Shown here one piece after another: positions 1 to 64,000 of a DNA stretch of 64,000 bases (the stretch's first letter is position 1; every line of letters starts with the position of its first letter). The notes beneath the pieces are model-generated. The model worked only from the letters and a program-made list of their open reading frames with translations, was not told where the DNA came from and made no database searches. Where the stretch lies: NCBI GenBank assembly GCA_001599595.1, contig BCHH01000010.1, positions 187,667-251,666 of the forward strand, in the 5' to 3' direction. The position numbers and the translations under genes are program-made. This stretch comes from Beverwykella pulmonaria (lineage: Eukaryota > Ascomycota > Dothideomycetes > Pleosporales > Melanommataceae).

Positions 1-1558
1 TGGTTCCTTGGGCACTCTTTAATCGCGAAGGCTGCTATGGAGCGACTACCTAGCAACGCAATTATCGACAATATGATCACAGCTGTGTCCCGCAATTTCG
101 GAGAATCTGATATGTTCTATCTCGACTTCTGGCCATTGAGTGTTCCACTACTTATTATTACTAACCCGGAAGCTGCCATACAAGCTAACCAGGTGCACAA
201 CTTGGACAAGCCGCCGCTACTCCACGAATTGATGATGGATCTCGCTGGCGGGCCTCACATGTTCATGATGTCAGAGAAGGAGTGGAAACCGTGGAGAAAG
301 ATATTTAATGCAGGGTTCAGCGAAAATTACATTCTCAGCCTGGTGCCTAGAATTATCGAAGAAGTGCAAACATATTGTGAAATGCTTCGGACACAAGCAG
401 CAAGCGGAAGTGTTTTCTCACTCGATGAAGCCACTCTGCGACTTGCATTCGATCTCATCGGAAGGACTGTACTGTAAGTATCTCGGGTACTGGACTGATA
501 CAGCATCGATAAGCTAACATCTCCTCGGCAGTGACTCGAAACTGCGGTATCAACAAGGGCCGAATGCTTTAGCCGACGCAATGAGGAGTCAGATATATTG
601 GCATAGTTTCGGGAATGAAGTGAATCCATGGCAGCGATGGCATCCCGTTCGACCGATAATACAAAAGCTAAACAGCTGGATCATGAATCGCTGTATTGGA
701 AAAGAGCTGGACAAGCAATACGCAGAAAAGCGAAGCGCAACCTCCAGCGGCGAAGCCACGCGTGGTTCCTCCCGTTCTGTTATATCGCTGGCTTTGGATG
801 CGTATATTCAAGACCTTCAGACGGATTCCGTAACATCGAAGATGGACAGCATTTTTCGACGACATGCTACTTATCAGATACGCATCTTCTTGTTCGCAGG
901 TCATGATAGCACAAGCACGACGATCTGCTATTGCTTCTATCTTCTCTCAAAGAATCCAGAGGCTATGTCTTTGATCCGGAAGGAGCATGATAAAGTGCTA
1001 GGTATTACCATTTCAGACGCGCCTGAGCTGCTATCTTCCAACCCAAGCTTGCTGAATAAATTGCCCTATACTTTAGCCGTCATCAAGGAAACTCTCCGCC
1101 TGTTTCCTCCCGCGTCTTCCATGCGTTTGGGTCGTCCAGAAGTCGAGCTCGTCGATCGTAACGGAAAGAGATATCCTACAAAGGGCTGTCATGTTTGGAT
1201 TTTACACATGGCTTTGCACCGTAACCCGAGGTATTGGCCAGATCCAGATGCGTTCCTACCCGAGCGCTGGCTCGTGGGCCCGGAGCATCCTCTATACCCA
1301 GTCAAAGGTGCATGGCGCCCATTTGAACATGGCATACGAAACTGCATTGGCCAGACTCTTGCCATTGTGAACATCAAAGTCGTACTAGCACTTACTATTA
1401 GGGAGTTTAATGTGACGGACGCATATGAGGAATGGGATCAATTGCACTTAAAGAATGGTATAAGGCATGTCGATGGAGAGCGAGCGTACTGTATTGAGAG
1501 AGGAGGCATGCATCCGGCGGATGGGTTTCCTTGCAAAGTGGCCGTAAAAAAGTCATAG
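1..1558 (+). CDS. Cytochrome P450, 5' truncated by window edge
   Basis: Haem-thiolate monooxygenase of the microsomal E-class type. Exon A runs from the window edge to 473 and is open upstream of the first Met at 37, so the N-terminal membrane anchor lies outside. A 58-nt intron (474-531, GTAAGT...CAG) leads to exon B 532-1558; joining them restores one frame (37-473 leaves 2 nt, 532 supplies the third). Visible family motifs are the I-helix AGHDST (canonical AGxDTT), the K-helix KETLR (ExxR), the PERF-like FLPERW, and the haem loop FEHGIRNCIG with its Cys ligand. The C-terminus is complete. Substrate cannot be told from sequence; such P450s occur in both primary and secondary metabolism. No neighbouring biosynthetic core enzyme is seen inside the window. 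Confidence 0.9.
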
Positions 1559-1893
1559 TCACGATTAGCCTAAACCAAAGGGGTTCTCAGATGCGACATG
1601 CATAGCGCTGTAATAGATATCACGTGTCGCACGTGTTCTATCATTTGTCCTATTCTAGCTAGCTCCCCTTCATGGGTATATATAGTCGTGGTGCGAGCAG
1701 TCAGCTCTTCACAGCTTTCTCACTCCTTATACGCACTTTTACCCATCAGACGATTGACTGCTTCCTCTCATGGTGACAATAAAAAGTGCAGCGAACATAG
1801 CCTGTCATGGGTTCTAAAAACCAAGACAATTTCAAGTAATAATAGCACTTTAGTATCTTCCGATCAGTAATATTGCCTCTTTTTTGTGAGTAG
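1559..1893. other. Intergenic; possible TATA box
   Basis: No convincing gene. A TATA-like run (gtatatatag, about 1676-1685) lies some 120 nt before an ATG at 1807. A short exon from that ATG followed by a GTAATA...TAG intron ending at 1893 is possible, but it enters the next ORF in a poor frame. Confidence 0.4.
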
Positions 1894-2298
1894 GGATGTG
1901 GAGGAAAGACTTTCAAAGCGAATATCGAAATTTACGAGAAGAAGCAGCACGCTCTACAAGAGAATCTTCCGGCCTTGGAGGAAAAAGAGGAGGCCAAGAA
2001 AATGGACATCATGGGCCGAGCTGAGAAGCGGAAGGATGAGGTCCGAAAGCTCATGGAAGCTGAGATGGCTGCCATCGACATGGAGCTCGGGGTTGTGATA
2101 CACAAGGTTGTCGGAGAAATGCGTAAGGATAAAAACAAAATTATTCAGCCAATCAAGAAGGTGGCGAGCAAGAAGATGGAAGAGGAAGCTAGGTTCAAAG
2201 AGGAGGATGATATTGTGACAGGGAAGATAGAGGAACTCCATGCTCTGAAGCGAGCTGGTAGCTTCAAGTTAGAGGTTGCTGTGATGGCGAAGAAATAG
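1894..2298 (+). CDS. Hypothetical charged coiled-coil protein, 5' end unresolved
   Basis: The frame containing the Met at 1975 gives 107 residues to the stop at 2296-2298 and stays open upstream to 1894, just after a possible 3' splice site (TAG, 1891-1893). The product is very rich in Lys and Glu, with heptad-like stretches (for example MEEKEEAKKMDIMGRAEKRK) that suggest a coiled coil. I do not recognise a family. A plausible first exon at 1807 (MGSKNQDNFK) splices into the wrong frame by one base. This is therefore either a gene whose first exon I have missed or a fragment broken by a 1-nt indel. It is the only coding signal between the P450 and the glycosyltransferase. Confidence 0.35.
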   Translation, partial: GCGGKTFKANIEIYEKKQHALQENLPALEEKEEAKKMDIMGRAEKRKDEVRKLMEAEMAAIDMELGVVIHKVVGEMRKDKNKIIQPIKKVASKKMEEEARFKEEDDIVTGKIEELHALKRAGSFKLEVAVMAKK

Positions 2299-4913
2299 GA
2301 AAAGGAAAAGAACTAGGCCAAATTTTATATGCTATTCATAGAGAAGAGATACCACTTTTAAAAGCCATTGTTCCAGGTTGGATGCATACCAGTTCGAGGA
2401 ATCTTTAGAGTAGTAACAGTGAAAAGGGCATCTTGCTCTCTTTCCTCTTTGACAGGCCTGAATTGCCTTGGAGAGGGAAGTGTTCTATTGTCGAAAAGAA
2501 TGGGATTTTCCGGATGTTCATTCGTTCCCTCGAATCTTTCAATCAAGACGCGAATTTTAAGACATTGATGTTGGCTGATTTCTACACGAAAAATGCAAAT
2601 CAAGCTGTCGTGATGTGACGAAGTAGATTGATAGAATGATGTTCGTTGTATTAATTCTATAGAGGAGCAGATACCGAAGAAATATCTATAATTGTATTGT
2701 TCTATTTACAGTTAGGCTGCCAAGCACCTCATCTACAAGAATTCTCGCGACGAGATATCTCAGCCTCATCACATCCACCTCATGTGAGCTCATCTCATCA
2801 AGCCTCTCACGCGACGCTTGATCGACGATTTGAATCACCCACCCGCCGTCCCCTTTAGCATTGTTTTTTTTGTTTTTGTTTTTTAGATAGCATCTCCCAG
2901 CTTCGTCTCGGTCTCCGTTCAGGGGGATCAACACCTCACTGATCGATAGAGAAGCTCTACTATCTCTACTCTGATAGGCCTGTCTTGCTAAGCTCACGGC
3001 AAGCTTCAAGGCAAGCACAACGCTCACGGGGCCTATCACGAGCCTGAGTACGAGCCTATCGGTCAATTACGTGAGGCGAGACGAGCTCTGGCCCCCAATA
3101 CAAGCGTTCCACAACCAAACTACCTACTTCCTGCAGGCCGGAGTGATAAATAGACTTACCAAATACGCCAGGAGTCTGCCAAGATAGTGAACACAAACAT
3201 AGAAGTGAGTCACATGAGCGCACCTAGACATGAGCAAACATCGAGGTGACTCTTCATGGGACCCACAGGCCGACACAAGCACTTTATTATCTAGATACTA
3301 TAAGCCCAAAAATTCTCTAGGAATGTGAGCGCGTGATTACTTCATTAGAAATATTCTGGAATTATGATTTAGGATAGGGAAGGTCTAACTGACAACGGTG
3401 ACAGTGGTTGACAGTTTATCTCTTCCCTCTTGTCGGATTATATACATGTACATAGATATACTACGCGAATGTGGCCATAGCTCACCCACTACCGGATCTC
3501 TGATCCTCGAAAGAAATCCCTAGCAAACGGAGAGCCTTGGGGTTCTAGTATTCTTATAAAAGCATATTTGGCCATCCGTTGATGCTTCTCTCGCGCTCGC
3601 TGCCCACACCTCAGAGATGCGTTCTCCAGGGGTTCAGATCCCATCTGCCTCAGCTGCTCTTGATAAAACCTCCGGTCTGTTGAGGCTTCGGTTTGATCAA
3701 TGAAGCTATTTCTTGCAAAGCGCATGAGCGCGCATCTCGTACGTGCCCATGGCGGCTTGCAGAGACATCTTGGTCTCTGTGTCTCCGGCGTGCTGCTTAT
3801 AGCAGCTAGGTATTGGGCAACAGTGCTAAAGGCGAAGGAGAAAAGATCAAATACACGCGACGATGGATTCCAGGAGAATGAACTATCGATCTTAGGTGCG
3901 ATATGGAGGCATAAAGCGTAACTTGCGGCACAAGTTTGGCACTTCGGGCTCATTGAAGTCTGTACAACGTATTGAGGATGGGAAGAAGGACTCGAGGGCC
4001 GACTTTGTGAGACGCGGTCACTGGGCCTCGGGTTGATGTCAAAGGCTGATGCGAGGGGGGAAGCGACGCTATCTTGAAGGTAAGATTGTCTTAGAAGACT
4101 TCTGGTGTTGAAAGAATGCCTTAGGAAGGGGGTGCCGCCTTGTAATCTGTATATATTGACAAAACCCAGTTGTGCGCATGGCTACATCAATTGTGCTTGA
4201 GGTATGGGTCAACAAACGCGTATCTAAATAACATAGTGGACGTGCGGCTTCGATGCTTCAACGAAATTTCCACTGAGAAATTCCCTTGCAAATGCTCGCG
4301 CGGGGATGTATGAGCAGGTATTAATAAGTTGTGGTTGAGGATAGACCTTGTGTCGCGTGGCTGGACCATATCTGAAGCATGATAAGGCCTCGCATTAGCA
4401 TTCCTTGGCCTGCTGGGTGTTAGTATATTCCACCTGGGGATTCGGGTAGAAAGCGGATAGGAGAGAAGAGAGCAAGAAAGCGACCAAGGATGCTCTTGAG
4501 AGCGAGGGGAGGCTGAGGTTGATGACCGAATCAGGAAAGGTGGAGTACGACGCGTCTTCGTTCAACGCACATCATGGATTGCCAAGTGGCAAGGCGAAAT
4601 TGACGCTGCAACAGTAACGCCAAGGGCACAGGTGCCGCATCGTGAAACACATCAAAACCATCGTCTTTTTTATCACACCCCGCAGTTGATGGATTTGAAG
4701 GTTGAGGCATGCGACGACGGCGCATCCCTTGATTGCCGCTCCGCCGGGAGCGACACGCAGAGCTCAGGGGCTTGGCTCACGCTCTCCCTAAGTACGCATT
4801 CCCGCCATGCAATCTTTTGTCGTCGATCAACCGCGCCTATGTGCGCCCGAATTATGTCTTTCTCTGCATACTTAGACTACCCAAATGACCCCAGTTGTTG
4901 ACCTCTCACCAAG
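2299..4913. other. Gene-poor 2.6 kb; possible old repeat at 2686-3066
   Basis: No gene I can support. A 126-codon minus-strand frame (2686-3066) and overlapping frames on both strands at 3489-3953 have no recognisable motif. The 2686-3066 stretch has a T-rich run and many short direct repeats (caagcttcaaggcaagc type) and could be a decayed transposon or LTR fragment; that is a guess. Sequence immediately before 4914 is the glycosyltransferase promoter. Confidence 0.3.
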
Positions 4914-6365
4914 ATGATCTCTCCGCGCAACGGCCGCCTGCGTCTCGTTCCCCGTCTCCTCATACTACTCGCGGCCGTCTACGGCTTTTGCTGGGTTAGT
5001 GGATTCCCGCGACAGTACGACGACGATGAGCTGCCTCCCCATGCCCAGCGTCCCCAAGCTGCCACCTCGCCCGCCCCGCACCCTGTCGAGAACGACAAGC
5101 TCGTTGTTTCCGTCCGAACCACCGCCGTCGACGCGTACGCGAAGCTCCCGCCGCTCCTCCTCTTCACGAACCCAATGTACTACGATACGCTGCTTCTGAT
5201 GGGCGATTTACATATGGACATTGGGGGGTTCCACGTACACGATGTGCTGGACAGACTCGACAAGCAGCTTGTTGCAAACACGCCCGACCTGACGCGCTAT
5301 CGCCAACAGCCTGCTTACGCGCAGGCCGGTGTCGACATTGCGGCGGCGAGGGAACAGACGGTGCAGGGGGAGAAGGAGACGCTAGCGAAGATGGACAAAT
5401 ACAAGATGCTGCGCATGCTGGAAAGAGCGTGGGTGCTCAGACCGGACAGGAACTGGTACGTGTTTGTGGACACAGAGACGTACCTGATTCGATCCAACTT
5501 GATCGCGTGGCTGGGGCAGTTTGACCCCTCCGAGGCTATCTTCTTCGCGAATCCACCTGACATCGATTCTACCGACCCGTTTGCCATTTACGGAAACACG
5601 TTCATTTTGTCGGGGGAAGCGATGCACGCTCTCTTCGTCGACCGCGTGAGTGACATAGCCCTCTGGGATGCACGCGCCACGGACTATAAGTCTGGCTTCG
5701 ACGTCCTCTATTCGCTTCTCTCCACAGAGCTGGACATCAGCATCAACAGCTCGTGGCCTGCCATATCCGGCTTCCATCCGAGCACGGTCCCCTACGGCCC
5801 CGGCCTATGGTGCGAGCAAGTCACGGCCATGCATTCGGTCCCCACAAACGTCGCCAGCGACATCTGGCGTCTCGAGCGCGACCGCCAAGAAAATCAGCAC
5901 GTGCAAGACCCTTTGCTATTCGCCGACCTATGGATCCGCTTCCTTCAGCCGGAAAACCTGGCTGCCCCGCGCGACGACTGGGACAATCTGTCATCAGGTC
6001 TGGAAAACGCGCGATGGAACATACTCTTCGAGGGTGTCAAGCCAGATACACACCGGCATCACCAGGGGGACGATGAGGGCAGAGTGGTGAAAGGGGAGGA
6101 ATCGTGGTCGGCATGTCAGGAGTCGTGCATAAAGAATGAGCATTGTGTGCAGTGGTCGTACTCATCAGTGGCGACTCCCAACTACAATGAGAACGGAGCG
6201 TCCAAGTGTCATGTTAGTCGGAGTATGAGGCTTGGTAGACATGTGCGGCCGGTCCAGGTTGTAGAGGAAGGGGCCCAGGTTCAGCTGACGTGGAAGAGTG
6301 GGTGGAGGAAAGAGAACTTTGAGAAGTGGGCGCGGCAGCAAAGATGTAAGGGGCAGCAGAATTGA
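4914..6365 (+). CDS. GT31-like glycosyltransferase, type II membrane protein
   Basis: Single-exon gene, 483 aa. The start is the first ATG (ccaagATG). Residues 8-30 form an uncleaved signal anchor (LRLVPRLLILLAAVYGFCW), followed by a Pro/Ala-rich stem, so a Golgi or ER lumenal enzyme is expected. The catalytic region carries WYVFVDTETYL (about residues 181-191), where DTET is the metal/nucleotide-sugar DxD-type motif, with a preceding MLRMLERAW helix and the FILSGEAM block typical of fungal GT31 proteins. A C-terminal Cys-containing segment (CQESCIKNEHCVQWSY) resembles an apple/PAN-like module. Acceptor and linkage are unknown. The antisense and overlapping frames at this locus are shadows. 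Confidence 0.8.
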   Translation: MISPRNGRLRLVPRLLILLAAVYGFCWVSGFPRQYDDDELPPHAQRPQAATSPAPHPVENDKLVVSVRTTAVDAYAKLPPLLLFTNPMYYDTLLLMGDLHMDIGGFHVHDVLDRLDKQLVANTPDLTRYRQQPAYAQAGVDIAAAREQTVQGEKETLAKMDKYKMLRMLERAWVLRPDRNWYVFVDTETYLIRSNLIAWLGQFDPSEAIFFANPPDIDSTDPFAIYGNTFILSGEAMHALFVDRVSDIALWDARATDYKSGFDVLYSLLSTELDISINSSWPAISGFHPSTVPYGPGLWCEQVTAMHSVPTNVASDIWRLERDRQENQHVQDPLLFADLWIRFLQPENLAAPRDDWDNLSSGLENARWNILFEGVKPDTHRHHQGDDEGRVVKGEESWSACQESCIKNEHCVQWSYSSVATPNYNENGASKCHVSRSMRLGRHVRPVQVVEEGAQVQLTWKSGWRKENFEKWARQQRCKGQQN

Positions 6366-7528
6366 GAACGAATCGATTCAGCGCGCAAGGGATAGCACTT
6401 CGCACTCTGCCACGTTTTCCATTCCGCCCTTCCAGAAATCCGAAACCGGTAACCTCTCGCTGCGGTAACGCGTAGAACGCCTATTATATCGGCATACGGA
6501 TGTTCTTCCCTGTCAGTTACGATGTCGACAACGTTGGGTCGCGTAAAGACTGAAAGAGAGAACTTGAATATAACATGGCTAGACGCCAGCTGGATTGAGA
6601 GCAATCCGGTATGGCACAGGGATATATAACCACAAGTGAATTACACAACACACACACACTTCCTCCTCAAAGCCGGTAGATTCGCTGACGAGCCATCGGT
6701 CGTCTGAGGTTACTATTGAGGACAACGAGCAAACACTCTCCGGTATAAATGTTTGAAAATTTTGAGTTAAGCATGTGGCGTTGTAGCGAACAGTTACTTT
6801 TTCTTCTAATCTGTTCAATACCAGTCTCATTTTAGAGTAGAATGTTACATTTTCGTCTTCTGTGTCTCTCTCTCGCATTCAACTTTCCATTCCTCTCAAT
6901 TGTGATGGCACCCAACACAACTCTGCTCTATCTACCAGAAATCCATGGCTTGTCTATGACTACCAACTCATTGCTAGCAGGAGCTGAACTCCATCTGCTT
7001 GAATTTTGCGCCCCGCTCCTACAGTACCATACGTTAGTAATTGTTCCCGCTTCCATGCCCCACTTCCTCAGTCGATGCTCTCCAACATATTAGTTACAGA
7101 ATTCTTCGAGTCTTCGAGCGATAGATACACGCTGCTTCTGAACAACCCTTACCAGTACCCAAGCCTGTGGCGTCATGGCCTCCCATCCCCTTAACGTTTG
7201 TGCCTCGTTCGTACCGTATCTCGCTGGCCATCGGGACTGAAAAGCCAGAGAGATGAAGCATGGTATCTTCCCTTTCACCATCACCACTCCTCACTAGCCT
7301 CTCATCACTTGCATTTCACCTTCATTTTCACTAACTTTCTTCGACTCGCTTCTACATCTCGCGCTTCCAGTGGGTTCGGGTGTGCCGTGCCCATACACGG
7401 TGACGCGCAAATATAATAATTCCCACAAACTTCTTCACAAAACAATACAACCTTGACTCAACAAACACTAGCTTCGATCACCACCGATTCCCTTCTTTCC
7501 CTCTATTCTCTGCCCGTTGACTTTATTG
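6366..7528. other. Intergenic
   Basis: No gene supported. An 83-codon frame at 6842-7093 begins with a hydrophobic stretch that could mimic a signal peptide, but it has no further support. The C/T-rich 7270-7520 segment looks like the promoter and 5' leader of the next gene. Confidence 0.4.
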
Positions 7529-8367
7529 ATGGCTCCACGAGCACGTAGTTCCCTTGCCCGTTCTGCCTCCGCAGCGGCAATGACCCCCTCACCCACCCCT
7601 GCTGCTGCCCCTGCGGCCTCCTCTCTTTCCTATGATATCGGCCACAGGTCTCCGATTGGCAGCATCGCCGAGGACACAGGTCCTCCGGACGGCGAGAGCC
7701 CGCCGGCGTACTCACCTGAGTACGACTCTGAGTCGTCCGAGGACCGTGGCTCTCCGCCCCTGGTGACTGGCGACCACACTTTCTTGCAAGGAATACAGGG
7801 CACGCTGGATCCCGGCCTTACAAGCCTTTCGCTGGAAGCTCTGAACACCTATATTCAGCGTGATTTAGTTCTATATAATCTTGATTGCGTTGTAACTGAT
7901 GAAAGCCCGCAGAACCTCTGCCTGCTAACGCTTTCAACGCTACGGATCACAGTATGACTTCTCTCACCGCTGTGATTACATTGGTTCCAGGTGCTGTTAC
8001 TCCGGGCCTCTTCGCCGCGGCCAGGCAAGGGAACACGCCCTTCTTCAGCTTCCGCAGTTTCCCTCTCATTCTTCCAGCGATCAACACGACGCCGAGTATG
8101 CAGACGTTTGGTGGCATCCTCTTGAGTCCGCAAGTCAGCGTTGGGGCCCACGCTGGAGTGTCTAAAGCTCAGGGAAACCAGGGCCAGGTTGTAAATCACG
8201 TTTGGGCTCAATGACCATTGAATTTCAGCTAACACCGTGCTTTTCAGGTGTTCATGATCAGCAACATCGCCAACCCACCGGTGACTACTGGTGTCCAAGC
8301 TCCCACTGCAGACCCATCTCAGGGAGGAGGTAGCAACGGGCCTGTGACAAAGAAGCGCAAGGCGTAG
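7529..8367 (+). CDS. Unknown protein, 3 exons, basic nuclear-type C-terminus
   Basis: Hand-built model: exons 7529-7859, 7913-8190 and 8248-8367, with introns of 53 nt (gtgatt...gcag, branch actgat) and 57 nt (gtaaat...ttcag, branch gctaac). All phases agree and give 242 aa. The start chosen is MAPRARSS; an in-frame Met four codons upstream (7517) is also possible. The N-terminal third is Ala/Ser/Pro-rich and acidic, hence disordered. The middle is more ordered (TPGLFAAARQGNTPFFSF). The end carries the basic cluster KKRKA, a possible nuclear localisation signal. No family recognised. Directly after the TAG stop the same frame continues for 22 sensible codons (see findings), so the reading frame may be recently shortened. 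Confidence 0.6.
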
Positions 8368-8744
8368 GACGAGGGAGTGGTTGATGAGGAGCCTGCTGGA
8401 AAGAAGGGCAAGCAGACGAGGTATTATCCTGAGTAAATCTATCTGTAAATTAAAGGGTAGCAAGATGTGTATTGTGTGTGTGATATGTACAGCTGATATA
8501 TATTTGACGGATTGATTAGTCAGTGGAATATCCAAGTGACTGTACCGTGTGCTGGGCTTCGCTATCTTATGATTTCAGGTGCAGGAGCCTGATCTCGATT
8601 GACGGTTTAACGAGCATGGCGGTTGTTTGCTGTCTAGGTTGACTCAGGTAGGGTTTCTTGCGGAGGTAGGTACCAGGGTTCCATGATACTAAGGTATAGG
8701 CAGTTTATGGGATCTAACGCACTCCCAATGCGATATCCAATTAT
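8368..8744. other. 3' flank of the 7529 gene
   Basis: The first 66 nt continue the upstream reading frame after its stop. The rest shows no gene; a TG-rich stretch (8466-8482) is present. Confidence 0.5.
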
Positions 8745-9775
8745 CTAATGGACTGTAGCTGGGTCTGAGGACGTGGCGCTGAGTTTTGATAGCACATTCT
8801 GCGCTAGTTCCTTGTTCAATCCCTTTGTCAGATAATATTCTTTAAGGTCCGCTTGAATTGTCCCTGCCTCCTTATAGGGGTGAAAACGAATTGCGAACAT
8901 GTCGAGAAAGCTGCTCAGGTCCATGTTTGGGGCGTTCTGGCACTCGAAAAGCCGGGCGTTGAAAGAATCCTCGCTTTCTTCTAGTTGTGCCTTGTCGATG
9001 CTCCTGAATCGCAATCGCAGTGCCCTCCATAGTTTATCACAACCATGTGTTTCGCGTACTTCTTCCCACTAAGTCATTGCGCATCTGATAACATCGGCCT
9101 GAAATTTCTCGTAGCAGTGCTTCAATAGGATTTCGGCCATAAGTTCCAACATGTATTTCGTGGAATTGTCTGTAAGTCTTGACATATTTTCTTGGCCTTC
9201 TTCCAATGCCTTGCCCAGTGATTGGGCTGATGCTGGTGTTGTCGCATTGTTGCTAGTGATCCTCTTTGTTGTCACTGGTTCGCTGATGACTTGGGTGTTT
9301 TCTTTAGGACGGAAAGCAGGGCGGTTTGTGCAGCGGTTATAAGTGAGGCTGCGAGGATAACTGGTATTAAATCAATAGTAGAAGTAAGCAGGGATGAAAG
9401 GAATTGGTAGTTCTGAACGTAGCGTAAAAAGGGGTCTGTGAATGCTTCCGATAGCTCCTCTGGTTGGAGTGTCTGCTGTTGCTGTTCCTAAGCAACCTAT
9501 CCCTTCTGTATCACCTGTCCTGGGTCTCCAATAAACGCTCGGGGATCATGTTCCTGTCCTGTTAGTGTACCCTGCTGTTGTGCCAATATGCTGTTGCACC
9601 TTTTTCGTTGGTTTCTTCTCGTGTTCGTATCTCGTTTCCCTCTGCTCTTCGGGCCCTGCGATAATTCTCCTCGAATTCTCCATGCCGCTAGAGTGTCTTT
9701 CCATTGATTAGTTGCCAACATTCTCCTCAGGGTTCGCGTCCGTACCCTTGCTGAACTTCGTTGTGCCATTTTTGC
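8745..9775 (-). pseudogene. Degenerate gag-like retroelement relic
   Basis: Two minus-strand frames, 9275-9072 and 9068-8745, lie in the same phase and are separated only by a TAG at 9069-9071. A third piece (9769-9497) lies in another phase. The continuous part reads like a retrotransposon capsid region, with helical, Trp/Leu-rich segments (LWRALRLRFRSIDKAQ, DLKEYYLTKGLNKELAQNVL) and a long Gln/Ser/Thr-rich N-terminal side. No zinc knuckle, protease or reverse transcriptase was found nearby. The relic is therefore an isolated, inactivated fragment. The family assignment rests on general resemblance only. Confidence 0.45.
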
Positions 9776-10828
9776 AGTAGTCCAATTCCCTATCGGTGTT
9801 CTGTGTCCCTGTGTGTTCTCACCGCAACTCCGGCGGCCGGCTACTCGTCGATCCTTCTCTTTCTGACCTAGTAAGGCGTGAAGCTGAGCGCACCTCTCGT
9901 TCCTCTACTGAGGTAATTGTGATGTTTGAACAGTGTCCGTGGTTCGCAATCGTAGCGTTTTGGACTTCTAATACAAAGAATAAGTGTGTTTGAGCGGTGC
10001 CAGGAGTGCCATATATGGAGGAGCCGATAAGTAAATGATAAGAATATAAGAATGAGCATGTACGAGAATGTCAAACTCCGATGATGTATCGGTTGGTGTT
10101 CGAAGTCAGGATTGTCCTCCTTCTAGAGCCAGGTGACCTGTTGGTGCACGTGAGTGCGTACCCACACTCTTCGCCACATAACGCGAATTTTAAGCGTAAG
10201 GCGCGCTGCGGTAACTTCTAATGCCCCTAAAGCTACGCCCTACAACCATCATCTGCATAAATTTACATATGGACGGAAGGTGGTTGCCATTGCACAGGGA
10301 GGAAGTAGGGTTATATCCACAACAGAGATTCAACGCTTGTCACAGATCTGAACCAGCGCTTGGCTCCTTGTTCTAGTGGATCGCAGCAGGGGTGGGCGGG
10401 AACGCGGGAAACCATGGAGTGCAGGGAATGCGCAGGGTAAGGGAACGGCCACGACCCGAATATTGAAACAAGGTAAAACCAGCCTAAGTGTTACCACGGG
10501 CATCATCGAAGTAATGTCCTACAACGCCTACATAAATTGTACTGGTACGAGCAGTATTTTCACGGACGAAAAGGAGGGGGAGTGACGAATCATGAGCAAG
10601 TGCACCGAAAATCGAGATATAGAAATAACATAAGATTAGTATACGGATGAAAACTGGCTACGTCCACGCTGGACAGGGTATTTCCAAAGAAAATGATAAC
10701 GCCAGGCTCGCTGTACAATTTGACCCAGCATCACACATTACGTTTTTGATTACGGTAGGCGTAGTCGTGAAAAGAGTGGTAACCTCGCAGCTTCGGTTCC
10801 CTATTCATGGGTTTGGTAGCTGCAAGCT
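9776..10828. other. Intergenic
   Basis: No gene, RNA or repeat that I can support. Short frames on both strands lack motifs. Confidence 0.5.
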
Positions 10829-11417
10829 TTACACACCCTGCATCTGCGGGGGTGCACTGGTGTCGTTTCTGGACGTGCGGCGAACATGGAGAGCAGCAAC
10901 AATCGTGGTAGCGACGAAGCTGAGCCTGGTTGCATGTCAGTGACCGTCTCATAACGAACAAGAACAAGGAAAGTAAAAAAAATGAACATACCAAATGAAG
11001 GCGCCAAACACAATGGCAGCAGTGCCCGCACCGCAAACCCCACCGCGGCTTCCACAACCAATGTCGCCCCAGCGAGCAGCGACAGCAACCCAGCCGGCGA
11101 ACCAGAAGATCATGGTCACGGCCTCAACGCCGATGATGGCGAACTTGTGGGCAGCAGCCGGGAAGCGAGCCGGGGCGATGACGAGATATGCGACGGCAAG
11201 GAGAGTCCATAGCGAGCAGAAGAGCAGGAAGTTGACGCTGTCCGGCGACCAGCTGTAGTAGGGGCCGGTGAGGGAATCGACGACTACAAAACGGCGTGTC
11301 AGATTGCGTTCAGAGAGGGGCTGCAACAAGGCTGAACGCACTGTAGGCTGTGAGGCCGAGCACAATGATGCTGAACACGGCCTGCACGGCGCGCAGGGGG
11401 AGGACGAAGTCGATCAT
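10829..11417 (-). CDS. MARVEL-domain four-helix membrane protein
   Basis: Hand-built model, three exons: 11417-11342, 11283-10992 and 10925-10829. Introns are 58 nt (gtgcgt...gtag) and 66 nt (gtatgt...ccag), and phases 1 and 2 match, giving 154 aa. Four hydrophobic segments are visible: residues 7-25 (LRAVQAVFSIIVLGLTAY), about 38-60, about 68-95 (FAIIGVEAVTMIFWFAGWVA) and about 114-136, ending in a short basic tail. The opening LPLRAVQAVFSIIVLG and the FAIIGVEAVTMIFWF helix are typical of fungal MARVEL (membrane-associating) proteins, which sit in the plasma membrane or vesicles. No enzyme activity is expected. The single long frame at 10949-11365 runs through both introns and is not the true protein. 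Confidence 0.8.
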
Positions 11418-12377
11418 GTTGAAAAGCTCCGAATTTTGGTATGACTCGAGTGTGCAAAGTGTTGGAGGATTAGAAGGTGAGTAGTCAAGTGCAGGACAGG
11501 AGATGCGTGCATGGTGCCACCTTAATATACGTTATCAAAGGTGGTCGAGTGGACTGATGCATGCCACTTACAGCCGAGCATCATATGCCAAGACATGACG
11601 TAGGCCCATAGGCGGAGCAGCCCTCTTTCCCGGTTTCAAGCCACAACAGGGGCTGTTCTGCCGGGCGGTGAGGCTAATGTAGTCAAGTGACCTACTTGAT
11701 TGGCTAGGGTGTTTTGTGTGAATCCGATCAATCCGAGACGTGCCGCGGCACCCACATGACCGTTCTTGCATCATCAACACCACACCGAGTGCTTTGCTAG
11801 GAGTGCCGCTGCGCATATAATGCGTCGTCTGCCCGCGCCTTGATTTGCAGATCCTTCTCCTAAAGTCTTCACAACCACCTTATTTCTTATCCAACATTAC
11901 CACCTGCTGCGGTCGTCGTCACCGCCCCAAGGATGACGCATTTCCAAGATCGTACGCCAGAAACGGCCGCTTCTGGGCAGTGAAAATGGATGGATTCAGC
12001 AGCTCTTGCGAGTCGGGACCCACCCACGTTTGCTGCCGCGTGGTAAGCAAAGGACTATAGAAGGAATAAGACTGCAAAGTTCTTTTACTTGGCCAACGCA
12101 TAGATTCTGTTGTGTTTCTCAGGGCGCGCCTGCGTGAAGTCATAATTTCCATCTTTTTGCCTCATGAAGACGTACATCGCGCTTCTGATTCCTGCATCCA
12201 TCGTCTGAATTTCCTATGCTCCATCATTTCATCAAACGCGTTTTCATGTACATGAACTTGCATGTCTAGTTCCCTGCTGTTTCCTTTTTTTCCAATCCTC
12301 TTCTTCGCAGACCCATCCCTCTCATCACACCTCTCCTAAGCTCTCCCCCCGTTTACCTTTCCCCTTACCTCCTTCCA
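11418..12377. other. Intergenic
   Basis: Promoter of the MARVEL gene (minus) and 3' flank of the amylase gene. Frames here (for example 11568-11816 minus, 11845-12060 plus) have no recognisable content. Confidence 0.5.
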
Positions 12378-14261
12378 TCAGCGCCATGTACTCCCCACCG
12401 TACTGCTCGCCTGGCAGCTCGGTACGCTATAAGCCCGATTCGGATCGCTCTCCCACGTCACCGTGCCCGAACTGGACACCTTGATGAACTTATACTCCAC
12501 CGCCTGCCCCGCCGGCAAGCTCAGCGTAATACTCCAGATCGGATTGCTAGCCGTATACGCTGCGGCGGAGAGGGCCAACGCACTCGCGGGCGCCCAGCTC
12601 CCTAGCTGGGCAGTGTTTCCCGTGATCTTGATCGTGTCCCCGAAAACCGTCACGATCGACTCGGTGAAGGTAACCGAGACGGCCGTTGGGCAGGCCGAAG
12701 TAGCAAGCGTGGTTGCGACCGTCTTCGTTGCTGTTGCCGACACTACTGTCGCGGTACTGCTGTCGCTGGAGACGAGCACCACGGGCTCGCCGTTCGAGAC
12801 GCTGACGCAGATGTTGCCGCTCCCGTCCGAGGTGTACGACCCTGTGCCGAAGACGTTGTTCCAATTCCCGTTGTTTTTCTGCGCATTGAAGCAATATTGT
12901 CCACTCGTGCCAGACCCCGTATTCGTCGTCAGCACGACGAGATCGCCCCCCGCCCGACTCCACGCGTACGCGTTGCTCGCGACATACAAGTGGACGTGGT
13001 CGTTTCCAGCCAGCCCACCCGCCGCCTTCCTTGCGCCCGACAACTTCGAGATGGCAACATAGAGATCCGACGTAGTGCTGAAGCTGCTTCGCCAGAGATC
13101 CTCGCGATTCGCCGGGTCGGCACCACCGGAGTAGCCCTGCTCCGTCCCGTAATATACAATCGGAATACCTCGAGAAAGGATTACAAACGCCAACGCGTTC
13201 TTCAGCAGCGAGACGTCGTTCTTCTGGTTCAGCCATCGCGGATTATCATGGTTGTCCAGGAACGTCCCCAGCGCACTGGGATCCGGAAATTCGTTGCTGA
13301 TGGTGTTGTGCATATCGACAAGCGCCTGAGCCGTTCCTTTCTGCTGGTAAAAGTTGTTCATCGGGTAGTAAATCGCATAGTTCAGCAGCCCAGGCAACAC
13401 ACTCGCATACCCGGACAAGTACTCCGGATTCCCGTCAAACACCTCGCCGATCGAATAAACTCCCGCAGCTGCGGAGAAGCCGGTCCAGAAGTCCTTCTCG
13501 ACGTGCTTGACCGTGTCGATGCGGACGCCGTCGAACTGGTACTCAGTCACGAGCCACTTGATCCATGTCTGGTACAGAGTCCGGATCTCGGGTTTGGTTG
13601 TATAGACATCGGGCAGGCCCGCGATCTCGCAGTTCTCGATGCTAGTCTGGTTCGAGTAGTCAATGTCGCAGGCGGTGTGGTAGGAGCTGGCGAGGTCGAG
13701 GGGTGTGGGGCGGTTGTCGGCGATGGCGGCGAAGCCCATGTGGTTCGCTACTACGTCGACCATGATGTAGATTCCCTGGTTGCAGTGAGTACACACACAC
13801 AAGGTTTGTAATGGACAAGTTGAAGCCTACCTTTGAATGAGCCGTGTTAACAAGTGCCTTCAGATCATCCGCTGTACCGTAGTTCGAATTGATACCGTAC
13901 AGGTCCTGCGCCCAGTAACCATGGTATCCACCAGCACTATCTGCCACTACTATAAGCAACTGTCATCAAAAAGTAGCACAAGAGCAGGCTACTCACTCGT
14001 AACAACCGGTGTAATCCAAACGGCATCAAATCCCGCGCCCTTGATGTAATCCAACTTTGCCTCAAGCCCTTTGAAAGTCCCACCACAGTAGCTTCCTAGG
14101 TTGGAACATGAGGAACCACCGGTGTCGCTACTGCTGCGCGCTACCCGGTCGGTGAGGACAAAGTAGATGTTGCGAGACTTCCACGCGGCAGTGTCTGCTG
14201 CTCCAGCAATGGAAGTCAGAGAAGCAAGACAAGTTATGACGACAGAGAAGAAGAATTTCAT
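12378..14261 (-). CDS. Secreted alpha-amylase (GH13) with C-terminal CBM20
   Basis: Endo-acting starch hydrolase, 590 aa, from exons 14261-13997, 13940-13831 and 13775-12378; introns are 56 and 55 nt and phases agree. For intron 1 the GCAG acceptor at 13941 is preferred over an earlier TAG because it gives [13 protein letters not shown], the usual family sequence. Residues 1-20 are a signal peptide. The GH13 barrel shows all signatures: DVVANH, the nucleophile in [12 protein letters not shown], the acid/base Glu in GEVFDG and the third acid in [10 protein letters not shown] Ser/Thr/Val/Ala linker leads to a CBM20 starch-binding domain (about residues 495-590, with [10 protein letters not shown] and VEYKFIKV). 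It is divergently arranged with the AA13 enzyme at 15692, suggesting shared starch-induced control. Confidence 0.95.
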
Positions 14262-15691
14262 GGTGACGATGGCGGAGTCTAAGGAAGCGAAAGAAGCCCC
14301 CAATGCTGAATCTTCGAGCTGTGGAGGTTTCGAAGAGATGCCGCGTCCATATATGTTTCTCGTTAGCCTTGTCAACCCGAAAAGCATCACCTGCAATTTC
14401 GTGGGCGCCGGCTCGCTGCGCTGCCCGAATCCCGGTCATGGGATGCTCTTTACTCACATGCTCACCCGGCATTTTGTTTTTAGATTCAACCCGTACGCGA
14501 AACCACGGCTGCTTTGGGCCTACGCACGGGAAATAAGCGAACACACACGCTGACTAGTACACAGAATATAACCGTTGATAGGTTAGCTGCGTCCTCGCTT
14601 GGCTAGCCCTTTGCTTAGTGTATTTCAAAACATGATATGAAAGGACAGGAAGGATCCATACCCTTGCAACGGACATTTCCACAGCCCGTTTCGAATCGCG
14701 ACGGGACTTTGCCTATAACACTCCAATCCCTTCTTTCCAACCCAATCTTCAGCACATATCAGTTCGTCCGTCCCGTCTTCTTGAATGATTCCCAAAGCCA
14801 CTGACAAAATTGAAGCAATTCGCAATGATCAGCTGTTCCGCGATCAATCTCGGACCGAGTAGCGACGAATCGCACTGCGAATATGTATATTACTGTGCTA
14901 GAACAGGAAATTCTCCTCCGGTCAGGAACATTGCGACGCCGGGCAAAGAAGAACAATCTGGGGTAGAACGTGTGGGGAAGCGGGGGAAGGGCCTAGAAGA
15001 AGGGATATTCCGCGTGAATAAGTTTTGGATTTGCAAACTTTAGCATGCAGGAAGATGTCGAAGGTGGAATGACTGCGGAGCATAGGGCTGGATCAAGTAT
15101 AAGTCTACATCAATCTTACCACCGGCATATCTAAGACATTCAGGTCAGATCACCGTCGGTCCGAGTACAGGCCAGTCAAAACGGGAATATAGATTGCGCC
15201 CGAGCGGTGCGCGGCACGTGGCGTCATTGCAGCGGTAGGTACAGCGGCAAGGTCGGAAGCGAGCGTCGATCCAGGGCGTGCCGCATTGTTTCCTGGGGGT
15301 TGAACGTGGAGCCCCGCAATGTTTAGATGAAGATTAGTCCAAATCTGGACTGGTCCAGCTAACGCTCTACGGGACGCTGAATGCTGGACCAAGCTTTGCC
15401 TGCTCTTGATACAGAGATGAATTGTGAGGCCAAGCAAGCATGATTCCCAGGTGCGGACGATTGGTTTAAAGTCATAGTATAAGCATCAATATTGATTAAA
15501 CGATCATACTATAAGTTTGTGTATAAGTATCGTGGAGGTCTGGCGTCTCTTTTCGAGCAGCACTCAGTGGCTTTCAACCCTTCAAACACTTCTGTTAGTC
15601 TTCTGCTTCTTTGTCACGCTCATCTTTGGAGAGCCGAGTCTGCGCTCCATTTATTAAAATAAACACTGCTTTCGTATCCGTCTTCTACATC
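14262..15691. promoter_or_regulatory. Shared divergent promoter of amylase and AA13 genes
   Basis: This 1.43-kb region separates two head-to-head starch genes. On the plus strand five CGG triplets cluster at 15205, 15212, 15233, 15245 and 15254, as expected for sites of Zn2Cys6 regulators. The spacings (4, 18, 9 and 6 nt) do not give the CGG-N8-CGG AmyR consensus. A perfect 12-bp palindrome, atcaatattgat (15485-15496), lies inside a 7-nt inverted pair (15475-15481 with 15506-15512), about 200 nt before the AA13 start. No gene was found here. Confidence 0.4.
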
Positions 15692-16923
15692 ATGCTCTCC
15701 TCAGGACTCCAACTCCTGGCCTTTGCGACTACCGTCTCTGCCCACGGCTACATGATCACGCCCATGAGTCGCACAGGTCTGAACGCTCAGGTTCGTTCTC
15801 CTCTCCTCCTCATCCCATCACAAAACCCACCACACTAACCCATCCCTTTCCACAGTCTGGCCAAGACACATGCCCCGAATGTACCATCCTGGAGCCTGTA
15901 ACTTCCTGGCCTACCCTCGATACCGCCCTCGTCGGTCGCTCCGGTCCCTGCGGTTATAATGCGCGCGTATCCGTCGACTACAACCAGCCCGGCGCCGTAT
16001 GGGGCACATCCACCGTCGCGACCTACAAGCCCGGCGATGTCATCGACGTGCAGTGGTGTGTAGACAACAACGGCGACCACGGCGGTATGTTCGCGTACCG
16101 CATTTGCCAGGACCAAGCTCTCGTGGACAAATTCCTGACGCCGGGGTATCTGCCTACCGATGCCGAGAAGCAGGCTGCCGAGGACTGCTTCACGGCAGGC
16201 ACGCTGCCGTGTACGGATGTAAGTGGGCAGACTTGTGATTACAATGCCGACTGCACCGAGGGCCAAGCGTGCTGGAGGAATGACTGGTTTACGTGCAAAG
16301 GGTTCCAGGACACGAAGTGTAGGGGGGTCGATAATGCGCCTTTGAACTCCTGCTATACGAGTATTGCGGGCGGGTATACCGTGTCGAAGAAAATCAAGAT
16401 TCCGGAGTATGTATCGAAACATACGCTATTGTCGTTCAAGTGGAACTCCTTCCAGACGCCGCAGGTTTATCTAGGCTGCGCGGATATCGCTATCTCGGGC
16501 TCGGTCTCTACTCCACCATCGGCGTCCACAACTAGCAAGCCTTCGACGACGCTGGCGACGTCAAAGGTCGCTACGTCTACGAGCGCAGCAGGCACCTGTT
16601 CTAGCACCGTTGCCAATGTCGCCGTCACCTTCAACGAGCGCGTCACAACCGTATTCGGCCAGACGATCAAGATTGCAGGCTCGGTCACGGAGTTGGGCAA
16701 CTGGGACACATCGGCCGCACCAGCGCTCTCTGCGTCTCAGTATACCAGTAGTGATCCTTTGTGGACAACTACTATCACACTTGCTGCTGGCAGTGCTGTC
16801 GAGTACAAGTTCATCAAGGTCGAGAGTAGTGGTACCGTGACCTGGGAGTCTGGCGCGAACAGGGCGTACACTGTTCCTATGGGTTGTGATAGTGCGGTTG
16901 CGGTTAGTGGAGAGTGGAAGTAA
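15692..16923 (+). CDS. AA13-type starch lytic polysaccharide monooxygenase with CBM20
   Basis: Copper enzyme that oxidatively cleaves starch chains outside the cell. Exons 15692-15790 and 15856-16923 flank a 65-nt intron (gttcgt...cacag), giving 388 aa. Residues 1-17 are a signal peptide; cleavage after VSA exposes His18 (HGYM), the N-terminal copper-brace residue. A second brace His is likely in NNGDHGGMF. Many Cys (CPEC, CGYNA, CFTAG, CNADC-like) fit the AA13 fold. A Ser/Thr-rich linker leads to CBM20 (about residues 285-388; [20 protein letters not shown]). Its CBM20 and that of the adjacent amylase are visibly alike (TVTWES, NRAY), suggesting a common origin of the module. The two enzymes probably act together on granular starch. 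Confidence 0.93.
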
Positions 16924-17866
16924 AATCCTTGGGGGCTAGATACACCTAAAATGTTACAGGTGGCCGTCGACGATGTTAGGTCGGACATGCTCACTTTCTA
17001 TTTTCTTATACGTAGTATCTGAAATAAACCTTGCTCTTCTATTCTTTATTTCCTAGCCGTAGCTTCTCGATGCAGTATATACAGCCAATTAAGAGAAATT
17101 GGGTGTCGACGTAAAAAACACATAAAGTGGTCGCATGCACGATCATCTCGCGCAATGATTATTTGAAGTTGTCGTGGGCTTTGCGCCTGGTAGACGAGCA
17201 GTCGTGCCTTATTCATTAAGTGGGAATTTAGCTGAGATTCTATCATAGCTACGGCTTCAAAGAGTGTGTTCTAGTCTCTAGAGGAGGAAATCAATACCGA
17301 GAAATATAATATAGATGAACACTGCTTAATGTACTGCACTGAACTGATTTCGAAGATTCACAACATTACTGACACTTTTGCCAGCCAACACAGCTGGCTT
17401 ATCACATGTTGTATCAGTGCTATATCAGCGTTGTATTTTATAAGATCTCATCTAGTGTATATACTCGCAATCATTCACTAGCTATAACCAGCCAGTCCTT
17501 CCTTTGTTGTTTCCTTACGATTTTCCTATGCACAATGTTTATCATTACTAGTAAATCAGGATAGTTGCAGGTTCAAACCTAAATCTTATTGGCAAGAGGA
17601 AATCACTATTTAAAGTCAGGCCGGACACTTAGTTCTGTAAGGACTAAGATCGCTGATTACACAATTAGATTGAATATACGAGAGTAAAGAAGCAAGTATC
17701 CACCCTGCTTGTAGTTTTATATTTGTAATCTTGGTCTATTTATCACCAGCACACTCTAGTATGTTTAATAATTTCCAATACAGGCGCTTTCAAGTGTTAA
17801 CCGACCGGACTTTAATTCATCACAAAAACGCCTTCTAATACTCTATAGCTGATCTATGATCTGTCA
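16924..17866. other. Intergenic, A+T-rich; copy 1 of a dispersed repeat
   Basis: No gene. Holds one copy (17666-17701) of a 36-nt repeat also found at 24733-24768. A tRNA B-box-like string at 17570-17580 has no tRNA around it. Confidence 0.5.
17666..17701 (+). repeat. Dispersed 36-nt repeat, copy 1
   Basis: Shares 33 of 36 bases with 24733-24768 in the same orientation (tagattgaatatRcgag... agcaagtatcc). The similarity does not extend on either side. Confidence 0.7.
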
Positions 17867-19772
17867 TTATCTGTCTAACTCACGTATTCTTCCTTCAACT
17901 TCTGGTGCGATCCATGTTCTCAAACAAGGCAAGCTGTCCAAGCTACCACTTTCCGTAGCGCCACACAAAATTTCGTCGTCGATCTCTTCAGATGTGTAAG
18001 AAGAGTTACTGCTAAGGTTTTCACTAAACGGTGATTCCAATCCGGATGATGATCCAATTTCGGATGATGTCTGCGATAGGTGTCGGCTTGAGGGTTGCAT
18101 GTGCGAAGTCCACGATTCGAGCTCGAGCCTTTCAGCCGTCAGTGGCTGCTTAGGGTTTCCAAGGCTCCATGGTCGGTCAAAATAGCTCAGAAGCAATTGA
18201 TGTAACCGAAGCCCTTCGCTAGCTGGAACGATCTCCTCAACAGAACTACTACCCAAACATGCATAATTGTCTTTTCCCCTTGCCATATAGTCTCGGGTCG
18301 CGAGCGTGTACGATCGCTCCGCGTCCAATTCCTCGCCTTGAATTTTTATCGACACTACACGCGAGAAAGCAGGCAATCTCACATCGTAGCTGAACTCTAT
18401 CCCCGAGACCTGCGGAAAGCGCCCCTCGTGTGCAGGTAGCAGGCTCACCCCGTTCTCCAACGCCTCGCGAATAACTTTGCCCGTTACGCGGAGAACCACG
18501 CAGGGGTCATCGAAAGGAAAACTTGCGAGAGCATTAGTCAATATACCCCGAATATGGGCCTCAAAAACTCACCAGCACCGAATATCCTTGACTGTGAGTA
18601 TGCCCGCCTGGTATATCTGATCAGCTCTGAAGGTACCAGCAGCCATGATACAACAATCAGCGCGATAATACGTCCGGAATACATCAGCAACGAAGTTCCC
18701 CCAGTTGGTCTCTTGGGTCCTGACTAGGTCGAACCGCGAATCGAGATCAACCGTAGCGTACCCCACAACTTTTTCGAGCTCTGGCCGGAAACTATCATGC
18801 AACTCCTCGACCCATTCCATTGTTTCCACATTCTCTGGAATGGCCTCGGTCACATCATAACGTTGGATTTGAAGGTTCCATTTTCTCGATCCGTCTACTT
18901 CTCTTCTTAAATCAAGAGTGCTGAGTTGGCGAAAATCGGATCCGCTTCTGAGTATATGAGTCCCATCTACTTTTTCATACTTGTATATGTGATCATGTCC
19001 TGCGAGGATGATATCGATCATCCCCTTGGTCTTCTCCGCTAGCTTTCTGTCATTCGGCTCCCGTTGGTGGGTGATGGCGACTATCAAGTTCGCACCCCTG
19101 GCACGCAAGTCGGGAACCAATTCTAGTGCGGTTGCCGATGCTGACTTGTAGATAAGCTTTGGGGGCAGTGTGTTCACCGTTGAAAGCCATTCACGCTCGA
19201 CAAGACCGATTATTCCAATCTTGATGTCTCTTACGGTTATCATGGTCGTCTTCTGACAATTTGCAATTGGGACGTCGTCGCCAAGACTTGGGTCTAGTAC
19301 GTTGGCACAGAGCCACGGAAATGTGCAGTCACCTGCAAGTTTTTGAAAATGATCGGCCCCAAAATCAAGTTCGTGATTCTGTGGAATTGTTAGTGGCCTC
19401 GTTGCTAGCTTGTAAGTATTGCACTTACCCCAATGCAAGCACAATCAACTCGAAGCGAATTCAGAGCTTTTATCATGTGGGTTCCTAATGCGTTCAGCAT
19501 TGTTTAAAGGAGAGAATTTTCTGCTAACCTCGGGTGAATATGCTTTCCAAGCTCGGGTTTATTGCATCTCCAGAGAAGAACGTGACCATGGGCACCTTTT
19601 CATTCTCCTTCTCGTCCTTTCTGATGAGATCGACAAGGGTCTTGAAACGTGCAAGGCCTCCATATTCCGAGGACAACGGCTTCACGTTGTACACATCGTT
19701 GAAATGCAGGATTCTTAGTTCAGGCTGTGGGGCTGCCCAAGGCTGCGTACATGTTTTAACAACTCTGTCCAT
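17867..19772 (-). CDS. 5'-nucleotidase/UshA-type metallophosphoesterase
   Basis: Four exons: 19772-19529, 19484-19429, 19378-18573 and 18521-17867; introns are 44, 50 and 51 nt, all phases match, 586 aa. Motif order fits a two-metal calcineurin-like phosphatase followed by a 5'-nucleotidase C-terminal domain: HFNDVYN (residues about 23-29, metal site 1), FSGDAINPS (GD motif), GNHELDFG (GNH[E/D]), AITHQREPND and AGHDHIY (GHDH). The C-terminal domain has GTFRAD and CCFPFDDPCVVLRVTGK, the substrate-binding part. There is no signal peptide, so an intracellular enzyme hydrolysing nucleoside monophosphates or related phosphoesters is likely. A Ser-rich tail of about 100 residues follows. It is tail-oriented with the MFS gene next to it; a functional link is unproven. 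Confidence 0.88.
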
Positions 19773-20794
19773 TGAGTTTCGGGGATGATGAAAAGAATCA
19801 TGTACTCAGACAAAATATATTTCTGGTATTGTTTCGAACCTGAGAGACCCTTCATGTACTTGTGATTAGAGAGTCAGAAGTAAGCTCAAGATATAACCAC
19901 GTAGACTTCTACCTTTCATGGCGGTGTGAAGTGCCCATAATAAGGATTGTGATATGATCTAGACCAACAGACGACACTTTCTCTTCGGCCAGAAGCTTCA
20001 AGATCACAGTCATCTTTCCATTGCCACCCAAGGATCTTCATTTGGACCTCCTTCGGTGAAAGCTGAAGGTGCAGAAGTGAGCAGCCTTCCCCATTCGGTA
20101 AAAGGTTCAGCACGGATTAGTATACCGTGTCACTTTCAGTTTATCCGTCATGGTCGAGATATTTGGGAGAAACGGCTAACACACCGACTTGTCTTTCCAA
20201 TATTTCTTCTTCTTGCCATTACATCCGAGGTACGAACACGAACTGTATTGTGTACTAAGAAGCCTGGACCACTTCAGCCTCGCTCGATTAGCATGGTTAC
20301 ACAACCCGCCACTCAGCTTATTGCTGATCTCACGTTGCAACACGGATTGTCCGGGCATAATAAAGGAGCCAAACACTTGGGAAAAAACGTGGCGACAGCA
20401 ATGTATTTGTAGGGCACTATACTTCAATAATCTGACCGCCAGATATAAGGGACAGATATGTCAGCTGCCCTGGACCGAGGTATGGGAGAGGAAATATCTA
20501 CGTCTTTAAGGAGTTCTGTATGAATATGAGGTTATAGATTATTGTGCGGGGTCCTAGATGCCTCCCAACACTTATAGTAATAGTCTACTAAGAGCTAATT
20601 TCCAATCTTGTTCACTAAATTTCTTTTGTGTCACAGACGTAAGTCTTTCGTATCTAGTACCAATTTACATTTATACAAATAAATTATCTGAGATAATGCT
20701 AGATCTAAAACACTCGCAATGAAAATGTTTCCTAGGAATCTAGGCCGTACACGTGGCCGTAAAGTTGCCAATTTTCCCAACTGAAAAGATTTCT
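19773..20794. other. Intergenic
   Basis: 5' flank of the phosphoesterase and 3' flank of the MFS gene. Small frames on both strands lack motifs; nothing else is seen. Confidence 0.5.
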
Positions 20795-22271
20795 TCACCA
20801 CTTCTGCCGCAAATCCTTTCCTTTTCTGTGCAGTATTCTAACTACCATTAAGATTACCCCACCTGCGAGTAAGGTACTTCCCTACAGTCGATCATTAGTA
20901 CTCAAATCATGTCTACAGAATTGCCACTTACCGCGAAAAGGATTAGAGGCTGGTACCCTTGGCGTGAATCTTCCTTAATGAGTGTACCACCAATGGGTGT
21001 TCCTATGAGCGTCGCAATGGCAACGACGCTGAAAAAAGCCCCAATGCGTGCCCCTAACTTGTCGTCAGGAGTAATCTGGCCAACCACCGCAGGAGTGACT
21101 GAGATGAAGACACCTGAACAAAATCCATACAAGACAACGAATGCAATCAGAGTGCCCAAAGTTTTAGAGAGTAACCACATAGTGAGGCAGAGTAGGCCGG
21201 AAATCAATGTCATGGGGAAGAGGGTGTTTAGACGACCAATTTTATCCGCGATCAACCCTCCTCTGTCATATTGTTAACACAGTGAAAATCTCTGACTGTA
21301 ATCAAACTTACAAAATTCTCCCGAAGAAACTAGTTGCATTGATCAGCGCCAGGAGGTAACCTCTGATACTGGTTTTCGGTGTGGAGATAGCGCAATACGA
21401 CTCTGCATATCGAATGAGTTTAATCCAGCCGCCAGTCACTTATTGTAAGCACTCACCAATGTAGTAATATGGAACGTAAAGGCCTAAGCTTCCCATAAAC
21501 GATCCAAAAGCGAGAATCGTATACCGCGCATCCAGAAATCCCCTAAAGTCCAAAAGAGGGCCTCTATGCTCCTTATGCTTGGTTGGCAGTTTGCTCGTAG
21601 AAATGGCGAATCCAAAAGCGTAGCAGAGCAATGAGATGAGTGCTGCAATGCGTACGGACCATGCAAAACCAATCGAGGGAACGAGTTTCGTAAACAAGAC
21701 CGGGAACGAGACGCCGCCAACACTACTGCCCGCAGCTACCAATCCCATAGCAAGAGCCCGCTTCTGCCTAAAGTGCTGGCCAACTACAGCGAGCGCTGGC
21801 TGCACTCCAAATGCAACGGCAAGGCCAAAGAATACACCTTGGCTCAAGAATGGCTGCCATATTTTTCCGGGTTTGCTGAAGGATAGAGCGAGGAGAGCGC
21901 CCGAACAGCCAAATCCGGAGATCGCATAAGGAATCTTTGACAGTATTAACGGAGTCATCTTATGTGAAAAGAGAACCACCTACCCTTAGGCCATAAATAT
22001 CAAAAACAGATCCAGCGACGGGACCCATCAAGTAGAGTAGCGATATTTGGAGGGTTCCGATGAATGCGATAACTGTAGGGGAAGCCGATTCTGGAAAAAA
22101 CTCCTGCTGGTAAAAGTCTTGAAAGTATCCAAAACTGTTGATAATGCCAAATGAGGCAAAGTATACCACGGCCGAACCACAGACAGTGAGCCATGCCTCA
22201 ATTCCGCCATCGCCCTCTTCGATTTTAGGAGTATCGACCGTTTCTTCGACGTGGCGATCAATTTCTTCCAT
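20795..22271 (-). CDS. MFS transporter, monocarboxylate/MCH-type
   Basis: Hand-built five-exon model: 22271-21984, 21934-21457, 21402-21312, 21262-20932 and 20881-20795; introns are 49-54 nt, phases all agree, 424 aa. Features of the fungal monocarboxylate-transporter-like family: an acidic cytosolic N-terminus (MEEIDRHVEE), the first-helix AWLTVCGSAVVYFASFG with SFGYFQDFY, RALAMGLVAAGSSVGG in TM5, and GYLLALINATSFFGRI-LGGLIADK before TM8. Twelve helices fit. Intron 1 could alternatively be read as only 25 nt, but the 50-nt version (acceptor aaag) is more realistic. The last exon (GSTLLAGGVILMVV) provides TM12 and a basic tail. The gene is divergent from the P450 at 22926, so the two may be co-regulated. 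The substrate is unknown. Confidence 0.85.
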
Positions 22272-22925
22272 GGTTCCTAGTTGTTGTCGTAGGCAAAGCT
22301 GTAGTGAGATCAATTGAAATAAAAAACAAAGGTTGTGAATTGGGGTACTTTGGCGGCGAGGATGTGTGTAGTGGACTGCACTGGTTTGTGCTACTTCGGA
22401 GTGTCCGGACAGGGATTATTTTCCGTGCGACCTGAATCTAATCGGTAAGGTCGGGCAATCTCACCTAGCAAATTCCTATGCTGACGCAATCTCAGAACCC
22501 CTATTGCAAATAATCATTCGGGTTCGCCTCACGATGATCTTTGCCTTCATAATTTTAGCTTCCAACCTCACCTCACCGAATCTCCACCGAGTTTTGCATA
22601 TGGAACACCCCAAAGGATACATTGCGTGCTCCTCGTGTGTCGTACAACGGCCCAAAACGAGTATGCGGCGTTGTAATGCGCAATGGGGCACAATACATCG
22701 CTGACAGGCCAAGTCTAGACGCGCGAAAAGGTCCAAAATACGGTGAAATGGTCGAGAGACGGTGAGCCATATGGGATTGAATGTCGTCCCGTTCTTTCAT
22801 ATTGACACATGCTGTTACGTGTATAAATATCCAAGAGCCCAGAAACTGGTGTTTTGAAAGCATCAGTCTTCATCTCTAAGAAAGCCTCTCTTTTCTCACA
22901 CAATCCTATCACAATTCCCTTCAAC
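22272..22925. promoter_or_regulatory. Divergent intergenic region, MFS / P450
   Basis: This 654-bp region contains the promoters of both genes. The 60-90 nt before the P450 start are C/T-rich (ctctcttttctcacacaatcc), a common fungal leader. No clear operator was identified. Confidence 0.4.
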
Positions 22926-24658
22926 ATGCCCACATCCTCCATTTTCACGGCGACTCAACTCACTATTGTCGTCGTCATTCTGTTAGCATTGGGGCTTGCC
23001 CGCTTTATTTACACCTACAAGAAAGCACTTGCTCAGTTTCCTGGCCCTCCGATCAAGTCTTTCTGGGTTGGAAATCTCGACCAAACCCTCGCAGAGGATG
23101 TTATTGAAAAAGTACGGCGAGTGCCAATCTTCCTGATAGTAATCGTGTTAACTCAGATTTCCACAGTGGCGTTCGTGGCACCGCATCCACGGCCCAATCT
23201 TCCAAACCTGGAATGGACCGTTTTCTCGAACCATCTACGTCGGTGACCCCTCAATGATAGCTCAAATCGCGAATAAAAACTGGCCAAAGGCGCCCTCACA
23301 GTATGCCGGCTTCAAACCGTTGAGTGGAGACGCTTTGTTTGCGCAGATGGATCAAGCACGATGGCACAAGCAGCGGAAAAGCCTTGCACCTGCTTTCGGA
23401 CCTGCAATTATCAACGAGCAGTTTGTCAGTTTGAGGAAGTACCTTGGGCAATACGTCGATACGCTTTCTCGCGCCGCAGATACCGGATCCACTATCGATC
23501 TCTCCCAGCTCAACATTCTCCTTACGCTAGACTTTGTTGGCGAGGTTGCATTTGGAATTGATTTTCACGCTCTCTCAGATGGGCCTTCAAATCGTGTTCT
23601 GCAGATCTTCGAGACAGTCTTGCCGGAGCTGATGAAATGCGGGTTGTTTCCTTTGCGCGCAAAATTTCCGATCATAAAAGCGACAAGAGAAATGCACCGA
23701 GGCATCGGAGAACTGAGAGGGATGGCAGAGCATGCTGTTAGAGATTGTAGAAAATCAAATGAGGTAAGTGGGGAGAAGGAAATGTTGCTTCCAAAACGAG
23801 ATACAGGAAAGAAGATTTTCCAGATCCTAGCGAAGTAAGCTCAGTCCCAAAATTAGTCGGCCACCATCCTAGCAATGCTAATGCGCATTCGCAGTCAAAA
23901 AGACCAGTCTGGGGAATACGTCTTTAGCACGAAGGAGCTTGTAGACAACTACGTTACCTTTCTGGTTGCAGGAGGTGATCCTACTGCACACACCATCACG
24001 TTTGCGATTTACGAGATTGTAGGTAATCAAGGGGATAGTCTTCGATATTCCATTGTAATAACCTCTTTTGTAGCTCCGAAACCCCACCGTTCTCATTAGG
24101 CTTCAGCAAGAGCTGGCTAGCTCAATTCCCTGCAAAGACTCTCTCCCAAACCTTACCCAAGTCAAACTCCCGTACTTGAATCAAATTGTCAAGGAGACTC
24201 TCAGAATGCATGGTCCCGGTTTTGGTACCTTTAGATATTGTGAACAAGATACGAAAATTGGAGATACGGTGTTGCCTGCAAACACAACTCTCGCACTTTG
24301 GAATCCTCAGGGCAAGTTTCTGGCAGTCTTGTGCTCCATACATGAACTCACAGCTGACCGCATATTAGTCCACCATGATCCTAGTCTCTGGGGTCCTACC
24401 GCCAACATTTTCAATCCCGACCGCTGGGCGGAAAACGCCAGCCGCGCCACCCCAGGATCCTACTTCCCCTTCTCGTACGGCCCGCGAAATTGTCTCGGGC
24501 AGGGGCTTGCCATGCTGGAGATGACGCTGACACTGGCGACGGTATTTCGGAGGTTCGAATTTGAATTTATAGAGGGCTGGGAGATGGAGTTTATGCCAAG
24601 TTTTACAATGTGTGCGAAGAATGGGTTGATAGTTAAAGTGAAAGAGAGGAAGGAGTAA
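22926..24658 (+). CDS. Cytochrome P450, microsomal type
   Basis: Five exons: 22926-23111, 23167-23834, 23895-24018, 24074-24311 and 24369-24658; 501 aa, all phases consistent. Residues 9-30 (TQLTIVVVILLALGLARFIY) anchor the protein in the ER. Family motifs: WRSWHRIHGP near the N-terminus, WHKQRKSLAPAF (C-helix W..R), I-helix AGGDPTAHT, ExxR as KETLR, FNPDRW, and the haem loop FSYGPRNCLG. An upstream in-frame Met (22854) is possible, but the start at 22926 (ttcaacATGCCC) gives the normal anchor. The last intron (24312-24368) begins GC rather than GT, is 57 nt and is open in frame, so unspliced RNA would encode 19 extra residues before the PERF region. The substrate is unknown. Confidence 0.92.
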
Positions 24659-24732
24659 AATTTAATCTAGGGATAACGTTCATGATGTTATAATGGTAGT
24701 TTCAGAATCTGGTCTAGATTTCAAACAGTAGG

Positions 24733-24768
24733 TAGATTGAATATGCGAGAATAAGGAAGCAAGTATCC
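24733..24768 (+). repeat. Dispersed 36-nt repeat, copy 2
   Basis: Matches 17666-17701 with three substitutions, same orientation. It starts 75 nt after the P450 stop. Confidence 0.7.
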
Positions 24769-26220
24769 TTCCTCATAACTCATGGCACTCACAAGCACCC
24801 CGTATACAGAGCTAAAGGTACGCGAACGAAGGAAACGTTGTGCCGCAAGTAGCCGTAATTATCCTTCGCTAATCTGTTACCCAAGTGTGCTCGTGCGTCC
24901 ACAGCATTGGACGTTTCGTACCTCTTGGCAACTTGGTGAGGTCGTCTTCGCCTAGGGGTTGCACTTGATTGGCTGAAATGCACGCCAGAATCATAGCTTA
25001 CATGCATCACAACTCGCCTCCATGCCATTGGTAAGGCGCTCTGTAATGGCGTCTAGACATGAAGAGCATAGTGTTCAAAAACAAGATGGTGGCACGTGGG
25101 TGGGTATGCTCCCTTCCCCAACTACTCTAGCAGAACAGTTCTTGTATGGGCTATTGGTCTCAATGACTGGTTGATGCGTGTGGCAACAGTAAGTTTTCAT
25201 TTTGTATGATGTGATCAGCTTAGTTACTGAACTACGGGACATGCAAATAATTTCTGTCGGCAATAGCATCACGGCGGGTATCAACAGGTGCAGAACATCA
25301 GAGCGGATACCGCTTGTGTCCGTATCCTTTTAGCTGTTTTAAAATTGCCATAGTTGATACACTCGAGAAGGGGATTTAAGCCCGAGCACATATTTGGAAC
25401 TACGAAGGTGGCAGAGGTACTTCGCTAAAATATCCTTGATGTATGAGGAAGAATACTCATCCCAGCCAGATAGGAATGGCAGCGCAGCTGGTGTTAATTG
25501 TAACGTGTTCGCCCACGAAGCTTGCCATTATGGTCATATATCTACGTGGGGCGTCTCCGATACTATGGTTCAGCTGCGTTTGAGAACAACAGCCCAGCTG
25601 GAAGAAGCCGAGATTCAAAATTACCTTCTGTCCAATAAGACCTTTGCATACCTAGCCACATCGATGTTAGCAAAAGCGCAACAAAATGATTCGGCTGCAA
25701 GATCTGTTTACCCCACTAGGGGCCCCCACACGTCGGCTCGGGACGTCATGGAGCAAGTACACGGTTGACACAACTTTAATGAGACACCACACCTTCTCGC
25801 GTTGGATCGGTATCGCCCCATCTCCAGCTCATTTTCACTCTGTTGCGACAAGAATCAAATATTATATTATTGCCGGAATGGAAGTTGAGAGATGGGTTTG
25901 CGAGGGTGCGGCCCGCGGCCTCGGGTCCTGTGCTGCTGTTCATCTCATCTACATGCCGCGAGACCAAGATCGATCCAATCCTGGCTCCCATGTACAACCA
26001 ATGGGAACATACCCATGCTAGGTTTCTTCTTTCTCCCACTTCACGATCTTCCTCTTTTTGTCCTCGCACTTTTCCGTTTGGGGGATTGCTTGCATACAGG
26101 CTCGGCTCGACCCGTTGTCCTCTGGTGAAGGTACCAGTTGAGCTTGTGACTTCTCCTGCAAAATATACATACATCGCGCACAGGAACGACGAGAAGATGC
26201 CTCCAGATGTTCTCGTTCTG

Positions 26221-26292
26221 GTTGATATTGTTGCTGCTGCTGCTGCTGCTGTTGTTGTTGTTGCTGTTGTCGCTGTTGTCGTTGATGTTGTT
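26221..26292 (+). repeat. TTG/CTG trinucleotide microsatellite
   Basis: About 24 imperfect units of ttg/ctg (with gtc variants). It opens long Leu/Val-rich and Gln/Asn-rich frames on both strands, which I treat as artefacts. Confidence 0.85.
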
Positions 26293-26682
26293 TGCCACCC
26301 CCAGCACACTGCATTTCCCCGGAATGTGGCGTGCGCCATGCCGAATGCGGCCCGCTGGACGCGCTGCGCCTCCACAAAAGGACCCGCCCTCCAATCACAA
26401 ATCCCTCAGCGCTAGGCGCGATGCAGGTGAAATAACACCAACCACGAAAAATCCCTCAAGCTGGCACGTGTGTAGCTGGTTCGACAGATAAGCTACGCAA
26501 CAAGCAGCCAACCAAGAAGCTCCCTTTGCAAGCTAGAGCTTGTTACTGCTTCATTTCTTGTCAGTACGGCACGGCGAGTGAAGATAACCAAGCTTCGATG
26601 TGGTATAAGAGCAATCCGTCAAACACAGAGAGACTGAAACCTCTGTTCTCGCTTTTCTCTTCTTTCTTCCAGTGAGGCGACC

Positions 26683-29385
26683 ATGGAGTCCACGATACAA
26701 TTCGCCACCACGCCGCTGCGTCCCACCAGGTCCAACAACGTCCAGGCTGTGGGCGGAGTGTATCCTCTTCGTTCGCGTTCCAAGTCGCGTAGCAGGAAGG
26801 GCTCGTATGAGCAACAGAAGGCTCATGAACTCGAGCATGGCGAAGATGAAGATGCTGGCCTGCGAGATGAGCGGGACTACAAGCATAAGCAGGTGCGTCA
26901 GATTTCGTCCCCACACCGATGGATTGCTCACATGATATATGCAGATCTTCAACTTCCGCCAGATGATGTTTCTGGCCTATTCCTCCATTGGTGTCATCTA
27001 CGGGGATATTGGAACCTCTCCATTATATGTCTTCTCTTCGACTTTTACATCGGTACCCACCCATGCCGACCTACTCGGTGCACTCTCGCTTATCATCTGG
27101 TCCCTCACTTTGATGGTGACCGTGAAGTATGTTCTCATCATTCTTCATGCAGACAACGATGGCGAAGGCGGCACTTTCAGCACGTATTCTCTCCTCGCTC
27201 GATTTGTAAGTTTCCAGTTACATACTCTGACTGTTCTGTACGCTAAACATTTGTAGGCCAATATCGCGAATCGGGATCCTCGAGAAGCTAGTTTAATTCG
27301 TAAGAGCACGCAAAAATACCAGAATATATATCAAAAGCTGATTGAAAATCAGGCATGGAACGAACACGTACCAACGAACTCGGACGTTCCACACGCAATG
27401 TGCGATCGGCAATTGAAAACCGCCGTTTCTTTCGTGGCCTCTTGAAGACCATTGGTGTTCTTGCAGTTTCTATGGTTATGGCAGATGGGGTTTTGACCCC
27501 GGCCCAGTCTGTACTTGGTGCTGTTCAGGGACTCAACGTCGTCGCCCCTAACATCTCAAAATCCACAATCGTTGGCGTAACTTGCGCTATCCTAATCTTG
27601 CTGTTCCTCTTACAGCCGCTCGGCATAACAAAGATTTCTGTCATTTTTGCTCCCATTGTTATGGTTTGGCTGGCTTTTAATGCTGGGTTTGGTATTTACA
27701 ATCTCGCTCGGTGGGTATTTCTATCTCTAAATTCCACACACTAATCTAATTGATTTAGATACGACTACACGATTTTGAAAGCTTTCAACCCATTTTACGC
27801 GTTCGACTATCTCATTCGCAACAAGGAGTCTGGTTGGAGAAGTCTTGGCGGTATCCTTCTGGCCTTCACGGGTGTCGAAGCTCTCTTTGCCGACATTGGT
27901 GCATTCAGCCGACAAGCTATTCAACTGAGTTGGCTTGGGTACGCGTACCCTTGCCTTCTGCTTGCCTACACTGGCCAGGCGTCGTACATTAGCCTCAAGC
28001 CCGAAGCTTATTCTAATCCCTTCTATAACTGTGTCCCCAAGGGATGGGTCATCCCTTCGCTTATCATCGCCATTCTGGCAGCGATTGTTGCTTCACAAGC
28101 AATTATCACTGCGACCTTCCAGGTACGCACTTTTTTTTCACTGATCATATCATATTCTAACAGTATTCAGCTTATGGCGCAAATCATGAAGTTGTCCTAC
28201 TTCCCCCAGATCAAGGTCATCCACACGTCCAAGATCTATCACGGCCAACTCTACGTCCCGGCTGTGAACTGGATTCTCATGATTGGCACCGTTTTGGTCG
28301 CAGCAATCTACAATAATACGACCTCCCTCGGAAATGCCTACGGAGTCTGTGTTATGTTCGTCACCTTCTTTGACACCTGCATGGTGACCCTCGTCGCTAT
28401 CCTGGTATGGCGCATCAAACCCTACATTGTGTTTTTTCCATGGCTCACAATCGCCTGCTTGGATGGCACGTTTCTCTCATCGTCACTCGTCAAGGTTCCA
28501 GATGGGGCGTGGTTCACGCTTCTTCTATCTTGTGCGCTGGCCTCGGTCTTTATCCTCTGGCGCTTTGGAAAGGAACAGCAATGGTCTGCGGAAGCTAGTG
28601 ATCGCTTCCCGACGAGTCATTTTGTCCGCACAAATGAAGATGGGCGCCTGCAACTTACGAATATGTTTGCCGATAAGACGCTCAGCTCTATCGAAGGCTT
28701 CGGCATCTTCTTCGATAAAGCTGGCGAGACGACACCCATTGTTTTCAGCCAGTTCATCCGGAAACTTGTCACTGCGCCCGAAGTTATCGTGTTCTTCCAT
28801 CTCCGGCCTCTGGAGACTCCATCCGTTGCGCCCGAGAATAGGTATTCTGTCACGCGTCTTGCAATACCAAACTGCTACCGTCTTGTCGTTCGCCACGGAT
28901 ATATGGATGAAGTTATCACACCCGACCTCGCATCTCTCGTATTCGAAAAAGTGCGCGACCACATCGTTACCCGTGCTCTAGATCGCGAGGGTGAAAAGCC
29001 CGCCGTCACAACTACCAGCACCGATCTTGGGAATCTCGAGCACCTCAACAACGTCAGCAAAGTGAGCGGGAAGATGACAGCCGGCGAGAAAGATGAGTCT
29101 GCAACAGCTTCCTCTTCTGATCCCTCGGCGCACCAAGCTCCCACTCCAACGCCTAGCTCTGCTAGTACAAGTGGCCGGCTTACAGCGCTGGAGCGTGCGT
29201 ACAATCATGAAGTGCTGTATATTATGGGCAAGGAACAGATGAAGGTTAAGAAGGGTACGAATATGATTAGGAAGGGATTGCTGAAGGCGTTCTTGTTCTT
29301 GAGGGAGAACACAAGGACGAAGATTGCCAGTCTCGAGCTAGATAGAGATAGGGTTATTGAGGTTGGATTTGTGAAGGATGTATGA
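26683..29385 (+). CDS. HAK/KUP-type high-affinity K+ transporter
   Basis: Six exons: 26683-26892, 26945-27205, 27257-27299, 27353-27710, 27759-28122 and 28171-29385; 816 aa, phases agree throughout. Plasma-membrane K+ uptake by H+ symport is the known role of this family. The N-terminus (residues 1-70) is a charged cytosolic leader. TM1 carries [18 protein letters not shown], the family signature with GDIGTSPLY. Further hallmarks are [56 protein letters not shown] and [19 protein letters not shown]. About 12 helices are followed by a long cytosolic C-terminal domain with a Ser/Thr/Pro-rich insert near residues 690-730. The fifth intron (28123-28170, 48 nt) is open in frame, so the ORF reads through it; removing it restores the conserved TFQLMAQ sequence. 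Confidence 0.95.
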
Positions 29386-30029
29386 CAAGAGGGGATTTGG
29401 AGGGTGTTTGGTGGTATAGTTGAGAGTCAAAGACAGTCATACAATATCACTCAATTTGGCTTCTTAAAGAAAACGCTCCCTATGTAAGTTCTTTGTTTGT
29501 TAATCTTCGTTCAAGACATGCGCGGTCTGAAATCCATAGCGTTGGCTACCCTTTTGAGCTACAAATGTGTAGACCGCCGCCACCCCTCTTCATGTTTTGG
29601 TCCCTCTTTTCTATCACTGCAAATCAGTACACTACGACATCGTATAACCTCTATCTATTCTCATTAACGCTTTTTCGTATCGACTCTGTTCACATGCACA
29701 GTCATCTAACCGGCTGCCTTATTTCCCCCTCTACATTGTTCATATACATAATTTCCACGTCATTCGTGCATGACGCCTCAATTTTGCATTTTTTATATAT
29801 AACTCAACGCTTTTTACCTTATATATGTACAACGAGGAATACACATAGTTGCCTTATTTTGTTACACCTTCTGACGTTTCTCTACTTATAAGAATTTCCA
29901 TACTCTTCTCATTTAGATCATATTTCATGTCTAACATTTCAAGAAAACTGCGATCCAAAGAAGTTTGGCTTGCACAACCTCTCCGTAAGTCCTCGCTATC
30001 TCCACGCGAACATAAAATTCAAAGCTATA
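29386..30029. other. Intergenic
   Basis: T/C-rich, no gene. An ATG at 29926 followed by GTAAGT (29985) looks like a small exon, but it cannot be joined in frame to the coiled-coil gene that follows. Confidence 0.4.
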
Positions 30030-31501
30030 ATGTCTAGAAACAGAGGTTTGTCAAGCAATGGAAAGGCTCCAAGAAATAGAAAGGCTCCTAGCAACGGTAG
30101 GACTCCCGCTAGGACGTCGAGGGTTAAGATCCCGGCCGCTTTTCAACCGCATGCTTGCACCGCGACCGCGCCACTACAAAGGCGCGACAGTAAGATTTCC
30201 ATTCAGACTTCTTATAATGTCACCGAACAGGATATACTGATATCCCAGCTTCAGCAGGAAATCGCTGAACTCAAGCTACAAGTGGACATCACCAAAATCA
30301 GCCACGATATACAACTCGAAGCCGAGCGAAACGCTCTGGAGGGGCAATTCGCAACCCTAAAACAGCATCTCCAGACACGCAAGGCAGAAAACGACAAGTT
30401 TGACGCTGAGTGCGAGGAGCTCCATAAGGAGCTTTTGGCGGCACAGAAGGAACTTAAGGCTAAGGACGAGGAGCTCGCCTCCAAGAACCAAGAGCTTCTC
30501 TCCAAAGGCAAGGAGTTCTTAGGGGCAAAAGCTCGAGTTTTTGATATGGCTAGACAACTGAAAGAAAAGGACCAAGCTCTGAATGCTCTCGAGTAGGATA
30601 TCCATCACCTACGCCAAGAGAGCTCAGAACTGCAAGAAGGACTCCTGGTAAAGGTCCTTACTCTTGAGCAGGGGAGCGCGGCTCTCCAAGAGCAGCTCTG
30701 GGCGAAGGATGATGAAGCCCTAGAGCACAACAACCCCAATTTGGTGGCCCTCGATCAGGGTTGTCAGCAGGCGTCAGCTACTTTGGAGGAGAAAGTGGAG
30801 ATTTGGGAAGCTCACAAGGCTCACGACTTGCGAAGGCCGTGGAAGATTTGCAAACAAAGGATTTGGTTGTTCTTCAATACCAGAAGAAGATTCAAGAACT
30901 TGAGTCTGGTGTAGCCCCCATTCTCCACGTAAAAAATCCCTCTCCACTCGCCTCACTTGGCTCCTCCTGTGTGGTTTCCCCTTTCTTCACCAAGAAGGCC
31001 CTTACAACTACGCTCTCAGTCTCCAAAATCGCATGCATTGACACTGCACCAGTTCGACCGTTAATCGGAGAAGCTGGAGGTCCAGTTATCATCTCTATTA
31101 ACATCAACCCGAACCAGAAGGCGAATTGGGCCCTCATGCAGAAGATGCGATCGGTCGTCTCCAAGCAGACGCCAATCGATATCTCAGGTCCGAAGGAGCT
31201 TTGCCTCGAGCTACAGCGAAGTCTGTACGAATCCCGTAGAGACCACAAAGAGAACGCCAAACTCCTAGTCGCCAAGAAGCAACTGCTCCTTTCACAGCAG
31301 AAGGAGATTGGTCGGTTGGAGGGCCGGCCTCCCTGCATCGTCGCGGAGCATCGATCATTGCTTGATCAGATCCAAGCACTGCGCGACCAAGCCGACCTGA
31401 ACATAGCCTTTATGGCGCGGCAAGGGGCGCAATTACAGAAGATGGTGGAGGAGAAGGAGAAGGCGGCCGGCAGCATGCGGTACCAGATAAATGCCAGGTA
31501 G
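30030..31501 (+). pseudogene. Broken coiled-coil gene
   Basis: The first part (MSRNRGLSSNG..., 30030-30596) is a basic, Pro/Asn-rich N-terminus followed by a long coiled coil (LQQEIAELKLQVDI, ELKAKDEELASKNQELL). A TAG at 30594-30596 stops it, yet the same frame continues for about 70 codons of the same coiled-coil character (DIHHLRQESSELQEGLL). Near 30815 the coherent frame shifts by one base into the frame ending at 31501 (KAVEDLQTKDLVVLQYQKK, later KQLLLSQQKEIGRLEG). One nonsense codon and one indel are enough to explain this, and the TAG could be a C-to-T change of CAG. No intron with proper borders removes either lesion. Function is unknown; possibly a structural or nuclear coiled-coil protein. 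Confidence 0.5.
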
Positions 31502-31821
31502 TTCATTGTTCTAGTCAAATAAATACACTTAAAATGGATCTTGAGGGCACTTTTGTGAAATGCAGAATTGAAGTCCCACCTGAGAACGGGGTGCGCTAAT
31601 ATGCGCTTCAGCGAGTGACCCATTTCCAATTCCCAGGCTCCCGTAGAGGGATCCTGGTTTCCACTAGGCTGTTTTCATTATCAAATCTGCTCATTGTGAT
31701 CCATTTTCGCATTCAAAATCGGCACAACCTCGGCGCATTACGGTGTGTGCACGGGCCACTCACCTAGTTTCCACATTTGCTCCTGCTGCCTGTTCCAATA
31801 CTAGGTATCAACAAGCCCTGG
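31502..31821. other. Short spacer before the MULE
   Basis: No gene seen; pre-insertion sequence next to the transposon. Confidence 0.5.
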
Positions 31822-31830
31822 CAATCTCCG
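31822..31830 (+). repeat. Target-site duplication, left (9 bp)
   Basis: caatctccg, repeated exactly at 36745-36753 directly outside the other inverted repeat. Confidence 0.85.
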
Positions 31831-31873
31831 GAGGTTACAGCTCAGCTGACCCACACTAGAGCCTCGCTAAATT
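31831..31873 (+). repeat. MULE terminal inverted repeat, left
   Basis: Starts gaggttacagctcagctgac and ends gctaaatt. Its reverse complement matches 36702-36744 with four differences. Confidence 0.88.
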
Positions 31874-32031
31874 CTCTTGGCGCTGCAGACCCCTGTACAA
31901 AAATTTCTCGATTTAAGGGGGTGACTGCCCAACTTTCAACGGAGTCCTTTCTGCCAACTGACTTCCTATTTCAGATAGCTCACAACTAGCCATGGGTAAA
32001 TTGCTTCCCAACGTATTCACAACGTATTCTC

Positions 32032-35000
32032 ATGAAACTAGACTCTTCCCAGATATCGCCCTGCAACACCTCGTTCAACAATGTTACTCCACACAGCAGC
32101 GACTACGAAGATTATTTCATAGAGCTTAATGATACGCCAGAGCCTACTGTTGAAGATGCAATGCAGGATGAGCTACAGGAGAGTGAAACGATAGATGAGG
32201 TAGAAAAAGACCAACACGTTGAGAACATGTTAGTAACCTGTTTACAAGACAATACCTGAACCTTATCAAATTACGACTGGCCCTGCAGAACCATTACTCA
32301 GCCAACATCTTACTCATATTGCGTTGCTGCCTGAATACCCAGAAACAGCTGCACATGGTTACACCTACTGCGTAAAAATAGACCAGCACAGTGCAGAACA
32401 CGAGCATGTTCTTGAAGAGGCTCTCCAAGTAAGCGGATTATGTTATGAACGTGTTACAGAGCCAATCTGAACATCTTTAGATCCAATATTGTCGAAGACG
32501 GAGAGCCCCACCAAAGGCTACTAGCTCCCCGTTTCTTGGTGTGCCTGCTACAAGGTATAAATACCGATGCACTGGAGTACGACGTTGTAAATATCTTTAT
32601 AACACGTTGCGAACACATTCACATACTAGTGTCACCCCAGAGACTTGGGAGCTGCTAAAGCAAGCCTGGCAGGGAATTGAGAGAACTCACATAGATAAGC
32701 AGAGTCAGAATTCTACTAGGTAGTTATTGTGAACATAATGTGAACGTGTTGCTAACATGTTTAGTTTATATTTATCAATTATGAGTCGATTTCAGAGTGG
32801 AATTGCTTGCGGTAGCCGAAAGCCTCAATGTGCGCCTATCCTGCGGCAAATGGCTAACAAGGTAATTCTTCTAAATAACTTGTGAAGTAATTCTGAACAT
32901 AATATAGTCTGTTTCTGGTATTCAGCACTGGTATATTGGCTGTGCAACATGGAGCTACGCGCTTCCTAATACTGAGAGGCATTTCTTTAAGATACTAGCT
33001 GAGAGGTATAGTATTCCTCGTCTTCAAGTACTATTTAGAGATGGCCTAGGGGACGTTGAGCTGCAGCCAGAATCCTGCGGTACTATTGAGTTAACCTTGA
33101 CAAGGATGAAGAACTGCAGTAAGTGTTCTAAACATGTTCTCAACAGGTTCATAACTGTATTACAGATATTGACCATCCACAAGGGCCTGGGCAGCTTATA
33201 GCCCAGAGCTGCGAAGTAAAATTTGATATAATTATTCCCTATAACTTAGTACAGACTCCATACTACACATTTACGTCACGTGGGGTTCATGAGCATCCCC
33301 CTCCACCTCCACATAAAACGCCTGAGGCTTTAACAAACGAAATTATCCAACTTATCCAACGTATTAATGATCCTGGGTTAACAACAGGTTTGTAATGTGT
33401 TCTTAATAGGTTGTGATTAAGTTGTTAACATGTTGATAGCAAAGTTTCTCTGCAGTCCTTTCCTAGACGAGCTTTGCAAGGCTCATAGCGTAACACACTA
33501 TACTCAATTACACCCAACATTAGTTAATCTTAGCTGGACAGAGCGCCAGGTATATCGAACAAATCTTATTACATTTCCAAGAGGTCAAGAGCTTGCTGGG
33601 GTTGAGTTCGAGTGGCGCAGGCAAGCGTTAAACCCTGAAACAGTATGTGAATGTGTTCTGAAGGTATTTACATCATGTTGATAACAGGAGCAGGCATACA
33701 TCCAGCACGTACAGAGTTCAGAACTGGGCACGCTTATTTTTTGCTTCTACAAAGAACAGGCAGATCTCTTTGTCTTGCAAAGAAGCTTTCAAATAGATCT
33801 TTCTTTTAAGCGTATCAAGGATCAGAACTTCAAAGAGCTGATTTTTGCGATGTTTCATGAAGATCATGGGAAGGGTATGTGAACACGTCCTGAACATGTT
33901 GACATTCTAATATGTTTAGTTATAACTCTTGCACGTGTTCTTGTCAACAGTGAACGAAAAGACGTATATACAATATGCTTTCAGACATTCTTTCAATTAC
34001 TTTCACAATGTGTTCAGAAGGAAATACAATGGAAACATCTGCATGGCGAGGGTTTTGCCGGAATTACAATTGATATGGACTCTAAACAGATGTCAGGTAA
34101 AGAGATTAATCCTGTTTAGAACTCGTTGCTAACATGTTGACAAGGATTTGGTCATTACCTCGCTAGTATTGACGTACAGCAGCGCCCGTGGCAGTGGCAC
34201 CTTCAAAACTGTGTTATATTCTGCCAAATTCACTTCCTACGAAGTGTAACAGCAACTGCTGGGACTGCAGAGGGGCACTACTCTCCCTATTCTCGTATGA
34301 GATCCCTTCTCACATGCCAAAGTCAGGCAGAGTACAATGATCTTTGCGACCTTCTTATGAGTTAGTTGCGAATTCCTTCTGAACATGTTAGCAACTAATT
34401 AGACAGTAGGGCATGAATCTCCTTCTGTACGCCGTTGGGCTTTGCATAAGAAGAATCCAGTAATTGCAGCAGGGCTTAACCATAGCTGTTCTTTAATGGA
34501 AAAAGCTGATTGGGATGAGTTCTCAAAGACTTCTAATGCTGTTGAGCAGAGTGGCAACAAGTCCTATTCGTATGGGATGAGAATGAAACTACTAAGAGCA
34601 ATTCAATCGTAAGTCAGTTATAAACACGTCTGGAACACGTTCGTAACATGTTATAGTGCGCAAAAGCTTGACATGCGGGATGTTAGTCAGTATAGGGCTC
34701 GTGAGGACTACGGAATGAGACATATTGCTCGTTCAACAGCCATGTCTGCCCGTTATATCAACCATCTGGCCAGAGATAGTATGTGTTCCAATGTTATAGG
34801 AACAGGTTTCTAACATGTTCAGAACGACGTCAAGATAGATACTCTGACCCTATTCCCGACGAACTCCTATGTGATGAGACTGATGACAGTATCTTATTCC
34901 AATCCTCATCCTCAGGCGTTGTACGAGCTCCATCTTCAGAAAGAAGGGGTCGTGCAAGGAGCAGGAGAGGTAGTAGAAGTGCAAGCCAAAGCAGACGTCG

Positions 35001-35343
35001 CTCATCTACACAAGAAATGCAGAGTGCCTCGTAAGCATGTTACTAACGTTTTGACAACGTGTTGCTAACATATTGACAAGGCCTATGCCAGGAAACGAGA
35101 GATTAAAGCGTCAAGCACTAAATAATAATGCAGAATTACAAGCAAGACGCCTACGTCTTGAGCAACAAGAGGAGGAAGAGTTACTCCGGCAGCGAGAAGT
35201 AAAGCTTAGATCAACAAGACTAGAAACTCAAAGGCTAGAGCTAGATCTCGCAATACAGGAGAAGGAGATGGCAGAAAGAATGAGGTTAAATGGTTTGTAA
35301 CCTTGTCAATATGTTGTCAACATGTTGAGAAGGTGTTGATTGA
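32032..35343 (+). CDS. MULE transposase, 15 exons
   Basis: Exons end/start at 32199/32249, 32428/32481, 32719/32765, 32861/32908, 33118/33166, 33387/33440, 33642/33688, 33874/33920, 34096/34145, 34360/34407, 34608/34657, 34778/34823, 35030/35081 and 35292/35333; 884 aa, every junction in phase. An N-terminal Cys/His region ends in SRGVHEHPPPPP, like the WRKY/GCM1-type DNA-binding fold of MULEs. The DDE core follows: Asp in FQIDLSFKRI (about 477), Asp in GITIDMD (about 554), the MULE C-x2-H motif CQIH (588-591) and Glu in NAVEQSGN (about 680). The C-terminus is Arg/Ser-rich, then a coiled coil. All 14 introns are 40-52 nt and 11 contain AACATGTT or a close match. The last intron is optional: reading through gives a stop at 35298. 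Confidence 0.85.
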
Positions 35344-36417
35344 TATATGTTGGATGTTTATTAGATACATTGTGAACATGTTCCGAAGCCGTTGAGAACC
35401 TGTTGGTAATGGTTGAGTATATCTACTCAAAGTCTCCCCGCCAACTTCATCTACTTACCATGTTCTGAACGTGTTCAGAACATTACCATAACGTCTTAAG
35501 ATTTCCCTTCTCCACTAATTCGTCCAACCTCTAAATGTCGGCATAATCACCATCATCATCGTCATCCTCCTGCTCATCTTCCTCGCTATCATCTCCGTCA
35601 AACAAGCCTTTGAAGAATTTGATGTTCTCACAGCACAAGGTGAACAGACAGTCTGAACATGTTAGTAACGTGTTTGCAACACCTTCATATGACTTTCTTA
35701 CGCGTTGGAATTTCTTGGCTCATGGCTGCTGCATCACGAACACACCCGGCACAAGGCACATCTCCACCCTTCGCCTTAGCAATCTTTGAGCAAGCCTTAA
35801 GATTGAGCTAAACACATTGTCAACACGTTCCTAACAGTATGTTAACAGAATTCACTCACTTGTCCTTTAATTTGATTCCTCTTCTTGTTGGCAGACTTGT
35901 AGACGGGTGCATCGACACGTTGAGAACGAATTGGAGACGGCTTCGGCGGGCGCGAGGCTTTTTTCGACGTTCGCGGCGGCGGAGGGATCATGTTCTCAAC
36001 TTGTTCAGAACCCTTTTCGGCGACATTGGTATTGTGTTTAGCCATAATTTGCGCGTAGAAAGCTGCGGAATTGTTATGAATATATTCAGAAGCAATTATC
36101 GAATTTCTTACGACGAGCTTCCTCGACTCTCTTGGTTGAAGGATTTCCAGTATGACCAGATGGTTGCACACGGACAAGATCTTGATGATGCTTTTTGATA
36201 TGAGTGCAGAGTGCGCCACGGCTATCAAAGACCTTCTGAATATGTTGAGAATGTGTTAACAACAATCTAGTTCATCTCAAGAATAGCTTGGGAACCGCTT
36301 CAGAAGGGGTTCAACTTACGCCGCAAAGCTCTCCATTCAGGCCTGGGAGCTCAACTCGGCAATAGAGCTCTCCAAATTCCACATGAATCTCTGGAATACC
36401 AGCCTTGTGAACATGTT
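32224..36417. repeat. AACATGTT octamer family in the MULE
   Basis: Exact palindromic octamers begin at 32224, 32754, 33131, 33427, 33893, 34131, 34382, 34645, 34812, 35319, 35375, 35656 and 36410. Twelve are inside predicted introns of the two genes and one (35375) lies between the genes. Many are preceded by CTA, CTG or GTG and followed by a few bases and the 3' splice site, so the octamer overlaps the branch-site region. Looser versions (gaacgtgtt, aacatatt) occur in most other introns and in one exon of the minus-strand gene (about 35989-36009). Confidence 0.85.
35461..35482. repeat. Perfect inverted repeat between the two MULE genes
   Basis: Arms tgttctgaac and gttcagaaca (10 bp each) around a 2-bp centre. 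It lies in the 187-bp gap between the convergent stops, and is built from the same GTTCTGAAC word seen in the introns. Confidence 0.8.
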
Positions 36418-36596
36418 CAGAACAGTATGACAAGACATTGTTTCTCGCTTACAATGTCACCCAGAACCGCAAATTTGTCTGCGCCTAGCGGAAGCTCGCC
36501 GAGCGCCTTATACGCTCTGTATGAGGTCTACAGAACGATCAGAACGTTTCTATATGTGATAATTGTACTTACTGAGGACTCGAGCGCTTTGGACAT
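35531..36596 (-). CDS. MULE accessory protein with C2H2-like zinc finger
   Basis: Seven exons: 36596-36573, 36527-36453, 36403-36320, 36235-36112, 36062-35860, 35807-35702 and 35652-35531; 245 aa, all phases consistent, introns 45, 49, 84, 49, 52 and 49 nt. The central part has Cys48, Cys60, His73 and His77, with the classical F-x5-L-x2-H-x3-H spacing (KVFDSRGALCTHIKKHH) but an enlarged C-x11-C loop, so it may be a zinc finger. A Pro/Lys-rich stretch (PPPPRTSKKASRPPKPSP) and a CAGC/LCC-type Cys group follow; the C-terminus is strongly acidic (EEDEQEDDDDDGDYAD). It is convergent with the transposase inside the same element and shares its intron style. A role in transposition or in regulating the element is inferred only from location. 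Confidence 0.75.
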
Positions 36597-36701
36597 GTTG
36601 TGATATAATTGGAGGTGAGTTGAAGAGTTGATAGAGAAGGTGAGAAGGCGAGAAGGTGGAGGAGTCATCTCAGTTATTGTGGGTAGGTCCGTGCGACGCT
36701 A

Positions 36702-36744
36702 AATTAAGCGAGGCTCTAGTGTGGGTCAGATGAGCTGTAGTCTC
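36702..36744 (-). repeat. MULE terminal inverted repeat, right
   Basis: Read on the minus strand it starts gagactacagctcatctgac. Pairs with 31831-31873. Confidence 0.88.
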
Positions 36745-36753
36745 CAATCTCCG
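36745..36753 (+). repeat. Target-site duplication, right (9 bp)
   Basis: caatctccg, identical to 31822-31830. Confidence 0.85.
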
Positions 36754-36832
36754 GTCGTCCAAATAACACCTTTCCCCGTATTATGGGGGAGTATCTTCAT
36801 CATTTGCCGTTACTTGATCACCCACTGCTACC

Positions 36833-37819
36833 ATGGGCGTGCTAACCCGCTCGACGCAGGTGGCTTCGTCTGCTTCCGAAACCACTGACACCCCGGTCCC
36901 AACTGCAAGGGCAAAATCCCCTGGAAAAATCAATCTCTACAAGTTCTACAATGAATGGAAAGGCCATCCCATCCAGTACCTCGACCGATTCCTCGAAATA
37001 ACTCTTGCGGAACGGTCGGATAAGCCTGTCATCTACCTAGCCGGCGACTCTAGCCTCGACAACAAGTACTGGGTGCCATCATCTGGGCCCGGAGGTGAAG
37101 CGCTGACCGTGGAGATACCAGAAATCTATCACAAGACCCTTGATCGGCCACGTCCGAAACCTGATGTATCCTTCTGGCTGAACCACATACTCGGCGATCG
37201 CGCGACATGCGTCAACACCGCAGTTGAAGAAACTATGCTTCGGGACCGGGATGAGAAACTCCTTCTTCATGATGCATTCATACGCGACAATATCCGCAGC
37301 AATGATGTCCTCATTGTGAGCATCGGTGCTAACGACGTCGCCCTGAAACCCAGCCCCGCCACTATCGTCCGCATGCTGCAGATGGCCTGGCTCACCCAAT
37401 TCTCCTCTCTCGAGAACGGGTCTGCATATGCCCTGCCGTACTTCAAGCATATGTTCGGAACCAAAGTTCAGGAATACGTCTCACGGCTGACCTCAAAAAC
37501 GAAGCCTCGCGCTGTGATCGTGTCGATGATTTACTTTCCGTTGGAGTGGGCGCCTGGACAGAAGAGTTGGGCGAACGCGCAGTTGAAGGCGCTCCGGTAC
37601 GACTCGTATCCGGAGAAGCTGCAGATTGCCATCAGGCAGATATATGAGATTGCAACGAAGGAGATTAGAATAGAGGGAACTCAGGTCCTGCCTTGCGCGC
37701 TATTTGAGGTACTCGATGGGAAGGAGAAGCAAGACTACACCGATCGAGTGGAACCGAGTTCAGAAGGTGGCAGAAAGATGGCTGCAAGGTTCGTCGAGCT
37801 CCTTGAAGGAATCATCTAG
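36833..37819 (+). CDS. SGNH-hydrolase-like protein, fungal family
   Basis: Single exon, 328 aa, start ctaccATGGGCG. No signal peptide, so probably intracellular. Block I is LAGDSSLDNKYW (about residues 68-79), with the putative nucleophile Ser. Block III is VSIGANDVAL (about 160-169), the GxND oxyanion motif. The C-terminal block, where SGNH enzymes carry DxxH, reads DYTDRVEPSSEGGRKMA and has no His, so catalysis by the usual Ser-His-Asp set is doubtful; it may use another residue or be non-catalytic. Its start codon is only 88 bp from the right end of the MULE, so its native promoter has been displaced. Confidence 0.75.
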   Translation: MGVLTRSTQVASSASETTDTPVPTARAKSPGKINLYKFYNEWKGHPIQYLDRFLEITLAERSDKPVIYLAGDSSLDNKYWVPSSGPGGEALTVEIPEIYHKTLDRPRPKPDVSFWLNHILGDRATCVNTAVEETMLRDRDEKLLLHDAFIRDNIRSNDVLIVSIGANDVALKPSPATIVRMLQMAWLTQFSSLENGSAYALPYFKHMFGTKVQEYVSRLTSKTKPRAVIVSMIYFPLEWAPGQKSWANAQLKALRYDSYPEKLQIAIRQIYEIATKEIRIEGTQVLPCALFEVLDGKEKQDYTDRVEPSSEGGRKMAARFVELLEGII

Positions 37820-39283
37820 AAGTCAGATGGCTTATTGGGATTTTTTTGGTGAGTAGTAAGTGCGTCTTGATTTCTTTGAACTTATGACTTCGCACTCAAG
37901 ATTTGATTATTCTTGCAGTAATTAGGCATACAATGACTGATGGCAAAAGAACAGTATCTATTATTTGATTTTCTCAGTACTTATGAGCGTCTCAATCGTA
38001 ACTCTGTTTGTGAATGAATGAAACAGTGAAAGCCTTCCTTTCCCAATCCATTTCCGTGCTCCTTCTCTTCCCAACATCGTTCTTCTACTCTTTCAAGTAG
38101 CAGGCAACCATATAACCACCCACCCTGTATCCTGCCTCCCTCAACAACCGCAGATTCCTATCCTAATAAACCGCTTGCGCAATATCCCCTGTGTAGTCAT
38201 TGTGATTGTATAAGGCGATATTATAAGACAGTCAGCCGTCGTCCCACTAAGCAGAGGACGCGGCTTTGGGGCGCTCGAGGTTCTCACATGGTTGGCCTCT
38301 GCGGCCTAAGCGGTATTTGATGCGATTGGGAGTTTTCACCAGCATAGAATTTGAGGTGCCTTGATTTGGATTAAACTGGAAACTGAGGAAGTGGGTGAAT
38401 CTAGAATGCCGGACTAAGGAATGAAAAGGAACGGGTATTGCTGGGAGTTGCAGGAGCGAAGGAGTGGGGAAGAGAGTGGAAAGGGAAGATTGGAGATCTG
38501 GATCTAGCATATCATCTAGAGAATAAGCATAGTCATAATAGCAAAGCTGATGGTGGTGGTATTCATGGTAGCACATGTAATTAGGATTTGCCAAAGACGC
38601 ATGATGCACGATGCATGATGCTCGGGGTTGACTCGTCGTTGAACTTCGCTAGGCAAGAAATGTTAATCCGCGATGATTCCCCTTATAGCGGTCTAGACCA
38701 CTTTACATATACCCTCTGGCTCCTATTTGTAATTTCCAACGGTACCACCATGGCTACGCTAGGACCGGAGAGCTCCCCAACGTGGCACCATGGTTTCCCA
38801 ATGTAGTTCTTTGCGGTTAGTAGCGTGCTACCAGTGATCGGCCATAAAAATTGCAGCATACAGGTGAAAATTAGGCCAGCAAATCAGAGAATGAGAAGCA
38901 AACCATGTAAATTTTAGCCAATGCGCCAATGAATCCAGCCTACGGAACCATGCTAGCCACTAATAGTTGCACTTCTTTCCAAGGGTGCGAAAGACAATCA
39001 GTTACATAAAAGAAACGAATATTGAGATATAGAGCAAGGCTTGTGAACGAAAATGCGATACTACTAGTAAGCCTGTGTTTCGTCGAGATGGAAGTAGGTT
39101 TATTGGCTGTACACGCTACCTACAGTTCTATTCCTATTTTAGTAACAAACGAATGGCTTCGTTGAAATTCCATCCATCCCTAGCTTCTCTCCTATCTCCC
39201 GTTTCCTACACTGTCTCCCACTCCCCTCCCTTTCACCATTTTTGCCCTCCACCCCTTTCCCCTTCCCTAAATTCACCCGCCCA
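37820..39283. other. Intergenic
   Basis: A+T-rich, no gene supported. A 120-codon His/Tyr-rich minus frame (38247-38609) has no motif and is probably chance. Confidence 0.45.
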
Positions 39284-39656
39284 CTAGCAATTAATTTTAT
39301 AACTAGTCAACTTATCATTCGCAGCACTGCTAAAACGCGGCAAATTCCAATCTCCATAAAGCGCATCGCCCAACGCCGTTCCACCGCAGTTCGCTCCGTC
39401 ATAAAGCACGACGTTGCAAGCAGGGACCCCATTGTTCCAATGCATGGAGGAAGCAACGTTATTGCGGGCTAGATTCTTGCAAGGTTTCCCGAGAGTACCG
39501 GATTGGTCTTCGATAACGTCGACGTATTGCTCAGCTGCGTAGAGTTGGAGATGCCTGGTGGGGAGTTAGTGGACAGGGAGGAGGGAGAGGAGGGTTGACG
39601 GACCAGCCAGAAACAAGGGTTGGGATGGCAGCAATGAAGAGGGAGGTGACCTTCAT
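39284..39656 (-). CDS. Small secreted cysteine-containing protein
   Basis: Two exons, 39656-39604 and 39554-39284, with a 49-nt intron (gtccgt...caccag); 107 aa. No single open frame covers it. Residues 1-17 (MKVTSLFIAAIPTLVSG) are a signal peptide. The mature part has four Cys (GKPCKN, PACNV, GANCGG, KINC at the very end) and an LYDGANCGGTALGD stretch reminiscent of the beta/gamma-crystallin-like motif in many small fungal secreted proteins. Such proteins include candidate effectors and wall-associated proteins; the function here is unknown. The non-consensus donor GTCCGT is the weak point of the model. Confidence 0.65.
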
Positions 39657-40893
39657 ATTGATTGAGATGGTGGTTGATTGGTTGTAATGTGGGAGGTTGG
39701 AGTGAGAACTGTTAATTATTGGCTAGAGGAGTGTACTGGAACTGAGCGGTGGTGTTCTTCCCCTAGGAGGCTTTCCCCCCTTTATATACACTTTCCTTCA
39801 CACTGTTCTCATGCTCCTGTCATCTTCTAGGCAATCTTCGTTCTCCAAAGTTATTTGAATTGATCATCCGCTGCCTAGCGAGCCACAGTCTCTTCCCCTC
39901 CGTAGCTTCTTGCGGTCTTATTCTTGATATAGTCTATCACTTCGTGGCATGCATCTCGACGTTTGCGTACCCTTTCCAAGCCGGCGTATCCACCTTCCTA
40001 ATGAATGCCTTCAAGGCTGAGCAGACGAGAAATCCAAGAGAAATAAATCACTTCATATCTCGCGTTTCGCATCGCCAACCACATATAACGTTAATTATTG
40101 TTACTCAACGGCCCCACCTATCCCATAGTTGGGGGCTATAGTAATGATGCGAGAGAGTGCGGCAACAGATATTACGTAAGGTAATCTCGGGGGGGGGGGG
40201 GGGGGGGGGAGAATAGGAATACGGGTCTGTGTTGTAGAACACTGGAGACGAAATACGAAGAGTGATGGCTTAGTGAATATTCCAGCGAGCGGGCTCGCAC
40301 AGATCGAGAGAATTTGAGATTTCCTTGTATGTGTGTAATGCAAATACTGTATGTATACATGGCTGGTCGGTCGTACAAAAGTGAATCGATATCTAGTTAC
40401 GCGAATACCTATAGATCTTGAATCAGCATGTTACGTGATCGAATTCTGTGGCCTCATGCTTAGGAAGTGGTAGATCGGCAAGTTTGCTGTTTTTGCAGTT
40501 GCATTGGACGATGGGAACTGTTTCTGGGATATGTAACAACGACCCGGAGTACGAGCCACGTAGACGATCTGAATCCTGGTCCTCCTGAGGCAGGGAAGAT
40601 CATGACGCCGAGCCACCGGGAAGAGCATCGTGTTCGCAGAAAAAACCCCGTCGGAGCACTACTACATCCGGAAGCACTTGTATACGTTGAGAACTTTCGC
40701 ATTGAGAACTGTACTAGGCAGGCTCTGGGGGTCTCGTGCTTCGCTTATGCGATACTATTAGTAATTTGTGGAAGAGAGATGGGGTTCTTGCTCTCTTTGG
40801 AGCCTAGGGAAGTAATGTAGAGACAGAGAGTGAAATATTAGGTTTATCCGACCTTGCATTACAACACTCCCATCTTTCGCTCATCTATCACAA
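39657..40893. other. Intergenic with poly-G tract
   Basis: No gene. The homopolymer at 40189-40209 is listed separately; frames at 40431-40820 have no recognisable content. Confidence 0.5.
40189..40209 (+). repeat. Poly-G tract, 21 bases
   Basis: Uninterrupted run of G. Exact length may be affected by sequencing. Confidence 0.9.
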
Positions 40894-43221
40894 CTACTCA
40901 ACACCCCTCTTCTTACTCCACTGATGACTCCCTTTCGTATCTCCAATCCTACTCTTCTCCTCATAAATCTTCTTCGTCAACTGCCTATACAGGAACTTCC
41001 CGTCGCTGTTATACACAATGCTATGATCTGAGTCTGGGAAAAACTGTGTCTGCATCTTTTCGGGCGTAACTCTAGCGCCCATCAGAAGATCCACCAACGC
41101 GGCTGTGTTCTGAAAATGCACGTTGTCGTCGCCGGTACCGTGCTGGATGACAAAGCCTCCCGCGATCTTCTTGAAGCCGCAGGAGTCATGGACACGAGAC
41201 TTATTGTAGCCCGCCGGGTTGAGCGTGGGCGTTTTCATATAGCGCTCGGTGTAAAGTGAGTCGTAGAAGCGCCAGTCCGAGACCGGTGCTGTGATCATAG
41301 CGAACGAAATGATTGGATCGGCTAGCTCAACAACCTTGGATGACAGGTAGCCGCCGTATGACCAGCCCCAAATGCCAATGTGGTCGCTATCGACCCAAGG
41401 GTTCTTTGCGAGTTCCTTGGCAGCCCAGACTTGATCTTGGGCCTCGAGGTCTCCAAGATTAGAGGCAACTAGAGAACGGAAGGCGCGTCCTTTGAAACCG
41501 GTGCCTCGGTTGTCGACGGTATATGTAATGAATTCAAGTTCGGGGTCGGAAGTGATGTACGCTTTCCAGTTCAAGCTGTTGAAGGCCTTGGATACCTCCT
41601 GTGCACCCGGGCCACCGTAAGGGATCAGAAGGGCGGGGTACTTCTTGCTGGGATCGAAGTTTGGTGGAAGACGTAGCATAGCGTTCAGTTTTACGCCAGA
41701 AGGATGTTGGAGCTCGTGGTAGGTGATATTAGGTAGCTTATATTCCTGGAGCGTGGTCCATAGCTTCTTGTTGTCGGTGATGGTCCTAATGGGCTTTGTT
41801 GAGTTCACCGAGTAAAGTTCTTGGTATGGGACGTCGGGGCCGCCATAGCGGAGGACGTAGTACGAGCCACCAGAGGAGAAGGAGGCGGTCCAATAAGCAG
41901 GAACAGTGTCGTCCACGAGGGCAGTCTTCTTCAGAGTCTTGTAGGACACAGAGTAAACGTGGCGTTCAGTGCTGTGGTGCTCGGTAGACGTGTAGTACAC
42001 CAAACCGCGCTTTGCATCAATCTTGAGGATCGCGGCGACCTCCCATTCGCCTGAGGTGAGGGCAATCTTCTCGCCACCACCAATAGGAAATAGGTAGAGA
42101 TGGTTCCACCCACTTTCGTCAGACAAATCCAAATAATACTCTGTGCTTCCGTTGTAAGAAGAATTACCCAAGGAGCCAACATAGCTAATGGCAATATTGT
42201 CGTCGAGCCACCCATCAGAACCATCTCGTTCACGAACAACAGATTGGGAGCCTGCAGCCACATTCACGAGAACCAGCTTTTCTTGGTCTTGCACTCGGTT
42301 GAAAGCGCGGTAAATGACCTTGCCGTGTTCTTCCGTCAACCAAGCTACTTCGCCGATGACGAGATCATCTTCTGGCCAAGCCTCAACGGGAAAGTTTGTG
42401 GTCTTCAAGGCGTCCACATCCAGCAGATTGAAGGCCACGGAGGGGTTCTTGGTTCCAACTTTGGGATAGCGCAACTCGAGCTCGAATGGATAGACAGGAG
42501 CAACACTCTTGCCGTCCATGTAGTACGGAACGCGGAACGTGTTGACGCCAGTCTCGTTGAAGCTGAGGTAGGCAATGTATTTTCCATCGGGCGAGTACCA
42601 CAGCGCAAAACGATCGCCGAATATTTCTTCCTCATACACCCAATCGGGAACAGCGTTGAATTGATCAGGGCCGCCGTCGTTCGTGATCTGCGTGATCACT
42701 CCGTCGTTCCAGATGAAGAGGTTGTTGCCTTGAACGAATGCGATTTGCGATGAGGAAGCTGGATTCCATTCCGCATATTGAATATTCCCAGTAGAATTGG
42801 GAGAGAGCGATGTAACGTTTCCAGATGCGACGTCCTGGATCAGATAGTCGGCGAAATAGGAATGGCGATACTGCTTTGTGTAATTGACGGCCCAGAGCAC
42901 GCGAGTCGCATCAGGTGAGATAAAGTAGTCCCAGTAACCAGCAGGCACCTTGTCGGCTGAAAGAAAGGTGCTCTGCTTTCCTGTTGCGATGTTTTCGAAA
43001 AGGAAAGATCCGTCATCCGCGTTGAAGATATAGTCGCCATCTGTGCCCGTGCTGACCCAGCTCAGCGCTCTCGTGGAGGCCGCAAACTGAGGTGCATCGG
43101 TCGTAGAGGAGTACGTCAGGAGTTTCGTTCCATTCCCTAGAGGCTGGTGTGGGAAGCGTGGAGGTTCGATCGCCTGAATGAGCGGGATGACGGCCGCCGC
43201 CAGAAAAGCGAAAGAGAACAT
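40894..43221 (-). CDS. Secreted dipeptidyl peptidase IV (S9B)
   Basis: Serine protease that removes X-Pro or X-Ala dipeptides from peptide N-termini outside the cell. The start at 43221 gives MFSFAFLAAAVIPLIQAIE, a clear signal peptide, and 775 aa, the usual length of secreted fungal DPP IV. The frame is open to a Met at 43338, so a longer form with an N-terminal extension cannot be excluded. Domains: an eight-bladed propeller region with DWVYEEEIFGDR (the Glu pair that binds the substrate N-terminus), then an alpha/beta-hydrolase domain with the nucleophile in GWSYGG, Asp in GTGDDNVH and His in DSDHSIVY. Many N-x-S/T sites fit secretion. No introns. Plus-strand frames across it are shadows. 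Confidence 0.95.
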   Translation of the reverse strand: MFSFAFLAAAVIPLIQAIEPPRFPHQPLGNGTKLLTYSSTTDAPQFAASTRALSWVSTGTDGDYIFNADDGSFLFENIATGKQSTFLSADKVPAGYWDYFISPDATRVLWAVNYTKQYRHSYFADYLIQDVASGNVTSLSPNSTGNIQYAEWNPASSSQIAFVQGNNLFIWNDGVITQITNDGGPDQFNAVPDWVYEEEIFGDRFALWYSPDGKYIAYLSFNETGVNTFRVPYYMDGKSVAPVYPFELELRYPKVGTKNPSVAFNLLDVDALKTTNFPVEAWPEDDLVIGEVAWLTEEHGKVIYRAFNRVQDQEKLVLVNVAAGSQSVVRERDGSDGWLDDNIAISYVGSLGNSSYNGSTEYYLDLSDESGWNHLYLFPIGGGEKIALTSGEWEVAAILKIDAKRGLVYYTSTEHHSTERHVYSVSYKTLKKTALVDDTVPAYWTASFSSGGSYYVLRYGGPDVPYQELYSVNSTKPIRTITDNKKLWTTLQEYKLPNITYHELQHPSGVKLNAMLRLPPNFDPSKKYPALLIPYGGPGAQEVSKAFNSLNWKAYITSDPELEFITYTVDNRGTGFKGRAFRSLVASNLGDLEAQDQVWAAKELAKNPWVDSDHIGIWGWSYGGYLSSKVVELADPIISFAMITAPVSDWRFYDSLYTERYMKTPTLNPAGYNKSRVHDSCGFKKIAGGFVIQHGTGDDNVHFQNTAALVDLLMGARVTPEKMQTQFFPDSDHSIVYNSDGKFLYRQLTKKIYEEKSRIGDTKGSHQWSKKRGVE

Positions 43222-44528
43222 TGCGACCAAGGAAAAGCGATGTTGGCGCTCGTAGAGCGGATGCGCAATAGATACTAAAGAAGTACCGGTACCTAACAAT
43301 GATCGGCCGCCGAGACAATTGCTTCTGCAGCTCCCCAATCTAATTCTCGCGTGCTAAATGGCCCGTCTGCTCCCCGCTCGATACGTCACCTCAAGGAATT
43401 GGGAGGTAATACAAGAGACAAAAAAGAGCGACAGAAGGATACTACAGTAACTCTCGTAGGATAACGGGCTCCTCTTAAGCTAGCAGACAAGTCGCGATGG
43501 ATATGTCGCGACGATTGGCATTGAATTGCAGCTGCCTCATTCAGCAGGTGACAAGAGAACGACATGGCTTGCCAAGCGGGCCTAAACAACCGGCAACCCG
43601 GGTAATCCAGATACGAGCGGAGTCTTCTCGTGTCGAGCTATTTGGGGGTGGAGATGCTAGCGTTGTGGATGATATTGAGAGGAAGGGCAATGGGAATAGA
43701 TGAAGTCGCGTGAAGGCAGAGGAATCGCGACGCGACGTCGGCCCGTGACCTCTGTCGAAGAAACACGTGGCTCAGGAGGATCCCAGCGGTAAGCGGATTC
43801 CAGACTCATGAAAGCATAAAGTTGAAAGTATCACCAAACCCAGGTTTACGGAAATGGCGCTGGTCTGTTGGCAGTGATGAGGGTTGACTGGAAATCACGT
43901 GTTTCAAAGATCACCTGGACAGATCTAGTTCGGCTACATTTGAAAGCTGACGAGTTCTGCTTTGATGGATCTTGTATTTACATAGCATCATGTACTCTAG
44001 CAAGACCTAGTTGCCTCATCATCAATATAAATGCGAAGAAAGTGCTCAAATGATCGTCTTAGCGCATGGTTTCCAAAGGATTCAAGCAGTGTGACCCTAG
44101 ACCCATTAACGTTGATGATATCGGCTGAGATGTGGCAAGATTCTGGTTTGCAATAGTTAGCATGTAGAGCTTGTATTCTCTAGACCCGAGTTTGAACGTC
44201 CAGAGGCACGTGAGAGGAGTGATAGAGGATAAGCCAACATTGACAACCGAAAATGGAGGTTCGGTGACAAAAGGCCGAGACTTGCTCAACTTTCAACCTC
44301 TGAATGAGGCTCACTCTTGGGAAGATGTACTTGGTCGACCTTGATAATTACCATTCCCAAAATAGAGGGCAAGTGTAATCGAGCGAATGTAATTCCAGCC
44401 CCGCATCAAGCGTAGCTAGCTAGATAATTGATATACAAGAACCCCACTGGTATCTCACCTTTTATTTTGTAATAGAGTAAATAATATAGTTTAACTCCTC
44501 CAAAAATACCCATCGCCAGACACTTCAT
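43222..44528. other. Intergenic
   Basis: Promoter of DPP IV and 3' flank of the redox fusion gene. No gene or RNA seen. Confidence 0.5.
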
Positions 44529-47500
44529 TCATTCCTGCAAAGTTTCGCCTCTCCGATTCATCCCACCTGCCATCGCACTGGCCTGCAACCTAAAGCTCCT
44601 CAAACTGCCTGTGTTACTCCTCGACCTCGTGTGTCCATTCTCCATACCCGCGCCATGAATCATCGGTGTCGACATCGTTATGCCTGTTCTCGGACCGGAA
44701 ATCGCTTGCATTGAGCGTGTGCGATCCGCTATTGCGTTGGCGCTATGAGGAGGTGACGGTAGGTTGTTGGTACTCCCTGTCTTGGGCCGTGTATTCATCT
44801 TGGTCATGAGTGCCGACATAGCCGCCGCGGGTGAGATATGTACCGGGGTAGGCGGGAGCGAAGAATCAGACGTCGCAGTGTTGCGGCGCGAGTGTGTGTG
44901 CGCGGGATTGTGTGCGTCGGAGGATGTGTTATGACGCGACGTTGGGTTTCGCAGGTTGGTGGAGGGCGAGCGACTTGACGAGCGACTGGAAGGTGGCGTC
45001 GGAAGTCCATTACCGGCCGTGGGTATCGACCCGTAGGTCTGCATGAGCTGCTCGAGGTTGATAGCCTGGGGTAGCTTGCTGAGGCGGCGTATCGCTTTGC
45101 GGTTCTTATCCATGAAGGTCGACATCGCCTTGAGCGCGGTGCCGTTGTGGTGGTGTTCGTATGCCGGAACACCGTTGGGCGTAGGTTCGGCGCGGGCGGC
45201 GTGCTGCTCGGTCAGGTCCATTTTCCGAGGTACGGCGAGCGGCGTGTTGTCGAGGTTCATCTGGATCTGGCTAACGACTGTATCGAAGTCCACGCCCTGG
45301 TGCTGGTGCTGATGCGTGCGCTGGTCATAGGTCCTTGTGGCGCTCATAGCAGTCTTCTGGGTGAGCACGAAGAAAGAGCCGTCGCGCACCTTACGCTTAA
45401 GGATGTTCCAGCGCGCGCGAGCTGGGTTGCGCTCCATTTCCGGCCGGAAGACGGAGTAGCGGGCGAGCTTGGCGTAGAAGCCCTCAAGCCTGTTGGCCAT
45501 GCGATCTAAGACTTGCATCAGGAAAGTTGACAGGGCAGCAACTCGCTGGGTTTCGGATTGTGCCTCAAGCTCCATGATGGTGTCAAACGCGTCCATACCA
45601 GCACAGGCTTCTTCGCGAATGTTCTCGAGGAACTCCATATCGAATTCGACGGACTTTTGGGCGTAGGTGATTATGCCCTTTTCGTGGTGCCGGGCAGCGT
45701 CGCTGTTCGAAGTGAATTGTCCGATCTGTGAGATCTCATTCGATGCCGTGAGAGCATCGTTCGAGCCCTTCGCGCGGGCAATGATGCCAAGCACATCGGG
45801 AAGTCTGGTCGGGCCGCTTGAAGATGACGCATTCGCGAGTGTGAAAGAGATTTTGAGATACAGTTCTTGGAGCTTTGCACCGAATAACGAAGAGAAACCG
45901 CCTTGGAGTAGACGAGATTGATAATGGTAGAATCGACGGACACCGCCCATGTTGAACAAATCACCTTGGAACCAAACGTTGCTGGACTCCATGATCATGC
46001 CCACTTCAAAATGCGATGCAACCACTGTCTCGACAGCGACGCGAAGGTATTGCGCCCACAGATCGTACAGCATGCTGAGCTCCTCAGAGTGGAGGAACGC
46101 AGGCTTAGGAGTCATCTCTCCTATGTAGTACTTGGTGAGCAGACTGCTGACCTCTGGGTTGTTTGTATGGGCGAGCAAATCGAAAGATCTGGAGCAGTCC
46201 ACGCCGGCATTTGACTTGATGATATTTACGCCGCCGGGATGCATGGCACCGAAATCTGTGACGTCGTACACCTTTCCGTGTACTCCAATCCAGAGACGAG
46301 AGTCGGGGCGGTGTCCAGTGTGCATTGCGAGTTGGGAGAGAGGAATGGTCGGCTGGTTGCATGGAAGCGGCTTCGGTGTCATGAAGACGTCGATCATGAA
46401 ACGTCTCTCGGCGAACGCCAGGTTGAGAACAGCATCGGCACTCTCCATGGAATTGGATCGGTGGTTATAGATAGCTTTCCGAATGCCGGACATGACAGAG
46501 TCAAAGACTCCAACGGAACCGCACACGTACATGTAGCTGCAGAACATTAGTACGCTAAAAAGCCAGGAATCTGATTAACTTACCCTCCTATACCACCCTG
46601 TTTCTTTGACATGACGAAGTCGCATATGGCTTGTCCTTGTTCAACGATCAGGCCATCGATGTACCTAGGAGGCATCTCTTTCTCAACGAGGTCCCTAGCA
46701 TATGGGTCGTAGACAAGGCCTCTTGAGTCGCGCGAGAAGGCTGTGTGAACTTCCATAAGACCTTCGTTAACGTATTGTCGGAGTTCATTCTCGTAGGCAA
46801 AGCGCTCCCGAGATTGAACTCCTAGGTAGAGTATGGTCTTTCCGAAGCAACGTCCAGCGCGAGATTGCCAGAAGCTTCGGAATGGAGCGATGCCGCTACC
46901 ACCGGCGAAGAGAGCGACTGGAGACGTCTCATCGAACGGAAGCTGGAATGCCGAGGGTCGTGACACTCCAATCAGCAACTCTTCATCATCAAGGACGTCC
47001 ATCTCCTCGTCCACTGGCGGATTCAGGAAACCGCTGCTGACACCGTGTCGTGTGATCTTGGAGTTTCCAGCAAAGGTGGAGCAAAGTTGATAGTCACTTC
47101 GAGAGATGGTAAGATCGACCGTGCTGGGTAGGAGCTCATCGGAATATGTTGAGATGCTGTAGGTTCTTGGAACCTCGACGGGAACGAGGTCCGCAAGCCA
47201 GGACAGGTTACCAGAAAGATCGAATGCTTGGTCCCAGACACGAGGGGCGGTGTCTTTGACGGCTGATTGCAGCAAGTCACCGAGAGAACCTCGCACCGGC
47301 CACTCATCCGTGGCCAAAACTTGGAGTACCGTATTAGAGGAAGCTCGAAGCATGTTGTGCAGTTTCATCACCAGGTCTTTGGTAAGTGGCGCGAGATGGC
47401 CCTTACGAAGGATGTCGACGACTGTCAACTGAGGCCTACCCGTTCGAGTGATAGATCCCATGTGGTCCGCGAACCTAGTCCAGGTGCGGTCCAATGTTAT

Positions 47501-49764
47501 GGGATGCTCGAGCATGGCATCCAACCCAAGGGCTGCTGCCACTTTTGCGCATTCGGTCCAACTGTTCATGGGCATGACAGCAAGTCTGTCTCCAGGGGCG
47601 AAGGTAATGCCTGAGTTTTCGATGTCGAGTGTTACTTGCGCAATCGAGCGTTTGGGATCTGAGTCCACATGATTCCGGCTTAGTATTCTGCACCGGTAGC
47701 GGCACTCCTCGAAGGTACCACGCATCTCGTGGGGCTGGGCGTCGAAGTTGCCACGGAATGGCTCCAGTCGCTCCTTCATCGACTCCGAGAACTCCTTGTG
47801 TACCATTTCCCAGGACCGTTGATCATTGCCACCAGAGTTGCCATTTGTCTCAGTTCGTCCAGTCTTTGCGGCGCATTCAAGAAGACCAAAAACCTTATAC
47901 CGGTGGACTCCCATGAAGCCACGCTCGCCAGTATAAGCCTCTACTACGCCATCCAAGACACCTATCAACCTAGGATCGCCGCAGGTCTTGACGTAGTCTG
48001 GAATCCGGTAATGGTACTCGATAGCGGCGATAAAGGCTCGGAGATTGGATGGAAGCCAGGCGCGAAGATGGACACCCTCGGCACCCAGGAATGAATCATA
48101 CTTGGCGCGCCCGAGGAAGGCGTCCATGACCAGATAGGGAGGAAATTGTAGGCCTGATGTAGCGGGGCACCGTTTCGACAAAGGAGCAGAGAACTTGGCC
48201 CATCTGACCCACTCCGGTGGCGAAACGTAGTTCTCTCCAGATCGATCGTTGGGAGAAATGGTGTGGAACGCATTCGGCATACGTTCAAGAACCTCCTTCA
48301 GTCGGACAAGAGAGCGTAGGAGACCATCGTTGTTTCTGTTCATGACATGTTCCTGGCATTCTGCAATTGCGTCAACGCTATTTCAGTTAGTCATAGTCAT
48401 CATAGTAGGTATTGCGAATATAAATTACCCGTGTTGGAAGGATGCTGAACCTCGATAGTTAGTCAAAAGGCTCTGAGAAAGCAAGGATATGGAGCTCACC
48501 AGCCGTATCAGCGCATCCCTTGAGGAAGGCATTCTCAGCACTGTCTCCAAACATGGCCCACCTGAGAGTAGTGTTGTCAAACCTTCCAACATATGGATAC
48601 GAAGATAGAGGGTCCTTGATATCGACATTGTATGATGACTGATCGAAGAACGTGAGATGGGGAATGGTTCGACCCATCCGGATGCAGATCTGTACGTATG
48701 GGAGGCCGATACTGAGAGGAATTCCCTTGACTTCATCGCCAAGATCCTCGCACATTGGTACACCGTCTAGCTTGAGGGGTTTGGCGGATACGTTGATACC
48801 CTCGTTTCCATCATGTTTCTCTTCATATCGCCAAATCGAACATAGCATGCCCAAACTTACTAAGGCGGCCCACAAAGCTTTATCAGGAATTACACACGGT
48901 GTACCTTCGACGATTGGCAATGCACCGATCGATTCGCGGACTCGGCCACGTGCAACACATCCGGGCATTCTCTCGCAGAGATCCGACCAAACTCTACCGG
49001 GCGAGTTGCGAAGAGCGCCAGGCGCCTCAGTAGTATCAGGAGGACAGAAACCATACTCGGTGCTAAGGTAACCATCGCGCCATCCAGTCTTAGGTCCAAT
49101 CTCTTCAGCACGAAGCAGAACTTGGCGTGCAGGTGCTCCTAGAGCAACAGCAAGTAGGTCTCGGTCGTCAACGTTGAGCTTGTCGAGACTCTTTACACCC
49201 TTGGCGTTCTGTATTTCCTTGATCTCAGCCATTGAAGGGACGTTGGAGTATATCAATTCGTTGATGGCCTTGCGTTCTCTGTAGTAATGTTAGTGGCCGT
49301 GTAGCGCATACCCCATATCACAAGTCCAAGTGAAGATTTCATGACCCAGCGGAAAGCTGTCTCTAGCAGATATGACAGTGCTTAGTAGGCTATTGATCAA
49401 CTTGCAATCTGGGTAGAGGAGGTTGACTATCCCATTGAATTATGGATATATTTGGTGCGGAGGTGACGAAATGAATGCAGGCGAGAGTATATCATACCTT
49501 TGACGTAGAAACTCTTCAACATTTTCGTTTGCTGGAATCTAAGAAATGTTAGCAAGTATCCCATACATTAAAAAAGAAATATCATACGCCAAAAGCTGCA
49601 TGTACATCGCCTGGCTGAGCAAACCCAGAGAATGTGCACCCACGAGGGCCCGTTCGACTGCCCGTTCGACTGCCCGCCCTGCTTCCAGCCATTGAGCCCA
49701 TTGGACAAACTTTTCCCCCAGTTCCAGACACTGGGCATCTCTGCTCCGACATTCTTGAAGACAT
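44529..49764 (-). CDS. Three-part redox fusion: IDO-like dioxygenase + FAD/NAD(P)H reductase + cytochrome b5
   Basis: Six exons: 49764-49588, 49538-49498, 49278-48500, 48450-48429, 48377-46584 and 46536-44529; 1606 aa with every junction in phase. Residues about 60-530 resemble indoleamine 2,3-dioxygenase, the haem enzyme that opens the indole ring of tryptophan: ALWAALVSLGMLCSIWRYE, WLPSNLRAFIAAIE, and FMGVHRYKVFG with His498 in the place of the haem ligand, followed by a SGGND loop. Residues about 560-960 are a ferredoxin-reductase-type module (RTYS at about 744 for FAD, GGSGIAPF at about 832 for NAD(P)H); no FMN domain precedes it. Residues about 1010-1080 are cytochrome b5 (HPGG His1037, LLAHTNN His1061, 24 apart). 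A helical region and a disordered Ser/Pro tail follow. The N-terminus has CPV and CPM motifs. Confidence 0.85.
49648..49679. repeat. Short tandem repeat in exon 1 of the fusion gene
   Basis: The 12-nt unit cccgttcgactg occurs twice plus a partial copy, encoding the SRTGSRTG stretch. Confidence 0.8.
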
Positions 49765-50612
49765 TTTAGATTATTGAAAGCTCCCCTGTGGGATACCTGC
49801 CCGCAGAAGGAGTAATTGACAAATAGAAGGACCTCCGGGGCCGGATTACTAAAGATCCGTCAAGGATGAAGAAACAAAGTAAAGAGAGATAGAAGGAACG
49901 GTAGAGTGCAAGAATTAGATCAGCAACTACATCGTGAGTTAGAGAAAATGGGGCAGATCGCCTCTTTGAAAGAGCCGCAAATTGGAACGGCTGGGGCCAA
50001 GGTAGGAAGCGCACTATCACGACATGACGGCCAATGGTAGCGCAAAAGGGCGATGCCTGAGGGGACTTCTTGGCTGGAACGGGAAAAGGTGGATCTCCAA
50101 TGGTCCTGGCAGGGCGTGCCGAACGGCTGCCGCCACTCATAAGGGATGTGACACCGTCAAAGCTGGGGAACTGCGTCAGGTACCGGCGGCAAGCTCCACT
50201 GGCGCGCGCTCAAGGAGCCTCATTTTGGGAAGGAAAATTTCACGTTGGTGGAGGTGTGGTCGTTGGCCACGCGTCCACCCAACAGAGCAAAACACTGCCA
50301 AGTCCGCTCTAGCCTTGGCGGATTCTTTTAGGACTAGCACCCACTCTACATCGGGAATTCGGTTAAATTTTCCAAACCATGTACTAACCATGGTTGACCA
50401 CCGGTTACCACACTAACCATACAAACCATACAAACCATACAAGCCATACTGTTACGGTTCGAAGAAGTTGCACAGATGCGGGCTGCAGATGAGGAACCAA
50501 CCCCGCCAACGAACAACCAAAACCCTGTCAACGGGCGCAGTACGGCGCGCAGGCGGGCGCAAAGGAACAGCGAGGATTCGCGCAGGTAAGCGAGGCACGT
50601 GACAGAAGATAT
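49765..50612. other. Intergenic up to the gap; TAACCA-rich end
   Basis: Promoter of the fusion gene, then repeat-like sequence: one AACCATGGTT palindrome (50386-50395) and a tandem accatacaa array (about 50415-50449). No gene seen. Confidence 0.5.
50415..50449 (+). repeat. Tandem 9-mer, accatacaa type
   Basis: About four near-perfect copies (aaccatacaaaccatacaa...), just left of the assembly gap. Confidence 0.75.
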
Positions 50613-51337
50613 NNNNNNNNNNNNNNNNNNNNNNNNNNNNNNNNNNNNNNNNNNNNNNNNNNNNNNNNNNNNNNNNNNNNNNNNNNNNNNNNNNNNNNNN
50701 NNNNNNNNNNNNNNNNNNNNNNNNNNNNNNNNNNNNNNNNNNNNNNNNNNNNNNNNNNNNNNNNNNNNNNNNNNNNNNNNNNNNNNNNNNNNNNNNNNNN
50801 NNNNNNNNNNNNNNNNNNNNNNNNNNNNNNNNNNNNNNNNNNNNNNNNNNNNNNNNNNNNNNNNNNNNNNNNNNNNNNNNNNNNNNNNNNNNNNNNNNNN
50901 NNNNNNNNNNNNNNNNNNNNNNNNNNNNNNNNNNNNNNNNNNNNNNNNNNNNNNNNNNNNNNNNNNNNNNNNNNNNNNNNNNNNNNNNNNNNNNNNNNNN
51001 NNNNNNNNNNNNNNNNNNNNNNNNNNNNNNNNNNNNNNNNNNNNNNNNNNNNNNNNNNNNNNNNNNNNNNNNNNNNNNNNNNNNNNNNNNNNNNNNNNNN
51101 NNNNNNNNNNNNNNNNNNNNNNNNNNNNNNNNNNNNNNNNNNNNNNNNNNNNNNNNNNNNNNNNNNNNNNNNNNNNNNNNNNNNNNNNNNNNNNNNNNNN
51201 NNNNNNNNNNNNNNNNNNNNNNNNNNNNNNNNNNNNNNNNNNNNNNNNNNNNNNNNNNNNNNNNNNNNNNNNNNNNNNNNNNNNNNNNNNNNNNNNNNNN
51301 NNNNNNNNNNNNNNNNNNNNNNNNNNNNNNNNNNNNN
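50613..51337. other. Assembly gap, 725 N
   Basis: All bases are N; frames crossing it mean nothing. Repeat-like sequence on both sides suggests a repeat that failed to assemble. Confidence 0.98.
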
Positions 51338-52959
51338 GGCATGTGTGATAGAACAATATATACGTTTTTGACACAAAGCTCTAAAACCTGATACAAACCT
51401 TTCTGTAATGGAGAGAATTTGCTACTAAAGTGATACATACTATAATAACAAATAAAGTCAACCTGGGTAATCAGGGTAACCAGATACCTGTATAGATTGC
51501 TCGTGGTAACCACAGCTAATCACGGTAATCGCGACCCGCCAAATGAGGCTCTCGTAATCTCACTAACCACCAAATCTCACTAACCTAGCTAACCATGGTT
51601 AACCATGGTTAACCACAACAACCAGATTCTAATTTACATTTTGCCGATGTAGCCCGAAACTTCAGAAAACGCGCACACGAAACCCAGCGTTGTGAGGCAC
51701 TACTCATTTGCAACTATTCATTATTAGTGAACATTCCAAAGAAGTTGTATACCTCCAACCTGTAAGTATAATACGATCAAGTAGTACGGTGTTGATTGAT
51801 ATAGCCCCTTCCTATAACTAGTCTTACATTTCAGCTAATAATCGCACGTAGTCCTGAAATGCCAACAACAGCTCTTTTGGTTAACAGTATGTAATAATAA
51901 TGCAAACACATCGCCCGGCGACTTTTTCTAGCCTGGCTCCTCAGGCGTGCATGAAACCAAACCTCCGCCCGGTCTGAGCTCCGACCGTCGCAGGAAATCT
52001 TCTCTAACCAATGGGAACCGTGCCCTGCTCATGGATGATCGCGTCGAGTCGTCCTTCTCTGCCAAGATCTACCTTCATTTTGAAGAAACGACCGCGATGC
52101 ACAAGGAAGCCCAGTTCTCATCATCTCAATGGGTGTCAATCCAAAGTCCTTCACTACCAGCACAGTCCATCAGGTCGCAGGTTGTTAAGGAGGTTACTCA
52201 TTTCACAGCTACGATGTCGGCCCGTCCGCTCTCTTCAGCTTCTTTCACATCCCCATATTCCCCATCAGGTCTTGGCAAAAGCCGTTTTCATCGCATCGTG
52301 CATCTCCGTCACACTGTGACGCGTCCCGAAGCATGCCCAGCTTTCCGATGAAGCATTCTGGGCGTGCAACGGACACGAGCTTAAATCTAGATATTTACTC
52401 CGGCTTGGAATATTAACTTTTGACTGACGTCGTCTCCGTGTCCCTGGATTCTTGGTCGTCTTGGGCTTTACGACTGCCATGTTCCATCTTCTAGAAGTCA
52501 GGCAACACGTACACGTTGTGGTGCGGGTCTTTCCATGCGTATGTATACTTCTCATGCTAGGAGGAACTCGTCATCTGCGTTTGGTGAGGGTATACGTTTA
52601 CTCGTTCTTAGAGAGATGTGGTGTGAGGGTGGCTATTAGGCGCGAAAGGTCTGACAGACCCCAGGTTGGTCGCTCGGGGAGTTCAAGTTTGATTGGTCTA
52701 GTACTCTCCCTGAAGGCTTCTTCGCGCCAGCCCCCAATCACTGTAAGGTCGCAGAGCAGAGGGCCTTTAAGAGATGCAATCAACCGACGTCTTCATCCTC
52801 GAAGGGCAACGTCACCCAGGATATGTCTATCTTGTTGTTTGGGTATTTGTATGCGATTTCCGGCGTTCTTCTGTTAACTATTAGACGCACGTAAAGATCA
52901 ATACGTCACTCCAAGGGCTAGCATTTTGAATCTACAAATTTAGCACCATAGGCCAGAAG
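51338..52959. other. Right side of the gap; no gene supported
   Basis: Contains many ggtaacc/taacc words and two tandem AACCATGGTT palindromes (51591-51610). Frames of 96-141 codons at 51947-52877 on both strands have no motif I recognise. Confidence 0.4.
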
Positions 52960-53430
52960 AGTCTCCGGCGTTCGGAGCCCGTTACCGTTGAAGCAGTAGT
53001 CTGGGTGCCGTCTAGCTAAATGATTGAGGTGTAGTAGCTCTCATAGAAGTGGGCGATAATTGAAGATGGTTTGCAGTTCACGTTCAGCCCGGTTTTCAGA
53101 AAGTATTTCACTACGCCCGGTAGCTAGCTGGCGCAAGCAAGCAGCAACACAGTCTTCCCACCGTCCGTTATTGTGGCGTTCAAGGGCTTCAGCTGGGTGA
53201 CTAATCTGCGCGCAACAAACTTTATTACGTTGCAATATTGCTATTGAAGAGCAGTCTGGTCATAATCCATCCACATCGGATCTACTCCAGCTTCCAGGAA
53301 CAAGTTGACCATCCCCAGACTCTCATGATAAGCTGCAGGATGAATGGATTGTGCAGACACATGAATGGATTGTTGAATCCCTCCAGCCAAACCCAGGGGG
53401 CGATTTGGGTGGTTAATCAGAGCTGTCAAC
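52960..53430 (-). pseudogene. Degenerate ankyrin-repeat fragment
   Basis: The minus frame at 53429-53241 contains one fair ankyrin unit (SIHPAAYHESLGMVNLFLEA then GVDPMWMDYDQTALQ). Further pieces downstream, such as LLLACASWLPGVVKYFLKTG and LLAYGAKFVDS, sit in other frames between stops. No start or splice pattern connects them. It lies about 0.4 kb from the intact F-box/ankyrin gene in the same orientation and may be a decayed relative. Confidence 0.4.
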
Positions 53431-53814
53431 GGTTGCTCCGAGTTGCACTAGCCGATACGCCACGTCGAGGTATGTATGCGGCGCTGCCTATAGGAGCGCC
53501 CTTCCTCTTTTCGTATGTTTTTGTTGGAGCAAGTGATCGGCCAGTGTGATGCGTAGTGTCTTGTTGATTTGTGAAAATTTATAACGACTCTCGTGGTTGA
53601 TAGACAGTTGTCATTATCAAGAAGACGTTTTGATGGAAGACTAACAAGACTAATTGTAGTTACGACCAAGGATTCGCAAGGAGACATTACCTAAGTCTGC
53701 GTAAAGATGCAATTCTTAAATTTCCTAAGGGGCATGAAAAGCTGAAGTACATACGGCCCCTATCTTACTGACTTTATTGTATCGTGCGAATGCGGGTGAA
53801 GACGCAAAACCCCT
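53431..53814. other. Spacer between ankyrin loci
   Basis: Nothing convincing; small minus frame 53448-53687 has no motif. Confidence 0.4.
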
Positions 53815-54882
53815 TTACAGCTCCAGACCCCCCAAGCCTTCCTCGATGTTCACCTCTTTTCCATCAAAACTCCAATTGAACTTCTCAAGAGGAGGGAATG
53901 GGGTCTCCAAATATATCATCTGACTCTCTTGATCAATCCTAAACTGGCTCAAATCGAAGATCGGATCTTCCAACCGCGGCCCAAGCAACTGCTGCTTCTC
54001 TTCCAGTGTAATTGGGGACATCCAAGGCCTAGAGGTGTCCCATACACCACCTCTAGTAATCAGAGGTAGTTGTCTTTTTGAAAACAGCGCCCGAACTCTA
54101 GGATCTCCATGCTCCTGACCCAATGACCGCGAGCTTGGCCAAAATCGGCCATTTTCACCTCCCGTAACATCAACGTCCGCGCCATACTCCAAAAGTAGCA
54201 GAACGCATTGAAGCGCTCGGTCAGGGTGAGTGTCGGTATTCTCCAGAAGTGCACATTGCAACGGAAACAATTGATCGTACCCGATGGCTTCCGGGTTCAC
54301 CTTTGCGCCCCTCCGGAGCAAATGCCTCACAACAGTAGGCAGATGCACGCTTACTGCGAGATGTAGTGCTGTGTTCTCTGGCCGTCGGTAAAACTGTTGT
54401 ATTGGACCATTAATATCCGCTGAGCGCGAGATCAAAAGATGAGAGACTGCTATGTGCTCTTTTGTGATGGAGAGGGCCAGCGGCTTTCCGTCACGGAGAC
54501 CAACAGAGTGTTGAAATGGCTCCCAATAATCAATAGCGGCTCCAGCGTCCAGAAGAAGATGCACTATCTCAAGATGCCCAGCCACCGACGCAGTATGCAG
54601 AGGGGTCGAATTACGCACGATAGATCCGACGTTGGCTCCACACTCGAGGAGCTTGCGTGCTAGATTTGTGTTGTTCTTCTCTGCAGCCCATTCTAGCGCT
54701 TCGCTGTTATTGTACTGCACATTGTATTGGAGGAGGTAGTTTGAGAGAAGAGTGTGAAGTCTTTTGTTCGTTTGGGCGAGGTGGCTGATGTCGGCTTCTG
54801 AACTCAAAAAGTCGGCAACGGATAGGATCAGCTCATTCGCAAGTCCGAGGAGTCTATTAGGGCTTGAAGCACAAGTCTTCAT
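53815..54882 (-). CDS. F-box-like / ankyrin-repeat protein
   Basis: Single exon, 355 aa. Residues 9-50 (NRLLGLANELILSVADFLSS ... LAQTNKRLHTLLSNYLLQ) match the F-box pattern that binds Skp1 in SCF ubiquitin ligases. Ankyrin repeats follow: EALEWAAEKNNTNLARKLLE, STPLHTASVAGHLEIVHLLL, PLALSITKEHIAVSHLLISR, TALHLAVSVHLPTVVRHLLR and LLEYGADVDV near residue 235. The C-terminal 100 residues have no known domain. The arrangement suggests a substrate adaptor for protein degradation; many fungi carry large families of these and targets are unknown. Confidence 0.8.
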   Translation of the reverse strand: MKTCASSPNRLLGLANELILSVADFLSSEADISHLAQTNKRLHTLLSNYLLQYNVQYNNSEALEWAAEKNNTNLARKLLECGANVGSIVRNSTPLHTASVAGHLEIVHLLLDAGAAIDYWEPFQHSVGLRDGKPLALSITKEHIAVSHLLISRSADINGPIQQFYRRPENTALHLAVSVHLPTVVRHLLRRGAKVNPEAIGYDQLFPLQCALLENTDTHPDRALQCVLLLLEYGADVDVTGGENGRFWPSSRSLGQEHGDPRVRALFSKRQLPLITRGGVWDTSRPWMSPITLEEKQQLLGPRLEDPIFDLSQFRIDQESQMIYLETPFPPLEKFNWSFDGKEVNIEEGLGGLEL

Positions 54883-55235
54883 AGTGGAAGATAGACGGAA
54901 GTGTGAATGAGGAAGAGAAGAGGTCGTGAATTTTGGAGACGGTTGCCTGGCGAGCTCGACAGGGATCCTTGTCTAAACTCTGATTCGTTACGACCGAAAT
55001 GCGAGGTCTTGCAAATTGTTTCGATATAACGTCAGGTTATAAATCTATCCCTAGAATGTTGGCGAGGCCATAAACAGGAGACTTTCACAGTCTTCTTCAT
55101 ACCGTTTTTTACGTGTTTTGATCTCCATGCAATGCCACTATATACGTCAAATCACTCCCAAGGCTTTTATGGACTAATAAAAAGAAGAGTTGTGGGGTTA
55201 TTAATTCAATATGACTTGCGTACATCAAATGGCTA
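54883..55235. other. Intergenic
   Basis: No gene seen. Promoter of the F-box gene and 3' flank of the dehydrogenase. Confidence 0.5.
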
Positions 55236-56940
55236 TTAGCCATACCTTACTTCTCCTGCGCCTTCTCTAAACCAATCGTCGTTTGCAAGGCCTTCTTCCA
55301 CCGAGGCATAGTTTATGATAGTACTCTTGGTCGTGGTATACGCATTATACGCATCTGCGAGAGTTAGCAGTGTCAATCAGCCAAAATCTAGAGCTCTTAC
55401 CAATGCCGTTCTCGCTTCCAATGCCAGAACTCTTGATACCGCCCCAAGGACTGCTTGGATCGTTCCGATGATGAGTGTTCACTGATAGCTGTTAGCTACT
55501 TCCTTAAACCTATGAACCGCAATTGGACGTACCCCAGCAGATACCAGCTTCGATTCCCTCCGCGACGCGGAACGCTTGGGCCAAATCTTGCGTCCAAACA
55601 GCAGCACCAAGCCCAAACTCACTGTCATTCGCGAGTTTGAGGGCCTCCTCTTCTGTATCAAAGCCCACGACTACAATGACTGGACCAAATGCCTCTTCTT
55701 TCCATATTCGAGTATCGACAATCTTTGCTGGTCCATCAGTCAAGATCGTAGGGGTATAGAAGTAGCCTTTGTCGAACTCGGTGTCGTCGATGAGCGATCT
55801 ACCATTCATCTTCTTCCCACCGGTTACAACCATAGCGCCAGTCTTGACTGCATCGTCGACGAGCATCCGGACGTTCACAAGCTGCTCGGCAGAGACTAGC
55901 GGGCCCATCATAGACTCGACGTTCTTTGGCGATCCCATCCTTTGCTGTATCGAGAATGCTTTCTTCTTCAGTTTTTCGACCACAGCTGGCAGAATCTTAT
56001 TCTGCACAATGATGCGGGTGGCGGCGACACATGTCTGACCCGATGCAATAAAGGACCCAAAGACAATTCCATTCACAGCCAGATCAACTGCTGCTTGCTC
56101 AAAGACGATGAGTGGAGCCTTGCCTCCAAGCTCGGCAGTAAAGTGGGCAAGGTTGCCGCCAGCGATAGCGCCAATCGCTCTTCCAGCAGGCGTACCACCT
56201 GTGACATCCACCTTCTTGATCAGTGGGTGCTCGACAAGCGCCTTGCCGGTAGTCGCGCCATCTCCAGGAAGCACATTGAATACACCATCCGGCAAACCAG
56301 CCTCTTTCAGTATCTTGCCTAACTCAAGAGAGGTCAAAGGTGTGAGTTCAGACGGCTTCAAGACAATCGAGTTCCCTGCCGCTAACGCCGGTGCGATTTT
56401 CTTCACAGCAATGAGAAGCGGATGGTTGAATGGCGTGATCTGCGCGACAACACCCAACGGTTTTCGATCAACCCAGTTATGCAGCTTCCCTACTGTGGGC
56501 AGGACAGATCGCTCTTCAGTGCGGATAAGTGCAGCGTAGTACTTGAACCATTTCACCAGCGTCGGGACCTGCGCATTCATCTCACGGATTGCGCGACCGG
56601 TTTGCCGGACCTCGAGCTCGATAAGTCGTTTCATATTCGCCGTGAGCACCTCCGCCGTCTTGTCGAGGACGTCAGCGCGCACATGGCGGGGTGCTTGGGA
56701 CCAGATGCCTGATTTAAAAACTTGGTGGGCGTGGCGGACGGTCGAGTCGATGTCCTCTGCGGATGCTGCATGGCAGTGCGCGAAGATTTCTCCGGTTGCA
56801 GGATCTTCGATGGGGATCCTGAAGGTTTATTAGACTGGCCGATGTGTGATGTGAGGAGAGGGACGCAGGCTGACTGACTGCACCGCTTTTCCTTCTTGCT
56901 CTTTACCATCCACCCACATCTTGTACGCTTCGAGGGCCAT
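55236..56940 (-). CDS. Aldehyde dehydrogenase, NAD(P)+-dependent
   Basis: Four exons: 56940-56879, 56818-55533, 55481-55401 and 55354-55236; introns of 60, 51 and 46 nt, phases agree, 515 aa, the normal length for the superfamily. It oxidises an aldehyde to the carboxylic acid. The N-terminus reads MALEAYKMWVDGKEQEGK; the cofactor site has ITPFNHPLLIAVKKIAPALA; the general-base region is FTAELGGKAPLIVF (Glu in ELGGK) and the nucleophile is Cys in SGQTCVAATRI. The C-terminus has EAFGPVIVV and the INTH-type WVNTHHRNDPSSPWGG-IKSSG block from the small exons. No targeting signal, so probably cytosolic. The substrate is undetermined. Confidence 0.92.
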
Positions 56941-57408
56941 ACTGTAATACAGGCGATGAGAAGGCTGCGAATTGTTTGCTTCTTACTTTTGGATTCGCGA
57001 TGTTGCGGACCGGATATTGCCAATCATGGGTCAGTCCCAGCGGGATGGTTGTGGGATGTGAAAAGCGTTCGGGCGGATTAGTGAGAAAATGTCGTCATAA
57101 ATGCAATATAGTAGGCTATGCCCTATAAGGAGGTGCGCCGAAGGACGCATCCCGCACCGTTCGAGGGGTCGTATTTGACATTTCACGAGAGATCTGGCAG
57201 TTCTTCGGTTCGGTATCGGGTCACTCAGAGAGAGAGCATCACTCGAGTCTCGAGTACCACTTCTGGCGGTCTCCTCTGTCGCCGCGACTCTTACACACCT
57301 CCTCGCGTCGGTTTCGCACCTTTCTTGCGCCGTTGTCCCCTTGTTGCGCAACTGTGCCCCCTTTCGCCGACCTTTTTCCTACCATTATTCATCGTTTTTT
57401 TGAAAATC
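56941..57408. other. Divergent spacer, ALDH / ATP-grasp
   Basis: Shared promoter region. The frame of the next gene stays open back to an ATG at 57118, but the extra 97 residues are Arg/Ser-rich and unlike a protein domain, so I treat this as leader. Confidence 0.45.
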
Positions 57409-59435
57409 ATGAGTGCTCGGATTATTGTCCAGCATGCCAATGGGCCTGAGGCATCGTGGAAGGTCTCATGGAAGGTTGTCGACGACGAGCCCAAGGCGGC
57501 CGCTGGGCAGCGATTTTTCCAGTCAGCGGACATCATCTTCGAGCCGATTGAGGCACCTGCTGCGTTCACACTGCGCGATTCTGGCTTGCGCATTTCTCTG
57601 CAGCCGGAAGGAGGAAGTAGAAGCGAAAGCGAAATTCCGTCTAACGATCTCGGACGTCTCCACTTCGAGTTTCTTCTTGAAACGCTAGAGGCGAGCATCA
57701 CAGCTACTCGGGCTGCCAAGCTGGTAGCTCCACGAGGAAATGGCAACATCATACGCTCGAACATTCTTCCCAGCCGCATGCACGACGTCGAGCATGTCGA
57801 GAGAACAGCGGCGCTCGCACAGCCTCTCCAGCTTTTCACCGGTGGCGAGTGGACTACATCGACAAGTCTTGTTGCCCTTCTCCAGGGTTCTGCCGGTGCT
57901 ATTCGCCTGCGCAATGATTCAAGCACAGGCACTGAGGAGGTCTTCGCTTTTCTCGAGAAGGAACTGGACAAGCGCTTGTGTATGCCTCTCCTAGCCGGTG
58001 GTCTGGAGCGGCAGACCATAGTCATCGTCGAGGGCGGGGAGGCGTTTCCGTTTGAAGGGGCCTGTTCAGCGCAACTGTACGAAGCCGGGGAATCGCTAGG
58101 GATTGATATCATCGTCCTGGCTGTCGAAGGTCACGATCTTCAGCGGCGTTCCGAATTCGCTCACTGGTGCAAGGCCTTCATTCCCGTAGAGTGCGGATAC
58201 GATGCCGGGTTTCCAGCAAGGATCGTTGCTGCTGTTAAACAATACGCCAAAGAGTCCGGCCGGCCAATCGACGGCATCGTCACTACCTATGAAAGCTACC
58301 ATGTCGCTGTCTCGACCGCCGCGGAAGAGCTGGGCTTGCCTTGCGAGCCTGTCGCTGCTTATGAAATCGCAACCAACAAGTTCAAGACGAGTATCTTTGA
58401 AGGCCGGAAGTCCTTCATAGCGTCAGACGTTAAAGAAGCACTTCACATTGCGAGAACAGAAGATGTGCCGTGGCCTATTATTATTAAGCCTTGCCGAGGC
58501 TGGGCTTCAGAGCTTGTTTTCAAGGTGAACGATATTCAGCAGCTGGAAGAGGCTGCTCCTCGTATGAGATCCGATCGACACGGCACTTACTTCGTGATGG
58601 AGCATTACTGTGATGGCCCAGAGGTCGATATTAACTTCGTCATGTACGACGGCGAGGTGCTTTTTTGGGATATGCATTTTCCTCCCTCCCTGTCGTTCGC
58701 GAAGGCTAACATGGAACAGAAATCGGTGACGAAAACCCTAAGAGCGCAGAGAACGGATCAGATTCCTTCGGTGAACTAGACTACCTACTCCCATCCCAAC
58801 TGCCCGCGACCGAACAGCAAGCCGTCTACGACTCGGTCCTACAGAGCATCACGCGGCTCGGCTTCCGCAACGGCATCTACCACTGCGAGGCCCGCGTCGA
58901 TAACTCGACCATGGAGTGGCGCTTCAAGGCATCCGGCGTTCCCGAAATGGCGCCGCGCCAGACCCACAATGGCAAGCCCGCAGTATCCTGGCTCGTCGAG
59001 ATCAACACCCGCCCCCCGGGGCTCGACACCTGCGACATCATCAAGACCACGTGGGGCGTCGACTACTGGGCCCTGCTGCTCATCACCAAACTGCGCAACG
59101 CCTCGGATCGGGCCCGTGCCCTCTCCCAGCCCTACCGCGGCGGCGCCCAGTACCATGCCGATAAGGTGTGGGTCCTGGCCGCCTTTAACGAGCCGAAGAA
59201 GGGCATCTGGGAGTCGGGCAACGTGACCGAGGAGTTGGCACTAAGGCGGCCGGATATCGCTAAGCATCTGTCCAAGCATCTCACGTTCGCTAAGAAGGGC
59301 GATAAGGTGCCCCATCCCTCGACCGGTGTGAATAAGTTCGTGGCTTACCTGCACGTCTTTTCGAAGGAGAGTCGAGCACATCTCCTGGACCTGGCGACAG
59401 AGGCCAGGAAGGAGCTCAGGATAGAGTACTCTTAG
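57409..59435 (+). CDS. ATP-grasp ligase-like protein with non-canonical intron
   Basis: Exon 1 57409-58669, exon 2 58720-59435; 658 aa if joined. The N-terminal half is family-specific. A carbamoyl-phosphate-synthase/biotin-carboxylase-like ATP-grasp core follows: PIDGIVTTYESYHVAVSTAA, the ATP-binding lysine in IIIKPCRGWASELVFKV, the adenine-contacting FVMEHYCDGPEVDINFV, and the metal-binding WLVEINTRPPG. Such enzymes join a carboxylate to an amine or thiol using ATP; the substrates are unknown. The only join that keeps the conserved DGEVLFW-EIGDENPKSA sequence uses a 50-nt intron starting AT (atatgc) and ending CAG, with a good branch site gctaac. If that donor is not spliced, the frame stops at 58777-58779 and the protein loses its metal-binding part. 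Confidence 0.75.
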
Positions 59436-60579
59436 GCCTAGAGGGCTGTACGTTGTGTATTTTGAGCATTGTTAGTATATCGAGACTTGACGGCGGCTGC
59501 CTCGCTTTATCTCCATAAGAAAAAGGGGATCGACGTCTAAGCTAGATCTTCAGTGTTCTCCTGCATTGCAGTGAGCTCATTCGCGTATCACCAATGCCAA
59601 GCATAAACATAAACACCAACTCGATTGCGCAGCGCCCGCAGTGATTGCATAGGTAAGTAAAAGTAAGCGTAGAACGATGTCAGTTTTGGCCGTTGAGTAC
59701 AGTGTGCAGTTTGATATATCCAATGTGATCCGGGGCCAGTACGTGACGAAGACGGTGACTTAGACGCGCCGAGATGCTTCCTCCAAAACCGTGTTCCTGC
59801 AAAGGAGAGAAACTTCCTCAAGAGATCAGCTGCACTCCCTTTCCCAAATCCCGATGCAACTTCCCCATGGCAAGATGGCAAGATAGTGCGGTACTTTGGA
59901 ATGCGTGACTTTGCGGTTGCCTGCCCTGGGGTTGCGAACGATAGCCGGACCGACGACTGCGAGTGTCCCTGCATTAATCCTGACCGTGATGCACCTGAGC
60001 CGGGTGCGCTACCATCTTTGAATCGATAAGCAGTCCGAGGCAGCATTGGTTTAGGATACGGCAGCGGCGGCTGAAGCCCGTCTCCTCACATAAGCTAGAT
60101 TGCATATAGATAGACGACTATGAAAGATCCAAGAATTTGATGTAGGCGCAAGGCCCGACCATTCAAGCCCTGACCATCGCGCTACGCTAGGTAATATCAG
60201 ATTATATGTCGTAGAGAGAATCTACTAGACCGATATCATCATCGACAAGCTTGAAAGGTGCGAATCCGCACAAGCCAAGCACGAAAACGCCATCGACATC
60301 ACGAATGGAAAAAGTAGAAGAAGGTTCTTAGATCCATGAAGGTAATACTACAGCTACGCAGGAATATAGCTAACGAAATATCAGAGCCTCTTCATCTGAA
60401 ATCTCAAAAAGCAGGAGCAACCATCTGAGTCACAACTCTGATATCCTGAATCAGTCTCCCAAAGCAATACTTATCATGCTAAACCTACATATCAAAGAAT
60501 CGACGAGTGAGTGAAGTGGGCGCAATCGGTGTATAAACCGTTGCGATCCATTTCTAGCTTCAACTTAGCAGCGACGAGA
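59436..60579. other. Intergenic
   Basis: No gene supported; the 152-codon minus frame at 59588-60046 has no recognisable motif. Confidence 0.45.
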
Positions 60580-61193
60580 TTAGTATGCATACTCTTCGTC
60601 ATCCACCTCGTCGTAACCATACGGGTGTTTGTGGGCCATTCGAGAGCTGCCATGGTGGCGAAAATCACTGTGTGAACGTCCCGAGTGGTCGCGAGGGCCA
60701 CCACCGTAGCCCCTGCTCTCTTGGATGGAGCGTTCCATGGCCTTGCGGTATGCCCACGATCCGGCGTCCTCCACTGTTGATCGGTATCGCTCCGCCAAAC
60801 GCTCTCGATGCTCTCCAAGCTCTACAGCGCGCGTATCGGTCCAATCGTCTCCATGCAGATCGGAAGTGTGGCCATGCCTATTGCCTCGATACCCACGCCC
60901 ACTATCGTAGTCACGCTCACGTTCATCGCGGCAGTGGCCTTCACGCAACTCCCGCACACGGTGGTGGACAGCAATGCTACGACCAGTCCTGCCGCCGTAA
61001 GATTGTGGCAGTCTACCATAGAAATCGCGCACCGACATGCGACTAACCGGCGCATAATGTCTTCGTCATGGAATAGTTCAAAAATTCTGGTGATCTGGTT
61101 TCGAACAGCGTGGCGAGCTTCGCTGTCAGAAAGGTCCTGGTGGCGGGCCTGGCTGTACAGAGCCTGCTCGTAGCTATAGTCTCTAGAAGCCAT
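60580..61193 (-). CDS. Hypothetical Arg/His-rich protein
   Basis: Two exons, 61193-61048 and 60988-60580, with a 59-nt intron (gttagt...ggcag); the phase agrees and gives 184 aa. A Met 12 codons upstream (61229, MSKNNPTQQKTT) is an alternative start. The N-terminal part (SYEQALYSQARHQDLSDSEA, VRNQITRIFELFHDEDIMRR) is helical. The remainder is disordered and full of Arg, His, Gly and Asp (DERERDYDSGRGYRGNRHGH, RDHSGRSHSDFRHHGSS), ending DEVDDEEYAY. No family recognised; the composition resembles RNA-associated proteins, but this is only an impression. Confidence 0.55.
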
Positions 61194-61229
61194 GGTTGTT
61201 TTCTGTTGCGTGGGGTTGTTTTTGCTCAT

Positions 61230-62240
61230 TTAGTTTATGTGTCTGAATCGCCGTGAGTGCTCAGGTTGTGGTTCTTGAGTTGAGATGCTGTTGTGGTGGA
61301 AAAGTAGAGAAGAGAAATTGTGGTTTAGGTATTTAAATCCGTCATATACATATCAGCTGTACATATCACGCACACAATACACATCTTCATACCCTCTTAC
61401 CCAAACCCTGCTTACAAAGTAGTACCTCTGTGAAGGCATTGTCGGTAGATTAAAGCTCCTCCCTGCGGTGAAGGTAATGGAGACAACCTGTGCCCAAAGG
61501 TGCCTTGTGAATAGTTTAGAGAAATAACCTGCGTCATGAAAGTCGACGTTGATGAACAATTCAAGGGATTACATAGCAGGTAGAGTGAGTGTAGCTTAGT
61601 CGTAGTGTTGGATATATACATTGTGAAGCATCAATAATGATAGCATTCACTATGACTCAATAAATCCGTTTAGCTGTTACGCTTCGCTCTGGTTCACTTA
61701 TGCATCCTATTACTCCACGGAGACGTTGTATGAAAGTTAAGAGTATTTTGCTTACAGGAAATATATAATGAGATATATGTATCGTATCGACTCCCATAGC
61801 TGCTCGTACACGACAAACATTCAGTTTCCAATTACGAATTGATTATGTTTTCTTGTGAGGTACCAAAACAGAGTCTATAGGTGAGAAAACTCATCATCTA
61901 TCTAACAGACGGCTATAACCAGCGTGAAATGCCGTGAAAGCTACAAAAGGGCAATATAGAAGTTCAGAATATAGCAGAAATGGTAGTACTCCATTCAATG
62001 GCTCGGTCGTATTCAGAATTACGTGGTAGCCAATCTCGCTGGATAGACTGACAGCACTCTAAATATCCAGCTTCGTCACACCTTCTGTGAAGTGGCTTCG
62101 CGTAGTAAAACCATCCTGTCATGAAAAGTTCTCTTAGGCTGAAGTCCGACAAATTCTTTCGTCGTCTGAAGGGTAACACTTACACTTAAGTCTTTTTTGT
62201 TGTTGAAGCACAATTATTTCCCTGATTCTTCCACCTGCAC
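61230..62240. other. Intergenic, A+T-rich
   Basis: Short frames only; no gene, RNA or repeat seen. Confidence 0.5.
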
Positions 62241-63012
62241 TCATTCATGGCAGCCACTCTCCTGCCACCCTTTGCTTCCACCCTGCATATACCTCCCAAA
62301 CACGAATTCGCCAAGGAACACACTTCCGGTGACAGCAAAAAAGAACCCGACATTGTAAGTCATCACCGCCAGCATCCTGTATTATCAGAAGCACGTCCTA
62401 AACTATTTCCGAGAAAGTCTCTAACAGTGACTTACAGTATATACCGAATTAGAGCTCTAAAGAACTCCAGGGTAGCTCTCACTCCGTCTCTCTTAAAATT
62501 CGATGCTTCACTTAGCCTCTACAGCCGTTGTTTCCTCCCATTCTCCGTGTTCCTCTGTTGGCCAGTATCCAGTCGAGCTGGGCCTAGAGGCTTTTTTTCC
62601 TGCTCTTCCTCATCCAGTCTTGGAGGTGCTGGCCAAAGGGTGCGACTCCAATTACTCTCGTGCCCCAAAATCGAAGAGAGACTCTTCTGCTTCTCATCTT
62701 CATAACGCTTGTGGAACAAAGTATTTCCTTAACTTCCTGCTTCTGCCGTTCTTTCCAGCGTTGTTCAAGCTGGCTTTCCAACGCACCAAGAAAGCGATTG
62801 GAGATGCCAAGGGTGAAGAGGAAGAATACCGTGAATACGTAGGAGGCTAGCGTCGACATATTCCACCGGGTGAAGAAGAGCGTTACACGCGTGTTGACTG
62901 AGAAGGTGGAGGCCATTCCAGACATGGGTCCCATTGATGACATCGAGGAAATGGCGCTTGCACTTGCAGTTGCTGTGGATAAAATTGGAATAGTCATTTC
63001 AATATTTTTCAT
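62241..63012 (-). pseudogene. Broken Ctr-type copper transporter
   Basis: The first part (from 63012, or Met 62997) has a Met-rich N-terminus (SSMSSMGPMSGM), then STFSVNTRVTLFFTRWNMST and TM1, as in fungal short Ctr proteins. Near 62722 the coherent frame moves by one base into HKRYEDEKQKSLSS. In that frame a TAG occurs at 62519-62521, after which the frame continues sensibly (DGVRATLEFFRALIRYIL). It then crosses a proper 60-nt intron (62435-62376 side, gtaagt...atacag) into TM2/TM3: MLAVMTYNVGFFFAVTGSVF with GEFVFGR and a Cys-His end (GWQESGCHE). The family role is Cu+ uptake across plasma or vacuolar membranes. One frameshift and one nonsense codon make it likely non-functional; sequencing error or an unrecognised intron is the alternative. 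Confidence 0.65.
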
Positions 63013-63788
63013 GATTGTTTGGTACTAGGGAATGCGATTTTCGTTTCCGGATTAACCTTTCTACCGGGATTTGCAAGACCGCTCACGGTAACAATTTCAT
63101 GCAAAAGTATAGTAATGAAGAACGAAAACATTCTGAATTACGCTTTACCTGGAATCAAGATCGTTTTGAGTCTGAAGATGACAGGCTTGGCAGGTACCTT
63201 GGTGGCTGACTTTGTCTGCAATATGAGCAAGTTTGCGGTCATTCCTTGGCTTAGCACGCAGGATCCACGCCAAAAATCTAACTTGAAGTATCCGAATCTC
63301 TCTCATATGCGCGATAGAAGGCACTTGCACTTGAAAGTGTAAGCGCTTGGGAAAATGGACGTAAGGTATGAAATTTAGAGAAGTGGAAGTAAATCAACTG
63401 TGAAATAAATAATACACCAAAGCAAAGTAAATACTACTCAAAGGGAGAGAACGAAGGATGGTTTGATGCATATTGAAAATTAATAGGATCCAAATACACA
63501 ACGGGGAGTGACTTGAAAGATGCGGCCAAAAATAACAGGCTGTGAGATGCTCATGAAGTCTTCAGGCTGTGATCATGCCTCTCTCCACCAAGATAATGCA
63601 CCAGCAAGGCAAGATCAATCCATACTAGCATAGGGTTTGCGCCAGTATCTTCACATATCTAGGCTTGGGAGAAGTGGCAGGTGCGGTGGTGAAAACTCTT
63701 CCAAATTATCAATAATACAACATTGACAATTGCCACTCGCTGTTCCTCAAACACCACCACTTATCTCATCGAATATCTGATCCTCCGC
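63013..63788. other. Intergenic
   Basis: Nothing supported. Small overlapping frames at 63015-63342 have no motif. Confidence 0.5.
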
Positions 63789-64000
63789 TCAAATAGCAAT
63801 ATTTCCTTGCCCACACGGCGTAGCATGATCATGCGTACTCGCATGATCGAACCGCGCAAAATACCTATGCAGCTCCGCACTCCTCTTCCTCTTAGTCCCA
63901 TTACTCGCTGGTATTCCATCCCAACTCCTCGCATACTTGGCAACTGAGTTTGCAATGCTCTGTGTGTTGAGCAGATACGCGTCCAAAGCTAGGTTATCGA
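63789..64000 (-). CDS. C-terminus of M28-type aminopeptidase (partial)
   Basis: The minus frame is open from the window edge to the stop at 63789-63791. It reads DNLALDAYLLNTQSIANSVA then KYARSWDGIP, the end of secreted/vacuolar leucine-aminopeptidase-like M28 zinc peptidases, in which a C-D-x-x-x-N-L motif precedes this helix. A Lys/Arg turn (TKRKRS) and a His-rich tail (HASTHDHATPCGQGN) close the protein. Catalytic residues lie outside the window, so this rests on the terminal helix only. Confidence 0.6.
   Translation of the reverse strand, partial: DNLALDAYLLNTQSIANSVAKYARSWDGIPASNGTKRKRSAELHRYFARFDHASTHDHATPCGQGNIAI

Follow-up and report, generated by a model that had tools for sequence, protein, structure and literature searches.

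The DNA analyzed here, called the window below, is a 64,000-nt stretch of the Beverwykella pulmonaria genome (assembly GCA_001599595.1, contig BCHH01000010.1, our C10; forward-strand positions 187,667 to 251,666). On its minus strand, GT..AG splicing of positions 44529 to 49764 yields one reading frame of 1606 aa with a single terminal stop, and the phases agree at all five junctions, so that the six in-phase exons proposed in a sequence-only reading of this DNA are retained with one adjustment (Table 1). A full-length protein search, in which 7995 candidates were scored, returned 301 relatives at E ≤ 1e-3, and 120 of these were listed. In 115 of the 120 listed relatives, a conserved Thr is separated from the motif SFQHG by exactly two residues, and the other five misfit the search pattern; the earlier exon model places four residues there. 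Shifting the intron-3 acceptor to a CAG 6 nt downstream restores the two-residue gap and raises the score of the IDO Pfam match from 27.5 to 35.6 bits (E 5.9e-9, residues 60 to ~560). Because of the conserved gap and the raised score, the earlier acceptor was probably 6 nt off and exon 4 is probably 16 nt long. The corrected product has 1604 aa, or 1600 aa if Met5 is the start, and histidines 498, 1037, and 1061 become 496, 1035, and 1059; residue numbers below are those of the 1606-aa model unless marked corrected. From the gene models of the relatives, we infer a single transcript for the whole gene.

Table 1. Features of the fusion gene and Pfam assignments of neighboring open frames, in window coordinates.
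Feature	Position	Strand	Basis or remark
Exon 1, N-terminal segment with two Cys-Pro motifs, residues 1-59	49588..49764	-	Alternative start Met5 at 49752
Exon 2, residues 60-72 and part of 73	49498..49538	-	Splicing; junctions set beside relatives
Exon 3, first part of IDO-like domain, ~residues 74-332	48500..49278	-	Splicing, Pfam
Exon 4, 16 nt (probable), corrected CAG acceptor	48429..48444	-	Earlier model 48429-48450, 22 nt
Exon 5, remaining IDO-like domain including His498, FAD_binding_1, most of NADPH domain	46584..48377	-	
Codon of His498 (496 corrected), exon 5	47903-47905	-	
FAD/NADPH reductase, FAD_binding_1 (567-770) to NAD_binding_1 (830-891); NADPH domain continues into exon 6	46724..47698	-	Pfam, 45.2 and 32.1 bits; PRTYSI, GGSG, Ser-Arg
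Exon 6, NADPH domain end (YVCG), cytochrome b5, helical domain, tail, stop	44529..46536	-	
Cytochrome b5 (PF00173), residues 1007-1079, haem ligands His1037 and His1061	46113..46331	-	Pfam, 56.3 bits
Conserved helical domain, ~residues 1083-1335, approximate borders	45345..46103	-	Predicted structure, conservation
P450 frame	518-1558		Pfam
Alpha-amylase with CBM20	12378-13826	-	Pfam
CBM20 frame	15658-16923		Pfam
K+ transporter	27754-29385		Pfam
GDSL lipase, below cut-off	36818-37819		Pfam
DPP IV	40894-43353	-	Pfam
Ankyrin repeats	53815-54972	-	Pfam
ATP-grasp N	57115-58779		Pfam

The product matched four Pfam families, each above its cut-off: IDO, FAD_binding_1, NAD_binding_1, and Cyt-b5. In the uncorrected model, the IDO match (PF01231) spans residues 144-381, inside the stretch 60-530 for which such a match had been predicted; it exceeds the cut-off of 26 bits narrowly and covers only profile positions 7-211 of 412. 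No Flavodoxin domain was found in the Pfam scan of the product, and the 10 Flavodoxin_1 matches in the whole genome all lie on contigs other than that of the window. Pfam, the relatives, and the conserved motifs thus bear out the proposal of one chain in which an IDO-superfamily domain is joined to a cytochrome b5 and to an NADPH/FAD reductase that has no FMN domain. The putative ligand His498 and the b5 haem ligands His1037 and His1061 also sit where they had been placed, and they are kept in 119, 119, and 120 of the 120 listed relatives, respectively. Beyond these previously named parts, the protein carries a helical domain and a tail.

The surroundings of the gene were surveyed by a Pfam scan of 10 long open frames in the window. 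Two of them had no Pfam match, and no obvious pathway cluster emerged among the 10. Upstream of the gene, the window translates to X throughout at ~50.6-51.35 kb, the letters there being either unread or withheld. A second, incomplete copy is present elsewhere in the genome (C18:615.7-617.7 kb, within locus C18:612500-619000). It is matched from query residue 737 onwards, leaving the IDO part and most of the FAD part unmatched, and a Tyr replaces its first b5 haem His; it groups with P0131, P0132, and P0183 in a divergent clade.

The fusion is not unique to this fungus; the same design is found in many filamentous fungi. All four Pfam domains are present in the precomputed domains of 118 of the 120 listed relatives (identities 57-95%), the exceptions being P0051, which lacks NAD_binding_1, and P0088, which lacks Cyt-b5, and all 25 family members that we scanned matched the four families (E ≤ 1). 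With the four domains found together in this many relatives, the fusion is unlikely to be an accident or an annotation artefact. The named source organisms are filamentous ascomycetes, of the Dothideomycetes, Leotiomycetes, and Sordariomycetes to judge from their names. Two of the listed proteins, P0038 and P0108 (1619 and 1683 aa), come from one species, Colletotrichum sublineola, and P0043 comes from Podospora comata. Median identity to the window protein is 73.5% for the IDO domain, 68.3% for the FAD domain, 71.8% for the NADPH domain, 78.9% for b5, 60.2% for the helical domain, and 38.2% for the tail. The records bear names such as hypothetical protein, sulfite reductase flavoprotein, NADPH--hemoprotein reductase, and related to nitric-oxide synthase, and one of them, P0050, is annotated as a putative indoleamine 2,3-dioxygenase. 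The architecture is therefore already in the databases. In the accessible portions of the open-licence PMC literature, no description or function of this fusion was found, and the available part of PMC10269595 gives no account of it.

The kinship of the N-terminal domain with IDO is supported by sequence profiles: all 25 matches in a profile search of solved structures were IDO1 or IDO2 (best E 1.1e-12). All 50 listed rows of the fold searches were also IDO1 or IDO2, but the model used there, of relative P0136, has a pLDDT of 54.8 and gave low TM-scores, and the probable IDO fold draws its support from the sequence profiles. Within the domain, no fewer than 95% of the 120 listed relatives share the residue at 214 of 458 positions. 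Phe324, which from our reading of the profile alignment we take to be the position of IDO1 Phe163, is kept in all 120. His441 and His496 (corrected) are found in all 125 relatives that have a letter there, divergent members included. The putative proximal ligand His498 lies at most one residue from IDO1 His346 in three alignments and four to five residues off in another.

The domain nevertheless departs from canonical IDOs in its motifs. Of 124 relatives (P0138 among them ends before the GTGG loop), 1 has GTGG, 2 have GGS..Q, 9 have F[FYN]...R, and 12 have R..H[ILMV]. The same four motifs occur in 19, 17, 18, and 18 of 19 bacterial IDOs, a set preselected for G[TS]GG, and in both canonical IDOs of this genome; in the unselected set, 23 of 27 bacterial IDO-like frames have G[TS]GG. 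Two of the four frames that lack it are full-length cyanobacterial proteins (377-379 aa), so this motif alone is not decisive. The fungal family has motifs of its own, namely TGR.ETNG (101 of 124) and HR[YCF] (121 of 124). In IDO1, according to the available excerpts of the literature, Arg231 binds the substrate carboxylate; the position aligned to it by eye, in a gapped part of the alignment, is usually Lys (108 of the 120 listed relatives). The two canonical IDO genes of this genome lie on C3 and C8, and at C4:268800-271600 there is also a weak IDO-like match, split in two (29.4 and 25 bits). With the signature motifs of IDO so scarce in the family and two canonical IDOs elsewhere in the genome, this protein is unlikely to be a further tryptophan 2,3-dioxygenase.

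The electron-transfer motifs are conserved throughout: PRTYSI (FAD), GGSG (NADPH), the Ser-Arg pair that marks NADPH-specific reductases, and YxCG are all present in 120 of 120 listed relatives. Based on these features, NADPH would reduce the FAD of a cytochrome P450 reductase-like module, and the FAD would hand electrons singly to the fused cytochrome b5, which would take the place of the missing FMN domain. The b5 would in turn reduce the haem of the IDO-like domain. This haem, with His498 (496 corrected) as its putative ligand, would bind O2 and oxygenate a substrate. With less certainty, the reductase may feed electrons in each turnover and so drive monooxygenation rather than ring-opening dioxygenation, and the substrate may be something other than free L-tryptophan.

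The helical domain and the tail probably serve regulation or assembly. In the predicted structure, the pLDDT of the helical domain is mostly ~80-94, and 72 of its 253 positions are at least 95% invariant among the 120 listed relatives; a fold search gave no clear match, and the domain alone as query returned 24 fragment-sized proteins. The tail, encoded by exon 6, is poorly conserved apart from RRLS[KR], a PKA-like motif found in 112 of the 120, and an SLR.F.L-type motif found in 87. At the other end of the protein, 85 of the 120 listed relatives bear the conserved anchor PRGC, and the segment before it (window 49640-49764, ~residues 1-42) holds two Cys-Pro motifs in 73 of these, one in 7, and none in 5. 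Such motifs resemble haem-regulatory motifs.

Taken together, the domains and their conserved sites suggest that this single chain is a haem oxygenase of the IDO superfamily powered by NADPH, with electrons passing from NADPH through FAD and b5 to the haem, a reading to which we give a probability of roughly 0.6. More tentatively, the IDO fold may here underlie a self-sufficient monooxygenase, its electron supply hard-wired by the fusion. This is a real possibility by analogy with MarE, a relative of IDO and TDO that, according to the available part of PMC12312684, performs mainly monooxygenation with ascorbate and acts mainly as a dioxygenase without it; in MarE, the electron donor steers the reaction toward monooxygenation. 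The sequence-only reading had instead favored dioxygenation of an indole-like substrate by a haem maintained in the ferrous state, with the reductase and b5 serving only to re-reduce ferric haem. We consider this unlikely, given how rare the usual IDO motifs are in the family (above all GTGG and GGS..Q), the Lys at the presumed Arg231 position, and the canonical IDOs already in the genome. It does have in its favor the membership of the domain in the IDO superfamily, the invariant Phe324, the cyanobacterial frames that likewise lack G[TS]GG, and reports, in the accessible portions of PMC13142367 and PMC4191572, that name b5 and P450 reductase as reductants of IDO1. Moreover, IDO/TDO dioxygenation consumes no net electrons, as stated in the same excerpts of PMC12312684, so a fused reductase could serve re-reduction only. 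A reductase fixed at 1:1 would, we infer, suit an electron-consuming reaction no less than it would suit re-reduction from time to time. The built-in electron donor and the mostly missing canonical loop motif thus favor a reductase-driven oxygenase, and we regard monooxygenation as likelier than dioxygenation.

Two further readings dispense with an indole oxygenase altogether. The fused haem-plus-reductase design resembles that of flavohaemoglobin, and the protein could be an NO dioxygenase or a detoxifier of another small molecule such as nitrite or peroxide. The available text of PMC3820574 cuts both ways here: in vitro, cytochrome b5 can sustain NO dioxygenation by cytoglobin, but an IDO-like myoglobin cannot be a high-fidelity NO dioxygenase, and we hold a detoxifier to be improbable. 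Still less probable is an IDO-like domain devoid of haem or catalysis, acting as a scaffold or as a haem/redox sensor that controls an NADPH-b5 source for partners. The scarcity of canonical IDO motifs, the paired Cys-Pro motifs, and the large helical and tail regions would fit such a role, but the heavy conservation of the IDO domain and the retention of both His441 and His496 (corrected) suit a working site.

With an NADPH-FAD-b5 chain built into a natural protein, haem re-reduction and the choice between inserting one or two oxygen atoms both become testable in one purified chain. Its conservation over Dothideomycetes, Leotiomycetes, and Sordariomycetes points to an important reaction. If the protein is indeed a monooxygenase on the IDO fold, it would add a further one-chain haem monooxygenase architecture to those of P450 BM3 and NOS, widespread in filamentous ascomycetes and possibly acting on an endogenous substrate.

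The N-terminal domain shares sequence kinship and a probable fold with the IDO family (PF01231; human IDO1/IDO2, fungal, and bacterial members), but the fungal proteins rarely have GTGG or GGS..Q, space the putative proximal His differently, and have their own electron supply fused to them. Like MarE and other heme-dependent aromatic oxygenases, they would be IDO/TDO-type haem enzymes with altered active-site loops; GTGG is rare in the fungal family. The main text of PMC12312684 does not contain the words reductase or NADPH and hence describes no fused reductase for MarE. With cytochrome P450 reductase, the sulfite reductase flavoprotein, and the NOS reductase, the fungal protein has in common FAD_binding_1 and NAD_binding_1, the Ser-Arg pair, and YxCG; unlike them, it lacks the FMN (flavodoxin) domain and has a cytochrome b5 fused after the reductase. 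In the self-sufficient haem monooxygenases P450 BM3 and NOS, a single chain carries the haem domain first and an NADPH/FAD reductase after it. The fungal protein has the same domain order, but its haem domain is IDO-like and its carrier is b5 instead of FMN.
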